DNA of 64,000 nucleotides from positions 288,899,784-288,963,783 of the forward strand of contig CM060900.1 of assembly GCA_030762935.1 (NCBI GenBank), in the 5' to 3' direction. Below, one piece after another: positions 1-64,000 of the stretch. Within the stretch, counting starts at the first letter, position 1. The number at the start of each line of letters is the position of its first letter. The notes beneath the pieces were generated by a model. That model was not told the origin of the DNA. It did not search any database and saw only the letters and a list, made by a program, of their open reading frames with translations. The position numbers and the translations under genes are program-made. Source of the DNA: Hymenopus coronatus. Taxonomy: Eukaryota > Arthropoda > Insecta > Mantodea > Hymenopodidae.

Positions 1-6
1 AGCGCT

Positions 7-696
7 GTGCCTGCTCCACCCAAGCAGACGCCGACAACCACACCCAAGCCCAGTCAACGCCGCATCACCTCCAGCAGCCCTACAAGTTCACCAGCCATCA
101 CCAACACTACACCGCAACCAGCAACAGCAGGGCCATCTGACAGCTCCATGAAGGATGCCGTTCAGGACCTTCATTCCGAGGTCATGCACATCAGCGCCCG
201 ATTGGCTCTACTGGAGGAGGCGCTGACTGCCATCACCGCCGCCATCGCCGAGACACAAAGTACAACACCACGCAGACTACACGACATTGAGGCCGGAATC
301 CAGGACCTACAGCAGATGACCACCGCAACAGCAAATGCACTAAGGACCTTCACCACCAACTACAGTTCACAACTCAACGCAGCAGCCATTCAAAAATCCC
401 TGGACGAAGGCCTCTCTAGACTGACCACCACACTAAACACCAAACTTCTGACCGGCACACCTGACACCAAACACAGCACACACACCCACAAACAGACTAT
501 AGACATCAATATCCAGACTGCACTGACATTCTCCCCTTTCATTACCCCAACACTTACAGAACTTCTTACACCACTTGACCACAGGACTCCACCACAAACC
601 AACGACCTGGACCAACCAGACGAAAATTTCCCTCCCTTAGGACACACACACAATGACAAGCCTTTATCAAGGTCAAAAAAGAAAAACACAAAATAG
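7..696 (+). CDS. Gag-like ORF1 C-terminal part, element 1
   Basis: A 229-residue open frame, probably continuing from upstream of the window, so the true start is unknown. The N-terminal 45 residues are rich in Pro, Thr and Ser. Residues about 48-125 look helical or coiled-coil (KDAVQDLHSEVMHISARLAL and the following repeat of hydrophobics). The tail is Thr/Asn-rich and basic at the end (SRSKKKNTK). The motif (K/G)DAVQDLH recurs in element 3 and KDAVDSIQQHI in element 4, each C-terminal to the zinc knuckles, so this is the region after the nucleocapsid part of Gag. The zinc knuckles themselves would lie off the left edge. Frame and homology are good; function is inferred from element 3. Confidence 0.65.
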   Translation: MPAPPKQTPTTTPKPSQRRITSSSPTSSPAITNTTPQPATAGPSDSSMKDAVQDLHSEVMHISARLALLEEALTAITAAIAETQSTTPRRLHDIEAGIQDLQQMTTATANALRTFTTNYSSQLNAAAIQKSLDEGLSRLTTTLNTKLLTGTPDTKHSTHTHKQTIDINIQTALTFSPFITPTLTELLTPLDHRTPPQTNDLDQPDENFPPLGHTHNDKPLSRSKKKNTK

Positions 697-751
697 TAAC
701 CAATAAAGAAACACCCACAACTCCCTTCAGACCTTCCTTAACTCCCCGAGT

Positions 752-779
752 GGCAGACAGGGCCTCGGTCATGTCTGTC
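752..779 (+). other. Conserved 3' UTR hairpin 1, element 1
   Basis: Arms 752-759 and 772-779 form eight pairs (core CAGACA/TGTCTG) around a 12-nt loop, GGGCCTCGGTCA. The same loop with different but still paired arms occurs in elements 2, 3 and 4. It lies about 208 nt before the poly(A). A role as the RNA site recognised by the element RT is an inference. Confidence 0.75.
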
Positions 780-849
780 ACCCGGAACCTTCTTTCTACT
801 TCTGCTGAGCTGCCGCTTAGTTCGGCCAGCAGTAAACTCCCGCACTATC

Positions 850-870
850 GAGGGTGCTCAGCGGAACCTC
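850..870 (+). other. Conserved 3' UTR hairpin 2, element 1
   Basis: GAGG at 850-853 pairs with CCTC at 867-870, enclosing the conserved core GGTGC..CAGCGG. In elements 2 and 4 the stem reads GCGG/CCGT and GCGG/CCGC, so the second pair changes from A-T to C-G on both sides. Confidence 0.55.
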
Positions 871-929
871 ACCATCCCGGAACATCTCCTGTGAACCCGT
901 AACATCCTTCCCATTCCCGCACTTCACGT

Positions 930-948
930 AATGGCGAAAGAAGCCATT
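930..948 (+). other. 3' UTR hairpin 3 of family A, element 1
   Basis: AATGGC at 930-935 pairs with GCCATT at 943-948 around a 7-nt loop. The same stem is at 9,241-9,259 in element 3, with one loop change. It is about 40 nt before the poly(A). Confidence 0.5.
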
Positions 949-986
949 CTTTCTAACTTCCAACTCTCTCTCTGTCTCCCCTTTCC

Positions 987-1015
987 AAAAAAAAAAAAAA
1001 AAAAAAAAAGCAGAT
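987..1015 (+). other. Poly(A)/GCAGAT junction 1
   Basis: A run of 23 A at 987-1009 is followed by GCAGAT (1,010-1,015), the first bases of element 2. The same arrangement is seen at 7,324, 9,298 and 11,266. Confidence 0.85.
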
Positions 1016-1609
1016 AGGGGAGGTTCGAGAGGGAGAGGCTTCGAGAGGACACTAGAGGAACCGAGGCCCAGCGGAGACCAGCTGAGATCTACGAAGGCGG
1101 GCAGCCGCGCTCCGCTTTCACAGAACCGGCGCACTCCGCTTAAAACCGACCCGGCGAGCGAGCGCTCATCGCCCGGCATCCTCTCCGAGACAGCTCCGGC
1201 GTTCTGCGAAGTAGCTCAGGCTGGGCTAGTAGTTCTACAAAAACAGTATAGCAGGGTAGAGAAACAAGGCCGCAGCCGACAGTCGTACGACTGGAACCAA
1301 GGCGCCCTAGGGCAGGTCCTCTGTTTCTCGGGCTTTTCAGCGCCCTCTAGCTGCTCTTTCTCTTTTTCTTTCTCTATTTTCCTCTATTCTATTAGTATTT
1401 AAGTACCCTTCTGGCCCCCTAGCATTAAGATAGGAGCTGATTGCTGAAGCCAGACACAAAAAGAGCGGTAGCCCAACTCCAGTCAGTGGCTCAGCAGCAG
1501 AATAGCTAGGCTTTAAAAGCTCTTCTTTCTTCCTTCTTCTTGTAGCTAGCTCTAAATTAAGTTATTTTCATACACACTTGACTCTTCCCTATCATTCACC
1601 ACCTGCATC
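1010..1609 (+). promoter_or_regulatory. 5' UTR / presumed internal promoter region of element 2
   Basis: About 600 nt without a recognisable gene, between the junction and the gag ATG at 1,610. It starts GC-rich and becomes pyrimidine-rich (about 1,340-1,400 and 1,515-1,545). Non-LTR elements normally carry an internal promoter in their 5' UTR; I see no specific promoter motif I would defend. Confidence 0.4.
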
Positions 1610-3510
1610 ATGACGAAGGTAGGCCGAAGCGATCACCCGCAGAAGCTATCCCCTTCATCTCTGTCAACCACCAAAAGGCCTTTAGTAGCCAAGGAACTGA
1701 TTATGACAAAGCGATCATCCACCACCTCATGCCGGACACGCTCATCGGCGCACAAGCAATGCACCTCACATACCACACTACCCGCTTCCGCGCCAACTGC
1801 ACCTGCTCATACTCATAAGTCACCCACTCACAAATCATCTACACACTCCTCACCCACTCATGACTCACTCACACACAGTTCATCCACTCAGCCACAAGCC
1901 GCTCACCAATCATCCTCTCATGAATCACCCACACTCACATCACCCACTCAGGAGTCACCCACACTCACATCATCCGCTCAGCCACAACCCACTCACAAAT
2001 CACCCTCTCATGAATCACCCACACTCACATCACCCACTGAAGAGCCACCCACACTCACATCATCCACTCAGCCACAAGCCACTCACAAATCACCCTCACA
2101 TGAATCACTCACACTCACATCACCCACACACACATCATCCACTAAACCACAAGCCACTCACAAATCACCCTCTCATGAATCACCCACACTCACGTCACCC
2201 TCACAGGAGCCACCCTCACCCACACCACCGACTCATCCACAAGCCGCTCATCAATCACCCTGTCATGAATCACGCACTGCACCATCACCCACTCCGCAGT
2301 CACACATCCTCATGCTCACACCAACAGCGCAAGCGTCACCTCCCAACGCTCCACAGGCGCCCTCACATGATGCGGACGTGAATGACATGAGACCCTCTCC
2401 TATACCTCAAGCACACTCACCGATACCGGAGAGCTATGGAGGCGCGGTTATGACCACACCTAACTCAAACACCAACACATTCACAGACTACAGGGTGGAT
2501 CTCGCACCTGTGTTTGTTAACAAAAGCCAGTACACACGAATACACATACTCACACAATCCTTTGACACAAAATACACACCCACACACAGGTATAGGATAC
2601 ACACCGCCCACCGCTCCGGAGACTACGCGATAAAGATGTTCTGCCTGAAGGACTACAACAAATTTGTTGAGCACCTCAGGAATGAAAGGGTACAGTATTA
2701 TCTTCTCCCACGCCCAGAAACAGGACCATTAGATATGTAATTAAAGGACTGTACGCCGAGTTCTCCGGAGCACACATAAAGCAGGCACTGGCAGACCAAC
2801 AATTTGAGGCCATCAGAGCTGTGCAAATGCGCAGAAGGACTAGGGATAGAGCCCCCCTCCCTATGTTCCTTGTGGAACTGGAGGACACCACAGAGAATAG
2901 GCGCATTAGAGGCCTCAAATACCTGGCTCACTTTAGAGTTAGAGTAGAAGACTACAGGACCGCAGAGGAGCCCAAACAATGCAAGCGTTGCCAGATGCTG
3001 TGGCACACGCACAAAGAATGTCAGGCACCCCATGAAACCTGCGCCAAATGTACAGGCCAACACCCCTCTTTTAGCTGCAGGGTTCCCCTGGAGGAACGCA
3101 GGTGCGCCCTGTGTAATGCCACAGGACACGGAGCAACTTGGCGCGGTTGCCCCAGTTACCAGGCCGCACTGAATGGGCCACGACCGAGGGAGCAGCAAAA
3201 TAAGGCCCCCCGACCCCACCGAGAACATCGCCAGAATCAGGTTGCTGCTCCCAACAACACAGAAGGGCAATGGTACGTACAGGACCGCCGCGGAAGGAAC
3301 AGACCAGCCCCCAACCAGACCCCTTCTACAGCTGAAGTAAGACGGGTAGTGCCCGACTTGTCTCCAGCTAATCAAGAGTGCACCCCAGTAGAAATAGGTA
3401 CACCACACACACACACACTGACACACCAATTCAGACACAAACAGAAACACACCAACCTCCCCCACCTGCTCACCTGCTGTAGGCTGGGAAGCCTTCAAAG
3501 AACACACTAA
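1610..3510 (+). pseudogene. ORF1 (Gag) of element 2, frameshifted
   Basis: Gag-like nucleic-acid-binding protein. The first frame (1,610-2,740) starts at ATG 1,610 and has about 270 residues rich in Ser, Thr, Pro and His. Within it a 90-bp (30-residue) unit recurs: CATGAATC is found at 1,919, 2,009, 2,099, 2,174 and 2,264. A folded segment follows (about 2,480-2,700) that resembles the domain preceding zinc knuckles in Jockey Gag proteins. Around 2,700-2,735 the reading frame shifts, and the continuation is open from before 2,821 to 3,510. That part has three knuckles: CKRC..H..C, CAKC..H..C and CALC..H..C (about 2,980-3,160). The tail is basic and Gln/Asn-rich. The frameshift could be a mutation or, less likely, programmed. 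Confidence 0.75.
1900..2290 (+). repeat. Tandem 90-bp repeats inside gag
   Basis: Degenerate copies of a 90-bp unit built from CACCCACACTCACATCA-like modules. Copy spacing by CATGAATC is 90, 90, 75 and 90 bp. All copies keep the gag frame. The second forward frame is also open here only because the repeat lacks stops. Confidence 0.75.
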
Positions 3511-4461
3511 GTGGCTCCTACAATCAATCTCCGATCCCAAATTCGACGCACTTTACCTTTTCAACTATGTCGCCAGATATCTGCACATACTCACAACCAG
3601 CATCTAGAAATGGCTCTCGCAACAACAATTAACATTCTATACTGGAACTGCAATAACCTCCGAAGAAAACGCAAAGAACTCACAGATTTCCTTACTAGGA
3701 ACTCAATCCAAGTAGCTCTACTCAATGAAAGCCATCTGAGTACAGGAGATAGGTTTACAATCCCTGGATGCAACATTTACCGTAACGATAGAAATCGCAG
3801 AGGCGGGGGAACGGCTATAGCAATACAGAGCTCCCTGACACACTACCAAAAACAAGTCCCACAACTAAACAGACTTGAAGCGACAGCGGTCAATGTGCAA
3901 TTGCACAACACGACTGTCACAATGATTGCGGCATATAACCAGCCCGGTGACATAGACACGGAGGACGTGGACGCCCTTATGAGAATGGACGCCAAAGTCA
4001 TAGCCGCAGGGGACTTTAACGCCAAGCACTTCCTATGGAACTGCAGGACTGCCAATGTGGCAGGTAACAAACTTCTGGCATATATAAATAATTCCAATAC
4101 ACTAATAACAGGACCAGAAGAACCCACATATATCCCGCGAATACAACATAATCTACCAGATATTCTGGATATTGCGTTACTAAAAGGTATAACCCACGAT
4201 ACACGGAACACAGTTATAAATGACCTCACGTCCGATCATCTGCCAGTAATACTGGAAGTTGCTGCCCCAGTATCCTTTCGGCCAGAACAGACTAGACCAA
4301 ATTACAGACTGGCAGACTGGCCCACCTTCGAAGAGGCCATTGACGCGCAAATAAGCACCGCAGCGGTCACGACGCATGAGACACAGGAGCTAGCGGTGAC
4401 AAATTACAAACGCGATACACCACGCCATAGAGCAACACGTCCCCATAAAAAGGTGTACTAG
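3511..4461 (+). CDS. Apurinic-type endonuclease domain of element 2 ORF2
   Basis: Endonuclease that nicks the target DNA for target-primed reverse transcription. The open frame runs 3,511-4,461; the first plausible Met of the domain is near 3,610. AP-endonuclease landmarks are visible in order: YWNCNNLRRKR (Asn), LLNESHL (Glu), RRGGGTAIA, AAYNQPG, AAGDFNAKH (Asp, Asn) and SDHLP (Ser-Asp-His), about residues 47-248. All catalytic positions I can recognise are kept. The frame ends at 4,461, and the RT lies in another frame from 4,472, so a frameshift near 4,380-4,470 has separated two halves of what should be one ORF2. Confidence 0.85.
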   Translation: MAPTINLRSQIRRTLPFQLCRQISAHTHNQHLEMALATTINILYWNCNNLRRKRKELTDFLTRNSIQVALLNESHLSTGDRFTIPGCNIYRNDRNRRGGGTAIAIQSSLTHYQKQVPQLNRLEATAVNVQLHNTTVTMIAAYNQPGDIDTEDVDALMRMDAKVIAAGDFNAKHFLWNCRTANVAGNKLLAYINNSNTLITGPEEPTYIPRIQHNLPDILDIALLKGITHDTRNTVINDLTSDHLPVILEVAAPVSFRPEQTRPNYRLADWPTFEEAIDAQISTAAVTTHETQELAVTNYKRDTPRHRATRPHKKVY

Positions 4462-4471
4462 GAATGTCAGG

Positions 4472-6259
4472 GTGCAATTTCCGCAAGACGTCAGGCAAAC
4501 AGTTAAAGAACGGAATAATGCCCGACGGAAATGGCAACGCAGCCGAAACTTAATTCATCGAAACCAATACGAAGAGCAAAGAATCAGGGCCAATACCCAC
4601 ATCGCCGAATATACACGCAACCAGTGGAACAATATCCTGGAAAACTTGGACCCACAGACCCAATCGGTTTGGAGGATTGCGAAATGCCTCACGCGGACAC
4701 CTACAAATATTCCACCTCTCCGCATTGAAGGCCAAATAAAGGAGACGCCCGAGGATAAAGCGGAAGCCTTTGCAGACGCGCTGGAAAATACCTTCCATCC
4801 AGACGCTCACCCCTGCGACCAAAACTTCGGGGTGGACACGGAAAGGTTGGCACTCTCCTTGCGAACAGCACAAACGCACAACAAAACTATAAAAACGAAT
4901 GCCGGGGAAATTAAATGGCTAATTATGCACCTTCCCAACCGCAAAGCACCGGGACCGGACAAAATCCCGAACGTTGTGCTCAAACACTTGCCGATGAAGG
5001 CAATAAAATTGCTTGCGGAAATATTTAATTATACCTTAGAACACGGAAGATTTCCCCTTCAGTGGAAAGAAGCAAAAATTTTGCTTTTCCCTAAGCAAAA
5101 CAAAGATCTCTCTCAGCCTACCAGCTATAGGCCTATCAGCCTTCTGAACACGATGAGTAAACTCTTGGAGAAAATTATACACAAACAACTTAACACATTC
5201 ATAGTCAAGAATAACCTATTGCTCAAGATACAGTTTGGATTTAGATCCAAACACTCCACCACTCAGCAACTATTGCGACTAACCGAAAATATTACAAGGG
5301 GTTTTAACACCAACCGCTCAACAGGAGCAGTTTTACTTGATATAGAACGCGCCTTTGACAAGGTATGGAACGCGGGCCTCATACGAAAACTAAGCACGTA
5401 TGGAGTGCAAGACTCAATGATCACCTTAATTGCAGATTACCTGAAAGGTAGGACCTTCAAAACAGCAGTAGGGGAGGCGGAGTCATCCCTCCGTCCTATC
5501 CAAGCAGGCGTACCCCAAGGAAGTATCCTAGGGCCTGTGCTGTTTAACATCTACATAAACGACCTCCCTCCACTTATCCGGGTAGAAAAATACATCTACG
5601 TCGATGACACAGCACTCGTAACACAGTCAACCCAACCATGGATCATTCACCTAAGACTCCAGAATGCTCTAAACGACCTGGTGCCGTGGCTCACGAAATG
5701 GAGGGTAAAAATTAACGCCAGAAAATGCCAAGCAATAGTTTTCACGAAGCGCCACTTGCATAGGCAAAGAAGGCATGCCCTCCCACCGCTTACCTACAGG
5801 CAAGAGCCTATCGAGTGGGGGAGCTCAGTCACTTATTTAGGGGTAAGGATGGACGAATGCTTCACGTGGAAACAACACATAAACATGGTACGAGCTAAAG
5901 CTAACGGTCAACTTAACAAACTTTATCCGATAATAAATTTAAATAGCAGCCTCAAACTTAGCATGGGGCTAACACTATATAAAACCTTGATTCGCCCAAT
6001 ATTAACATACGCCGCACCCGAATGGGGATATGCGGCCAAAACACACATAAAACGGCTACAAACAATGCAAAACCGTATACTGCGCATTATAGCTAAACTA
6101 CCAGCAGTAGCACCAACGTGGGCCCTGCATGAGGATCTCAAAATCTGCTCCATCGAGACCTACATAAAACACTTGGCATTCAACCTTTATAAACGCAAAA
6201 ACAATAACCACAACGAGCTCATTCAAAATCTAGGAAATTACGACACCGATCACGATTAG
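4472..6259 (+). CDS. Reverse transcriptase domain of element 2 ORF2 (Jockey type)
   Basis: RNA-dependent DNA polymerase, 595 residues. Landmarks in order: KAPGPDKIPN (about residue 160), SYRPISLLNTMSKLLEK, FGFRSKHSTTQQL, AVLLDIERAFDKVW, GVPQGSILGPVLFNIYINDL, the active site YVDD (5,597-5,608), and the Jockey-like C-terminal region YLGVRMD..TWKQHI and LIRPILTYAAPEWG. No RNase H domain follows. The protein is open over its full domain length, so the damage to ORF2 looks limited to the upstream frameshift. The active site reads YVDD where many Jockey enzymes have YADD or FADD. This is the only RT in the array and would be the natural helper for the gag-only neighbours. Confidence 0.9.
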   Translation: MQFPQDVRQTVKERNNARRKWQRSRNLIHRNQYEEQRIRANTHIAEYTRNQWNNILENLDPQTQSVWRIAKCLTRTPTNIPPLRIEGQIKETPEDKAEAFADALENTFHPDAHPCDQNFGVDTERLALSLRTAQTHNKTIKTNAGEIKWLIMHLPNRKAPGPDKIPNVVLKHLPMKAIKLLAEIFNYTLEHGRFPLQWKEAKILLFPKQNKDLSQPTSYRPISLLNTMSKLLEKIIHKQLNTFIVKNNLLLKIQFGFRSKHSTTQQLLRLTENITRGFNTNRSTGAVLLDIERAFDKVWNAGLIRKLSTYGVQDSMITLIADYLKGRTFKTAVGEAESSLRPIQAGVPQGSILGPVLFNIYINDLPPLIRVEKYIYVDDTALVTQSTQPWIIHLRLQNALNDLVPWLTKWRVKINARKCQAIVFTKRHLHRQRRHALPPLTYRQEPIEWGSSVTYLGVRMDECFTWKQHINMVRAKANGQLNKLYPIINLNSSLKLSMGLTLYKTLIRPILTYAAPEWGYAAKTHIKRLQTMQNRILRIIAKLPAVAPTWALHEDLKICSIETYIKHLAFNLYKRKNNNHNELIQNLGNYDTDHD

Positions 6260-7087
6260 CACCCCCGCCCACTGGCACTCTTTGGCAGAACCATCGGAAT
6301 AGGACAGCCTGAAATCAACATACAAGAATACCTGGACACCCTGATTAGGGTATAAAACCTAGATCTGGTACAGCGTAGGGCAGTGACTGCGACAATCCTT
6401 CCAGTTCCTGCCTCTCACTCACAACAAACACACACACATGCACACTCATTACAAATCTTCTTTTTCAGCAGCCCTCTAAGCCCTTGAGCTTACCCAGCCA
6501 AGGCGGTCCCTGGGGAAGAGGGCCCCCCCCCGCGAGTGGCATGGGTACGCACCTGCAATATGATAGGCAGGCAGCCAGCCACGTGCGCACTCTATACGAC
6601 AACGCTCAGAAAATGGACTATGCCTAGGGGTCTTAAAATGCCGTACACCTAAGACGGATAATATCATATATACTTTCTAACACATTTTAACGATGTCTTA
6701 CGTTGAACATAATAACTCATGTATATGTGTAACAGTATATGTAATAGTATTACTCATAAAATAGATAATAACACTTATATAAATATCACAAAGATGAAGC
6801 CTACCTAGGCGGAACCCACACAAAAGCTAAGCTTGATATAACTCTAAACATAGTATATACTCACAGATGGAGCCAAATGGCAGACCTCAACTATTACCTC
6901 ATAAAAATAAGCGATTGTAGTTTTAGGACAGACAATTAACAATAAGTTAGTTTGTTTCAGAGACGCAGCGCCAGCGTAGCAGCACCCACAAAGACCTAGC
7001 AGACTCTAGGTAGCACGATTTCCCTCCCACTCGGCCAAATAACCTACTCCTAAATTCTCCTTCATAATCTCCTGAAATTCGCCAGAG

Positions 7088-7115
7088 GGCAGGCTGGGCC
7101 TAGGCCGAGCCTGCC
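7088..7115 (+). other. Conserved 3' UTR hairpin 1, element 2
   Basis: Arms 7,088-7,095 and 7,108-7,115 (core GCAGGCT/AGCCTGC) form eight Watson-Crick pairs around a 12-nt loop, GGGCCTAGGCCG. This is the same position and loop length as in elements 1, 3 and 4, with different arm bases. Confidence 0.75.
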
Positions 7116-7178
7116 TGCCGGCACCCAATATCTCCTCTGGCGGCCGCACAGCGGGCCAGTTATTACCACCAGTACTAC

Positions 7179-7200
7179 GCGGGTGCAACAGCGGTACCGT
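7179..7200 (+). other. Conserved 3' UTR hairpin 2, element 2
   Basis: GCGG (7,179-7,182) pairs with CCGT (7,197-7,200) around the conserved GGTGC..CAGCGG core. It is 64 nt after hairpin 1. Confidence 0.5.
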
Positions 7201-7323
7201 AGAAATCCTTCTCCCTATCCACTCCAGCACCGGTGGAGGTTTTTTAGTCGGTAGGGCCACGTGGCAGAACCCGACACTCCGGACGTGCCCGGGTAGTCTA
7301 TAAGGTTGATTTTCCTCCACTCG

Positions 7324-7346
7324 AAAAAAAAAAAAAAAAAGCAGAT
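7324..7346 (+). other. Poly(A)/GCAGAT junction 2
   Basis: 17 A at 7,324-7,340, then GCAGAT at 7,341-7,346, which starts element 3. Confidence 0.85.
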
Positions 7347-7404
7347 GCGATTTGGCTGGGTACATTTTCACTGGTTTTTCGTGGCCGACGGAGGGTGGGG
7401 CAGG

Positions 7405-8682
7405 ATGACGAAGAAGAAACATCGCAACACAAGAGCAGCCGTAGCCGCTGCCCCTGCCGCCAGCTCCGCCATCCCTCCGGAAGAGCACATTGCTCTGCCG
7501 GTAACTACTCCAACGGAAGGGCCAGCGCCTCCAACTACAGCAGAATCCCGGCAGCTGCTGGTGCAACTGCCGGCACAGCAACCCACTACCGCCGCGGGCG
7601 CCTCCATCTCCCGGCAGATGTCACTGCAACTGCCGGCACCGCAACAGGCTGACGACGCAGACGACGCCGTCTTCCGACAGTTCCGAACACCATCTCCGGT
7701 ATCTCAACACCACTCCGCCGCCGACATACGCCGGCAACTGTTCGAAGAACTACCGACACCTCACTCACCGCCTCCTGTATATTCTGCCACAGCCACCCAG
7801 ACGTCGCCGCAGACTCAGTGCCTCACAACAGATCACCGTGCTAATACATCTGGGCCTCTACCACGGACTCATCCGCCGCAGACCGCCACCTTGCCAAATT
7901 TGCAGCGCATTAGCGTGGTCATCAGGGGAGTCCCCCGTGACCTCCCGATGCGCCTGCTAGCCACCGCCGCCCGCCTTTGCTGGCCTTCAGTACTGAGGGC
8001 CACAAGAATACAATCTGGGAGAGGCCCCACCCCGGTCGCCCGTCTGGAACTCGCCGACGTTGGAGACTACAAAGCGGCCTTGCGCGACGGCCTGCTCATG
8101 TTTGGGAGTCGCCTTAGCGCTGAGGCCAGCCGAGGGTCCCAACAACGTCCATGCCGCCGCTGCTGTGCATTCGGCCACCACGAAGCAACCTGCGCAGCTG
8201 AACCACGCTGCCATTACTGTGGCGCGTCTTCATTAACTGCCGAATGCACAGCACATACACTGACGAGCCGTCGCAGATACTGCGCCACCTGTAGAGGCTT
8301 CGGCCACTTTACGGGTCAGGCGCAGTGCCCAAAATACCCACGCAGCAGACATTTACAGCCGTCAGCCGCACCAGCCAACACCGCCTATACAACAGCAGCA
8401 TTGATGCCAACCATCTCCACCGCCACCACCAGCACCACTATGACTTCACGGTACCTTTGCAGCCGCGATGTACCGACCCAAGCTTCAACCACAACAGCAT
8501 CACAAAAGAAGCCAAAACCGACCACTACCACACACCAACCAAGGGAGACTGCAGCCGCTAACGACGTCGCCACAGGGGATGCCGTTCAGGACCTGCACTG
8601 TCCAGGATTTGCAACAGATCACAGCCACCACCCGAAGGGCCGTATTGAACACCACCGCAGAAATTTACAAGACCCTGGATGA
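7405..8682 (+). CDS. Gag-like protein of element 3
   Basis: A 425-residue protein from ATG 7,405 (MTKKKHRNTRAA). An in-frame ATG at 7,345 overlaps the GCAGAT junction and is less likely. The N-terminus is basic, followed by a long Pro/Thr/Gln/Ala-rich stretch. A globular segment, VVIRGVPRDLPMRLL to about ALRDGLLMFG (7,915-8,105), resembles the RNA-recognition-like domain of Gag proteins. The knuckle region is CRRCCAFGHHEATC, CHYC..H and CATCRGFGHFTGQAQC (about 8,152-8,330). After GDAVQDLH the coiled-coil seen in element 1 is missing through an internal deletion, and the protein ends early. The predicted role is binding its own RNA and targeting it to the insertion site. Confidence 0.75.
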   Translation: MTKKKHRNTRAAVAAAPAASSAIPPEEHIALPVTTPTEGPAPPTTAESRQLLVQLPAQQPTTAAGASISRQMSLQLPAPQQADDADDAVFRQFRTPSPVSQHHSAADIRRQLFEELPTPHSPPPVYSATATQTSPQTQCLTTDHRANTSGPLPRTHPPQTATLPNLQRISVVIRGVPRDLPMRLLATAARLCWPSVLRATRIQSGRGPTPVARLELADVGDYKAALRDGLLMFGSRLSAEASRGSQQRPCRRCCAFGHHEATCAAEPRCHYCGASSLTAECTAHTLTSRRRYCATCRGFGHFTGQAQCPKYPRSRHLQPSAAPANTAYTTAALMPTISTATTSTTMTSRYLCSRDVPTQASTTTASQKKPKPTTTTHQPRETAAANDVATGDAVQDLHCPGFATDHSHHPKGRIEHHRRNLQDPG

Positions 8683-8821
8683 AGGCCTCAGCCGACTCAC
8701 GCTACAGCACACTGACCGACAATCACATCACACAGACACAGACAGCAACTACGCCACGAAGGCACACACCTCCGCCCTCTTCGACTGAAAGTCACCGTGT
8801 ACCACTGACACCTCAAAGCCT

Positions 8822-8858
8822 TAGAAGAAGAAGAAGAAGAAGAAGAAGAAGAAGAAGG
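8822..8858 (+). repeat. (GAA)n microsatellite
   Basis: About eleven AGA/GAA units in the 3' UTR of element 3. The matching stretch of element 1 lacks it. Confidence 0.85.
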
Positions 8859-9067
8859 CGCAATCTGGCCCTCTTCGACGCATACGTCGAAGCCAACAAC
8901 AAAGACTACAGCAACCATGCTGTGACGTACTAACGACATACCAACTGACCTTCCCCGAACACATACCAAGCCTCAGATTTTCTTAAGGCTGGGCGAAACT
9001 AAACAACACAAATCCGTAAATAAAAGACACCCTGAACTCCCTTCAATCCCTCCTTTACTCCCCGGGG

Positions 9068-9095
9068 GGCAGTCAGGGCCTCGGTCATGGCTGTC
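9068..9095 (+). other. Conserved 3' UTR hairpin 1, element 3
   Basis: Arms 9,068-9,075 and 9,088-9,095 (core CAGTCA/TGGCTG, eight pairs with two G-U) enclose the loop GGGCCTCGGTCA. Compared with element 1, one pair has changed from A-T to T-G without opening the stem. Confidence 0.75.
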
Positions 9096-9159
9096 ACCCG
9101 GAACAACCGCTACCTATGCTGAGCCGCCAATTCGGCCAGCAGTTAACTGCCGCACTTAC

Positions 9160-9180
9160 GAGGGTGCTCAGCGGAACCTC
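9160..9180 (+). other. Conserved 3' UTR hairpin 2, element 3
   Basis: The sequence is identical to hairpin 2 of element 1 (GAGG..CCTC), 65 nt after hairpin 1. Confidence 0.5.
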
Positions 9181-9296
9181 CCTATACCTTGATATCTCCT
9201 TTGAATCCGTTACTTCCCATCCCAACACCGCACTTTACCCAATGGCGAAATAAGCCATTCTTTCTACCTTCCAACTCTCTTACTGTCTCCCCTGTC

Positions 9297-9297
<1 letters not shown>

Positions 9298-9339
<42 letters not shown>

Positions 9340-9344
9340 CAGAT
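9298..9344 (+). other. Poly(A)/GCAGAT junction 3
   Basis: 41 A at 9,298-9,338, then GCAGAT at 9,339-9,344. It is the longest of the four A tracts. Confidence 0.85.
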
Positions 9345-9411
9345 CCGAGGAGGATCTTCGTCGACTCTTACGGATGGATCTAGAGCGCTGAGGGCAGCTT
9401 TCGACGCAGGC

Positions 9412-10894
9412 ATGTCCTACCACCACACCGCCAGCAAAGAAGAGCTGGCACTGCGAACACACTGCCAGTGGGCGCTGGCGCGCCGTGCCGCCTTGCAGCG
9501 GAGCACGGACCCGCTCCCCGCCCCTCTTACAACGCCGCCTCCTGCCACGCCACCTACCGTATTGCAGCAGGTGGCTCCTCCGACAACAGACATCGCCGTC
9601 GCACCGGTACCCATTAGGAAACCGGCCCGGCCCCATCCGCCGACAGCCTCCGCCGCCGTGCCGGCACCCAACCGGGAACCGGCCCGGCCCCAACCGCCGA
9701 CTGCCTCCGCCGCCCTGCCGGAACCCAACCGGGAATCGGCCCGGCCCCAACCGCCGACAACCTACGCCGCCGTACCGGAACCCAACCGGAACCCAACCGG
9801 AACCCAACCGGAACCCAACCGGGAATCGGTCCGGCCTTCTCCGCCGCCTTCAACTTCACTCTCCGCCGTGCATGCTGCTCCGCTAGAGCAGGGCACCACT
9901 CCGACACCAAGACACCATGATGGCCATCTTACAGTGGTCGTCATAGGGGTCCCGAGGGACCTTCTATCCTGCTTCGTGCTGGATGTCGCACGCCGCCTTT
10001 GGCCCTCTGCAGTAAAGGCCAACCGCATCTCATCACCTCGGGGACCCACATCGCTGGTCCGCCTCCACCTGGGGTCCGCGCCTGAAGCCGAAACTGCCTT
10101 GACATCACGCCTGCCCCTGTTAGGGCAAGCTACGTGTCGAGGCTAGCAGAAGCGAACGTCCGGTCCCCTGCCGACGCTGCTGCACCTACGGACATCGTTC
10201 GGAGGATTGCCACGCCGCACCTAGGTGCCACTACTGTGGGGCAAGCTTGCTCACAGCCGCTTGCTCCAACCATGATCTGCGCCGTTGACGCCGCTACTGC
10301 GCTACCTGCTCCGGGAACTCGCACTACACAGGGCAAGCCACGTGCCCCCTGTATCCCCGGAGTAGGCCTTCACCTCCACAACAGACACAGCAGCACCACC
10401 AACCATCACCATCACCATCACTCAACTCTGCACCTAACACTTCACCAGACAACTCTTCACCGACGGACACCTTCCTAAAGGACGCCGTGGACTCCATCCA
10501 GCAGCACATCGCCGCCATCCAGGCGGCTACACACCAACTCGGCCTCCGTCTCGAAGAACTTCAGAGGGTAACCAACGAACTACTCGCAGCATTGGAGGTC
10601 AAGCACCAGGATTCTGATCGTGTTGCAGGTGACAATGGCGCGGTGCTTGCGTCTGTCCAGCGCCAGCTGGACCGCATAGAGAGCAACCTCGTCCATCCAC
10701 CTGCTGAGGACAGCGACGACCGGTGCCCGCAGCTGGGGTCTCTTGAGGCTTCGGACGTGGGTGTCCGAGAGCTGCAGCATCAACTACATCAATCCATATC
10801 CAAACAATTACACGGCGTTCAGACAGGACTTACCTCTGACATTCTCGCCTACATCGTTACCGGTCCAGCCCCCAGGGGAAGGAAGAACCGGTAG
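9412..10894 (+). pseudogene. Gag-like protein of element 4, frameshift and stop
   Basis: The first frame, from ATG 9,412, has a Pro-rich domain with a 60-bp repeat in three copies (9,609-9,788; unit core ARPQPPTASAAV), then a run of shorter copies. The RRM-like segment VVVIGVPRDLL..WPSAVKANRI follows, as in element 3. Near 10,135 the frame shifts, and the continuation has knuckles CRRCCTYGH, CHYCGAS and CATCSGNSHYTGQATC. One in-frame TGA lies between the knuckles (about 10,290). After that the frame is open to 10,894, with KDAVDSIQQHI and a helical C-terminal region. Two lesions suggest a dead copy. Confidence 0.75.
9609..9825 (+). repeat. 60-bp and 12-bp tandem repeats in gag of element 4
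   Basis: Three 60-bp units start near 9,609, 9,669 and 9,729. They are followed by four copies of AACCCAACCGG(A/G) between about 9,778 and 9,825. All keep the gag frame. Confidence 0.75.
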
Positions 10895-11018
10895 TACCGA
10901 AATCATCACCACAGGGAGAGAGTGGCAGCTCTCCCTGCACTCCCAATCCCTTTTTTTTCACCAACAAATCCCAACCACCCACAATTTCCTCAATTCCTCA
11001 CCTATAATTCGCTATGGG

Positions 11019-11046
11019 GGCCGGCTGGGCCTCGGTCAAGCCTGTC
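11019..11046 (+). other. Conserved 3' UTR hairpin 1, element 4
   Basis: GGCT (11,023-11,026) pairs with AGCC (11,039-11,042) around the loop GGGCCTCGGTCA. Three further pairs lie below one mismatch. Loop sequence and length are as in elements 1 and 3. Confidence 0.7.
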
Positions 11047-11110
11047 TGCTAGCAGAACCCTCTCCCCTGGCGGCCGCACAGCGGGCCAGTTTACCTTTAC
11101 CTTTGACTGC

Positions 11111-11132
11111 GCGGGTGCAACAGCGGTACCGC
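11111..11132 (+). other. Conserved 3' UTR hairpin 2, element 4
   Basis: GCGG (11,111-11,114) pairs with CCGC (11,129-11,132) around GGTGC..CAGCGG. It is 65 nt after hairpin 1. Confidence 0.5.
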
Positions 11133-11155
11133 ATCATCCTTACCTTCCAATACCG

Positions 11156-11254
11156 GTGGAGGGGTTTTTTAGTCGGTAGGCCCACTCTGGGAGACCCGGA
11201 CACTCCGGGCATGCCAGCCCGGGTTAGTCCTTAAGGTGGATTTTACCCCTCCAC
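11156..11254 (+). other. Terminal long-range stem of family B 3' UTR
   Basis: GTGGAGGGG (11,156-11,164) is complementary over nine bases to CCCCTCCAC (11,246-11,254). The equivalent in element 2 is GTGGAGG (7,233-7,239) with CCTCCAC (7,314-7,320). The stem would close the region between them just before the poly(A). Confidence 0.55.
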
Positions 11255-11265
11255 TTGAAACTAAG

Positions 11266-11289
11266 AAAAAAAAAAAAAAAAAAGCAGAC
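11266..11289 (+). other. Poly(A)/GCAGAC junction 4, right end of the array
   Basis: 18 A at 11,266-11,283, then GCAGAC. What follows is not another retroelement but the flank of the DNA polymerase relic, so this GCAGA may be the original target site. Confidence 0.75.
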
Positions 11290-11419
11290 GTATTGCGGCA
11301 GTTTGCTTTGAGTCGAGTATATTAGCTGATCTTAGTGAAAGTAACTATCAATAGTGAGAAGGACGTTACGGCGATAAAAGTTCTGGCCTTTTAATCATAC
11401 TTGGAAGTATTTATCAGAT
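11284..11419 (+). other. Flank between the array and the polymerase relic
   Basis: About 135 bp with no gene seen. It may be the upstream part of the polymerase element. Confidence 0.3.
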
Positions 11420-14400
11420 TTGAGACACGCAGAAAGCTATATTCAGCGGAATATCTGCGAACTCGACTTCTGGCTACAGTTGTATTAAGTGTGGCAAAAG
11501 CTTTCAATGGAGCTACAAGAGATGGCGTGAAATGAGCTGCGGACAACTCTTCAAATATAAAGATTGTGCTGCAACCTTCAGCAGCGGATACATAGGAATT
11601 CGTCATGAACAGCATTGCAGAGCAGGCATACCCCTGAAGGACCTACCCGACATCAACTATTGACTGCAAAGGAAAATGAGTGTGACATGAAACAGTATGA
11701 AACATCGTTTGAAGGTTGTATGAAATCCTTCATCCGATGCAATTCGAGCAAGGACATGAAGACTTACCTGCAGGAAGCTAAGCAGAAGATTATACAATCT
11801 GTCCAAGAAGAGCTCTCCATACATAAAGCTGTGAAGATTAACCTGCTAGTGGAGGGCCGATTTATAAATAGTGCTGGAGAAAGTATTGACAAGACCTTCA
11901 AAACTAGGAATCATGCACTGTTTCTAGAAACTGATTTAAATGTCATGCTGCAGACTAAAATCAAGAAACTGGATGCTGAAATGGAGGAATCACAACTTAA
12001 AGGAAGCAATTGAGCTCAGCTTGCTATGGAGGGGTTACGCCTTCGAATTAATAAGTACAGCCCCCTTCGCGGAATCAGTTATATTCCTCTACCTGCATCT
12101 ATAGAGGCAAATATAGCGTGTATGAACCCTGAGAACCGTCGTGATGAGAGATGTTTTTATACGTTATCCTTGCACAATACATTGAAAGGGATCCTCAACC
12201 TGTCAACATATACAAGAAACTCGAGGGAAAATATGACTTCTCATGCATCACATTCCCTACACCATTGTCTGAAATCCCGACATTTGAAAAGAATAATAAT
12301 ATATCTATCAACGTATTTTAGCTAGATGAAAAGGGAGCAGTGTTCACAATAAAGAATGTAACGGAAGAACCACCTGATCACCTGGGCCTCCTTCTATTGA
12401 GTGATGGAAATGGTATGCATCACTATGTAGATATCAAGAACTTTGAGAAGCTTATTCGAGAACAAAAAACAAGAAAACAAAACATAACGGACAAGTGTAC
12501 CCCTGTAAACGCTGCTTCACCCATTTTGATGACCAATATGGACGTAACGGAGTGGAAAAATTGAAGGAACTAGCGACTATCTGCAGGCACCATGCTATCG
12601 CTGGGATAGTAATGCCTAAAAAAAAAAAAAAAAAAAACTATCATTCAGTTTAAAAATGTAGAAAGAATGTTGAAACTTCCGTAAGTCATTCTTGCAGATT
12701 TTGAGAGTATTCCTAGACCAATTTACTCATGCGAGTTAAAACCTGAAGCTTCCTATACAACGTCTTATCAGAAGCATTCCCCAATGAGTTTCGCTGTTTA
12801 CGTCAAACCAGCGTTATCTGTTGAACAGTTGCAGACTGATGTTCCTACTGCCCCTTATGTATCCAGAGGATATGACGCTGCTGAAAAGTTTATGGATTAA
12901 CTAATATCTCATGCAAATAAGATTAGCAGTATATACAAAACTGCTAAACCACTGAAACTATCGGATCTACAACAGGAGGATTTCGAGTCTTCTACCGAAT
13001 GCTACTTGTGTTATAAAAAAATCACTGAAGAAAACTGGAAAGTTAGGGATCATGACCATTTGGCTGGTGAATATCGTGGAAGTCTTCATAATGAGTGTAA
13101 TCTAGCCTGCAAAACACCGAAATATGTTCCTGTCTTCATGCACAACTTAAGTGGATATGATTCTCATTTCATCGTTAAACAGTTAGGTTGTACAAGTGAA
13201 AGATTGTAGGTGATTCCGTGCTCAGAAGAAATGTATATTTCCTTCTCGAAGCATGTTGGAGATACTAAGCTTCGGTTTGTGAATGCATACCATTTCCTCA
13301 GTTCTAATTTAGATAAACTATTAAAACCTCTAACATCGTTTCCTGAGACCTGCAAATACTTTGTTGAAGAGAAAGTTAGTTTGGTGACACGAAAAGGAGT
13401 ATTTCCCTACGATTACATAACATAATATGTTTTAAGAGAAACAGGCTTACCTCCAAAGGAAGCGTTCTACAATAAACTAAATGAAGAGGAAATCAATGAA
13501 TAAGACTATCAACATGCTAAAAATGTATGGGAGCAGTTTAATATCCGAAATTAGGGAGAATATAGTGATCTCTACTTAACCTCAGATGTTCTGCTATTCG
13601 CAGATGTTTTAAAGCCTTCAGAGAGCAAACATTGAATGCTCATAAAGTTGATCCTGCACATTACTTAACATCTCCGGGGCTTACCCGGGATGCTATGCCG
13701 GGATTGAGCTAGAATTGTTATAGGATTATGAGCAGCTTCTCATGGTGGAATCTGGCATAAGGGGAGGATTATGTCAGGCATCTCACCGGTATGCCCAAGC
13801 TAACAACGCCCACATCGAGCAGCTTGATCCCAATAAACCAACTCAATTTATTACATACGAGGACGCAAATAACCAATATGGATGGACTATGCAGCATCCA
13901 CGCCTTATATAGGATTTCAGTAGGTTTTTCCTGACAGTATTAATATAGAAACATTAAAATACGATTCTTTTGGATATTTATTCGTAGCTGATGTGGATTA
14001 TCCTACTGAGCTTCATGATCTTCATAATGATTTTCCATTCTTGCCTGAGTGTTTGAAACTAAAGAACTCAAGTGTGAAGAAACTAATTGCGCACCTTGGA
14101 AGCAGAAAGAAGTACGTTGTACATTACATGACGTTAAAACAGGCACTCTCACATGGAGGGGCCGCGCCGTGGCCGAGATGGACAAAGCGGCGCAGGGGCG
14201 GGTTTTCTCCGGGTTCTCCGGTTTCCCCCGCCACCGCATTCCACCGGTGCTCCATCTTCATTTCATGTATCACCAGTGTCATCGCCTGCGGTGTCACAAG
14301 TTATAAAAGCGGGCGTTTAGCTCTATAAAAATACTCTCACATGGATTACGACTAGCAAAAAAACATCCTGTGCTGTAATTTCAACAATCGTGCTGGTTAA

Positions 14401-15222
14401 AACCTTACATAGCGTTTCATAACAACCTGCGGCAACAAGCTAGAAATGACTTTGAAAAAGACCTGTACAAAGTCTTCAACAATGGAATGTTTCGAAAAAC
14501 CATGGAGAATATACGAAATCGAATAGATAAACGAGAAAACATTGGAAAAGCTTATTGCTAAGCCTACATTCATCGATAGAAGTGTGTATGGACCTAACCC
14601 CGCAACTGTTCATATGGCATCACGACAGATCATATTCAAAAAGCCCATGAACATCGGAAAGTGCGTACTGGATATCTAAAAAACACTCATGAACTCATAC
14701 CAATATAATGTGCTATTGCCGTATTATGGGACTGCAAACCTGAAGCTTATGTACATGGATACGGATTCTTTCATTCATCGAGGCACAACTGATATATACC
14801 ACGACAAAATGCAATTTCTTGAACATTTGGATCCATCTGGTTACCCTGCAAGCCACATGTGCCAATCCACACAGAACAAAAAAGTGTTTGGAAAGTTTAA
14901 AGATGAAGCTAACGGGAAAATCGTCCAACCTTTTGTCCGCCTGAGACGTAAGATGTATGCTCTCGATATTGATGGAGAATGATCAACAAGATTAAAAGTA
15001 TAAAATGAAGCGCTATTAAGCTGTACATCACATTCGACAGTTATGTAGATTATCTTAAAAACAGCGAAATAATAAGAATTCCCCTGAATTTGATGTTTCA
15101 CAACAATATAACGTTTTGTTTGTAAAAGTCAATAGAATCACTGTATCGTCCCATGGTCATAAAAGAGTGATTGCTGAGGATGAAATATCAACCTATGCTT
15201 ATGGTCATTACAAAGTTGTGAA
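11420..15222 (+). pseudogene. Decayed protein-primed family-B DNA polymerase (Maverick/Polinton-adintovirus type)
   Basis: Replication polymerase of a large DNA transposon or endogenous DNA virus. Recognisable blocks occur in order on the plus strand in shifting frames. They are a Cys-rich N-terminal part (about 11,490-11,640), a domain ending KTRNHALFLETDLN (about 11,900), and a region with RDHDHLAGEYRG..HNECNL (about 13,045-13,110). HNLSGYDSHF follows (exonuclease motif, about 13,142), and then the polymerase active-site motif MDTDSF (about 14,757). The C-terminal block ISTYAYGHYK ends near 15,222. Many stops and several frameshifts split it, an A-run lies at 12,619-12,636, and a SINE sits at 14,158-14,332. 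I see no integrase, capsid or terminal repeats, so this is a remnant of one gene. Confidence 0.75.
14158..14332 (+). mobile_element. tRNA-derived SINE with 13-bp target duplication
   Basis: A 175-bp GC-rich insertion in the polymerase relic, flanked by perfect 13-bp repeats ACTCTCACATGGA at 14,145-14,157 and 14,333-14,345. The head (GTGGCCGAGATGG..AAAGCGGCG) resembles a tRNA-Leu/Ser A-box region. The body has GGTTTTCTCCGGGTTCTCC, and the 3' end is a short AT tail. The intact duplication dates this insertion after the polymerase gene was in place. Confidence 0.85.
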
Positions 15223-15660
15223 CCTATCATGAGAGAATACTACATGCATTACTCATCATCGCTAACGTGGTAGGAAAATTGAAGCTTAGACTCCAAACAC
15301 TCCCATGCATCTAGCTAAGACATACGAAGAGATAAAAGAATAAGACAAATAAGAATGAGAGGTGGCGGGAACTCTACCATTAGAAGAAACTTCTAATGCT
15401 AATTTCAAGCCTGGATAAAAGAGGAGAGACGTCTAACCTCTAATGCTAATTATCTTTATATAAAAACAACACTTCAACAATAATAGCAGCAACAAGAAAA
15501 CAGGGTGGGATCATTATTCTAGCAACAAAAGACGAAGAACCATTATGTTCACAAAACAATAAACACCTCAACAAGAAAGGCTTAGACCCTTCTTCTAGTG
15601 TCAGCCTCAAAAATAAAGACACCATACAAAAAGACAAATAAAGAGATGGAGATCCGGAAA
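15223..15660. other. AT-rich stretch without a gene
   Basis: Purine-rich sequence with a partial direct repeat of (G)AGACGTCTAACCTCTAATGCTAA-like modules near 15,380-15,450. I see nothing else. Confidence 0.3.
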
Positions 15661-16830
15661 GTAAGGTTATGTTAGATTCACAAACCTAGGAAAGACTGAA
15701 ACCATGTAAACATATCCCCTCGCTTCACAAGTTAGCACCTGCATAAAAGATATAAAGGACTGAAAAATACTGAAACCAATACGGAAATGATCATAAAGGA
15801 TCCAAACTATGGAAAAATATGACGAAACTGTAAAAACACTGGATAGGCTATAAAAAAAGATCAAACTGACCAGGAACATATGAAAATGCTATAAAACGTA
15901 ACAAATAGTGTGAAAAAACGTCAGCAACACTGAAACAATGACTTCAGTTACTACGAAAATGCTGAAAATCGTTGCAGAAACGACATAAACATATCATTAA
16001 ATGTGACAAATTATTATCAAACGTAAGAAAAGGGACTACAAGACATCGTGGCGCTTCAAATATGCATAAAGTGCTCCTAAACGTATACAAAAATGTCGTC
16101 AGTGCACCTTCGTCGCTGTCATAAAGTTCTTAAACAGTTTCCAAAAATACATTCAAAGTGGGTTAAAATAGTTATTGCCTTAGACTTCAACACTGCTCTA
16201 TACATATAGTTACTTTAAAGGTCGAAAATGATCTGTAAGGAAGTATAAAGCACTACAAAACACAGCAAAATGTTGTGAAATATGTTCAAAATATGCTAAA
16301 AGTTCTATAAAAGTGCTAAAACCATAAAAAAAAAACACTGCAAATTACTGTAAAATATTAGCAAAACGCTAGAAAAGTGCAAAAATTACTTAGAGTCCTA
16401 TATACCAATAAAACTGTTCGAGATGTATGGAAAAGATTTAAATGTGTAATCAATACACAGAATCTAGCTGTCTTACAGTCCTAAACTTTCTCCCCAAATG
16501 GCATGGCATGACATTAATAAACATGCTAAAGAACACTGACAACGCTAAAAATCACCATTACAATCCTTAAAAAAATGTATGGGAAAGCACTACAATCACT
16601 GAAAAAATAGTCTAAAACGTTAAAATAAAAAAAAAAATAAAAAAAAAGTAAGCCAAATATGAGCAAAAACGTCTGAAAAAGCCTAAAATACCTGTTTGTA
16701 GACTTCCAAATACCCCCAAAATGGCGTCAAATCAGTTGAAAAGCGCTAAAAACTGTCTGCTGAGTGTTCTGAAAGTAACTGTTCTAGGGTCCTAATCATC
16801 CGCCAAACAGTGGCGAATTCTCCTATACGC
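15660..16830. repeat. Diffuse satellite-like repeat, left block
   Basis: The block is built from short recurring modules such as GAAAATGCTAAAA, CACTACAA..TGAAAAATA and CCTAAACATCC..CAAATGGCGTGAAAT. Similar modules recur at 19,670-20,290, on the other side of the hAT relic. Copies are too diverged to give a firm period by eye. Confidence 0.45.
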
Positions 16831-17189
16831 CGCATACAATACGCCGGTGTACTAAACTTGAGAGGGTTCAAAACGACTCTCATTAAACATGCAAAATAAT
16901 CAGAATTGTTTGTATGTCACTTCAACTAAATACGAAATGATCGCACGTTTGTACGGTTAAACGTACATCTACCTCGCTACAAGTAACCGTGCTCCCAGCA
17001 TTCTCCGCTCTAGGCAAGGCCAGCACTGGTGTACGCGCACATCTACTGCATCGCAAGTTGAAGACATAACCACCCACTACCACTTCTCCATTAGAGAGGC
17101 GAGGGGAAAGGAAGTTAAATTGCCCGCTGTCGAAATGCACCGCTAAATTTTGCGATTGACAATCGTTTTTAGTCTGTATTAGTGTTGTT

Positions 17190-19370
17190 TTGCTTTAAGT
17201 TTTTGTGAAAATGACCGATAAAAGTGTTAATGAAGCTAGTGCTTCTTGTGACTGTGTAGTAGGACGTGTGTTAAAGACTGGATTTTGGAATTTTGAATTT
17301 TCTGAAAAACTTAAAATAAAAAACAACGGCACCCCCACTCCCTAAATACCAGGTCTGATTGCTAAATGTCAAGACAGAAAACGAGAGTATAACTGAAATT
17401 TCTGCATTGGCAATTATTCTAGGTACAAATGATTAACTGGTTGCCCCAAATTAAACAAACTCCATTGTTGGCCATATCTTCTTTTTAGAAACGACAAAAG
17501 CAGTACTACATGAACTCAAGAAGGATTCAAAAATATAGATTCTCTAAATGGTTCATTAAGTAAGCATGAAAAAAAAATCACATATTTTGTGCATTCACTG
17601 TTTGTAATTTTGGCAATACACGAGTAGACCTGCAGCTAAATGCTCAGAAATCATTAACAATTTCAAAGCATAATGAAATGGTAAAAAAGAACAGAGAAGT
17701 ATTGAATAGACTCGTTGATGTTGTTTGTCACTTAGGAAAGCAGGAATTAGCTTTCAGAGAACACGACGAGTCAGAAAGTTCCTTTATTAGAGGTAATTAC
17801 GATCAACTTTAAATGATCATTTTAAAAAGTGCTACGATTTTCCGGGGCACCTCGTAATCCATTCAGAATGATTTAATCGAAGCTGTTAGGAGTGTTTTAG
17901 TTAACTGTGTAATAAAAGAACTTGCATCCGATAATTTTGTGGTTATTCTTCTAGACGAGTGCTCAGACATAGTGAACAAATCCCAACTCTCTACCATTTC
18001 ACGCTATGTGGACAAATCGGGGGAAGTTAAAGAAAGGTTCATGGGCTTTACAGACGTCAGTGCAGACAGATCTGCGGAGGCATTTTACAACCATGTACTT
18101 ACAGCAGTTAAAGAATTTAATATTTGTAAGAAACTAGTCGCACTGGCCAACTAGGTGGTCCGCAATCTAAAGTAAAAGAGGCATTTCCACAGGCATTATT
18201 TGTTCACTGCTACTGTCACATTCTGAATTTAGTTCTGCAACAGGCAGCTATGTGTAAAGATAATTGCAAACTGTTTTTTTTTTCAAACTGTATCAGGGCT
18301 CTCTAATTTCTTTAATCCTTCCAATAAAAGGATGGACACTTTGCGTGATTTTATGAATAAAAGGTTAACAAAGCGGCTCCAACGCGCTGGAACTTCATTT
18401 CACGCCTTGTCAATAATGTACAAGAGCAACGAGATAACCTGGTTTTATTCGTTGAATTCATGACAGAACCAGAAAACAATGTTGATTAGGAACCTGATTC
18501 ATTGGTTAAAGCACAAAATTTTCTTTAATTTTTGACCCGGTTGGATACTTTCTTCCTCTTCAAAACATTTTCGGCAATATTTGCTCATAGTGACGTTCTC
18601 CTCTACATATTACAAGACAAGTCTATGGTATTGCATATTGCCATTCAAAAGTAATCCAGACTAAAAATACTTTAGAAGAGCTAAGAACAGAAAGGTTCCA
18701 AAATATTTTGCGAAAAATTTCGACCGAAGTGATATATGAACACACAAAAAAAAATAAATAAATAAATAAATAAAAAGGAAGAGCAACGAACCAAGTGAAG
18801 TTACTGAAGTTATGTTCAGGAGGATATTCTATGAAATTTTGGATAATGCGCTCTATCGAATACAAAATAGATTTTCAGACTCCGAAAGTTGTTATTTCTT
18901 TGTTCTCCTTGATACCTCAACATTCAAGAATTACAGAACTCTTTTCCTGATCACCATTGCTCAAAATTGTTGGACATCTATGGCTCAAATGTTTATTCGG
19001 TACGTCTGAAAAATTAACTTTGTGTTGTGCACTCTTCTGGAGATAAAGGTTTTGAAGGAATATCAGTTGGTGAAATAGTGAAAATTATGAACGAAAGAGA
19101 TCTGTGTGGGCTATGCCTAAAGTTTACAATTTAGATTGTCTAATTCTAACTGTACGAGCAACTACAGCTTCAGTTGAACGGTCATTTTCCACTTTAAATC
19201 GAGTAAAATCTGGCTGTAGTTCTACAATGGGCCAAGAAAGACTATCCTCTCAGTCAATGATGTCCTTAGAAAAGCAGTCACTTCGGAAGGATGTTCATGA
19301 GAATTTCACGCAAGCTGTAATGGAACTAGTTCTGAAGAAATCTCGGAGATTGGAGCTAACGTTCCAGTAA
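17190..19370 (+). pseudogene. hAT-superfamily transposase relic (ZMYM1/TTF-type)
   Basis: A cut-and-paste transposase, decayed. A possible start is ATG 17,210 (MTDKSVNEASAS). Recognisable parts are HLGKQELAFREHDESESSF (about 17,730, in fragments), VVILLDECSDIVNKSQLSTI (17,939 on, catalytic-region type), RFMGFTDVSADRSAEAF and the hAT C-terminal dimerisation block TTASVERSFSTLNRVK (19,155-19,210). Numerous stops and frameshifts occur, and a (AAAT)n tract sits at about 18,745-18,775. No terminal inverted repeats were found by eye. Confidence 0.75.
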
Positions 19371-19379
19371 ACTGGTAAG

Positions 19380-20300
19380 TAGTACTACTACTACTAAAAT
19401 TAACAATAGTTTACGAATACAGGTGTCCCTCGCATTACGCAAGTATTTGGTTGTCATAAATTATCATGTAACACACAAAACGCGTAAAGTGAATTTGATA
19501 ATGATATGGGTCGTTGGTACAGTGTTAAAATCAGCGTTTTTTTTTTTAAATTGCTCTACCGAAAACGCGTAAAATGAGATCACGCATAACGAATGAATAT
19601 ATTTTATAGACTAAGATAAACGATGACAAAGGGAGCGGTGTACCTAAATTACTGACCACGAATCACCACTGCCACCAAATGACATGCCATTAAAGAGCAG
19701 TCACATAACATTAAAATCAGCTTACAAATCCCTAAAATATATGAGCGAACCCCACAATTGTTGAAAAATAGTACTAAAATGCTTATAAACGCGTCGAAAA
19801 CGCATGTGAAGACACTACAATTGTTGAAAAATAGTCCTAAAACACACTAAAATGGTTATCAAAGCGTCAGAAATCAATAGAAAACACTGTAAATATTAGC
19901 GAAAAAGTCCGCAAGAGCTTAAAATACTAGTTCTAGAGCGCTACACACCCATAAAGAGGCATGAAAGCAGATGAAAATAGCAAAAAAAGTGTCTAATGTG
20001 TACCTGAAACTAGCCGTCCTAGAGACCTAAACATCCTTCAAATGACGTGAAATGTTGTTAAAAGCATTCGAAACAGCTGTGCTGGCGCTCAAAAACCCTC
20101 ATGAAGTGTTATAAATGTTCTGTACGCAGTCAAGAAGCACATCAAAATGCTGAAAAATAATAATAAAAAAAAAAGTCTTCAAACAGCACCCCCTTCAATA
20201 CAAACAATCGATCAAACATCTTAAAATTGTAAGAAAAACAATAAAGCAATTCAGACGTCCTTGGAAAAGCACTCTAAAGGACTGGAAAATACCCTTAATA
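19380..20300. repeat. Diffuse satellite-like repeat, right block
   Basis: From about 19,670 it has the same modules as 15,660-16,830 (for example CCTAAACATCC..CAAATGACGTGAAAT near 20,020). From 19,430 to 19,600 there is AT-rich sequence with repeated AACGCGTAAA. No gene. Confidence 0.4.
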
Positions 20301-20401
20301 CTCTGAGCATAGGTTAGGTCCTCCCCTCGTCTTTGTATTCCCTATCCTTCCCATGTATGCTCATTTGCCACTGCGCCAGTTCTCTCCTATATTAGCTACT
20401 C

Positions 20402-22690
20402 ATGATCGAGAGACGGTTGGTCTGGTGGTTAGAATCAAACAATCCATTGAGTAATACCCAGCACGGTTTACAAAGGCGTCTATCATCAGCTGACCATCTT
20501 GTATCGCTATCGACGCAGACGTGTTGGCGATCAGTGATATTACGTTCCGTCCACAACTGGAATTGTCGTGGAAGTCTACCGTTGTTCATTCAGATGTTTA
20601 TGCGGGACTGCGCTTTCCGAGTAAGAGTCGGCTCAGTGTTTTCTAATCATTTTATTCAAGAGAACGGTGAGCCACAGGGCTCGATATTAAGCGTGACGTT
20701 GTTTGCTTTAGCGATTAATTCCATATTGCAATGTGTTATCCCACGTGTCGCGTCCTGTTTATTCGTGGATGACTTTGCCATTTACTGTACTCCTCAGCGT
20801 ACATCGTTTTTGGAACGCCACCTTCAGGAGTGTTTGGACAGTCTCTATGATTGGAGCTAGAAAAATGGCTTTCGTTTCTCTCCTGAGAAGGCAGTCTGCG
20901 TTAACTTCTGGCGTCGTATGTGGCAATATCCACCGTGTCTTCGACTCGGGCTAGAGTTACCTGCTTTCGCAGATGAGGCGAGATCCCTTGGGTTGATCTT
21001 CGATCAGAAACTTTGTTGGTCACTGCATATAGTACAGTTGAAAGCGCGATTAGACGGTTTTCTCAATATTTTACGAATACTAAGTGGTAAATTTTGGGGA
21101 GCGGATCGGAGAGTGTTGCTTCGTCTTTATCGCGCACTCAATCGATCAAAGTTGGATTATGGCAGAACTGCTTACTCTTCAGCACGACCATCAGTGCTCT
21201 AAAGATTAGACACAGTCCATAATTATGGCATCGCTGTGGCGGTTGGAGCTTTTCCAACCAGCCCAATTGTCAGCCTCTACACCGAATCGGGAGAACACCC
21301 TCTGCAATATTACCGTAATGTCCTGCTGGGTAATTATGGCTGTGGGCTTAAGTGTATACCTGGTCATTCAACGTTCCACATATTTTTCTCCCCCGAGGCA
21401 GACGATCGGTATCGCCACCACTTCCTGAGTCCAAAGCCTGCAGGTTTTCGTTTCGATGAGTTTCTTCGGCAGCATGATATTGATTTCTTTATGCTGTTTC
21501 CCAAGGAGAGGAGGTTCCCTCCTTGATTACGTGCTGCCTCCATGTCAATCTCGGCAGGTTTACGGGAAATCCGCTGCACCAGTTTTTATTATCCGTAAAG
21601 CTTTTTTTAGAATTTTTATCACAATACAGTGGCCGTATTTGTATATATACCGATGGCAATAATTGCCCCGACTGTGTTCGTTGTGCTCTTGTCCATGGGA
21701 CCGGATCTTTTACTTTCGGTTTGCCTAGTAGCTTATCCATTTATTCTGCCGAGCTGTATTCTATTTACCAAGCCCTTCTGTATATTCGCCGTCGAAAATT
21801 AGGTAACGGTCTTATTCTTAGTGATTCCCTTAGTGCCCTTCAGAACATTCGTGAGCTGTGCAGTACCCATCCTTTAGTGCAGCGCATCCAGGATGCCCTC
21901 CGCATTTTGCAAGTTTCTGGGGTTAGTGTGAAACTCGCATGGATCCCTGGACACGTTGCCCTTCGGGGGAATGAATTTGCGGATTTGGCAACGAAATTGG
22001 CAGTCACAGAGACCAGAGTTAATGTTATCAGAGGAACAGCGGAAGATTTTAGGGTTGTTGTGCGGAGAGCTGTATTTTTTTAGCTGGCATGCGGAGTGGT
22101 CGGCTCTTCGCGGTAACAAGCTTAGGGACGTGAAAGATCTGCCTATCAGCTGGACAACCTCCTCATGTCCTTTTCGTAGGGAGGAGGTGTACTTGGGTCG
22201 GTTGCGAATTGGCCACTGTTGTTTCACCCATTTTTATCTTTTTACTAGAATTCCTGAACCTGTCTGTCCGCTCGGTAGCGCAACACTGACAGTAGCACAT
22301 GTGCTGGTAAAGTGTGCTGTTCTTGTATCTCTTCGCAGCACTTTCCAGCTGCCGGCCTCCCTAGCGGAAGTCCTTGGCGATGAACCCACTGCTGTTGGCA
22401 GAGTTTTTAAATTGTTATCCACAATTAGTTTTACCTTCAGGATCTAGTGCTTTTTATAAGCTTACAATACATTTAGTTTTACCCATTTTATGCCTTTTAA
22501 CGCTCCATTGTTTTAACTGGTTTTATGGATTTTATGACTTTGGCGATGTCTAGTTTTTACAGTTTCTTTCACGTGTAATTTTAGCACGCATTTACCCCTT
22601 TTTATTTTAAACCCATTTTAGTTTTCGTCTCATGCCCAGTTTAGTTTTCTAAGGGCACTGATAACCTAGTACTTGAACGCCCTTAAATCC
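20402..22690 (+). pseudogene. Non-LTR retrotransposon pol relic with RT and RNase H (I-type)
   Basis: A 5'-truncated element. RT fragments run from 20,402 (fingers/palm, PQGSILSVTLFALAIN near 20,672 and active site FVDDF near 20,762). A stop at 20,858 and small frameshifts follow. The thumb region is LGLIFDQKLCWSLHI (about 20,985). An RNase H domain lies at about 21,640-22,020, with IYTDG, SAELYSIYQAL, LSDSLSAL and WIPGHVALRGNEFADLA. The C-terminal part has a Cys/His-rich segment. The 3' UTR ends near 22,690 in GGGCACTGATAACC..ACGCCCTTAAA and a few ATC units, which is familiar for arthropod I-type elements. Confidence 0.8.
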
Positions 22691-24270
22691 AAATCATCAA
22701 TATCATCCTCATGAGTATATGACTGAAACTTTAATTAAATTTCAGATGGAAATGACCCCCCCCCCAATTTGGGTTGTATCTAATCAATTAACAGAGCTAG
22801 AGCAACAAAATGGCCTATTTGGCGCTTTTTAGTCAATTAGTGATTGATATTACACTGTTTTTGAAAGTACATACTATAATTGAGAAACGATGTAAGCGAT
22901 GTCTAGCGCCTCTAATTGAGAAACCATATAAACAATGTTTGTCACTTATGTCATCTTAAATTGGCATGTGGCTCTAATTGAGTAAACATGTAAAACATGA
23001 TGGTAGACCGCCAAAGGAGTGTGATGGGAGGAGAGGAGGAGAAACATATGTTAACACATGTATTACGTGATAAACACTTGTTATTACAGGGCGGTAATTT
23101 CTTTGGTATAACTTCGGCTTATATTCCCTACTGATGCATTGAAATCTTCAACCAGACAGTGAATGTCCCTCCTAAGTAATAGTTATAACGAACACCACAG
23201 TTCTAATTACTTATACATGTTGCTTCGGCGTATTAAACTGTTGTACTCATATATTAGTACTAAACTGTTTGCTTTTGGGGACGTTTGTTGTGTAAATGTT
23301 TGTATAAAATTACCACTTCAAAAATATATTCCAAAATAATATGTCAAAAGATTAAAGGCACCGTTTTATGCTATGTTCTAATGACATTTTTTTTTTTTTT
23401 TTTTTTTTCGGTTTGATCCATTTTCCCATTATAACAGTATTCTATTGGGTGCTTTAAAATGAACTTTACGTCATCAACACCCGCCTCCTATTCATCAGTT
23501 ATACCTTTTGTTTTAATTTTTCTTTTATTTCAGTGGGTACTTCTCATTTTGTCTATTATTGATACCTTTTACACTGAACTGAAATTTTTCATTTGTGCAG
23601 TTTCAATTCGTCTCCGATCCGGAGTTTACGTTTCACTACCACATACAAGTGCAAGCTTTCATAGAAGATTATATAATCTAATTTGCTTATGTTGTACTCA
23701 TATTGCCTCGAACTGTTTTCTTATAATACTATTTGTCTTGTATTTCCGTAAATTCTCGTCTAAATCTGAATTAATTTTATAGCTATATTATACTTCAAAT
23801 ATTTAAAAAAAAGTTCATCTGTTCTATATTCTGTTCATCTTTCGCTAAGTTTGCTGTTATTGATTTGTCCTTAATTTCTAATACTAAAATTCCTATAATC
23901 CCTGCACTTTTGTTTTTTCACAAAATATCGCAATTTCATATTCTTTTAATATCTTGTTTAGCGTTATGTTATACTGGAGGTCACCTTCTTGACTGACCAA
24001 ATCGTCCCGGTCATCCCGAAATGTTTATTCCTTTCCAAGTACGTAGCCATTAGCTTCCTTAATTCCTAGTTTTCCAAAATTGTATTTATGTAAATTTTCA
24101 ACATAACAGGATACAATAAATGAAAATATATGAATACACAGTTATAAAATACATGAGCAATGATATAACAAGGCAATTCCAATTAGAAAATATATTATTA
24201 CCTACCATTATATATGTTGTAATTTAGATCAAAGTTAAACTCTTAGTTTAACGGTACAGACCACGGCAAC
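22691..24270. other. AT-rich stretch, mostly unannotated
   Basis: A loose tandem unit CTCTAATTGAGAAAC..ATGTAAACAATG recurs near 22,877, 22,911 and 22,970. A T run lies at 23,387-23,408 and a C run near 22,760. I find no gene. The open frame at 23,459-23,782 has no domain I recognise. Confidence 0.35.
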
Positions 24271-24419
24271 AAACTAAAGAACTAACATTGTGGATACAGT
24301 TTTAATAGCACTACTAGCACAGAAATAAAATTGTATATGCTTATAGATATTAAACGTACTTTCATTTACACAAATCTGAAAAAATGAAGTGAGAGTATTC
24401 TGTTTACAATAAGAATGAC

Positions 24420-24840
24420 AACAATAATAGTAAATACTTATGGTGTTGATGATAATAATAGTAATAATAACAGTATCGATGTTTAACAAGAATGATAACG
24501 ATAAAAATAACGATAGTGATAGCAATAATAACTATGAAAACAGTAAAAATAATAATAGTAATAACAATATTCATAACAATAACAATGAAAATAACAATAA
24601 CGATAATAACGACAACGATATTGATGAATAATAATAATAATAATAATAAATAAATAATAATAATAATAAATAAGATAATATAAAAGCGATTATGATAATA
24701 ATATTAATAATAGAAATAATAATAAAAATAATAATAGTACTAATATTAATAATAATTATAATCATGATAATCATCATAACCTTATTAATAATAGTAGCAG
24801 CAGTAGTTTTGTTGTTTTTTTTGTTGTTTTTTTTTTTTGT
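24420..24840. repeat. AAT/AAC-type microsatellite tract
   Basis: Over 350 bp of ATA, AAT, AAC and GAT trinucleotides, then T-rich sequence near 24,808-24,840. Long open frames on both strands here are artefacts of the repeat. Confidence 0.8.
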
Positions 24841-24949
24841 TTGTTTCGGCAGTGGAAAAAAAATCTTCCAAAGTGTAGGATTTTTAACAACTAAAAAAAA
24901 AAAACACTGCCTGATCCGCATACCATTTCGGGACTGCTTGCAGCATTTC

Positions 24950-25215
24950 ATCAAAATGGCGGATTCTGTATGTATTGTCAGTTATTGTCTTTCCTCTTTT
25001 TCCTTTGTCTCCATAATTTCTTTACATAGTTCTTTTACTGTATCCCATGCTTTTGTACTCCCAGTAATGGTCCGCTCTAAATGATGTACTGTTATAGTTT
25101 TACCCAATTTTGTGTGAGCTTTATTCCAATAGGTCCCCCATCTTGGGCAGTGGAGTAGCGTGTGCTCCGCGGTATCAGTTTCTGGGCAGTAGTTGCATTT
25201 TCGCTATTCGTTTCC

Positions 25216-25247
<32 letters not shown>

Positions 25248-26462
25248 TTGTAGTACCTAAATCTTCCATGACCAGATAGCATCTGCGTCATGAAATGATC
25301 TAGTGATCTGTGCTTGTATAATAGCCACATATTAATATCTGGGATATTTTTCCTCGTCCATTGTGCCACTTCCATGGTCTCATGCCACCGCTCTTGCTAC
25401 TCTTCTATGATTTGTTGTCTTATGTTTCTTTTGTCTGCATTAGTGGAACCAATTTTTTCTTCTAAGATATTCCTCTCTTTTACTAACAGCTCTATGGGTA
25501 CTGCTCCTGAGATGACCTGTAGCGCTTTGGTCGATATGGTTCGATACCCACTTACCCACCTTAGTAATAATTTCCGCTGCACTCTGGCCAGGTGGTTTCG
25601 GTACACTTCTTTTCTTAATGCAGTGTGCCATATTGAGGCGGTATATAACAGCATGGAATAGATTGCGCTACATAAAATTTGCCTTTTTACAGTTCTTGGT
25701 CCCCCAATATTCGGCATTAGTCTACTCAGTGCCGTTGTTCTCTCTTCGGCCTTCTTGGTCATTGTTCTAACGTGCTCACCAAAATGTCCACCATCACCCA
25801 ACATGACACCTAGATATCTCACTAACTTTTTTGGTTTAACGTCAGTAATGCCTATCCTGAAACTCACATCTGGCTGTTTTCTTGGCCATTTTAGGATCAC
25901 AGCTTCCGTTTTCTGTGGCGCGAGAATTAATTTGTTGGCCTTCAACCACCTGTCTATGCGTATGAGGGATTCATCTGTCTTAAACATTAATTCTTCTGCG
26001 TTGACAGCTACAGTGACTAACATTAAATCATCTGCAAATCCCAACGTATAAGCTCCTGTCGGTAGTTTTAGCTGCAATACGCCATCGTATAAAATATTCC
26101 ACAATGTAGATCCCAGGACCGAGCCTTGGTGTACTTCTGCAGTAAGCTGTATTTGTTTCTTATTACTTAGCGTTGTGTATCTTGTGTTGAAGTACTCTCG
26201 TATTATATTCACTAAATATGCTGAAATGTTTTTCTTTGGAGCTCTTGAATGATAACACTCCAAGTTGCAATATTGAAAGCATTTTTGACATCCAGTGTGA
26301 TTGCGGCTACCCACTTTTCTTTACTGTCATCTTTAATTTTTTGAACAGCTTTAATGGCCTGGATTGTAGTTTTGTCTTTTCTGAAGCCATACTGTTAGTG
26401 TGATGGTCCTTCCCCTTCCTCAATTTCTTTGTCGATTCTTATACTCTCGTATAGTTTACTCA
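24950..26462 (-). pseudogene. R1-clade non-LTR reverse transcriptase relic
   Basis: Minus strand, 5'-truncated at about 26,462 against a microsatellite. RT blocks in order are YGFRKDKTTIQAIKAV (about 26,390), ITLDVKNAFNIATW, VHQGSVLGSTLWNILYDG, FADDLMLV (active site, about 26,035), KTEAVILKW, VRYLGVMLGD, then the C-terminal region with ILCSAIYSMLLYTASIWH. A Cys/His segment ending HTLLHCPRWGTYW-like lies near 25,130-25,200. Between them lies a homopolymer insertion (C10 then T26 on the plus strand, 25,214-25,249). The longest open part is 25,397-26,314. R1 placement rests on the FRK, DVKNAF and LHCPRW features. Confidence 0.8.
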
Positions 26463-26526
26463 TGGTGGTAGTAGTAGTAGCAGCAGCAGCAGCTGCAGGA
26501 ATAGCAGGAGCAGGAACAGGAGCAGC

Positions 26527-26592
<66 letters not shown>
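26463..26592. repeat. (GTA)n/(GCA)n and (AAT)n microsatellites
   Basis: GTAGTAGTAGCAGCAGCAG near 26,466-26,490, then AAT repeated about 22 times from 26,526 to 26,591. Confidence 0.9.
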
Positions 26593-26593
<1 letters not shown>

Positions 26594-26790
26594 TGGTAGT
26601 CCGTCTAGCTCACATTCAAACACTACGGAGCTTGAATCTCAGGGTGTTATCCGTATAAGATGTCTCTGCGCTTTCCTCCTATCCTGAAAGGACAAATGTC
26701 GAATAACTGAAAGTTCATTGGACACTGGGCTCATTTCATTCATCCTATGATATGACCAATCAGATTAAAAAGGCTTCAATTTATAATACA
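26593..26790 (+). repeat. SINE-like repeat, copy 1
   Basis: It starts GTAGTCCGTCTAGCTCA.. with a tRNA-like B box (GAGCTTGAATCTC, about 26,630). It shares a body with the copy at 28,130: AATGTCGA(A/G)TAACT..AAG..C(A/C)TTGGAC and CTCA..TCATT. It directly follows an AAT microsatellite. Confidence 0.55.
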
Positions 26791-26834
26791 ATAATAGTAC
26801 TAATAATGCATCTAAGCATTTAATACTCAAGAAG

Positions 26835-26915
26835 TAAAGTGCCGCGGGCTGGGGGGGGGGCGGAGGGCTGCCTGCTCCAGAGCAGCACCCCCTCCCCGTC
26901 ACTTTACTTTTCGGG
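26835..26915. repeat. Inverted repeat with G-run/C-run arms
   Basis: AGAAGTAAAGTG at about 26,830 is matched in inverted form by CACTTTACTTTT near 26,900. Next to these are a run of ten G on the left and C-rich CCCCCTCCCC on the right, so both parts can pair. Confidence 0.6.
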
Positions 26916-26919
26916 AAGA

Positions 26920-28125
26920 TTCCAGATATTCGATTCATTGATCCTCGGTCTTTCTCCGAGGTTAATTTAGTTCTGAAGAGGAGATACTATGTTTCTAGCG
27001 CTCGTTATGAATTTCAAACACCTGACATAGCGTAAAAGTAAGTATCCCAAACGTCACATATGTTCACATAAAAGTCCAAAGGTCGAAACGACAGTGGGTC
27101 TATGGTACAAATGAAGTATCGAGTTTCACATATCCACAGACTTTCCGCTTTTTCTGCTCAGGTTCTAGCTAAATACTGAAGATTTGTTTCAGGTGTTCAG
27201 TATTTTACAATATTTGAAAATTATATGATAGAACTGTTTAGTAAAGTGATGCTCTCTCAGACTTAGGCATAATTCAAATATTCATTTATAATTAAAACGT
27301 TGCTTATAACCAATTATAAACACAAAAATTTCTTTTACGTTTGTAGTGTACTTTATATTATTTACACTGATGCCAGCTTAGAAAGTAATGATATGATTAA
27401 GCTGATAAGGTAAAAAACCGCCCCCCCCCTGCCTGCTGTTTTGGCAGACTTCGCCCCGAGCTCGCAAAGTCTGTCTCTCCCTCCACTGGGCAGGGATGAA
27501 CCAATAATGCGTGCATGACTCATTCTTTTGGTTCATAACTGAAGATTCCTGTATGAGGGATTGTACTCCTAGCACAAACAGCAGCAACGATACCAACGTT
27601 GCCTGCTGCAGCTCCTCTGCCGTGATGCTGCCTACACAGCTAGCATCCACGAAATCAGCAGGCCACGACTTACTGACAAGAAACGTACATGAAAAGAATT
27701 ATAGTGCTTTAATTTAAAGGCGTGTTAACAATAGTAGAACAGTAAATGTTGCAAAATACTTAGCCTCAGCGATTTAATCATTGAATGCAAGGATCCTGTT
27801 ATTGCAGAGACAGGATCCATAGCTAACACAACTTTTATCTAGATTAAAATTGAGTTGATCATTGAACACCTCATATTTAACTCAGAAACATGAAAAGAAG
27901 AAAGTTGATGCTTTCCACCTTAATTCCATGGCAAAAGATGTTCAACTAGTAGTTAACAATGAAGAGATCTTCCAAGTAATGAATATGAAACTTTAGAAAA
28001 CCTAGCCATATTAGTACAGCAAATTTGCTCGAAATCACTGTTTACTATCCACTCACTGGTTAATAGCGTATTTGAGTATGATCCTCTTCACGCTACATTG
28101 AGCTACCTCAATGCATCAAGATAAA
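26920..28125. other. Stretch without a recognised gene
   Basis: Mixed AT-rich sequence with a C9 run at 27,421-27,429. The open frame at 27,511-27,717 and the antisense one at 27,378-27,650 show no domain I recognise. There is a C10 run at about 28,130. Confidence 0.3.
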
Positions 28126-28129
28126 TAGA

Positions 28130-28370
28130 GCCCCCCCCCCTCTGTAGTTTAGTGTTGGCGAATCTGCCTCACATTTAAGAAGCCCCGAGTTCGAGTCTCA
28201 GTTACGATGAATTGCTCGGATTAGGTTTTTCGGGATTTTCCCCTTATTCTGTGAAGACGAATGTCGAGTAACTTTAAGCTCCCTGGACTCCATGCTCAGT
28301 TGAGTGCCATTTCACGTATTCCATTTATCGTTCGTTATAACTTGCCATGTTAAACAGCCAAAAAGAATTA
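28130..28370 (+). repeat. SINE-like repeat, copy 2, tRNA-like head
   Basis: The A-box-like TAGTTTAGTGTTGG and the B-box GAGTTCGAGTCTC (about 28,187) are about 40 bp apart. A body with GGTTTTTCGGGATTTTCCCC and GAAGACGAATGTCGAGTAAC follows. Related to 26,593-26,790. Confidence 0.65.
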
Positions 28371-30190
28371 AAATTCGTCTATGCCGGGATAAAGACTCCG
28401 TTTTCTTTACATCCGCTTAGACTATACGCGGAGCAAAATATGGGAGTACCTACATCTGCATTTGCTTTGAACTTAAACTACTCTTCTGATATGATGCACG
28501 ACATCTGAAAAGAGGCAATGCCAAGTCAATATTTTAATGATTGAAGAGGGGGACTGTTCTCATTCCGCATTAAACCGAAAAAAATCGAGGATATTTGACC
28601 ATCAAATATGTAACTTGTTTAAAACCATTATGCCATGAAATATTTGAAAAGCTTATATAATATTGAAGCGTAAAGGCCATTGCCTCAGCAAATTATTTAA
28701 AACCATTACCTCAAGTGGTGTTATAAACTACGAGACTTACATATATTGAATCACTTCCTCTTTGGAACCATGGCATGCGTGGGCATAATGTCACAAGCCC
28801 ATGATGAATGCTTCCTGACATTCTATATTTGGTTATTTCCTGGGTGTAGACGCTCTAGTCAATATATAAGCTCCATTCAACTTAGAGGTGTGTCGTTTTC
28901 GTGTTGTCATTATTGGAGCTACGATACTCAGGAGTATGGAAGAGACTAGGAACCTTCCACCTATCCGCACATAGGAACGAACTCAAGAGCTACTGCCTCG
29001 ATCTGCTCCCAGGGTACTATCTTCTCAGACATACGGTATAAGAACTTAATATATAATTTGCGTTATTGTGATTAACTATCTTTTCATTATATTAAATTAA
29101 TGCTTTTATAGATACCTGTTTTACTGCGAGTGGCTTCCCTCTGTTCTACATCCCCCAGTAACGCCTTAACCAACCACCAAATCTATAGTGTCACAATATG
29201 TTCCACAGGAGAATATGGCTGTAACGAATGTTTTCACATCAATCCCGATTAACCCGAGAAAAAATTACGGCTATATTTGAAGCATATCAACAAGATCTTA
29301 ATAACCCATGTATGTCAACTAAAATGTTCACGATTGTTTTGTTTTTTTTTTGTTTTTGTTTTTTCCCTACAAATGAAGCTCACATTTCTCTCAACAAGGT
29401 GTGGAAACCAGTCACTTGGTTACTCCCAGCTTCCATTTTCAACTATTGTGAGCATTGAGAACCAGAGCGAGAGTTAGGGCGACCCATGTCGCGGGTGGAT
29501 AGTATTCATTTATGTTGATTAGTTGTTAAATTGTAATCAGGAAACCAAATTCTTGGGATAAGTTTTCGCGTTCCTGTGACACATATCATTAATGCTCGGT
29601 AGGTTAGACTGTTCGAAATTAATCTTACATATACGACACATACACGTGCGCGTGTACTTAAATCTACACAAATCGTGTTTGCTATCAATTGGCTTAAACA
29701 CTTTCTTGATAGCCAATTGTACACTTTACAAAACTGTATATCTTACCTGACACTGTTTAGGATTTTTTTTCAAATTAGGGCGACTTTTAAAATTGCCATT
29801 TTCTTTGAACTAGATATACAATGAAATGAATTTGCTTTACGTGTACCAAATATACTGGCAAAGTATATAAATGTTACCAGACCACAATACATGTCTAGAA
29901 ATTATTTAAGATTTTAGCATTCTGAAACTGGAGACAAGGATATTATGAAGAAAATTTTGCTAAAATATAAGAATCTTTAAGTGCTCCTTGAAAATGGAAA
30001 TAAGAAAGAAAAATGCACACATTTTTACTAAATACAATAATTTCTAAAGTACTTTAATCATTTTCTTAAAATAAATAAACCCCCAGAAATTCAAAGTTTG
30101 TCCACACTAAAATACTTCATGCTTATGATCAAATCTCTAACACAGCAAAACATAGATTATTAGTTGTAAAAAAAGGTATCAATACACATA
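28371..30190. other. Stretch without a recognised gene
   Basis: AT-rich, with a few T-rich runs (about 29,340 and 29,764). I see no domain in any of the short open frames. Confidence 0.3.
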
Positions 30191-30197
30191 TGGCAGA

Positions 30198-30275
30198 AGG
30201 TAAGGTAAGGTAAGGTAAGGTAAGGTCAATCAGTGAGTTCGTCAGCCAGTCTATCTCTCTCTCTCTCTCTCTCAC
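30198..30275. repeat. (GGTAA)n and (CT)n microsatellites
   Basis: Five to six units of AAGGT at about 30,199-30,226 and CT repeats at about 30,251-30,272. The pentamer is TAAGG, not the insect telomere unit TTAGG. Confidence 0.85.
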
Positions 30276-30329
30276 CCCCACAAAAAAAAATTCTTTTTCA
30301 CTCAATTTTAAGTATTGCAATTTTTAAAT

Positions 30330-31680
30330 TGCAAATATAGTAGAACACTGTAATTATGGTCAAGCAACTGTGGCCTAAACAAATAATAATCAGAATAGTG
30401 TTACATATACGGTACTACTTATTAAGATACGAAAAAGCAATTCTGACACAATTTAATAGGAAATACAGTATAATGAGCATTACTTATGCATATTTGGGTG
30501 GGTACAGTGCCAAATGAAGAACAAGATATTTGTTATGAAAAAAAAGTCTTTGATTATTGATTGCTGTATACTTGAACAGCTAATTATTGCATTTATGCTT
30601 TGCCATTTTGTAAGTAAACTCCCTATATGCTGCACAGAATTCAGGTAAAAATTAAAAGGATAAAACACACTGACATGGAGCCTTTTGAGAGTGAATTCCT
30701 TTCAAAGAAAGGGATGCTGTTATATGCCCAATAGTGCACACTGGAGAGGTTTTCTAAGCTAAACACTAGAGCTTTGACTGCTGTGTATAGTCGAACCTTT
30801 TCTTATCTTTTAGAACATTACAATTTTGCAAATGATATATGTACTATATTTATGTTCATTTTTGACCTGAAAATGGTGCTAATAGCAGGATTTGGAAGTA
30901 TTAAAGGGGCTAAAATCATGCAATGTTAATATGGGACATCCATGGACTTTGCAAGTAATGTGTAATCAATGTGATAACGTTATAATTGGGAGTGTAAACA
31001 TAGGGTTTTCTGTATTCAAAAGAGCATGTATTGTTTTGACAGAACAGCATTTTTTTTTTTAATTTAAACCATCACATCTTTAGAATGTATTAACAAAATT
31101 TTGTTATTTTATCTCCAGGCATTGCTCAGATACATTTACAACAAAAAAAAAAAAAGCTGTTTGTTATTTGGCACACCAATGAAAAAAACTAAAACTGAGG
31201 GAAATTCCATCAACTACCAAATTTTAAAAAATATTTGACCTGGTCAGATTGAGGGCCTTGATGATTTGGAATGGAATGACCCAGATAGCATTTCTTATCA
31301 TGAAAAAAGAATGTCATATTTCCATTGAAGTCTCTGGAGAGTAATTAAAACAAGCTATTTCGGAAGGATTTGTATACTTTCAACCAAACATCCACTTTTC
31401 AGAACAGTAATATTCTCAAATTTTCATGGCTCACCTTAAATCACATGTTTACACTTTTCACTAATTCCTTTTCCTTTCTCTTCTAGTATTTACAACAGCT
31501 GATGTATTGCAGCTTCAGAAGTCACCATGGATGACACTAACACAACTTTTTTTTTTTTATCTAACTTCAACGTTGCTTCCATTAGCACATTATAATGCAG
31601 CTCTATAAATGCCTAATTGATGCCAAGTTCACTGTACAATAATATACTTGACTTGCAAATAGTTGCTGTAATAAATGGCT
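30330..31680. other. Stretch without a recognised gene
   Basis: AT-rich, with A and T runs near 31,050, 31,142 and 31,545. It may include the decayed C-terminal part of the hAT-type element that lies further right on the minus strand. Confidence 0.3.
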
Positions 31681-31689
31681 GTAGAAATC

Positions 31690-32400
31690 CTGGTGATTTC
31701 TGTTTATTTTCCCATTAGGTCATAAAGGAGGTAAAGCAATTTCTGATGCCATGTCCTTAAAAACCTGCATAGAGGAGGGTGATTTTATTAAGGCCTTCTT
31801 TACATTTGAAACCAACTTATCTACAGGAGGATAAAAGCTTCTTACTTCTGCAATTCTATACAACCTGTGGGCTAGACATGTGAGATAGTGCATTTTAAGG
31901 AAGAGAAGTTTCAAGGCTTTAGCTGCCTTTTTCATGCAAGATGCCCAATCTGTAATGAGACGTCACACCATATTCCATGTGGCCAGATTAGCAATAAGAA
32001 ATATGTACACAATTATGCTACTGTATAAGTATTTACTCTCTCCATTTCTTCCATTGTCCAAAGAAATACTGCAGGGTCACTTTGCACTGTTTCCACAGTT
32101 CCAATGATGTTGGCCATGTAACATTCTGTTCCATCAATAGAGATCCAGATTTTCTTTTCTGCAGCTCCATTTTCAATCTTCTTCAGGTCCTCTTCAAACT
32201 ACACTTTTATTTTAACTTTTCTTATTGTGGATTTAATGGAGTCTCTTCTTTAATGTACTTCTGCAGAAACATCCTGAGGGATTTGTTTACCAGTTCTCAA
32301 AACAAAATTTCCAAAGACAAGAAAAGTTGCAGAGATCCAAGGAAAATTGAAATTGTCTGCTGGATGTTTCCACTGCTGTTAAGAGTAAAGTGGCCTTAGG
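31690..32400 (-). pseudogene. hAT-type transposase relic (DUF659 type)
   Basis: Minus strand. FEEDLKKIENGAAEKKIWIS, SIDGTECYMANIIGTVETV and VFLWTMEEME (about 32,200-32,045) are followed by LITDWASCMKKAAKALKLLF and HYLTCLAHRLYRIAEV. Next come YPPVDKLVSNVKKALIKSPS and IALPPL (about 31,960-31,720). This order matches the central part of DUF659/hAT-like proteins common in arthropod genomes. Stops and a frame change near 31,995 break it; no termini seen. Confidence 0.7.
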
Positions 32401-32799
32401 CATGACCATTTTGAAACACCTCCACTTGTGGTGTACTGTCCAAAAATGTAGAGTTACAAAGTACTTTTCCCACAATTAATACACTTTTCCAAGATGTTGC
32501 AAAATTTAAATTTTGACAAATTTTGACATACTATAAACAAATGAACATATCTCAAAATTCATTCACACAGAAGAGAGATCTCCACAGGCCACTACCACAA
32601 GTTCATCAGTGAATCTCCATTGAAAATGGTGGCTATTGCCACTGAAACATGTCCGAAGTAAGTTACTTTATTTCAAGAGTGAAGTTTTGAGTGTAATCTA
32701 TGTTTTTACTTTTTACTGATTAGTTACTTATCTGCACATTCACATTAATGTTTTAATATTAATTTAACTTTATATGGCCTGATACCTTTCCCTGTTAAA

Positions 32800-34640
32800 T
32801 ATACACTGTGTCCCAGAATTCAACCGCACAAATTGGCAGGATGTATAGGGGTCCAAGATAACATTTTAAGATAGGGATCCTATATACTATGGGTTCTAAA
32901 TTCTTTGCTACAGCATAAAATGTACTAAGTGTTAGCAAGCCACTGATCAAACCATAGTGGACCATGATGGGATTTTGGAGCATAGACATAGTGGCATTAA
33001 TTAACGCATGGTAAACATGTGAGCATCAAATTAAGATGTTGAGGGAGTTGAAGGTTCAAACCTCCATACATACCTTTGTTTTTACGTTGTCTCCTTTGTA
33101 TTATATAATGAACCATTCCTATTTTGCTGTGTTACAAAATATGGTTTATTCACACTGACAAAGTAAATGTAATGCATGATTAGCATATAGGTGCAACAGA
33201 GAACATTTCAATAACAATTGCATTTAACACCTGAAGGGATACACTTCTCTATACCCTCAAAAGAGATTCTAAAATACAACATATCATACACTGATGTGTT
33301 ATTACAAATGAATTACAATTGTAGGCATGGTTCACAATTTACGAAACAATATTATCACTTTGTCAAATGAGCTTCAAATTAAATAAAAATAAACAACTAG
33401 CCTTGCAGTAAAACGTGCCTACATACATCTAATTAAGAACTATGTTCTAGTCACTAAAGTGCATTCAACCATTTCATCTCTACATGAAAGGTAAATAGAA
33501 AGAGACTTTGTGACAAAATGCAACATCCCTGTAGAGGTTGCATCTTCAAAGAAATGAACCTCGCAATGTCAAAAATTCCAGGAGTGTTGTAAACACCACC
33601 ACAAGCAGCTAAAGTTTGTGTCAGTAATTGTTCATTCCCCAAAAAGACTCAGAAGTTCAGATTAGATTAGTTCAGGATGTTAGCATAATCTCTGTTTTGC
33701 ACCTCGAAACAATTTCTTTCCTTACACGTAATGCGTATACTTTTACAATAGGAACTTAATGTTTAGCAATTCATGGTTCTCACAGTAGTCACATATAGGT
33801 ATTAGACAAGATCTTCAGAAGCACATTCTTGCAGGATCACAGTAGTTCAAGTGCTTAAAATGGCATATCTACACAAAGATAAAATCAAAGTACCACTTTT
33901 TGAATCTAAGCAATAACCAGATTTTTCTTTATTCCACCATGAAAACTAGATCAGTTAATATGCTTTAAAGCACACATTATATAAGTGTTTTAGAAAAACC
34001 CAATTGTTTTATTGCATTAATCTATGCAGGTTCTTTGACATATTACTGCACTTAATATTAAATGCTACGTAAACATCATTCACAGTCTTTTGAAAGCAAT
34101 TTATACCGGAGGGTTTATCATCTTGGCTTCAGAAATGTTAACTAAGCATATTAGAGCTGCTCAAATTGTGTAGCTCTTTGAGAAAAAAAGACAAGGAAAA
34201 TTAAAAAAACTAAAAAATGGAAACTTCAGGGAACAGTGCAATCTTTATATCATGGGGTTCGATGACAAGTGCTATACCAACTGACCCACCAGTATGTTAG
34301 AGTAAAGCATTCTCGCTAATTACATATGATCCCAAATCAACCAAATTGTTATCAGTGGCTTGCACACCCTCAAAGAACAGGCATTTTTGCCAAATTGTAT
34401 GGATTGTGCTCCAATACTACATTCCTTCGACTACTAGCATATAAATGAGGCATTCTGAATGAAAATAGGACTCACATGTCCACTTCCTTCAAACTATGGC
34501 CATTGTGCGATCCAGAAAACATGCCATAACTTTTAACATTTGACAAAAGGGACAATAGGTTCCATATTTCAAACTGTGTATCTAGAGTCCCTCTGAAATC
34601 CTGCCAATATGTGTGGTTGAATTCTCGGACAGCCTGTATA
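32800..34640. mobile_element. Non-autonomous DNA element with about 43-bp inverted ends
   Basis: The left end TATACACTGTGTCCCAGAAT, continuing to TTGGCAGGAT (32,800-32,842), matches the inverse of the right end (34,598-34,640; TATACAGGCTGTCCGAGAAT when inverted) at about 37 of 43 positions. The interior, 1.75 kb, has no transposase I can read. A TA target duplication is possible but cannot be told apart from the end sequence. Ends of the CA..TGTCC type occur in several DNA transposon groups, so the superfamily is left open. Confidence 0.6.
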
Positions 34641-37010
34641 AATTGCAACTACCTTCACTGATATATAATTACTATGCTTTGAAAATTTTAAGTATCAAAA
34701 AAAGTTGTATATTTAAAATTCTGTACTTTCCTAAGTTTTTATTGTAGCCTTTATGTTCAAAAGTGATTATTAAATCATGCTTCCTCTTTAATGCAAAATG
34801 ATGGATGATTTTGGTTGCATATGAGGTAGCTTATATTAATTTTTGGGGCAGTGGATACTAATGACATTGTGCCTGGAGTTTGTTTTGGCACAACTTGCAG
34901 ACAATCTTAACATTTCAAAACTACACCACTGTTAGCACTTTTGAATTAGCAAATGTTGAGAATGGATCCAGTTTTTTTTTTTTTTTTATGTCTTGCGTGT
35001 TAAAAATGGTAATGGAGAGAATCCCTTAGTTTCAGAAACTAACAGAAGCTCCCTGATAATATCTGTTGGTTTTCCTTAAATTCACTATGCAGTTCAGTTA
35101 TGGAACATGTGTTTAAAACATTTACGAAGAGAAAACAGTAAAGAAAAGCAAAACATAAATATTTTAATTAAAATGTTAGTAAAATATGAAAATATTTTCA
35201 TGCTAACTGTATTCTACACTTTTGAATAAACAAAATTCCTCCTTCCTGCAGCTAATCTGTGTATATGATTAAAAAGAATAAGACTACAGCCTCTGTAAAA
35301 TGTTCACCTTAAGCATGAATGCCATGGAAATTCCCTTTCTGCAATGGCATGGAAAGGAAGGAAAAGAAAGAAATGGAACGGAAAGGAAAGTATAAAGATG
35401 AAAAAAGAAGAAATAAAACTACAACACTTTGCATCCACAGTCTATTATATGGCAATGAATCTGCAAATATCTTTAGGCATTCATTGCAATTAAGAGTAAA
35501 AGCAGACATGACAATTGACACAAAACAGCTCTTATTCTTAATTGGTTTCAACAACACTGTCATTAACTTTCATTATTGAAGAGATTATTTTTAATATTTT
35601 CAGACATTTCTTAGCATATGTTAAGAGCTTTCTTTGAATTAAAATTCTGCTATATGCTATGAGAAAAATTGCATAAATGTGCAGATTTCTTTACCACTGG
35701 ATATACAATTGTAATTTCACATCACCAGTGTTTCTAAATATATTTACCATGCATCTCTTCACTATACTGAACCTACGTAAATATTTGAATTATACTTTAT
35801 ACCAAAGAATGATTAATGATAGTATCCACTGCCATAACTGCTTCTTGGGAGTAAAATGTAAACAGAACGGCCCAGTTTAAGGTTAAAAAGGAGACATGCA
35901 GCATTAAGTTTCACCATGACAAATACTGTCAGCCATTTTTCATTTCTTATTCTAATTACATCCAACCAAGGATTTATGAGTTTTAACCTATGTTTAGGGC
36001 ATCAAAGTTTCCATCCCTTTTGTTTTGGAGGTAGTGACTGACTTAATGGCCAAGTTCTAGAGCAGATTTTAATAAATTTATTCACCAGTGAGATATTGCA
36101 CCCACAGCCATACAGCATATTGTTATAATTAGTATTTTACCACTCTTTCAGTATCTAGTAACTTGCAAATGGTGCCTTTCCTAATAAACAGCTCATGCTT
36201 GTTGCATAAAAATACTGTAATATTCTTTTTCTGCATACTGAGTTTACCTATTCTAGAACTTATATGAAAAAGCTCAAAAGATTAAAATGAATATTGATAG
36301 TAATTTCAGGGGACCACACCTCCTATCTACACAATGTTAAATATGCTAAGTTTTGGTATACTCACCTCCTAAACTACACAACCTAAAGAGATGAAATTGG
36401 TTATGATATTCTGTATATTTTTCATTGCGTATTAAATAAAAGCAAATTGCTATTATTCACTTAAGTTATTTTCATTTTTTTTCTAAATGCCAAAAAAGGG
36501 TCATACAAATTTTGAAGCTAATATTATTAAGCCTAAATTTTCCTTTAATCAAGCATTTCTTATATTTAATACAAATTAGCAATAAAACAATTTAGTTTCT
36601 AATTTGAACCATTTTCACATTCGGCATACTTGAAGTTCTAAAGATGTCGAACAGAGCAAAATAATGTTAAAGCTTGAACACAAAATAACTTTACTTTTTG
36701 CACTTTAGAACATTCCATCTCCATAATCAGGGTCATTACGGTCTTCCTTCTTCCTTTTTTCATTTCTTCTCTTATTCCTTGCCTCCTTGGTTATTTGCTC
36801 AGCCTGCCTATGAGCATGTTTGAGCCTTAACATGCACCCATGACCTCTATTTGTTAAACAGTGTTGACACCCAGAAAAACTCCCATATGCTGCAGGACCT
36901 TGGCTCTTCCAATATTCCCCATATTAAAGGAGAGAACAGCTTCCAGAACACCTAGTTTTAATGCTCTCATCCCCTTGAATACATTCTTTGATATGCTGGT
37001 CCAGATTATA
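34641..37010. other. AT-rich stretch without a recognised gene
   Basis: No domain seen on either strand. T runs lie near 34,970-34,988 and a GAAAG-rich tract at 35,350-35,410. Confidence 0.3.
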
Positions 37011-37019
37011 TTGCTGAAT

Positions 37020-37215
37020 AACTCATTAGTGAACTAGTGGAGGATGGATGTTTTTGAGAGTGAAAAACCTTAGCATAGCTTCCTTTAGAAGGGAGGTTAA
37101 GCTGGTGGCCACATGTAGATTTACAGCATGTAAAAGAATCTCAAGCTTGATAAGGAGGCCTATGAACAAAATTAAGCAGTTTTTCATGCCCAGAATGGAA
37201 TGAAGTGTGACTCTG
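37020..37215 (+). repeat. Dispersed repeat, copy 1 of 4
   Basis: It shares with 42,690, 50,975 and 59,080 the string of modules CTTAG.ATGGCTTCC..AAGG, GATTTACAGCA.GTAAAAGAA, CTCAAGC.TGATAA.GAGG and CATGCCCA..ATGGAATG. Probably a SINE or SINE-like element; no clean tRNA box was found. Confidence 0.55.
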
Positions 37216-37219
37216 AGAA

Positions 37220-37572
37220 CCAAGCACATTCATTATTAATGTAATGTTATCATGGTTGTAGCAGTGCCTCATGTGGGATGAACATGAATTATTCTGCAAA
37301 TGGATGCTGCTATGGATGTGCCAATAGCTTTCAAGGCTGCATTTGTCCTGTACAACCATTATTTCATTTCTTTCCCCCAGCTTTTGGTTTGTATAATTGT
37401 ATTCTAACCTCTCATCCATTGGTAGTATCTTACAAGAATTACATGAATGAATGGAATTTATGGCATCATGGAAGTGGCTGTGTCCATCCCACTTGTAGTT
37501 AAGTTTTAATTCATTTTAATGTATTAACTCTAACACCAAGATAAAACAAAATAATCTATTCCAAATTGTAAA
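37220..37572. other. Stretch without a recognised gene
   Basis: I see no feature; short open frames on both strands carry no recognisable domain. Confidence 0.25.
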
Positions 37573-37584
37573 CATATTTATACA

Positions 37585-38599
37585 GTAACTCTAAAATTTT
37601 CTCGGGCTTTTAGCCATGTAAATACATAGATTGACTCAGCATTCCAAATGTGTGCATCATCTTCATCTTCAGGGTAAAGACCACATTTGCATATTTTTAG
37701 TGCCAGAATGAAGCTAGGCATCTAATTGGTTAGCATGATATTTTTGGCCCTGAAGCAACTGATATTTAATATGACTGAGGCATGGGCATGGATCTTGTAG
37801 AAAACTATATATGGTGATTATCACAATTTAGACCTACAACTAAGTACAGCATGAGCACCAATGATAAAGAATCTTAACACCTAATTCCCAACCTGCCATC
37901 TCCCAAGACTTTAGAAATCTTCACAGCATTCTTATACAACAGATTGTGCTTAAAGATGTGTGTGCTATAAAATGTTTTCTATCAGGTCTGTGCTCAAGGT
38001 AAAACATTAGGCTGCCGTGTACAGTTTTCTTCAAGGTCTATGTCCATGCCTCAGTCACATTAAATATCAGTTGCTCCACAGCCAAAAAATGTCTCGCAAA
38101 TCAATCAGGTGCTAGCTTCATTCTGACACTATAAATATGCAAATCTGGACTTTCAAGTCATCAGTTTACCCTGAAGACGAAGATGATGCACATTGTATAA
38201 TTATTACAAAATAAAATGCAGGTAAAAGTAGAGCTAAAAGAGTATAAAACCAAAGTAAAAGAACTGTCCAGCCCTGTAACCAGAGCTGGAGATAAAACTC
38301 CATCTAAAACCAACACATTAAAACTAAAAGAACTAGCTAAGAGTTAAAAAAAATCTGCTACCACACTAAAACCTCAAGGTAAAAGAAACTATTACTAAAA
38401 ATTTAAAAACCCTGTCCACTGCTCTTGGGTTATCTGCCAGGACCTCAGCAAGAGAGGTCGGCATGCCCATAGATGACCGAATGTGTGCTAGGTGACCACA
38501 CACCAGCAACACATGACGAGTCAATCCATGTATTTGCCTGGCTAGGAGCCCGAGAAAATTTAGTTAATACATCATCAGGAAAGCTACAGCTCTTAATTT
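37585..38599. mobile_element. Inverted-arm element (Penelope-derived?), older copy with 11-bp target duplication
   Basis: Flanked by ATATTTATACA at 37,574-37,584 and 38,600-38,610. The left arm (about 37,590-37,830) returns in inverted form at about 37,985-38,200 and 38,515-38,580. Shared ends are AAAATTTTCTCGGGCTTnTAGCC, and shared inner parts include the CCTGAAGA(T/C)GAAGATGATGCAC region. The right arm is interrupted at about 38,200-38,515 by unrelated sequence. It is related to 53,698-54,207 but more diverged. Confidence 0.7.
38200..38515. other. Insertion in the right arm of the inverted-arm element
   Basis: About 315 bp without counterpart in the left arm. It has AAAACTAAAAGA-like repeats, then a GC-richer end (about 38,410-38,515). 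Possibly a SINE; no clear A/B boxes. Confidence 0.35.
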
Positions 38600-38610
38600 A
38601 TATTTATACA

Positions 38611-39880
38611 TTCTTTCACAATAGTAAGGCACCCGATATTCACCTTCTCAGAGTTGAAGAAAATTCAGAAAAAACTTATCCAGGTATCCAGCATCTACTG
38701 GATGAAACCTGGGTCTTTACTAACATAAATAAAAAGAAATACTTATAAATACAATTGTCTTTATCTTATGCAAATTAAAGGAGAAAATAAATCACAATAT
38801 GATAAACAGAAACAAAACATAACACCATTTCCCTTACGTAACTTAAGAAAACTTAACTAAAGCACAGATGCACTTTAAACTAAGATGTTGTCATCATTAC
38901 CCATTTTATAAGGTGTTATGAAAACTTCTGAAATTGAGGAAAAGCACAAAGAAATGCAGATATGCAGTGGCCAGCATCATAATCAAGTGTTCCTTGAATT
39001 ATTCTACCAGATTGAAAATAGCTTTCAGTCATAAAAATACAATGCTCAGTCACATACTCCATTCCACAGCAATTAAATTGACAGTTTGCATGCACATGGC
39101 CCCTTCATATGTCAAATCTGACAAACATGGCATGTTAAGTTCTTTAAGGTCTGCTAGGCTAATGTTTCTGATAGGCATTAGTTTTGTCTTGGCCAGTAGA
39201 TCAATTCTTAGAAGGGCCTGCTGACTAGCACTTACCTCATTATTTCAAATTCCTTCAGGGTAAATTTGGAATAAATTTGAATACTCTGTATACCAGTGCC
39301 CGTGCATACATAACATCAATTTATTGCATATCTAATAAGAATCTTTCATAAATCACATGTTCTACCCTGAAGTTATGTTACTGTTTTTACTAAAACCTTT
39401 TGTTTTATTTCCCCCCCCCAAAAACTATCGATCATATAGCTTTGAAATTTAGTACAGAGACTTTCAGTACTATGCTCTTTAATGTGAATTATAATGAATT
39501 TAATAGCTTAATTACAACTTTCACAAAATATTATAATTCATCAATAAGAATATGCTTGAAGAAAAAATGCATATTATTTTTATTAAGGATATTCATTAAT
39601 GTCCATATTAAAGATACAGAGATGATTATAATTCAAACTAAGCAGGGATTGTGTTTACATGCCCTTGCAAAGTTTTACTGTAACTGCCACACTACTTCCA
39701 GAGACATAAAGCAAAGAAAGCTTAGTTTGGAGAATGAACAATTTAAAAGGGACAGGCATTTAAATAGCCAATCAAGGTGTAAATCATACTGCACACCTAT
39801 ATACAGCTAGAACAACACATTTTTCCTTTTTTTTTTAAAAAGAAAAAGAAATTAAAATTTTATGCATTTCTTGATTATGT
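38611..39880. other. AT-rich stretch, possible distal 3' UTR or flank of PCNP
   Basis: No gene recognised. A C8 run lies near 39,411. TTTATT (AATAAA on the minus strand) occurs near 39,578 and is a candidate poly(A) signal for the minus-strand PCNP gene. Confidence 0.3.
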
Positions 39881-39885
39881 ACTTC

Positions 39886-39961
39886 ATTGATTTCATCAAG
39901 GATTACTTTGAAAGAACTTAAGGGGTTAAGTTCTTTCAAAGTAATCCTTGATGAAATCAAT
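39886..39961. repeat. Perfect palindrome, 36-bp arms, 4-nt loop
   Basis: Arm 39,886-39,921 (ATTGATTTCATCAAGGATTA..) is the exact inverse of 39,926-39,961; the loop is GGGG. There is no mismatch. It lies about 255 bp beyond the PCNP stop codon on the minus strand and would fold as a perfect hairpin if transcribed. Confidence 0.9.
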
Positions 39962-40215
39962 CCTCTCCCAGCCCTTTAAAATAAATTGCTTTTCATATTT
40001 CAGTTTAAAATGGCTGTATATTTAACCACAAAGTTTGAATGCTAAAGCTGTTTTGTATTCAAACACAAGTAATCAACTAACCAAAAATTAAGCTTTTAAA
40101 ATCCAGCCTAATATGTGATACTGTTTTCTTTCTGGTTGACATCTCATATTTTACTGCTGTAGAAGTGTAGTGTGTATAACAATTCTGTTTAAGGGCACAA
40201 ATAACACTGGAATAC

Positions 40216-40342
40216 TCAGTCTTTCCTTGAACCTTCATTTTCCATTGCTTTCTTCATTGTTTTCTCAAATATTTTTTTGGCATCACAGAAACCTTGTTTA
40301 GTTTTCCCAAAAGAATTAGGGCCTGCTGAAGTTGGGGTTTCC
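40216..40342 (-). CDS. PCNP: PCNP last coding exon
   Basis: PEST-containing nuclear protein, C-terminal exon, read on the minus strand from 40,342 to the TGA at 40,218-40,216. The acceptor is TTTCTTTCCAG just upstream. The first base completes the Arg codon split by the previous exon, which ends in phase 2. The encoded segment begins ETPTSAGPNSFGKTKQGF, matching the conserved (D/E)TPTSAGPNSF.KGK.GF block of animal PCNP, and ends about 25 residues later in a Lys-rich tail (SRKD). Frame, splice phase and sequence order all fit the exon at 57,943-58,073, 17.6 kb away. PCNP is a nuclear protein reported as a ubiquitination substrate; its biochemical role is not well defined. Confidence 0.88.
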
Positions 40343-40399
40343 CTGGAAAGAAAGAATATGAGTTAAGTGCTGTGTACCATTTCAAATGATATGCTCCAT

Positions 40400-42455
40400 T
40401 ATCCATAGAAGTAGGTATGTCCACTTCCCTTCTGGATAATTTAATATAATTGCTTAGAAATATTGGTGGCTTCTCAGCACCCTAGCTAATCTATTTCCTC
40501 CATTATTACACAGAAGAATCATTTCAGCACTCTAATCCACATTACGCATTTAGTTCCCTTGGCTATGACTTCCAGGCCTGAATAGAATGTAAACAGAATG
40601 TGCTGCAAGGAGGCTGGCTCCTAAATATTTGATTTCTATTAAAATGCTTAGCACCAGCTTTGAAAACTTATAATTTTGAAGACTCATGCTGGACCACACA
40701 CAATTTTCAGTTTAATGATCTGAGAGCAATACAAAATGCATTACTGCAAACTTTATTTTGAGACAAATATTTTTACTTTACTTTTTGACCTAAAAAGTGA
40801 ATTGTTGCATTCAGATTAATGCACAGCTTGATAAATACTGCAGTAATTTAAATATGCAGTTACGGTATTTTCTCAAAACCAAAACAAATGCTCTATAAAC
40901 ATAAATGTGATGGATACACACATACAGGCATAGCAGAAAAAAATGTGTTACTTTGTGTAAAATAATGAAGTGCTACTTCAATGGTATCCTGTGCAAACCA
41001 GTCATTTTTATCTGCATGTTAGATAGCATGAGGTGGGGTAAGGAGTGGTCTTGCATAGTGAGTTTCATTAATGCTCATCTGATTGCTACTAAATGTCAGT
41101 ACAACTTGGTTGTATATATTGTTGTTGTGTTTTGAATGTGACCTGTTATTCAGGTCAATCAATTTGGTATGTTGAAATATATGTTTAAAATCAAAGAATG
41201 AACAGACATTGAACTCAACCCCTCAAGATCAGTCTCACCTCACTCTCTGCTACTCAAGAATAAAGATGACAATGAAATAAAAATTTAGAGAAGAAAATGA
41301 ATACTTATTATATTCTATCAGCAATAAAAGATGATGCAAATAGCAATGCATTCCTATCACATTATCACAATAGGAATGGGCAAAAAATAACAATAACTAC
41401 TTTTAGTAGTAATGGGAGGATACTATTTCTCAATACTGATACAGATTTTTGATCACCAATATTGGATAATCACTTTAAAAAATTCTAAAGTATAGCTTGT
41501 CCATTGTATTACATTATTGGTTGCATGTTTGTGTATAAATGCACTTAACAAATTTTGGCAGATACCTTGCTCTATTTTACTTGATGTGGCTGATGTTGAA
41601 TGTACAAAACAGAATATAGATAAGAATGCTATTTTGCACAGCATTTTCGGATGTCACACCATTATGTTCCAGTAGCAATGGGAGAGTGGTACATTGTTTT
41701 TTTAATAAAAGTTCTGAAAACTTCATTTGGAGAAAAACCAAATAATAAAAATAATATATAAATAATATGTCCTTTGACCATCCATTTTCTGAACATTGCA
41801 TAGAGGTCCAGTTTTTCCAAAGCAAGGTTTATTCTCTGCCATGGAAATATGAACATGAGTGGAGCGTAGTTACCTGAAGTACTCATTGCATATATCTTGG
41901 TTTTGCTCTTACTTCACTCCCAACTGGTCACAGAACCTACCCTTTTCTATCCCTTTGGAGCTAAGATCTTCCCAGGTTCCTTTACTGTATCTATGCCAGT
42001 TCCATCTTGTCACCAGTTAGTTAAGGGTAATGATGGTCAGTTGATCAGCATTACTCCAACACACACATTTTACTTTAATAATGCGTCACCACCAAACATA
42101 TTGTTTAAAACTAATTCTTACATATGCTAAATTATTAAGAGAATCATGAGGTTTTTGGTAAACCCTATAAACATATGTTTTTAACTTAATGTAGAACATT
42201 TACTCTGCTTTGTTCTTCAAGCAAAATTACATAAAATATGCATTTAACATATGCATTTAACATATGCTCACAATGCTACTAAGGAAATGGCGATTATGGC
42301 TAGATATGTTTTGATGATGCATTTTCATAGGGCAACCTAAACCTGTAGACCACTGCTGCAACAGTAAACCAGATAACTATATGACCAGCATTACCCATTG
42401 ACCGGAGTTACCCGTGCTTCCCCTACGCATAGTTTGCAAGGGGTGTTTAAATGAA
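40400..42455. other. Intronic stretch without a recognised gene
   Basis: AT-rich. A small tandem duplication (CATTTAACATATG twice) lies near 42,240-42,268. No domains seen. Confidence 0.3.
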
Positions 42456-42689
42456 CTCGTTTAAACAGCAGTTCTACAAATGAACTGTCCTTTCAGAATT
42501 GTTTGCAATATGTTTTTTTTAGTGAACTAAAACTTCAGAGAATTGTTGTACAAAAGTGAACAATTCCATCCACCTTGACTTCTCAACAAACTGATGATCA
42601 GTAAACCCTGATGTATAATACTGCATCCACAAGTCATGTTAAACATCTAATTTAATTCAAGGCTTCTGATTCCCAAGGTCGTGAATTCA

Positions 42690-42870
42690 TACCCAAAAGA
42701 GGTCAATGGGGGTTTTTCAGACATAAAAATTCTTAGTATGGCTTCTTTCGGAAGGGATGTAATGCTGCTGGTTGGGTGTCACAGATTTATGGCACCAAAA
42801 GATCCTCAAGCCTGATAAAGAAGTCTCTGAGCAAAACTAAACAACTTTAATGCCCAATATAGAATGGGAT
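42690..42870 (+). repeat. Dispersed repeat, copy 2 of 4
   Basis: AAAATTCTTAGTATGGCTTC through CTCAAGCCTGATAAAGAAG to ATGCCCAATATAGAATGGG; it lies inside repeat A. Confidence 0.6.
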
Positions 42871-43787
42871 GCTCAAAACTGCAGTAGTTATGAGTGTCCA
42901 TAAATTAACTCAATTTCATTTAGCTTAATTCATGTTGCATAGTTCAGAAATTCCATTGAGTTATGCCCAAATTTGTCTCATTGCAGAATGTGCAATTTAT
43001 CACATACCCTAAACTGCAGAAACTGAGCTTGCCCAGATGTGATGGGAAGTGGCCTAACTTTGTTGCAGCATTCTTGACTTTTAATTCTTCTGTTTTCGGA
43101 AAGCACTGTGAAGTTTTTAACAATTACTTACACAAACTGAATCTTTAATTACTCTAGCTTAACCTCCTACACCAACACTTATTGGATTTGCAAGTTTAGG
43201 CTGATGATAGAGACACAGTGTCCAACATTTATCAAGTTTTGGTGTAAAAATGAAAATAGAGTAATCAACCCATTCAAGAACATCCAGTAATGAAGGTGAT
43301 GACTTAAAAAAAATAAATAACAAAAATATTTTGATATTTTGGAGCACAAACTTCCAACTATAGGAGGTAAACTCTCACATACCATTCCTTAGACTGAGCA
43401 GTGATTTGGACACAAGATAACTGCAGTGTTATCTGATCTTACAATGCTGCATGATAATGAGTGAATTAAAAACAAAAAACTAAAAACACATGTATCTCAT
43501 TCAAACGAAGCCTGTCAGCATCCAGCAATGCCTTCCAAATATTTCTTTAGTTGAACCCTTTTCCACAGTTTCTCTTGAATGCAGAACTTACAATTTGGCT
43601 GGATTTTATCCTGCAATCCTTGGTTTTATAGACTAACTACTCCTATCATGGCTTAGGCCCCATGGCCATAAACCCAGATGTTGAAATTTGCATTATTTTG
43701 TGAGGTTATCTGATGTTATCTGTTGGTAAAATATATTATTTAACAGTCAATAAATAACAATATCAAATAAACAATCAAGTCATATCA

Positions 43788-43832
43788 TCTTCATATCATT
43801 GATGGGGTTTCTTCATATCATTGATGGGGTTA
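43788..43832 (+). repeat. 22-bp tandem duplication
   Basis: CTTCATATCATTGATGGGGT occurs twice in direct succession. Confidence 0.8.
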
Positions 43833-44150
43833 AAGATTCAATGTGTGTATGTAAACGATAACATGAATTTAGACATCATTTAAATCATGATACTTTGGTA
43901 ACATTTTTTCCATTAACATTTTATTTTTTAGAACAAATAATTATTAAAACTTCACAAAAAATGTAGATATTACTCTCTTTGAGTAATTTTCTCTTCTGAA
44001 TTGTCCCTTAGAAGTTTTAAATCTTTGTCCATTTAAAATTCAGAAATATTAGAGTATTACCTAAATTACCAAACAGAAAAATTACGACACTAACTATAAG
44101 ATTTCTGTATATATTGCAATGATAAAAAATACAATGTCAGTCAAAAGTAC

Positions 44151-44665
44151 TGTGACTATGCCCTGCGACTGTAATCATCACACCTATATGTGAATGACTT
44201 GCTTCATAAACCATGGCTAATTGTTGCCCCCCATTGTTGTCCCTACATTAGTGGACACAAGCGCCATTGGCAAGTTCTCTTGACAATGAAGCTGTGATTG
44301 TTACACCTGTGCGAGTAGGCATGTATACTATTAGCAAATTCTTTTGACATCAAAGCTGCATATTGTTTCGCCTGAGTGAGTTTGTTACACTTGGAGTAGT
44401 TTACACACGACTGCTTCTGGAAGCTTCCTGCCACATGATCTTCAGGTATAAAAAAGGGGAAGAAAGCCTGCAGACAGTTCAGTTTTCAACTGGGAATGCA
44501 TAAAGAACAGTAGCCATTGCCACAGCAAACATCAAAAAGAAACCATATGGCAGAGTTGCTGGAGAAGCATCAAAATGAGACAGTTTTGAACAGATTCTTA
44601 TTTGTAATCTGTGGAAGAAATAAACAGTTGTTAGTTGGAGAAATAAATTAAGAGTTTTTCTTACA
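44151..44665 (+). repeat. 5' LTR of the Gypsy element
   Basis: Begins TGTGACT and ends TTACA. It contains TATAAAAA (about 44,446) followed by GCAGACAGTTCAGTTTTCAA, a likely promoter. It matches 49,672-50,115 and 50,116-50,597 with many differences, so the insertion is old. Confidence 0.75.
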
Positions 44666-44684
44666 CTGGTGTCAGAAGTGGAAT
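44666..44684 (+). other. Primer-binding-like site
   Basis: CTGGTGTCAGAAGTGGAA directly follows the LTR end. TGGTGTCAGAAGTGG is common at this place in Gypsy elements of the Mag type; I do not assign the tRNA. Confidence 0.55.
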
Positions 44685-44693
44685 TTAACATCA

Positions 44694-45170
44694 TGATGGA
44701 GGAGATGATGCAAACAATAGTAGCTGAAATTAAGAAGTTAGATATGAAAATGCAAATTGGAATGGACAGAATGAAAATGGAAATAAAATCAGGATGGAAA
44801 TAATGGAGAACTGAGATAAAAATTGTGAAGTGTGCAATGGAAAAGATCGAGGAGAAAATGGAATTTGGCATGGAAAATCTGAAAACGGAGATATCGAACA
44901 AAATTGATGAACAACTGGCCAGCATTAAGAAGGACATGGAAGAAGTTGGGGGAAAAGATGGAGGAGCTTGGTAGAACAGTAAAAGAACATGAGCAAGCCC
45001 GGAAGACATTGGGGAATGATTTAGTGCCCTGTAAGGATGAGCTGGTGGCGACAGAGAACTGAACACCACAGTGCAAAAGATGCTTGAAAGAAGGCTGAAA
45101 GGCGTGAAGGTCAAAGCGGCAGGATCCGAAATATCCGCACATGTCAAACCATCCAAGTTTGACAGAACAT
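44694..45170 (+). pseudogene. Gag relic of the Gypsy element
   Basis: Starts at ATG 44,694 with a charged, Met/Glu/Lys-rich coiled-coil (MMEEMMQTIVAEIKKLDM..). Stops and frame changes occur from about 44,800 on. Then a short Lys-rich segment leads to HVKPSKFDRTSPF, a Gag capsid-start motif, near 45,140. The rest of the capsid and the zinc knuckle are missing. Long antisense open frames over this region are shadows. Confidence 0.6.
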
Positions 45171-45224
45171 CCCCTTTCTAATTCTTCCCCAATAGTTTGC
45201 CACTGTTGCCACCCACTACCGATG

Positions 45225-46085
45225 GTCTGCAACAGTTCCTGGCGCTCCGCTGTAGTCTTGATGAAGAACGGCAAAATGCACTTCTGTGTAGACTGCAGGA
45301 AGCTGACAGTTGTCACCAGAAATGACTGTTTGCCCTTACCCTGATTGACGAGACCCTGGACACATTTGCTGGTGCCCAGATGTTCGCAACTTTGGACTTG
45401 AAATCGGGATACTGGCAAGTGACCCTAGATCCCAGAGATAAGCAGCAGACCGTATTCAGGACTAGCCAAGGGCTTTGGCAATTTGCAATTACAGCTTTTG
45501 GTCTCTGCAGTGTGCCAGCCACCTTTCAACGTCTCATGGAGTCAGTCATGAAAAGGTTGACTTATGACGCCATCCTGCTGTATCTGGATGACATAGTCTT
45601 CGTAGGTCACAACTTCAAAGGCCATCTCAAGAGACTGACCAAGATACTGTAAAAACTGCAGGCAGCTATGCTGAAATTGAATGTAAAGAACTGCCAACTC
45701 TTCTGCAAGGAGGTTAACTACTTGGGCCACGTAGTCCCAGTATCTAGGATGACCATGGACCCGGGGAGCGCTCGAGCAGTGAAACTGACCTTGCCTGAAA
45801 GACAAACGAGAGCTGCAAAATTTCCTGGGCCTATAGAGTTATTGCCGTCGGTTTGTCAGAGGTTTCTTAAACATCACGAAATCACTCACTCGTCTGACGG
45901 AAGAGCATCAGTCTTACACGTGGCCAGAACAGGCAGAGAACGCATTCCAGGAGCTTAAGTTAGCACTCTGCAGAGCACCTATTTTAGGATTTCCACAATT
46001 TGGTAATGACACTGACGCCAGTGACACCGGCACTAGAGGTTTTCTATCCCAGGTCCAGGATGGGCAGGAGCAAGCTCCTACATAC
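45225..46085 (+). pseudogene. Gypsy reverse transcriptase relic
   Basis: FCVDCRKLTVVTRNDCLPLP (about 45,280-45,340), then after a frame change MFATLDLKSGYWQVTLDPRD (45,380 on). TAFGLCSVPATFQRLME follows, then the active site YLDD (about 45,582) and VFVGHNFKGHL. A further part, LKLNVKNCQLFCKEVNYLGH, starts at 45,668, and connecting residues ELKLALCRAPILGFPQF run to about 46,080, where the match stops. Stops and frameshifts separate the pieces. Confidence 0.85.
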
Positions 46086-46089
46086 CTAG

Positions 46090-47895
46090 CTTAGTAGACC
46101 AGTGCAAGTGTCGTGAATTAAAGGCCTGGAGTGGAGGGCAAAAAACACTCAAGGTGTGCACAATACACTGGTTTTAATGGGAAAACGGTGAAATTTAAAA
46201 TAGCTATAATTAGGTCATAAGGATACCTAAGTAGAAAATAATTGCAACAACACTTCTTTATGATTGTCAGCATCTTTGCATAGGGATCAGACCTTTAATG
46301 TCCTGTTGAGAGTTGAATAAAATCATTCCATTGACTAGACGGCATTTCGTCCCACAACTGAACAAAACAGAAGTAAATATTATAATTGAACTTAAATATT
46401 GCATAACCACATTTAAAGTGTAAGCATCACAGAGAGCACCATTCTACTTTAATTGTGTTTCCGTAGTTTCTTCTCAGTGATTCCATGTACACTTTCTGCT
46501 TTTTTACTTTAATGCACAAAGTCGTGAACAAGAATTATAAACAGGGATTGTTAAGTGTGTCTCTGCAGTAAAGTGGTCAAAATGCTGAATTAAAAATGCA
46601 ATATGCTGGGATTAAATTCTAGGCTGATGAAGCCATTCTTATTTCATGATCATTATTCCCCACCCTCAAGAGCCTGGAAATATGAATGTGATACTAAATG
46701 TGTGTCAAGTTAATTGAAAAGTACAGTTTTAATGTACACAACAATTTAAGCAGTTGTTATAAAAGGTCAAAGTGATAATATCACGATATTACCAAATGCG
46801 GTAGGTAAGTAAATAAAAACAAACAAATAAATAAAATGATTTAGTAGAAAAAGAAACAAATGTGATACTGGATTTTCAGAGACGCTATGTACAGAATAAC
46901 AATAAAATAAACGTGAAATTAGGTACCTGTATTCCTCTTCAGCAAACTATATTCAAGACGTTAAGTAAACATTTCTATCAGTGTTTGTGGTAAGTTTGAG
47001 TTAGATATATAAGTAAGTATATTAATATGTGCACCACAGGAATGTATGGTCTGTGCTTCCTGAAACAATTTATAAACAAATCTAAAATTAGAATCGATTA
47101 TTACTTAATATTCTTTATGTTCTAACACTTTAGCAAAATTCCTTTTTAGCACCTTGTGGGGTTGTGTCTCAGTCTGAAATTACAGATTTGAAAGACTAAC
47201 TTAATCGAGATTTTGGGAAACTTTTTAAATTTAGGAAAAATTATAATATTGAATCTAATATTTTAGCACTTCCTTCTAATGCTAATGAACTTATACAAAT
47301 TAGTTATAAGAAGGAAATTAGCATTTTCATTACCTTTGTCAGATGAGAAGGGAAACTACATACGAAGAAACTGTGTCGGGGTTTAGCATCATTTTGTCTT
47401 TATTCTCATGGAAACATTTTTTTTGCAAAATGCATTGAGTATAAGTCTGTGGTACTTCGATGGCACAAACTTGTCATGTTTCAGAGCAGCTAACCACATA
47501 CTGAGTAATTCTAGTTTATGTATTGGAAACCTAAAATAAATTATCATTCGCTTAGTGACCGCGGAAAACCACAGGAACAAATTGGAATGAATTTGGAACA
47601 CAATTCACAAATGTTACAACTTATTCTTACCGATGGAAAGTAATCTCGGAATCCTTTTCTCTGGTGGTCGCTACAGTTATGCAGCATAGGAGTGCACCAT
47701 GTTAATTATTAAACCCTAATACGTTTAAACCATCTCACTTTTAAAGCCTTTTAAGCGTACTGAACATGTGGCAAAAAGTACGTTTGCCCTCTGACTGCCT
47801 ATTCACGAGAAGTTTCAATTAACGGCAGCAAAACTAAAGCCGATGGTATGTCTAGGTAATATAATTCAAATGTCTTTGACCAGGAGTAAGTTTTG
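46090..47895. other. 1.8-kb insertion splitting RT from RNase H
   Basis: AT-rich sequence with no domain I recognise. It breaks the pol region just before the conserved LTKAEKN block, which resumes at about 47,908. Neither inverted ends nor a clear target duplication were found. Confidence 0.55.
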
Positions 47896-47899
47896 GCCT

Positions 47900-48180
47900 A
47901 ATACACTATGATGCTCACTAAGGCAGAAAAGAACTGCGTTTCCCAGCATGAGACCCTGACAGTAGTCAAGGCACTGGAGCACTTCCACAAGTACCTATAC
48001 AGTCCGCCATTCCACCTGAGGACTGACCACTCCGCCTTCTGCGGGCTGATGCGCCTCAAGGACCTGGAGGGACAGACAGCCTGTTATGTCCAGAGGCTCC
48101 AACAGTACATCACGTCAGAACTTCAGAAAGGAAGGACCCACAAAAATACATACACCATGTCACAACGATCCTATCCATAG
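47900..48180 (+). pseudogene. Gypsy RNase H relic
   Basis: LTKAEKNCVSQHETLTVVKA, FHKYLYSPPFHLRTDHSAF and DLEGQTACYVQRLQQY match the C-terminal half of retroviral-type RNase H (TDH motif). The N-terminal half is cut by the insertion. Confidence 0.8.
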
Positions 48181-48203
48181 GAGTGCGGCCACTACACCAA
48201 GGT

Positions 48204-48330
48204 TGAGGAGAAGTGCATGAGATGGCATGTCAACACATACAGATAGCAAGCGACCGGACGAAGACCCATTACGACCGGCAGGCCACAGCTGAGGTTTCCA
48301 GCAGGGTGATTTGGTATGGCTAAATCGCTG
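48204..48330 (+). repeat. Duplicated integrase-end segment
   Basis: GAGATGGCATGTCAACACAT through GTCCAGCAGGGTGATTTGG-like sequence matches 49,375-49,490, the integrase C-terminal part, but sits upstream of the integrase start. Confidence 0.75.
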
Positions 48331-48359
48331 CAGTTGTTCGCATCATTTCAGAAGTGCCC

Positions 48360-49695
48360 TACTGCAGCTGGATGGGATAGCGTATGCCTGAGAATGCTGA
48401 CTTGGGGCCAGTCCTGAAAACAATGGAGGCAGGAAGTAGACCTAGCTGGGAAGACATCACACCCAGGAGAAATGTGTACAAGTCATGCTGGGCCCAACAG
48501 GGCTCTTTGAAGACCAAGGAAGGAGTACTACTCAGAGTATGGAAGTCACCTGATGGGAAGACCCAGAGAGAGAGAGAGAGAGAGCAGCTGATCCTCCCTC
48601 TGAGTAAGTCGTGGAAATCCTGGAGGAAGCAGAGGAAGTATATGTGAGGTCTTTGGGAGGACATTTGGAATGCAACAGAACCATTGACAAGCTCTAACAA
48701 TGGTATTACTGGCTGAGCCCATGGGCCAATTCTGAGAGGTGGTACTACCAATGTCATGTTTATGCGGCAAGCTGTGGCTCACAGACCAGTAGCCAGGGTC
48801 ACATGCAGCAGTATGATGTGGGAGCACCTTTCGAACTCATAGCTATTAAGTAGCTGGTTCATTCCCTGTGTTACAGTGGGGCAACAGGTACGTGTTGGTT
48901 GCCATGGATTACTTCAAGTGGCTGAATGTGTACACCATCTCTAACCAGGAGGCCAAACAGATCGCGAACTGCCAGGCAGATAAATTGTTTTGTTGCTATG
49001 GATACTGTTGGAGCTGCACAGTGATCAGGCACCAACTTTGAGTCCAACCTGAAGGCAGAAATACTGAAGCGACTTGGGAGTGTACAAGACCCGCACAACA
49101 CCTCTCCACCCACAGCCAGTCGGCATGGTTGAGCGGTACATCAAGACTCTAGAAGAACATTTGAGTTGACCAAAGAGACTGGGATGCAAGAATGCCACTT
49201 TTCTTGATAGCCTACCACTCTTCAACCCACGACACTATGGGTTGATTACAGCTAGTTTGGTCTTTGGCAGGGAGTTGCATCTACCATGTGACGTGATGTT
49301 TGAAAGTCCTCCTGTGGCAGAAAAACCAGCAGTCGACTACATGGAGAATCTCATAGACCAGCTTCGGATATTCATGAGATGGCACATCAACACATACAGA
49401 TAGCAAGCGACTGGATGAAGACCAATTACAGCTGGCAATCCGCAGTCGAGGTGTCCAGCAGGGTGATTTGGTGTGGCTCTATTGCCCTACTCGGACCAAG
49501 GGACGCTGCCCCAAGCTTCAACAACCATGGCAAGGGCCATACCTTGTGGTTAAGAAGATAAATGATGTGTACATCCAGGAACTGCCCCTAAGAAAGAGGC
49601 TGGTAGTACACCTGGATCGTCTAGCACATTGCAATTGTGCTAGTTGGGACGGCCAGCTCAGGAGAGAGCAGTGTGACTTCGCCCTGCTGCCGTAA
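48360..49695 (+). pseudogene. Gypsy integrase relic
   Basis: The connection to the integrase runs from about 48,384 to 48,640 (open piece with RNVYKSCWAQQGSLKTKEGV). Zinc-binding region remnants lie near 48,640-48,790. Core remnants are NRYVLVAMDY (about 48,880) and GMVERYIKTLEEHLS (about 49,125), then SLVFGRELHLPCDVMFE. The C-terminal domain is GDLVWLYCPTRTKGRCPKL..WQGPYLVVKKINDVYIQE (about 49,465-49,590) and VVHLDRLAHCN. A (GA)n run lies at 48,566-48,585. Many stops break it. Confidence 0.8.
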
Positions 49696-50115
49696 TCGCT
49701 GCACATATGTGAATGGCTTGCTTCATAAGTCATAGCTGTTGCAATTCATTGCTACACATGTGTTAGTGAGCATATATGCCTTCAGCGAGTTATTTTGACA
49801 ACGAAGCTGCGACTACTACACCTGTGCGAGTGAACATCTGTGCTGTCAGCAAGTTCTTTGAGGTCAAAGCCGCGTATTGTTACACCTGCGGTGGTTTGCG
49901 CATGGGACTACTTCTGGAAGTTTCCTGCCACATGATCGACAAGTATAAAAAAGGTGAACGAAGCCTCCAGACAGTTCAGTTTTCAACTGGAAATCCATAG
50001 TGAACAGTTTCGACTGGAGCGAATGTGGAAAGGAAACTATATGACACAATTGCAGAAGCACCAAAAGAAAAGTTACTTGTGAACAGATTTTTATTTGTAA
50101 TCAGTGGAAGAAATA
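49672..50115 (+). repeat. 3' LTR, first copy (3'-truncated)
   Basis: Starts TGTGACTTCGCC and follows the 5' LTR to GTGGAAGAAATAA, then joins directly to a second LTR copy. Confidence 0.75.
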
Positions 50116-50597
50116 ACGTGTATGAGCGGCTTGCTTCATGAGCCATTGCTGATAGCTGCCATCCATTGTTACACATGCGTCATTGCCGTCAGCAAGTTCT
50201 TTTGAAATCAAAGTTGCATTTGTTACCCTTTTGAACTGGACTCGTATGCTGTCTGCAAGTTCTTTGATGTCGAGGCAGCACATTGTTACACCTGAGTGGG
50301 TGTGTGGCACCTGCAGTCATTTGCACATGCGACTGCTTTTGGAAGTTCCCTGCCATATAATTAACAGATATAAAAAGAGAATGAAGTCTGCAGACAGTTA
50401 AGTTTTCAGCTGAAAATGCATAGGGACCAACAGTTGACTTGAGTTTTAGTGGGAAATTTTTAGTGAGGAGTAATAGTCGTCACTGCAGTGAACATCAAAA
50501 AGAAACTATATGGCAGAATTGTTGCGGAAGCATAATAAAAAAGACAGTTACTTGTGAACAGATTTTTACTTGTAATAAGTGGAAGAATTAAGGAACA
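50116..50597 (+). repeat. Second tandem LTR copy
   Basis: Lacks about the first 40 bp of the LTR, then matches it through TATAAAAAGAG and GCAGACAGTTAAGTTTTCAG to GTGGAAGAATTAAGG. Two LTR copies in a row suggest unequal exchange or insertion of a related element next to the first. Confidence 0.7.
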
Positions 50598-50729
50598 CTT
50601 AAGGGTTGGTAACTATATTTATCTGTTTTATTATATTGGCAGATCTTATTTCTTGCTACAAAATCACACACAGAACATTTTTCATGGTTTTGGAACTTGC
50701 ATCATTTGTAGAGTATGCTTATAAGAAGC

Positions 50730-51975
50730 CTTTTAAATACCAGCTCTACAAATGAACTGTCCTTTCAGAATTGTTTGCAATATGGTTCCTTTAGTGAATT
50801 AAAACTCCAGGAATTGCTGTACAAAAGTGAACAACTCTTTCCAACTTGACTTCTCAACACACTGATGATCAGTAAAACCCTGATATATAATACTTTGTCC
50901 ACAAGTCCTGTTAATTACCTAGTTTAATTCATATCATCTGGTTCCCAATTTCAAGGATTCTAACCCAGTGCCAGGCGATGGATTTTTTCACCCATAAAAA
51001 TCCTTAGTATGGCTTCCTCCATAAAGGAAGTAATGCTGTTGGTTGCATATCATAGATTTACAGCACGTGAAAGAACCTCAAGCCTAATAAAGAGATCTCT
51101 GAGCAAAACTAACGTGATCTTTGGTAATTGATCAATTTAAAATTGGCAATATCTCATGCCCAATATAGAATGGGACACTCAAAACTGCAGCAGTTAAAAG
51201 AGCTTCCATAAATAAAACTCAGTTTCATTTAGTTTAATTCAGGATGCATAGCTGAGAAATTCCATTGAGTTATGCCCAAATTTGTCTCATTGTAGAATGT
51301 GTAATTTATCATCAGTATACCTTAAACTGTAGAGACTGAGTGATGGGAAAGTGGCCTAACTTCATGTTGCAGCATTCTTGATTTTCAATTCCTCTGTTTT
51401 GGGAAAACACTAAGCTTTTTAACATTTACTTACACAAATTGAATATTTAATTATGCTAGTTACTTTCTACACCAATGCTTATTGAACTCATGAGCCCTGG
51501 CTATGATAGACACAGTGTCTAACATTCACTCATTAAGTTTTGGTGTAAAAAATTAATATAGATTAATTAAAAATCCAATTTGTATACATAAATGATAAAA
51601 TTGCAGACCTGTCCTGTATAATCAAAATATTGACATTTAGATGAGTTTAACAGATCATGATACTGTGGTAACATTTTCCATAAACATTTTATTGTTTTGG
51701 AAGACGCAATTATTATTAAGGTATAGCTTTCAAAAATGCATGAAAGTTTTAGATGTTACCCTCTTTAAGTAATTTTCTCTTCTGTATGGTGCCTTAGAAA
51801 TTCTGAATCATTGTCTATTTAAAATCTAGAAATATTAGAGTAATATCTAAAATACCAAATAGAAAAGTTAAAACACTAACTAGAAGACTTTTGTACATAT
51901 CATAATGGTAAAAATATTTCCACATCTACTATAATTTAATACATTTATACAAACAATGTTTGAGTCAAAATGCAG
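50730..51975 (+). repeat. Long direct repeat, copy B
   Basis: Counterpart of 42,458-44,150, placed on the other side of the Gypsy element and shorter by about 450 bp. It continues past the point where copy A is cut by the LTR. Confidence 0.7.
50975..51180 (+). repeat. Dispersed repeat, copy 3 of 4
   Basis: AAAAATCCTTAGTATGGCTT through GATTTACAGCACGTGAAAGA and CTCAAGCCTAATAAAGAG, inside repeat B. Confidence 0.6.
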
Positions 51976-52319
51976 AAATGAAACCCCATGGCATTAAGTG
52001 AGATTTGTGTAAGCATTAAGTCATGTACATAAACACCTGAATTGGAGTTCCAGGATGTGTTTATAGAACCACATTCTCTAATAAAATATGGTGAAATTAC
52101 TCAGTTATTTGCTAGCGACTAGACAAATTACTACTGTAGTACTATTTCATGTTGAAGATTGGTGGACAGCAATAGCAAGTGGAGCACTAGCAGGAATCCT
52201 GGCCTATTATTTGTGAATAATAGTAAATATTTTATTAAAATTTTCACAATTTAATAACTTGGTTGTTATAAGAAGTGGCACCAATACCTTCTCTGAGCCT
52301 AGAATAATGTTCATCAATC

Positions 52320-53220
52320 AATATACTGCATGCAGAAGGCTTACAATATTTGAGAAGCTTCAAAAGAATTGAAAATAGCAAAACCTTCTGTTGCACTACA
52401 AAAAGATTCCTGAAATTTGGAACAAATGCAAATAAAAAAACGAAGTGAAAGATCCCAAAAAAAATCACCAGAGCAGATGATCAGTCAATAATTGTAACTA
52501 GCAAGAAAATAGGAAGCTTACAGACCTAGAAATTCAGGAGTTCAATACCACCCACAGCTACATTTCTGTCAGTATACTTCAGCAGCAGGATACAGCAACA
52601 GGACACTGGAGCAGACTTGCAGCAAAGAAGCCATTACTCAGGCTTGTTGACTACAAGCAAGAGGTTAAAATGAGCCAAAAAGCACAAGCATTAGTCCAGT
52701 GAAGAATGATTGCCCATCCTATGGTTTGATGAACCAACATTCTTTTAGATTTGGTCAATGGCACCATGTTTATGCTTGTCAGTCTACACTGTATCACACC
52801 CACAGTGAAACACAATGGAGGATCTGTGATTGTGTGGGGTTATTTCTCTTATAGTGGTACTACCAAACCCCACAGAATTCAGGGATAAGAGGAGAAAATA
52901 GGCTACTATTACATTTGGAATAAGTGTGCTATTTCATCAATAATAAGTATAGCTGGTGATGGATTTTGTTACAGCAGGACAGCGATCCAAAACACAATAT
53001 CTAATTTATGTAAAACAGTTCCACAACAATTGAGGGCAAGGTGAACTTAAAATAATGGAATAAGCACCATAATAACCTGATTTAAACCCTGAGGATCACT
53101 ATGGAATGAGGTTGAGTGTAAAGTGTGTCCAAATTCAGAAGGATTCTGGAAAGTTCTTCAGAATTCCTGGTGGGACATCAAGTCTGTGAAAAATTTGTTC
53201 TTAGAATGCATGAATAGTGT
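52320..53220 (+). pseudogene. Tc1-type transposase relic
   Basis: Readable blocks on the plus strand in changing frames are RLAAKKPLLR (about 52,617), [20 protein letters not shown] (about 52,800-52,860), a QQD-like block with QNT (about 52,975), DLNP-like sequence before LWNEVE (about 53,080) and a WWDIKS-like C-terminal block. Order and motifs match Tc1 transposases. It may once have reached 54,275, where GTGGCCAAATACTTTTGAAT resembles a Tc1 terminus. Confidence 0.7.
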
Positions 53221-53225
53221 AAAGG

Positions 53226-53400
53226 GGCTAGCCCTGTAGCTCAGTTAGAAGAGTGTCTGCCTGCTGTGCAAGTGGTTCCGGATTCAATTACCAGCTGGTG
53301 GGTATAATTTTTTCTGTAATTGAGATTATTCTCTGTCTGGAACTATGAATGGGAGTGTATGTGCAAATAAGTTAAAGATACATTATCAAAAATAAACATC
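53226..53400 (+). repeat. tRNA-related SINE-like sequence
   Basis: An A-box-like TAGCTCAGTTAGAAGAGTG (53,238) and B-box-like GGATTCAATTACC (about 53,280) lie at tRNA spacing. The acceptor arms do not pair, so I read it as a SINE head rather than a tRNA gene. Confidence 0.5.
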
Positions 53401-53697
53401 AATAGTAAATGAGTCAACTCCATTGCCATGAGCAATTGTTCCAAAGGAGAAGCCGCCAATGTGACCTACATGTCCAAGGCAGCATATAAATGGAATATAT
53501 AAGATATGTGCAAAATGTGATTTCTGTAAATCCTGGATTTTTCTTATGAAAAGTAAGTTTAACACCTCTGTTTGAAAATAAAATAAAAGCCCCCTAGTTG
53601 CAGTTATTTTAATCGTTTTCATATGTAATGGGGGGATTTTATACCTTTACACGATTACATAGCATTAAAACACATAAATATAGAATTATTGAAACTT

Positions 53698-54207
53698 AAT
53701 TCAAAATTTTCTCGGGCTTCTAGCCAGGTAAAAACTTGGCTTGACACCAACGTTTCGAAGAAGTGCATCTTCCTCGTCTTCAGGGTGAACTGATGGTTTG
53801 AGCTTGCGGAGACTGGTATTTATAAGAGCTGGGATGAAGCTAACATCTGATTGGTTCGCGAGATATTATGGCCTGGTATTTAAGATGACTGAGACATGGG
53901 CACGGACTTCGTAGAAAACTATTTATAGCAGTTATTCGGCTAATGTTTTGTGTTTGAGCACGCACCTGCTAGAAAATAAGTCTTGGAAGACTGCAGGTAC
54001 AGGATTAGGTGTTAAGGCTCTTTATCATCGGTGTCCATGCTGGTGTCTTATAAATACCAGTCTCCGCAAGCTCAAACCATCAGTTCACCCTGAAGACGAG
54101 GAAGATGCACTTCTTCGAAACGTTGGTGTCAAGCCAAGTTTTTACCTGGCTAGAAGCCCGAGAAAATTTTGAATTAACATGTCGCCAGGAAAGCTTTAGT
54201 TCTTATT
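53698..54207. mobile_element. 510-bp inverted-arm element with 12-bp target duplication
   Basis: Flanked by TTATTGAAACTT at 53,686-53,697 and 54,208-54,219. Arms of about 140 bp (53,700-53,840 and 54,043-54,170) are nearly perfect inverted copies, each carrying CGAAACGTTGGTGTCAAGCC and CTGGCTAGAAGCCCGAGAAA. The centre (about 200 bp) has no gene. The structure suits a duplicated, inverted Penelope pseudo-LTR; this origin is an inference. It sits inside the Tc1 relic. Confidence 0.8.
54087..54132 (+). other. Hammerhead-like sequence in the arm
   Basis: CTGAAGA is followed by an 8-bp stem (CGAGGAAG/CTTCTTCG, one G-U) with a 5-nt loop and then AAACGTTGGTGTC. This recalls the hammerhead core CUGANGA-stem-GAAA, but the core fits only if one base is unpaired, and no stem I partner is evident. 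The inverse copy lies at about 53,750-53,790. Confidence 0.35.
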
Positions 54208-54233
54208 TTATTGAAACTTGTCTTTAATTTTCA

Positions 54234-54275
54234 AAATATTGCTAAGTGGCCAAATACTTTTGAATAGCAGTGTAA
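54234..54275 (+). other. Possible Tc1 3' terminus
   Basis: GTGGCCAAATACTTTTGAAT followed by AGCAGTGTA resembles the inner end of Tc1 terminal repeats. It would make the Tc1 element interrupted by the 510-bp insertion. Confidence 0.45.
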
Positions 54276-54279
54276 CACA

Positions 54280-54860
54280 TTTAGCAATTACAAATAACTA
54301 CATGCTGCAGCAAAGGAAACATGTTTAGAATGGCTGAAGAGCAGTCCTTGAAGCGCAGGATTTCAATTAACTTGGTAAAGCTGCCTTACTTACCTTCTCT
54401 AAAACAAAACAAAAAAGTAGTCAAAATGGGTATAAGAGGAGTTTTAAGAGAAGATGTGAACAGTTCTGCAGCCTGCAACTCATCCACTATTTTTAGGATT
54501 GTTTCTTTTATAGCAAAGCCATTGCAGAATATCAACAAAGCACCACATCTTGTTACTATTGCACATGCACAGAAGAAACTTCCAAACTAACCACATTAGT
54601 GTAATATGTTCAAACAGTGATGTCTTTATTTCTGTAAGATTCAGGAAATCATCTGGGGTTTGCTCTTGGCCCTTTTACTGGCCATACCGCGATTCATATT
54701 TGAAACCCATGCATTACTCTTCAGAATGTTTGTTACAAAACTTAGTTGCAAGGAGCACGGCCTGTGTGACCTTCACTGCATTTCCCTGTGCATGTGTCCT
54801 ATATCCATTGTCATCACATGTGTGTCAGTCTTACTTCTGTTCAACTCCAGTTCACATGTG
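54280..54860. other. Intronic stretch without a recognised gene
   Basis: Short open frames (54,321-54,590 and 54,550-54,861) show no known domain. Confidence 0.3.
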
Positions 54861-54927
54861 AATAACATTAGGAATGTAATGTTGAAAATGAGTCGGAATA
54901 GTAACACTCACCTCACTTATATGTATT

Positions 54928-56067
54928 ATGTCTAAGTGGTTAGTTAACAAATTCAATAGCTTCCCCGAACACAACCACCTTTCCATTAAAAACTCCATAG
55001 AACTAATAAAACATCTAGAAGAGTACAAAGTTTCAAACAATGAGTTGTTGGTTTCGTTTGATGTGAAATCATTATTCACCAGCATCCCAGTCGACAAGTT
55101 ACTTGAAACCTTCAAAGCATGGCTCAGGGGCATAGGCTTAAACCAGAAAGAAATAGAAGACTTCCATACTTTAACAGAACTTTGCATCAACCAGAATTAT
55201 TTCCAATTCAATGGTAGATTTTACAGACAATCATCAGGCTTAGCGATGGGTAACCCACTTTCGCCCTTTTTAGCAAATCTGTACATGGGACGACTTGAAG
55301 TACATATAACCTCCAGTTTTCCGAATATATTCAAAAAATGGTTTAGATATGTTGATGATGTTTTTGCGGTGGTCCCCAAAAAATTAGCAGAAGACTCTTT
55401 AAAATTACTAAACCTACAGGACAGGTACATACAATTCACAATGGAAACAGAAAAAGACCAAATGCTACCATACCTGGACCTAAAACTAACACGGAAAGAA
55501 CAAAAGATCACTTATGGCATCTACAGGAAGACCACACATACAGACAATTACATAAAACAGAATAGTTTCAACCCAGAACCTCATAAACAGGCAGTCTTCA
55601 ACAGTTCAGTACACAGACTCCTCAGCATCCCACTTGACCCAGAAGAGTACAACACAGAATACCTCCAACTAAAACATATAGCCTCAGCCAATGGTTTTAA
55701 CCCAGACATCATTGACCAAAAAATTAAAAAACATAAGGAGAAATTAACCTTAAAACAAATCACCACTTTGTCCATACAAAAACCGAAAGTTATATATAAA
55801 AAATTCACCTATCACCCAATAGCAGATAGGAAATTCAAAAAAATTTTCAAGAAATACAATATAAGTTTAGCTTCAAGTAACCAATTCAACATAAAAAATG
55901 CATTGAAAACAGACATTAAAGACCCCATACCTACAAACCAGAGATCAGGCATCTACAGAATTGATTGCAAGGACTGCAAATCATGTTACATTGGCCAAAC
56001 AAAAAGAAGACTGGAAACAAGGCTAAAGGAACATTTCAGACATATCAAACAGATAAATCGGCAGTAG
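54928..56067 (+). CDS. Penelope RT and GIY-YIG endonuclease (N-terminally truncated)
   Basis: Reverse transcriptase fused to a GIY-YIG endonuclease, 379 residues in this frame. It lacks roughly the first third of a typical Penelope protein. RT blocks are LVSFDVKSLFTSIPVDKLLE, QSSGLAMGNPLSPFLANLYM, the active site YVDD (55,348-55,359) and LPYLDLKLTR. The linker is Lys-rich. The endonuclease has SGIYRIDCKDCKSCYIGQTK (about 55,945-56,005), which contains both the GIY and YIG motifs, then LETRLKEHFRH. The frame ends at 56,067 through a small shift; the remainder of the domain continues at 56,050-56,327 in another frame. The apparent start at 54,928 lies in the inverted repeat and is not a native start. 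Confidence 0.9.
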   Translation: MSKWLVNKFNSFPEHNHLSIKNSIELIKHLEEYKVSNNELLVSFDVKSLFTSIPVDKLLETFKAWLRGIGLNQKEIEDFHTLTELCINQNYFQFNGRFYRQSSGLAMGNPLSPFLANLYMGRLEVHITSSFPNIFKKWFRYVDDVFAVVPKKLAEDSLKLLNLQDRYIQFTMETEKDQMLPYLDLKLTRKEQKITYGIYRKTTHTDNYIKQNSFNPEPHKQAVFNSSVHRLLSIPLDPEEYNTEYLQLKHIASANGFNPDIIDQKIKKHKEKLTLKQITTLSIQKPKVIYKKFTYHPIADRKFKKIFKKYNISLASSNQFNIKNALKTDIKDPIPTNQRSGIYRIDCKDCKSCYIGQTKRRLETRLKEHFRHIKQINRQ

Positions 56068-56327
56068 CATACCATTTTTGGACATCACATCATGAAATAC
56101 AAAATGACATAAAATTGCTAAAACCTGTAAACAACCCGGCAGAACTTACAGTTTGGGAGAATATTCTCATTACACAACAAAAAGACCAACTGATGAATTT
56201 TGAAATACCGCCACATGATTTTGAACTTCTACTGAGAACACCAGATGGCTCCACCGTAATAGACCACAGAGCACAAATACCAGCCATCAGTCGGACTTCA
56301 ACTCAAGAAGAGGGCAATTGCCCTTGA
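56050..56327 (+). pseudogene. Penelope endonuclease C-terminal part, out of frame
   Basis: Continues the GIY-YIG domain after the frame change: KSAVAYHFWTSHHEIQND, then a Glu/Asn catalytic-type segment, LTVWENILITQQK, and a tail ending EEGNCP. A single one-base change near 56,045-56,065 would account for the break. Confidence 0.8.
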
Positions 56328-56459
56328 AACATATGTTTTGGACATAATACATATAAGTGAGGTGAGTGTTACTATTCCGACTCATTTTCAACATTACATT
56401 GATTAAAACTTCACTTGTCTCAAACTTCTGAGTTATTTAATTTAACATTAGGAATATTT

Positions 56460-56790
56460 AGGAGTGATTAGTTTTGTTCAAAGTGCATTCAAAATGCAGT
56501 ATTCAGTACCACAAAGAGTGTTTACGTACTATATGTATATGCTTACATTATCTTGTAGGGAAGTTGTAAGGCAATTTGCAACTAAATTTCCTTGTGTGCG
56601 TGTTCCAAGTTTGTTTGCTTGTAAATAAATTCAGGGAGACGGGATCAATTTGTGATAGGAAAAAAAAAAAGTAAACAATGTATGCTTGCAGAGCAGAAAT
56701 AAGATGAAATCAGAGGAAATTACAATGGTCAATTCAAAACTCTTAGGTGCCTTGTACATGAAACTGACATTTCAAAAGCAACAAAACTTT
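56460..56790. other. Intronic stretch without a recognised gene
   Basis: AT-rich, with an A10 run near 56,660. The direct continuation of the host or mariner flank is unclear. Confidence 0.3.
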
Positions 56791-56794
56791 ACTT

Positions 56795-57530
56795 TTAAAA
56801 CTCAAACCATACAAGGTTACTGTTGTCCAGGAATTGCTACCACATGATCACCAGAGTAGGATAAATTTCTGTAACTGGATTTTGAGGAAAGTTAATGAAG
56901 AAACAATCAATCCACGATTAATACTGTTCAGTGACGAAGCATGGCTTCATTTACATGGACATGGGTCATCACAACACAACTGATATTATGCTAGGCAAAC
57001 CCAATTTCATTCATGAACTCTCTTGCACAATCAAAAAATCATGTTATGTAATAAACGGATACAGAAAATATGGCCTATTTTTTATGAGTGTACCATAAAT
57101 GTAGAACGATACAGAAATAATACACTGGCACCATTTTTTGAACAGCTGATGGACATTGGATGTCGGTCTAGGTATTTCCAGCAGGATTCTGCCACTGTAC
57201 ATACAGCTGATGAATGATTACAGTTTATTGCGGAAATTTTTGAGGATAGAATCATTAATAAGGGTTTCTGATCTGCTTGCTCCTGACCTTATGGCATGTG
57301 ATTTTTATTTATGGGGCAACTTAAAAAATAAAGTACATAAAACTAATCCCCACACATTAGAAGAATTAAAACAAAATATCAGGACAGAAATTAATGCTAT
57401 TTGGGAAGCTGAGCTAATGCGTGTGAATGAAAATTTCCTTAAAAGATGCCAAAGATGTATTGATGCAGAGGGACGGCATTTCCAGCATCTCCTGAGATAT
57501 GGTATGTTTTGTGTTTATTCTGATAATTGT
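56795..57530 (+). pseudogene. mariner-type transposase relic
   Basis: The C-terminal two thirds of a Tc1/mariner-superfamily transposase are readable. KPYKVTVVQELLPHDHQSRI (about 56,806) is followed by the first Asp block, LFSDEAWLHL (about 56,930), then FFEQLMDIG and the second Asp block, YFQQDSATVHTADE (about 57,173-57,217). Next are a frame change, a third Asp block with CDFYLWGNLKNKVHKTNPHT (57,297 on), and FLKRCQRCIDAEGRHFQHLL. Two or three frameshifts and stops make it inactive. The spacing was not counted well enough to give the DDxD class. Confidence 0.8.
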
Positions 57531-57539
57531 TAATGTGAT

Positions 57540-57930
57540 AAAGAGATTTTATTCGACGTCCATGCATGTGTGACAGGCCGTGGGACTGCCAGCCAAGTGT
57601 ACATACAGTGAGTGATCGGGAACGGATGGTGTATCTGATGGCCAAGTTTTGTAGCATGCTTACTGTGTATGTTTTAAGCCTAGCCTCACATTAATTTTGA
57701 AACCATGAGCAAGTCTAGCAGCTATGACTAGCGATGTTTTTGATTCAAATGTGGGCAGCTCATCAGTGTGAACTATGACATGTACAAAGTCCCCTCTGGC
57801 AGAACCATGAACTAACCAGAGATGGTAAGTAAATCAGTTTGTTAAAAATCTTGAAAAGCATGAAATGATTAATAGTTAATGATCTGTCTGTAGTGGTATT
57901 TATCTGTTCCTTTAAACTCGGATGCAATCA
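57540..57930. other. Intronic stretch next to PCNP exon 2
   Basis: No feature recognised. It lies between the mariner relic and the PCNP donor site. Confidence 0.3.
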
Positions 57931-57942
57931 ATTCTTTCTTAC

Positions 57943-58073
57943 CTTCCAATGTTACGCATTCTCATTCGAGCTTCTGGAGGCATTTCTTCCGGCTCTTCAT
58001 CATCATCTACATTGAATGCAGCTGCTACTGCCTGTGATTGTGATTTTATGGTATTAGCAGCATGTGTAGTTTT
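57943..58073 (-). CDS. PCNP: PCNP internal coding exon (conserved core)
   Basis: Minus-strand exon of 131 bp. The acceptor is TTCTCTTCAG before 58,073, and the donor AG|GTAAGA is at 57,943/57,942. It begins in phase 0 (KTTHAANT) and ends in phase 2 inside the Arg codon. It encodes AVAAAFNVDDD and EEPEEMPPEARMRMRNIGR, which is the most conserved block of animal PCNP (human: EPEEMPPEAKMRMKNIGR). The acidic Asp/Glu/Pro region is the PEST-like part that names the protein. The exon is intact, and the split Arg codon joins correctly with the exon at 40,342. This is the strongest host-gene identification in the window. Confidence 0.93.
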
Positions 58074-58153
58074 CTGAAGAGAATAATTTCTTTTAATATA
58101 AGAAAGTGATGGTAAAAGAATCACTCACAAGGACATATTTTTTTAGGACTAAC
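58074..58153 (-). other. Short PCNP intron, 80 bp
   Basis: Donor CAG|GTTAGT and acceptor CTTCAG|AAA, both phase 0. It contrasts with the 17.6-kb intron that follows. Confidence 0.85.
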
Positions 58154-58330
58154 CTGTGTGCCCAACTTGATCTGAATTCCTTTCTTGGATGACAGCTCAG
58201 TGCTCTTCTCATCACCTTTCTTTCCATAGCCAAAAGAGAATTTTGGCCTCTTTGCCTCGTCATCCTTTCCCATAGCACCATCGGCAGGAGAAATGGTTTC
58301 ATTTTCCAAAGGCCCTGAGCAAGGTGAAAC
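58154..58330 (-). CDS. PCNP: PCNP upstream coding exon
   Basis: Minus-strand exon ending at 58,154 with donor CAG|GTTAGT. It encodes SGPLENETISPADGAMG, then DDEAKRPKFSFGYGKK, and STELSSKKGIQIKLGTQ. The order (K.S.FGF..G.. followed by I.IKLG) matches the segment before the conserved core in animal PCNP. The 5' limit is uncertain: acceptor-like AG occurs at 58,331-58,332 (TTTGCCAG) and at 58,315-58,316 (ACCTGCTCAG), giving a start at 58,330 or 58,314. The first coding exon (start Met) is not found up to 64,000 and may lie outside the window. Confidence 0.85.
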
Positions 58331-58334
58331 ACTG

Positions 58335-59060
58335 GCAAAGTTGAGATGATGTAATTATTAGCCTCATGCTTATCCCCAATAAACAAATATACAAGTCTCT
58401 CACAACTGGTCAGAGGCATGAACCTCTTACATGCTAGAATTGCATGCTATTCTGAATTACCTGGAAATTGTCACATTTTGCCCCCAAGTTTGACCTTGTT
58501 CACTTAATGCACATCTTTATGTATTTTCCATTCTTAAATTTCCCTTAAAATCAAGCTTTCACCATGTATCTAATAAGGTGTTTCATTACTTTAATTTTGA
58601 AATTTTACCCAAAATTTTAATATACTGTACATTATGTGAATTTTATATAAATGTGGAGGTTCTATGGCTGCTTTTGAGTAATACCACATCTGCTGCAGTA
58701 AGCATCTAATTTGTTGGTTTCACTCTGCTTTAGATATACGTACTTTCTCAAAGCAAAAATAATACTCTTCAGACTGCCTAATGGACAATGTTATAGGCTT
58801 AATAAACACATTACAAAGTCTCTGGTTAAATAATGCATATCACCAATTTAACTTATTCAATATATAACTCTGTCAATACACTAAGGGGCAATAGCCTCAA
58901 TACATAATAAGCAAGATGGCACAGTACATTGGAGACAATGAACACGATGAAAATGATTGAGCAACTTGAGGAAAAAACTGAAACTAGCCTAAATCTATAT
59001 GAAAACTGAGGAAACAAATTTTCAATGAATACATAGAGTTTTATCATCTCTCAACAACTG
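58335..59060. other. PCNP upstream intron, no recognised gene
   Basis: AT-rich, nothing identified. If PCNP has a further 5' exon, this is intron. Confidence 0.3.
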
Positions 59061-59079
59061 GTATTTGTGGCACAACAAA

Positions 59080-59235
59080 TTAACAACACATGGCATGTAA
59101 AGCAACCTCAAGCCTGCTAGAGGCCTCTGAGCTAAATTTCCAGTATTTCATATTCAATATAGAATTTTATACTTAGAACCAAAGTAGTTAAAGAGCAGCA
59201 ATAAATAAAACCTAATTTCAGCATAACAAAAAAAT
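59080..59235 (+). repeat. Dispersed repeat, copy 4 of 4 (truncated)
   Basis: GGCATGTAAAGCAACCTCAA and GCCTCTGAGCTAAATTTCC to TTCAATATAGAATTT match the second half of copies 2 and 3. Confidence 0.5.
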
Positions 59236-59239
59236 GTGT

Positions 59240-60180
59240 GCATTGTTTCTGAATTCTGGTGTTATATATCTTAACTAAAATGTTACACTCACATTAAGAC
59301 CAAATACTTTCTTCTAGTGGTACTCAAAAAATATTTTGACTCTGAAAACAGTGCAAATAATCCAGGTTAAGTTACTGATTTTTCTTTTTTTTTAAACAGT
59401 GGAGAGGATTCACCTAACAGGTAAAGGGACATGAGATGATCATTGATATTTGGAGCAAGACCTATCTAATTATGTTATAAAACATAAGAGAGATGTTGGG
59501 CCCAATAGTTTGTAAGTGCTTAGACAGTAGCAGGAGAGCGGAGGAAAGTTGATGTATGGAGGGAAGAGAAAGTTATGAGTCAAATCTAGATCCAATTCTC
59601 AATGTGTACTTTAGATTTGAACTCAGTCCATACTATGCATCATCTTGAATGAAACAAGACATGTTTGTCTAGTGGTTGGCTTATTTCTTTAATAGTTCGG
59701 AGAAAATTCTGATGAGTGAAACATTACAACTTTGGAGCACATTAAACAACAGCTGCTTGAAGATGATAATGATGCCTTTAATACATTGACAGACACAGAA
59801 GGCACCGATTGTGATAATGAAATTGATAGTAATTTTGACCATAATCAGTCATTAAAAGTCAGCACAGAGCAGTGTTTAGGATGAACTCAATCTTCTTGTG
59901 ATCAATAAAGTAGTGATTCTTCATATGCTCAATCATTACGTAAAAAATTTCCTTATCATGACTTGGCTGATGGATATAACATTTAGACAAAGCAACCAAG
60001 AGGAAAAGGTCCTAGCTGTGCCCAATTTGAACTGACATATTGCCTCATAAGTTACACCATTGAGCAGGAAAGAATTTAAAAAGCAGTGGTGGCAGCAGGA
60101 GCAGTAGCAGTAATAATTTACTGAAGTACTAAGACATAATTAACTAACACTGATTTGACATAAACACTCTTATCCTTCAC
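59240..60180. other. Stretch without a firm gene
   Basis: Around 59,745-59,990 one plus-strand frame gives an acidic segment (LLEDDNDAFNTLTDTEGTD) that could be the N-terminus of a transposase or host protein; it is broken by stops. A GCA-type run lies near 60,090-60,110. Confidence 0.3.
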
Positions 60181-60189
60181 AAACCTTTT

Positions 60190-62480
60190 TTTCCTTTAGA
60201 ACTATTGTTTCACTTTCCTTGAAGGCATCCTCAGCTACTACTGAGTGGTGGAATTCTCAGAAACATCTTGGTCTTGGCTTCTGGTCTGATTCTACAAGTT
60301 TCAAAAGAATATGTTCTTCTGCTGGCAAATCAGAATTCACAAGGTTTCCTCCAAATTTTTTCATGTAGATATTTTCCCAAGCATTCAGTTCTAAAGTCTT
60401 GTTTACAGATTTTAGAAGACTAGTTTCATTTTTAATATTGTGATTTTTCTCTCAAAAATGCATGGCAACAGCTGATGTATCCATTTCTTTATTTCTTATG
60501 TTTCTAACATATTCTTTAAGACTTGTGTCTATGTTATGTTATGTTTTGCCAGTCCAATGTATACATCTTTACAGCCCGAGCAACTAATTTTACCTATACC
60601 TGGTTTCTTTCCTGGAGGTGTGTTTCCTTTTGTAGGATGTTTGATCAGATTTTTTATGCTGTAGCTTTTTCTGGGTGCTAGCGTCATGTTAAACACTCTG
60701 AAGATCTTTTGAAATTTATAGGTGGCCCACGGATGATATATAAATCTTCTGAATGCTTTCTTCTCTTTAATTGCTAATGGTGTTGTAGTTTTCCTTATAT
60801 ATCTCAGTTTTTTAAATCTCTTAATTTTTTGGTTGATAAGTTGTTGGGCGAATCCATTTTTCTGTGCTGTTCTATTTCTGTACATTCCATATTGTATTCT
60901 CTTTGGTTCAATGGAAAATTAGTTATCCTGTATGCTAGACATTGATTATTGCATGTTTATGTGAAATAAGATTAGAACCCTCTGTTTTTATGTAATCGTT
61001 GGTATGTGAATCTTTTCTATTGATTCCAAATGTAAGTTTGTCTGAGTTTCTAGTGATTTTCTAATCTAGGAATGGTAGAGTGTTGTCAGATTCAATTTCT
61101 AAAGTGAAGTTTATGGCAGTCTCTCGCAAATTCAAAAGTTTTAAGGCATCTGTGGTATGTTTGGGATTTATTATGACACATATGTTGTCCATGTATCTGT
61201 ACCAAGTTTTAAAGATGATAGGAAAAGCAGTGGCATTGTGGGATTCAAATTGACTCAGATTGGCTAAAAATGGTTACAATGAATTGCCCATTGCTAGTCC
61301 AAATTGTTGCTTATAAAATTTATCCTGGAATGTGAAGTAAGTCTGTTCTATACAAATTTCTATTAATTTGAATAAGACTCTCTTCCAAATCGATGTCTAT
61401 TAGCTATTTTTGTAGCAATACCAAAAGTTTTTCTTTCGGAATACTGGGAAAGAGAGATTTAACATCAAATGATACCAGTTTACCTGTTGGTTCTACTTCA
61501 ACATCTTTGATCTTCTCAATCAGCTTGACAGAATTGGTAATACTGCAGCTTTCAAATTTTGGGAGCACCCTAAATCAATTACATAACCATTTTGCAAGAT
61601 AGTAAGAAGGCATATCTAGGTTATTCATTATTGGTCTCAAGCACTTTCCAGGTTTGTGAACTTTAGGTGTGACCTGTAAATGCAAGTTAAGGTGCAGTTG
61701 TTTGGTTTCAACTTATGTTGTTCTGTTTTATGTATTATGCAGCTGTTTATCAATGCTTCTTTGACTACTTTTATGCACATGTTAAGTGGATTTGATTTTT
61801 TATTTCTGTAAATTCGTCTGTACTTAGTAATTTTAGCATGCTGGTAGAATGTCAGCCAAAATGACAATCTTATTCCCATTATCTGCTTTAGCATAAACTG
61901 CATCATTTTAGTTTGGTGATCTAATTATCTTCATGACTTTTACTTTGTTTCTCTTTGCCTATGCTCCTAAGAGTGATGATAGTTTTCTTCCTTATTATGT
62001 CCTTTTCTATTTTCTTTAACCCTATACTGGCAGTTTCTACATCTACTATGTAGTCCTATTGTATGAATAACTCATGCACATTTTCAGGCCTTTATTTAAG
62101 AAATCCATCTCTTCTTGATTAAACGTAAATTTAGAAAGATTCAATACATTTTTCTGTTCTGGTACTGGTTTCTGTTTCTTTTGTTTTTTGCACCCAAAAC
62201 ATTTGTAACAGAGCTGCCTGATTTTCTTTTTTTGTATTGTTGATTTTTTTCTTCGTCCATTTATAGAACTATGATTTTTTTCTTTAGTTTTCTATTAAAA
62301 TACCCTAAATGACCATTCTTACAAAGAAAATAAGAAATAAATATTCCTGTGTTTTGGTTGCACCTTTTTACCAATTTCAGCCCCTTTTTCTTCTTGTTTC
62401 ATTTTCAGCACCTTTTTTACACTTTCCTCCCAGAATTGATCTCTTGCCATTTTTTTCTATGAAAGTTAAAAATTGGTGTT
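60190..62480 (-). pseudogene. Old Penelope-like element, RT and endonuclease relic
   Basis: Minus strand, read from right to left. Remnants of the N-terminal region include NLSKFTFNQEEMDFL (about 62,135) and ADNGNK-like sequence (about 61,890). RT blocks are LVSFDVKSLFPSIPKEKLLV (about 61,475-61,420), FGLAMGNS..PFLANLS (about 61,300-61,255), WYRYMDN (about 61,205, in place of YVDD), LLNLRET and LPFLD. The Lys-rich linker (open 60,529-60,885) and SCSGCKDVYIGLAK of the GIY-YIG domain follow, and its tail runs to about 60,190. Stops and frameshifts are many, and the Asp-Asp active site is altered. It is distinct from and older than the copy at 54,876. Confidence 0.8.
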
Positions 62481-62639
62481 TAAAATAAATGGGTAAATCT
62501 CCTGCTTAGTAAATGAAAGTGAAAGCTGTATCAGTGCTAAAGCAAACAACCCTAATGATGAGGATGTTGCAATGAATATTTTTTTAGTAGTCCTTAATGC
62601 CCGCTCTTAATACATATAGCAGCACAGGCAGTGGACACT

Positions 62640-62835
62640 AATGATACACAATATGAAATGACAGTTGGGAAATTAAATGCTCCAGACCTAAAATTAGGGT
62701 ACCTTTTCCAGCATCATTTGTGAGGACTGAGAAAATTCTGGAAAAAATCCCATGTCAGAGAGGATGGTCCTGGGATTTGAGCCCAAATGTGAGCCTCAAA
62801 CTTTGCCATGGACCCATCTAGTGCAGTATAATAAA
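62640..62835 (-). repeat. SINE-like repeat, minus strand
   Basis: On the minus strand a tRNA-like B box GGGCTCAAATCCC (about 62,770-62,782) is followed by GGGATTTTTTCCAGAATTTT and CTCAGTCC. Confidence 0.45.
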
Positions 62836-62839
62836 CACA

Positions 62840-63770
62840 AATCTATTACTGACTACAAACAAAATATAGACTACTTTTAACATTCCTTTTCCACATACAG
62901 TATTTAATGTAGTGAAGGAAGTGCAACCTAACAGAAAAAAAATCTGATATGTTCCATTCCCATGATTTTCTCTACCTATTCCACAGACAAATTATTCTTA
63001 AAAAAGATTATTCTTTTATACCTTTTTGTCTATCTCTTACCATTTGCCAGTAACACAAAATTCATCTGGACTGAAGAGGTCTTCAGAGGCTATTCCCAAA
63101 AACTTCCAAGGTAAATATTTTGTCATAAAAATAATTTAAAATATATGGTATTTAAACAAAATCATTAGAGCCAGTTTTTAGAAAATAACATTTTTTGAAA
63201 AATGTTCCTTGTAGAGGGTAGTTTGGGGTGGGGGAATTTTGCTGAAATACTTCACGTTGCAACCAACTTAAAATAAAGAAATGGCACCTGGATTCAGGGG
63301 ACCCTAAATCATGTATTTCTGATGAAATCTTAGTATTGAATTTTTGGGTGGAACACAATACTTTCTCTAACTGCTATGTAAAAGGTACATATAAACTAGA
63401 GAAAATAAAATATGAAATACTGAAAATGATCCCCTTTAACAAGTTTTCTATATGAGTGACTTTAATAGTATTGTGTTCTGTGACATTTTAGGCAGAGTTT
63501 TTGATAAATGAGTGAATTTTGCATCAGAATATGTCATGCTGTTGGCTTTTGTAATTTTTGTACTGAAAATTCCCATTTAAAATATTCACTTTTTTTGCAC
63601 ATTTTTCAAACTAAATTAGGACACCCTACTTTAACCTTATTTTACACCTAAAATTCCTAGCTCAAGACATTAAATGTATTGGTGTGCCCTTTTGCATTTC
63701 TAAGTTTTCTTAAGATGGATTTTCTTTGACTACTTTTTGTTTTTTAAGTTTAACATCCTTTAACCAGGTA
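62840..63770. other. AT-rich stretch without a recognised gene
   Basis: I see no domain in the short open frame at 63,152-63,358 (minus) or elsewhere. Confidence 0.3.
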
Positions 63771-63774
63771 GATA

Positions 63775-63990
63775 ATATCAGAAAATGAGAGGATGAAATA
63801 ATGCTCAAATAAGCCTGAGATCCATGGAACATCGAGAACATTCATCTTCTCAGGATAAGGAAAAGCCTTGAACAACTATTCACCCAAGCCAAGATTCGAA
63901 CTTGGGATCTCTTCAATGTGAGGAATTCTACCCCTATACAACAATATTTTGTCCTCACTGTTGAGCCAACACCAGTAATTGAACTTCACC
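63775..63990 (-). repeat. tRNA-like SINE, minus strand
   Basis: On the minus strand, AGGGGTAGAATTCCTCACAT and CCCAAGTTCGAATCTTGG (about 63,880-63,945) resemble the anticodon and T-arm half of a tRNA-Gly. A non-tRNA body follows. The A-box half is weak and the acceptor stem does not close, so this is a SINE or a tRNA pseudogene. Confidence 0.5.
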
Positions 63991-64000
63991 ACTGTACACA

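Follow-up and report, generated by a model that had tools for sequence, protein, structure and literature searches.

A 3' hairpin pair common to gag-only and gag-pol LINE units of Hymenopus coronatus may mark both for copying by the same proteins

Gag-only and gag-pol units in the genome of Hymenopus coronatus share a structured tail module in their 3' UTRs. It consists of a hairpin H1, whose outer stem encloses a G·A mismatch, a 3-bp helix and a tetraloop, and of a second hairpin, H3. From sequence comparison, we put at roughly 0.58 the probability that, through this module, RNAs of gag-only units are served in trans by RT/endonuclease proteins. This explanation is supported by the kept pairing, by the presence of the hairpins on both unit kinds, by the discordance of tail and gag, by candidate target duplications at gag-only units, and by a common insertion site and mixed arrays. 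The window, the whole stretch of 64,000 nucleotides that was analysed, contains four units in one array, with the following features:

1..1009, + strand: E1, gag-only, 3' part; ORF 148-696 with no RT behind it; A-tail 987-1009, then GCAGAT
743..788 (core 752-779), + strand: H1 of E1, loop GGGCCTCGGTCA; z -4.57; match of 61.5 bits to model R1, which was built partly from this hairpin
850..870, + strand: H3 of E1, stem GAGG/CCTC
1010..1015, + strand: junction word GCAGAT between E1 and E2, repeated at 7341 and 9339, as GCAGAC at 11284, and as GCAGAT at E0/E1 in locus L064
1010..7340, + strand: E2, gag-pol, family RT-A; gag pieces 1610-2740 and 2827-3510, endonuclease 3610-4461, RT 4925-6259
7079..7124 (core 7088-7115), + strand: H1 of E2, loop GGGCCTAGGCCG; z -4.09
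7179..7200, + strand: H3 of E2, stem GCGG/CCGT
7341..9338, + strand: E3, gag-only; ORF 7345-8682; A-tail 9298-9338
9059..9104 (core 9068-9095), + strand: H1 of E3; z -3.26
9160..9180, + strand: H3 of E3, stem GAGG/CCTC
9339..11283, + strand: E4, gag-only; ORF 9412-10146, with another gag-like frame reaching about 10891; A-tail 11266-11283
11010..11055 (core 11019-11046), + strand: H1 of E4; z -1.83, the weakest of the four
11111..11132, + strand: H3 of E4, stem GCGG/CCGC

The z-scores are those of folds of 46-nt pieces. The 5' part of E1 is found in L064, to the left of the window; at the array's left edge, no GCAGAT stands beside the E0 gag start, and the GCAGAT 330 nt upstream may be there by chance. 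E2 matches PRE_C2HC, Exo_endo_phos_2 and RVT_1 in Pfam (PF14529, PF03372, PF00078, PF07530), and with its APE-type endonuclease, its RT and a gag with PRE_C2HC/zinc fingers it has the make-up of a Jockey-clade LINE. By similarity search only, the named proteins among the best matches of its RT come from Ranatra (48%) or are labelled 'mobile element jockey' (41%). The E2 frame is interrupted, 619 aa being open around the RT; 948 aa are open in many other RT-A copies. E3 has no Pfam match, and none of the candidates scored was a homologue of its Gag at E<=0.001. Like HAL1 (half-L1), an ORF1-only non-LTR unit derived from L1 in mammals, the gag-only units are of the ORF1-only type; unlike HAL1, they are not recent deletions of E2, since their Gags are about 24-36% identical to that of E2.

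As the sequence-only reading had proposed, hairpins are found in all four 3' UTRs, each where it had placed them. Its 12-nt loops hold as 12-nt gaps between the arms, but not as open loops, for the inside folds into a G·A mismatch (G·G in E2), 3 bp and a tetraloop; the 4 bp of its E4 stem GGCT/AGCC form and are followed by a C·T mismatch. Its distance of 208-245 nt to the poly(A) has to be replaced by 207, 208, 202 and 219 nt from the stem end, or 230-247 from the stem start. Among the 10 positions flanking the 12-nt gap, 10, 9, 9 and 8 pair in E1 to E4; arm pairing by itself is not rare at this level, as 519 of 63,968 window positions reach 8/10 and 83 reach 9. The loop pattern with at most two mismatches has 13 matches in the window against 7.4 expected, a number reached by 5 of 100 shuffles, and its exact matches are the four H1 sites only. 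What makes the four hairpins non-random is their same place behind each unit, together with the copies in the genome. Folds of the whole UTRs have z-scores of -2.99, -0.91, -1.02 and -0.17 in E1 to E4; E1 alone beats all shuffles, and the best structure of E4 is formed without H1.

In the 3.1-Gb genome, the loop word GGGCCTCGGTCA has 1118+936 = 2054 matches, compared with 16+8 = 24 for the reversed word, though the conservation of the loop word is circular in this count, as it served as the search bait. All 100 copies among the matches listed were read, and 96 of them form at least 6/8 arm pairs; a gag-only frame lies upstream of H1 in 36 of the 40 listed loop-word copies with longer flanks. 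Copies from other baits follow a wider loop rule, approximately GGG[C/T/A]NNNNG[T/C]C[A/G], with rare exceptions. H1 is also present in 16 of 17 RT-A copies found via the RT gene (L108-L124; lost in L123), in all three such RT-B copies and in 17 of 20 copies found by a downstream anchor, and in all the unit types aligned it stands a short way before the poly(A) tail. A single RT for all units, as first supposed, gives way to at least three RT families (RT-A, RT-B and RT-C), each with its own H1 variants.

The second hairpin, H3, is new here: a 4-bp covarying stem around GTGC...GCGGNA, which lies 64-71 nt behind the H1 core in the four window units. Its pairing amounts to 96.8%, each of its 4 outer pairs is changed on both sides somewhere, and there are four kinds of fully complementary stem, GCGG/CCGC, GAGG/CCTC, GCAG/CTGC and CAGA/TCTG. 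A pseudoknot of the H1 loop CCTCG with CGAGG at H3, noticed by eye in E1 and E3, was dropped because it is incompatible with the loops of E2, RT-B and RT-C.

How firmly can selection on RNA structure, likewise part of the earlier reading, be maintained? It is supported by the arm pairing kept relative to the controls: over 11 subfamily haplotypes, 83/88 arm pairs form, against 67.6 with the 3' arms permuted, and 0/20,000 permutations reach 83/88, subfamily kinship remaining in this control, while H1 cells are paired in 81.2%, against 24-51% with the partner slid. The covariation anticipated in that reading appears in part, a tree-aware null in an R-scape-like script of our own (not R-scape) giving one significant pair, 19-32, at E=0.04; formal covariation is thus weak, and RNAalifold predicts only the inner 3 pairs from the H1 alignment. 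Alignment A2 had 66 rows (65 distinct 46-mers, minus L097, which has the loop word without arms, plus L108 and L113; identical sequences dropped), 63 of which entered the tree test, the other 3 having short downstream sequence; A3 retained 36 of 37 rows, one overlapping L048 row being left out. That no structural selection acts, the likeness of the arms reflecting common descent and the paired changes chance, seems hardly probable. The one pair left under the tree-aware null, the few independent lineages and the nearness of the E2-E4 whole-UTR folds to shuffles would agree with it, but not the slide and permutation controls, the four kinds of H3 stem or the unbroken 14-bp outer stem of one copy (L047). 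A role at the DNA level, the 3' UTR acting as promoter for the next array unit, is very improbable: head-to-tail arrays and the precedent of HeT-A (excerpts of PMC4700185, PMC5537684) would suit it, yet the changes compensate as base pairs, and a matched same-strand unit follows only 7 of 40 listed loop-word copies within the 1-1.5 kb seen.

If the hairpins are RNA structures, which protein reads them? The data fit an RT binder and a host-protein binder alike. H1 could be a Gag-binding or packaging signal, the RT following via Gag-Gag contact, as suggested for the Gags of HeT-A and TART, which co-localise according to excerpts of PMC4700185. We consider this unlikely: the gag-type frames upstream of H1 in the listed copies are in its favour, but the module is common to units with Gags as dissimilar as 24-36%, and the tail type departs from the gag tree. 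A role of H1 and H3 in the host cell only, in keeping element transcripts stable, exporting them or forming their 3' ends, would accord with their position close to the poly(A) tail; it is improbable, as it leaves unexplained the grouping of tails with RT families and the common insertion site. We infer instead that the hairpins are read by the pol rather than by Gag or a host protein, and that copying depends on this reading. Most likely, the pol of the gag-pol units (RT-A, RT-B, RT-C) would recognise the module, at its place close to the poly(A), and target-primed reverse transcription would start there. Gag-only units would have acquired the same tails, so that their RNAs could be copied in trans by the same RT/endonuclease machine and in part inserted at one common target site. 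The hairpins common to both unit kinds, together with the frequent landing of these units at the same sites, suggest that the hairpins are a 'ticket' by which a common copying machine moves both.

The tails bear on this trans-copying reading. RT-C groups with the gag-only family G0 (support 0.999) and RT-B with G4 (0.880), whereas L010 combines a gag 86% like a G5 gag with a G4 tail; by these comparisons, tail grouping is discordant with gag. Pairwise global tail identities, with a shuffled baseline of 0.73, were not counted as evidence. RT and gag-only units share mixed arrays and an insertion site: the word GCC[AG]TAA adjoins 5/16 RT-A, 3/3 RT-B and 1/2 RT-C/G0 units, 5/28 of G4 and 1/16 of G1/G3, and also occurs at L106, L134 and L142. 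Tail sharing, common site and mixed arrays are consistent with H1 as a copying tag. Against the module reading stand the single tree-aware pair, a fourth RT unit, G5 and G6. The fourth RT unit, represented by a single copy (L034), shares its array with gag-only units that bear hairpins; H1 is absent from it by model search and H3 is kept, so that H1 is at most part of the tag. G5, the commonest family in the loop-word sample among the matches listed, carries a T·T stem mismatch and was found at the insertion word in 0/42 cases, and its tail occurs in none of the RT units read. In G6 (L107), the inner helix is lost.

A conserved 3'-UTR stem-loop common to autonomous and dependent units is the mark of stringent-type LINEs. 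In UnaL2, ZfL2-1 and ZfL2-2, the LINE protein recognises the tail stem-loop and moves the partner (excerpts of PMC4176376); the common 3' tail is alike here, but those partners are SINEs, while our dependents encode their own Gag, have a poly(A) end and are associated with a Jockey-like RT. SART1 (R1 clade) and R2 need 3'-UTR hairpins for copying, and foreign RNA bearing the 3' UTR of SART1 together with poly(A) is used in trans by SART1 proteins (excerpts of PMC7265360, PMC5135761). These elements differ in clade and sequence, SART1 targets TTAGG repeats, and the same excerpts describe no gag-only partners such as those found here. HeT-A, in turn, is gag-only, depends on another element's RT, forms mixed head-to-tail arrays and has conserved regions in common with TAHRE (excerpts of PMC4700185, PMC5537684). 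The gag-only units here likewise lack an RT. Unlike HeT-A, TART and TAHRE, however, the array lies inside a chromosome-size contig, at 288.9 of 545.7 Mb, a position for which we rejected a telomere array; copies are dispersed over many contigs and positions, with a preferred site; and rather than end attachment without duplication, we see repeated junction words and, at 6/40 gag-only loci, candidate 7-10 bp target duplications adjoining the gag 5' end. Many further short 'duplications' (7-8 nt, A/T-rich or far from the gag start) were discounted as chance-like.

Tentatively, we extend this to a non-telomeric guild, in which several gag-only families would live on a common Jockey-like RT/endonuclease set via an exchangeable H1+H3 tail, tails would be swapped between gag lineages, and the tail, not the protein lineage, would decide machine and target site. 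If true, labour would be divided outside telomeres much as between HeT-A and TAHRE, with a stringent-type LINE that has a poly(A) tail, and there would be a non-telomeric counterpart to HeT-A's dependence on a foreign RT. The system bears on template choice by LINE proteins and on gag-only persistence in poly(A)-tailed LINEs. About 2000 H1 loop-word places, several hairpin variants and RT families with long open frames form a natural test set, and partner units with common tails and insertion site make tail recognition versus cis-preference directly testable.

As to the origin of the arrays, template jumping is disfavoured, because the between-unit word is constant within an array and different between arrays. 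Rfam has no match in the window at gathering score, and the five matches in positions 1-12000 score well under that threshold, one of them lying across the E2 hairpin on the minus strand. Hairpin words at four loci in viral contigs, GC-rich and coding-looking by eye, were taken as chance, and of the 62 and 6 pattern-matched stretches in GTDB and viral contigs none encodes a relative of the RT. Behind the third unit of the L034 array, CTATAGG stands at the junction instead of CAGCTTCTT.

The window begins inside a head-to-tail array of non-LTR retrotransposons, made up of the following units:

E1: ends at 1009; gag-like ORF only
E2: 1010-7340; gag with PRE_C2HC, APE-type endonuclease and reverse transcriptase (RT)
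E3: 7341-9338; gag-like ORF only
E4: 9339-11283; gag-like ORF only
E0: additional unit to the left of E1, seen in loci L064 and L128

Named proteins among the best relatives of the E2 RT come from Ranatra (48%) or are labelled 'mobile element jockey' (41%), so it is termed insect-like. The ORFs of E1, E3 and E4 match no Pfam family, and the candidates scored from a 5.8-billion-protein set include no homologue of the E3 Gag at E<=0.001. As the window lies at 288.9 Mb within a 545.7-Mb contig of the 3.127-Gb genome (384 contigs), the array is not at a contig end. The E2 gag and pol frames are broken in the window copy (2740-2827, 4461-4925); copies with longer frames, of 915-948 aa, are present elsewhere in the genome. 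In the right flank, 11290-15000 resembles by eye a degraded DNA polymerase B gene of Polinton/Maverick type, and the GC-rich insert at 14160-14340 a tRNA-derived SINE.

The hairpin that the sequence-only reading had placed in all four 3' UTRs (H1) is borne out, its arms pairing at 10, 9, 9 and 8 of 10 positions in E1 to E4, with z-scores of -4.57, -4.09, -3.26 and -1.83 for the 46-nt folds. Its supposed 12-nt loop does span 12 nt between the arms but is not open, folding further into a G·A mismatch (G·G in E2), a three-pair helix (GGC/GUC or GGC/GCC) and a tetraloop (CUCG or CUAG). Folds of the whole UTRs are less clear (z of -2.99, -0.91, -1.02 and -0.17), and the best one for E4 leaves H1 out.

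How widely is this hairpin distributed? The loop word matches at 2054 places in the genome and the reversed word at 24. The 100 copies read are all the matches listed and lie only on contigs C1 and C2; 96 of them pair at six or more of the first 8 arm positions, and L008, L052, one of the two in L086, and L097, which looks like a chance match, pair at fewer. Also among the matches listed, the last third of C1 (40-60 Mb) holds 33 of that contig's 46. A gag-type match lies at most 1.3 kb upstream on the same strand in 36 of the 40 copies with longer flanks (L005-L044); within that distance none was found for L008, L013, L020 and L040, where L040 has an RT fragment instead. Candidate target-site duplications of 7-10 bp adjoin the gag 5' end at six of these 40 loci (L009, L018, L023, L026, L031, L033), so gag-only units transpose as whole units.

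Copies found by other means than the loop agree with the earlier claim that gag-only and gag-pol units share the hairpin, since H1 is carried by gag-only copies and by the gag-pol families RT-A, RT-B and RT-C. The RT search scored 95 of 68,361 first-look candidates and gave at least 96 matches. Most of these have 89-96% identity (RT-A) and 24 have 80% (RT-B); long open frames are common among them. Of the 17 RT-A copies read (L108-L124), 15 have the loop GGG[T/A]CTAGGCCA and intact arms, L124 has the loop GGGCCTAGGCCA, and L123 has lost H1. All three RT-B copies read have H1 with the loop GGGCCCTGGTCA, and GGGCGCAAGTCA is common to RT-C units (beside L014 and L015) and the gag-only E0. A downstream anchor pattern (638 matches, control 0) yielded 20 stretches, 17 with H1; it is absent or damaged in L129, L130 and L139. 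The tail family G6 (L107) keeps a long stem around a loop of only 7 nt, and in the RT unit of L034 (49-62% to E2) the model search found no H1.

Is the structure of H1 under selection, as had been proposed? Over 66 distinct rows, 81.2% of cells are paired, against 72.4% when shuffled and 24-51% when slid, and the covariation score is 0.260 against 0.136 in the control; pairs changed on both sides (8 against 7.7 in shuffles) and further pair types (30 against 27.6) show no clear excess. Because individual copies degenerate once inserted, tests based on copies lose power. Between subfamilies, pair 1 is T-A or A-T, pair 3 A-T, T-A, T-G, G-C or G-T (T·T in G5, RT-C and G0), pair 4 G-C or C-G, and pair 5 A-T or C-G; 83 of 88 arm pairs form in subfamily haplotypes, a figure reached by none of 20,000 permutations. 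The permutation and slide controls thus favour the proposal, but a tree-aware null that keeps the substitutions per branch (63 rows, 200 replicates) leaves only pair 19-32 significant (E=0.04), and RNAalifold predicts the inner three pairs and no others.

A second hairpin downstream (H3), GTGC...GCGGNA closed by four pairs, is present in every tail family read and is kept by the L034 RT unit. Its stems vary across families (GCGG/CCGC, GAGG/CCTC, GCAG/CTGC, CAGA/TCTG), 96.8% of cells are paired in 36 distinct rows, and each of the four outer pairs is changed on both sides in one row or more. Its covariation score was matched by none of 500 shuffles, and among the 24 arm arrangements a single one is fully paired. 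A further hairpin between H1 and H3 appears, by eye, wholly different from family to family.

The 3'-UTR tree groups RT-C with the gag-only family G0 (support 0.999) and RT-B with G4 (0.880). The E2 Gag, by contrast, is only about 24-36% like the gag-only Gags. Tails seem to be exchanged between gag lineages, because gag affinities disagree with tails in two units: L010 combines a G4 tail with a gag that resembles a G5 gag at 86%, and E0 has an RT-C-like tail and a gag nearest G5_L006 and G4_L010 (75%, over 60 residues only).

An insertion site is shared as well. GCC[AG]TAA follows the A-tail in 5/16 RT-A, 3/3 RT-B, 1/2 RT-C/G0, 5/28 G4, 1/16 G1/G3, 0/42 G5 and 0/3 unclassed copies, rates not comparable in detail because the samples differ in how they were taken (from the first places on C1/C2, the best RT matches or the anchor matches), and counts that may include duplicated loci. 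By Fisher's test, G4 differs from G5 (p=0.008), as do the RT families (9/20, the RT-C match pooled with RT-A and RT-B; p=8e-6). Eight loci (L010, L011, L074, L093, L105, L112, L113, L127) use the identical site of one repeat to within one base, the empty form of which is found in L009 and L014; L106, L134 and L142 are three more GCC[AG]TAA insertions. The preferred site, in a dispersed repeat, resembles GCC[AG]TAATATC[TA]C[GA]CGAACCAATC and is used by RT-A, RT-B, RT-C and gag-only units. TGC[TC]ATAAATA behind the A-tail of G4 and G0 tails (L015, L079, L143, L145) is a possible second shared site.

Within arrays, junction words are mostly constant, and they differ between arrays: GCAGAT or GCAGAC at five junctions of the window array (1010, 7341, 9339, 11284; L064:1025), CAGCTTCTT at two junctions of the L034 array, and GCCATAATATCTC at both of the L014 array (L014/L105). 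Each array thus appears to extend by using a single target word repeatedly, a pattern expected of re-used target duplications; exceptions are the left edge of the window array and the last L034 junction (CTATAGG). Among 20 RT units read, those in L109, L118 and L126 (by pattern) and in L117, L122 and L123 (by eye) are directly followed by the 5' end of a gag-only unit.

Given the similar tails, common insertion site and common arrays, the simplest account would be that the pol protein recognises the 3' tail and that gag-only RNAs ride as its passengers. H1 alone cannot be the tag, as the RT unit of L034 is without it, and G5 may be served by another machine. Such tail recognition would be like that described in passages of PMC4176376, PMC7265360 and PMC5135761, where the 3' UTRs of stringent LINEs, R2 and SART1 serve in this way, and the dependence of gag-only units would be like the reliance of HeT-A on the RT of another element, as passages of PMC4700185 and PMC5537684 have it. 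Full-text listings of openly licensed papers on hairpins in Jockey 3' UTRs, on LINEs with gag alone and on the re-use of target sites show no report of such a system, which does not prove its absence in print. Among the pol-bearing families, 21 RT-B rows score identically (804.5 bits), and in 16 of these a frame of 915 aa is open; the equal scores and open frames suggest that RT-B was recently active.
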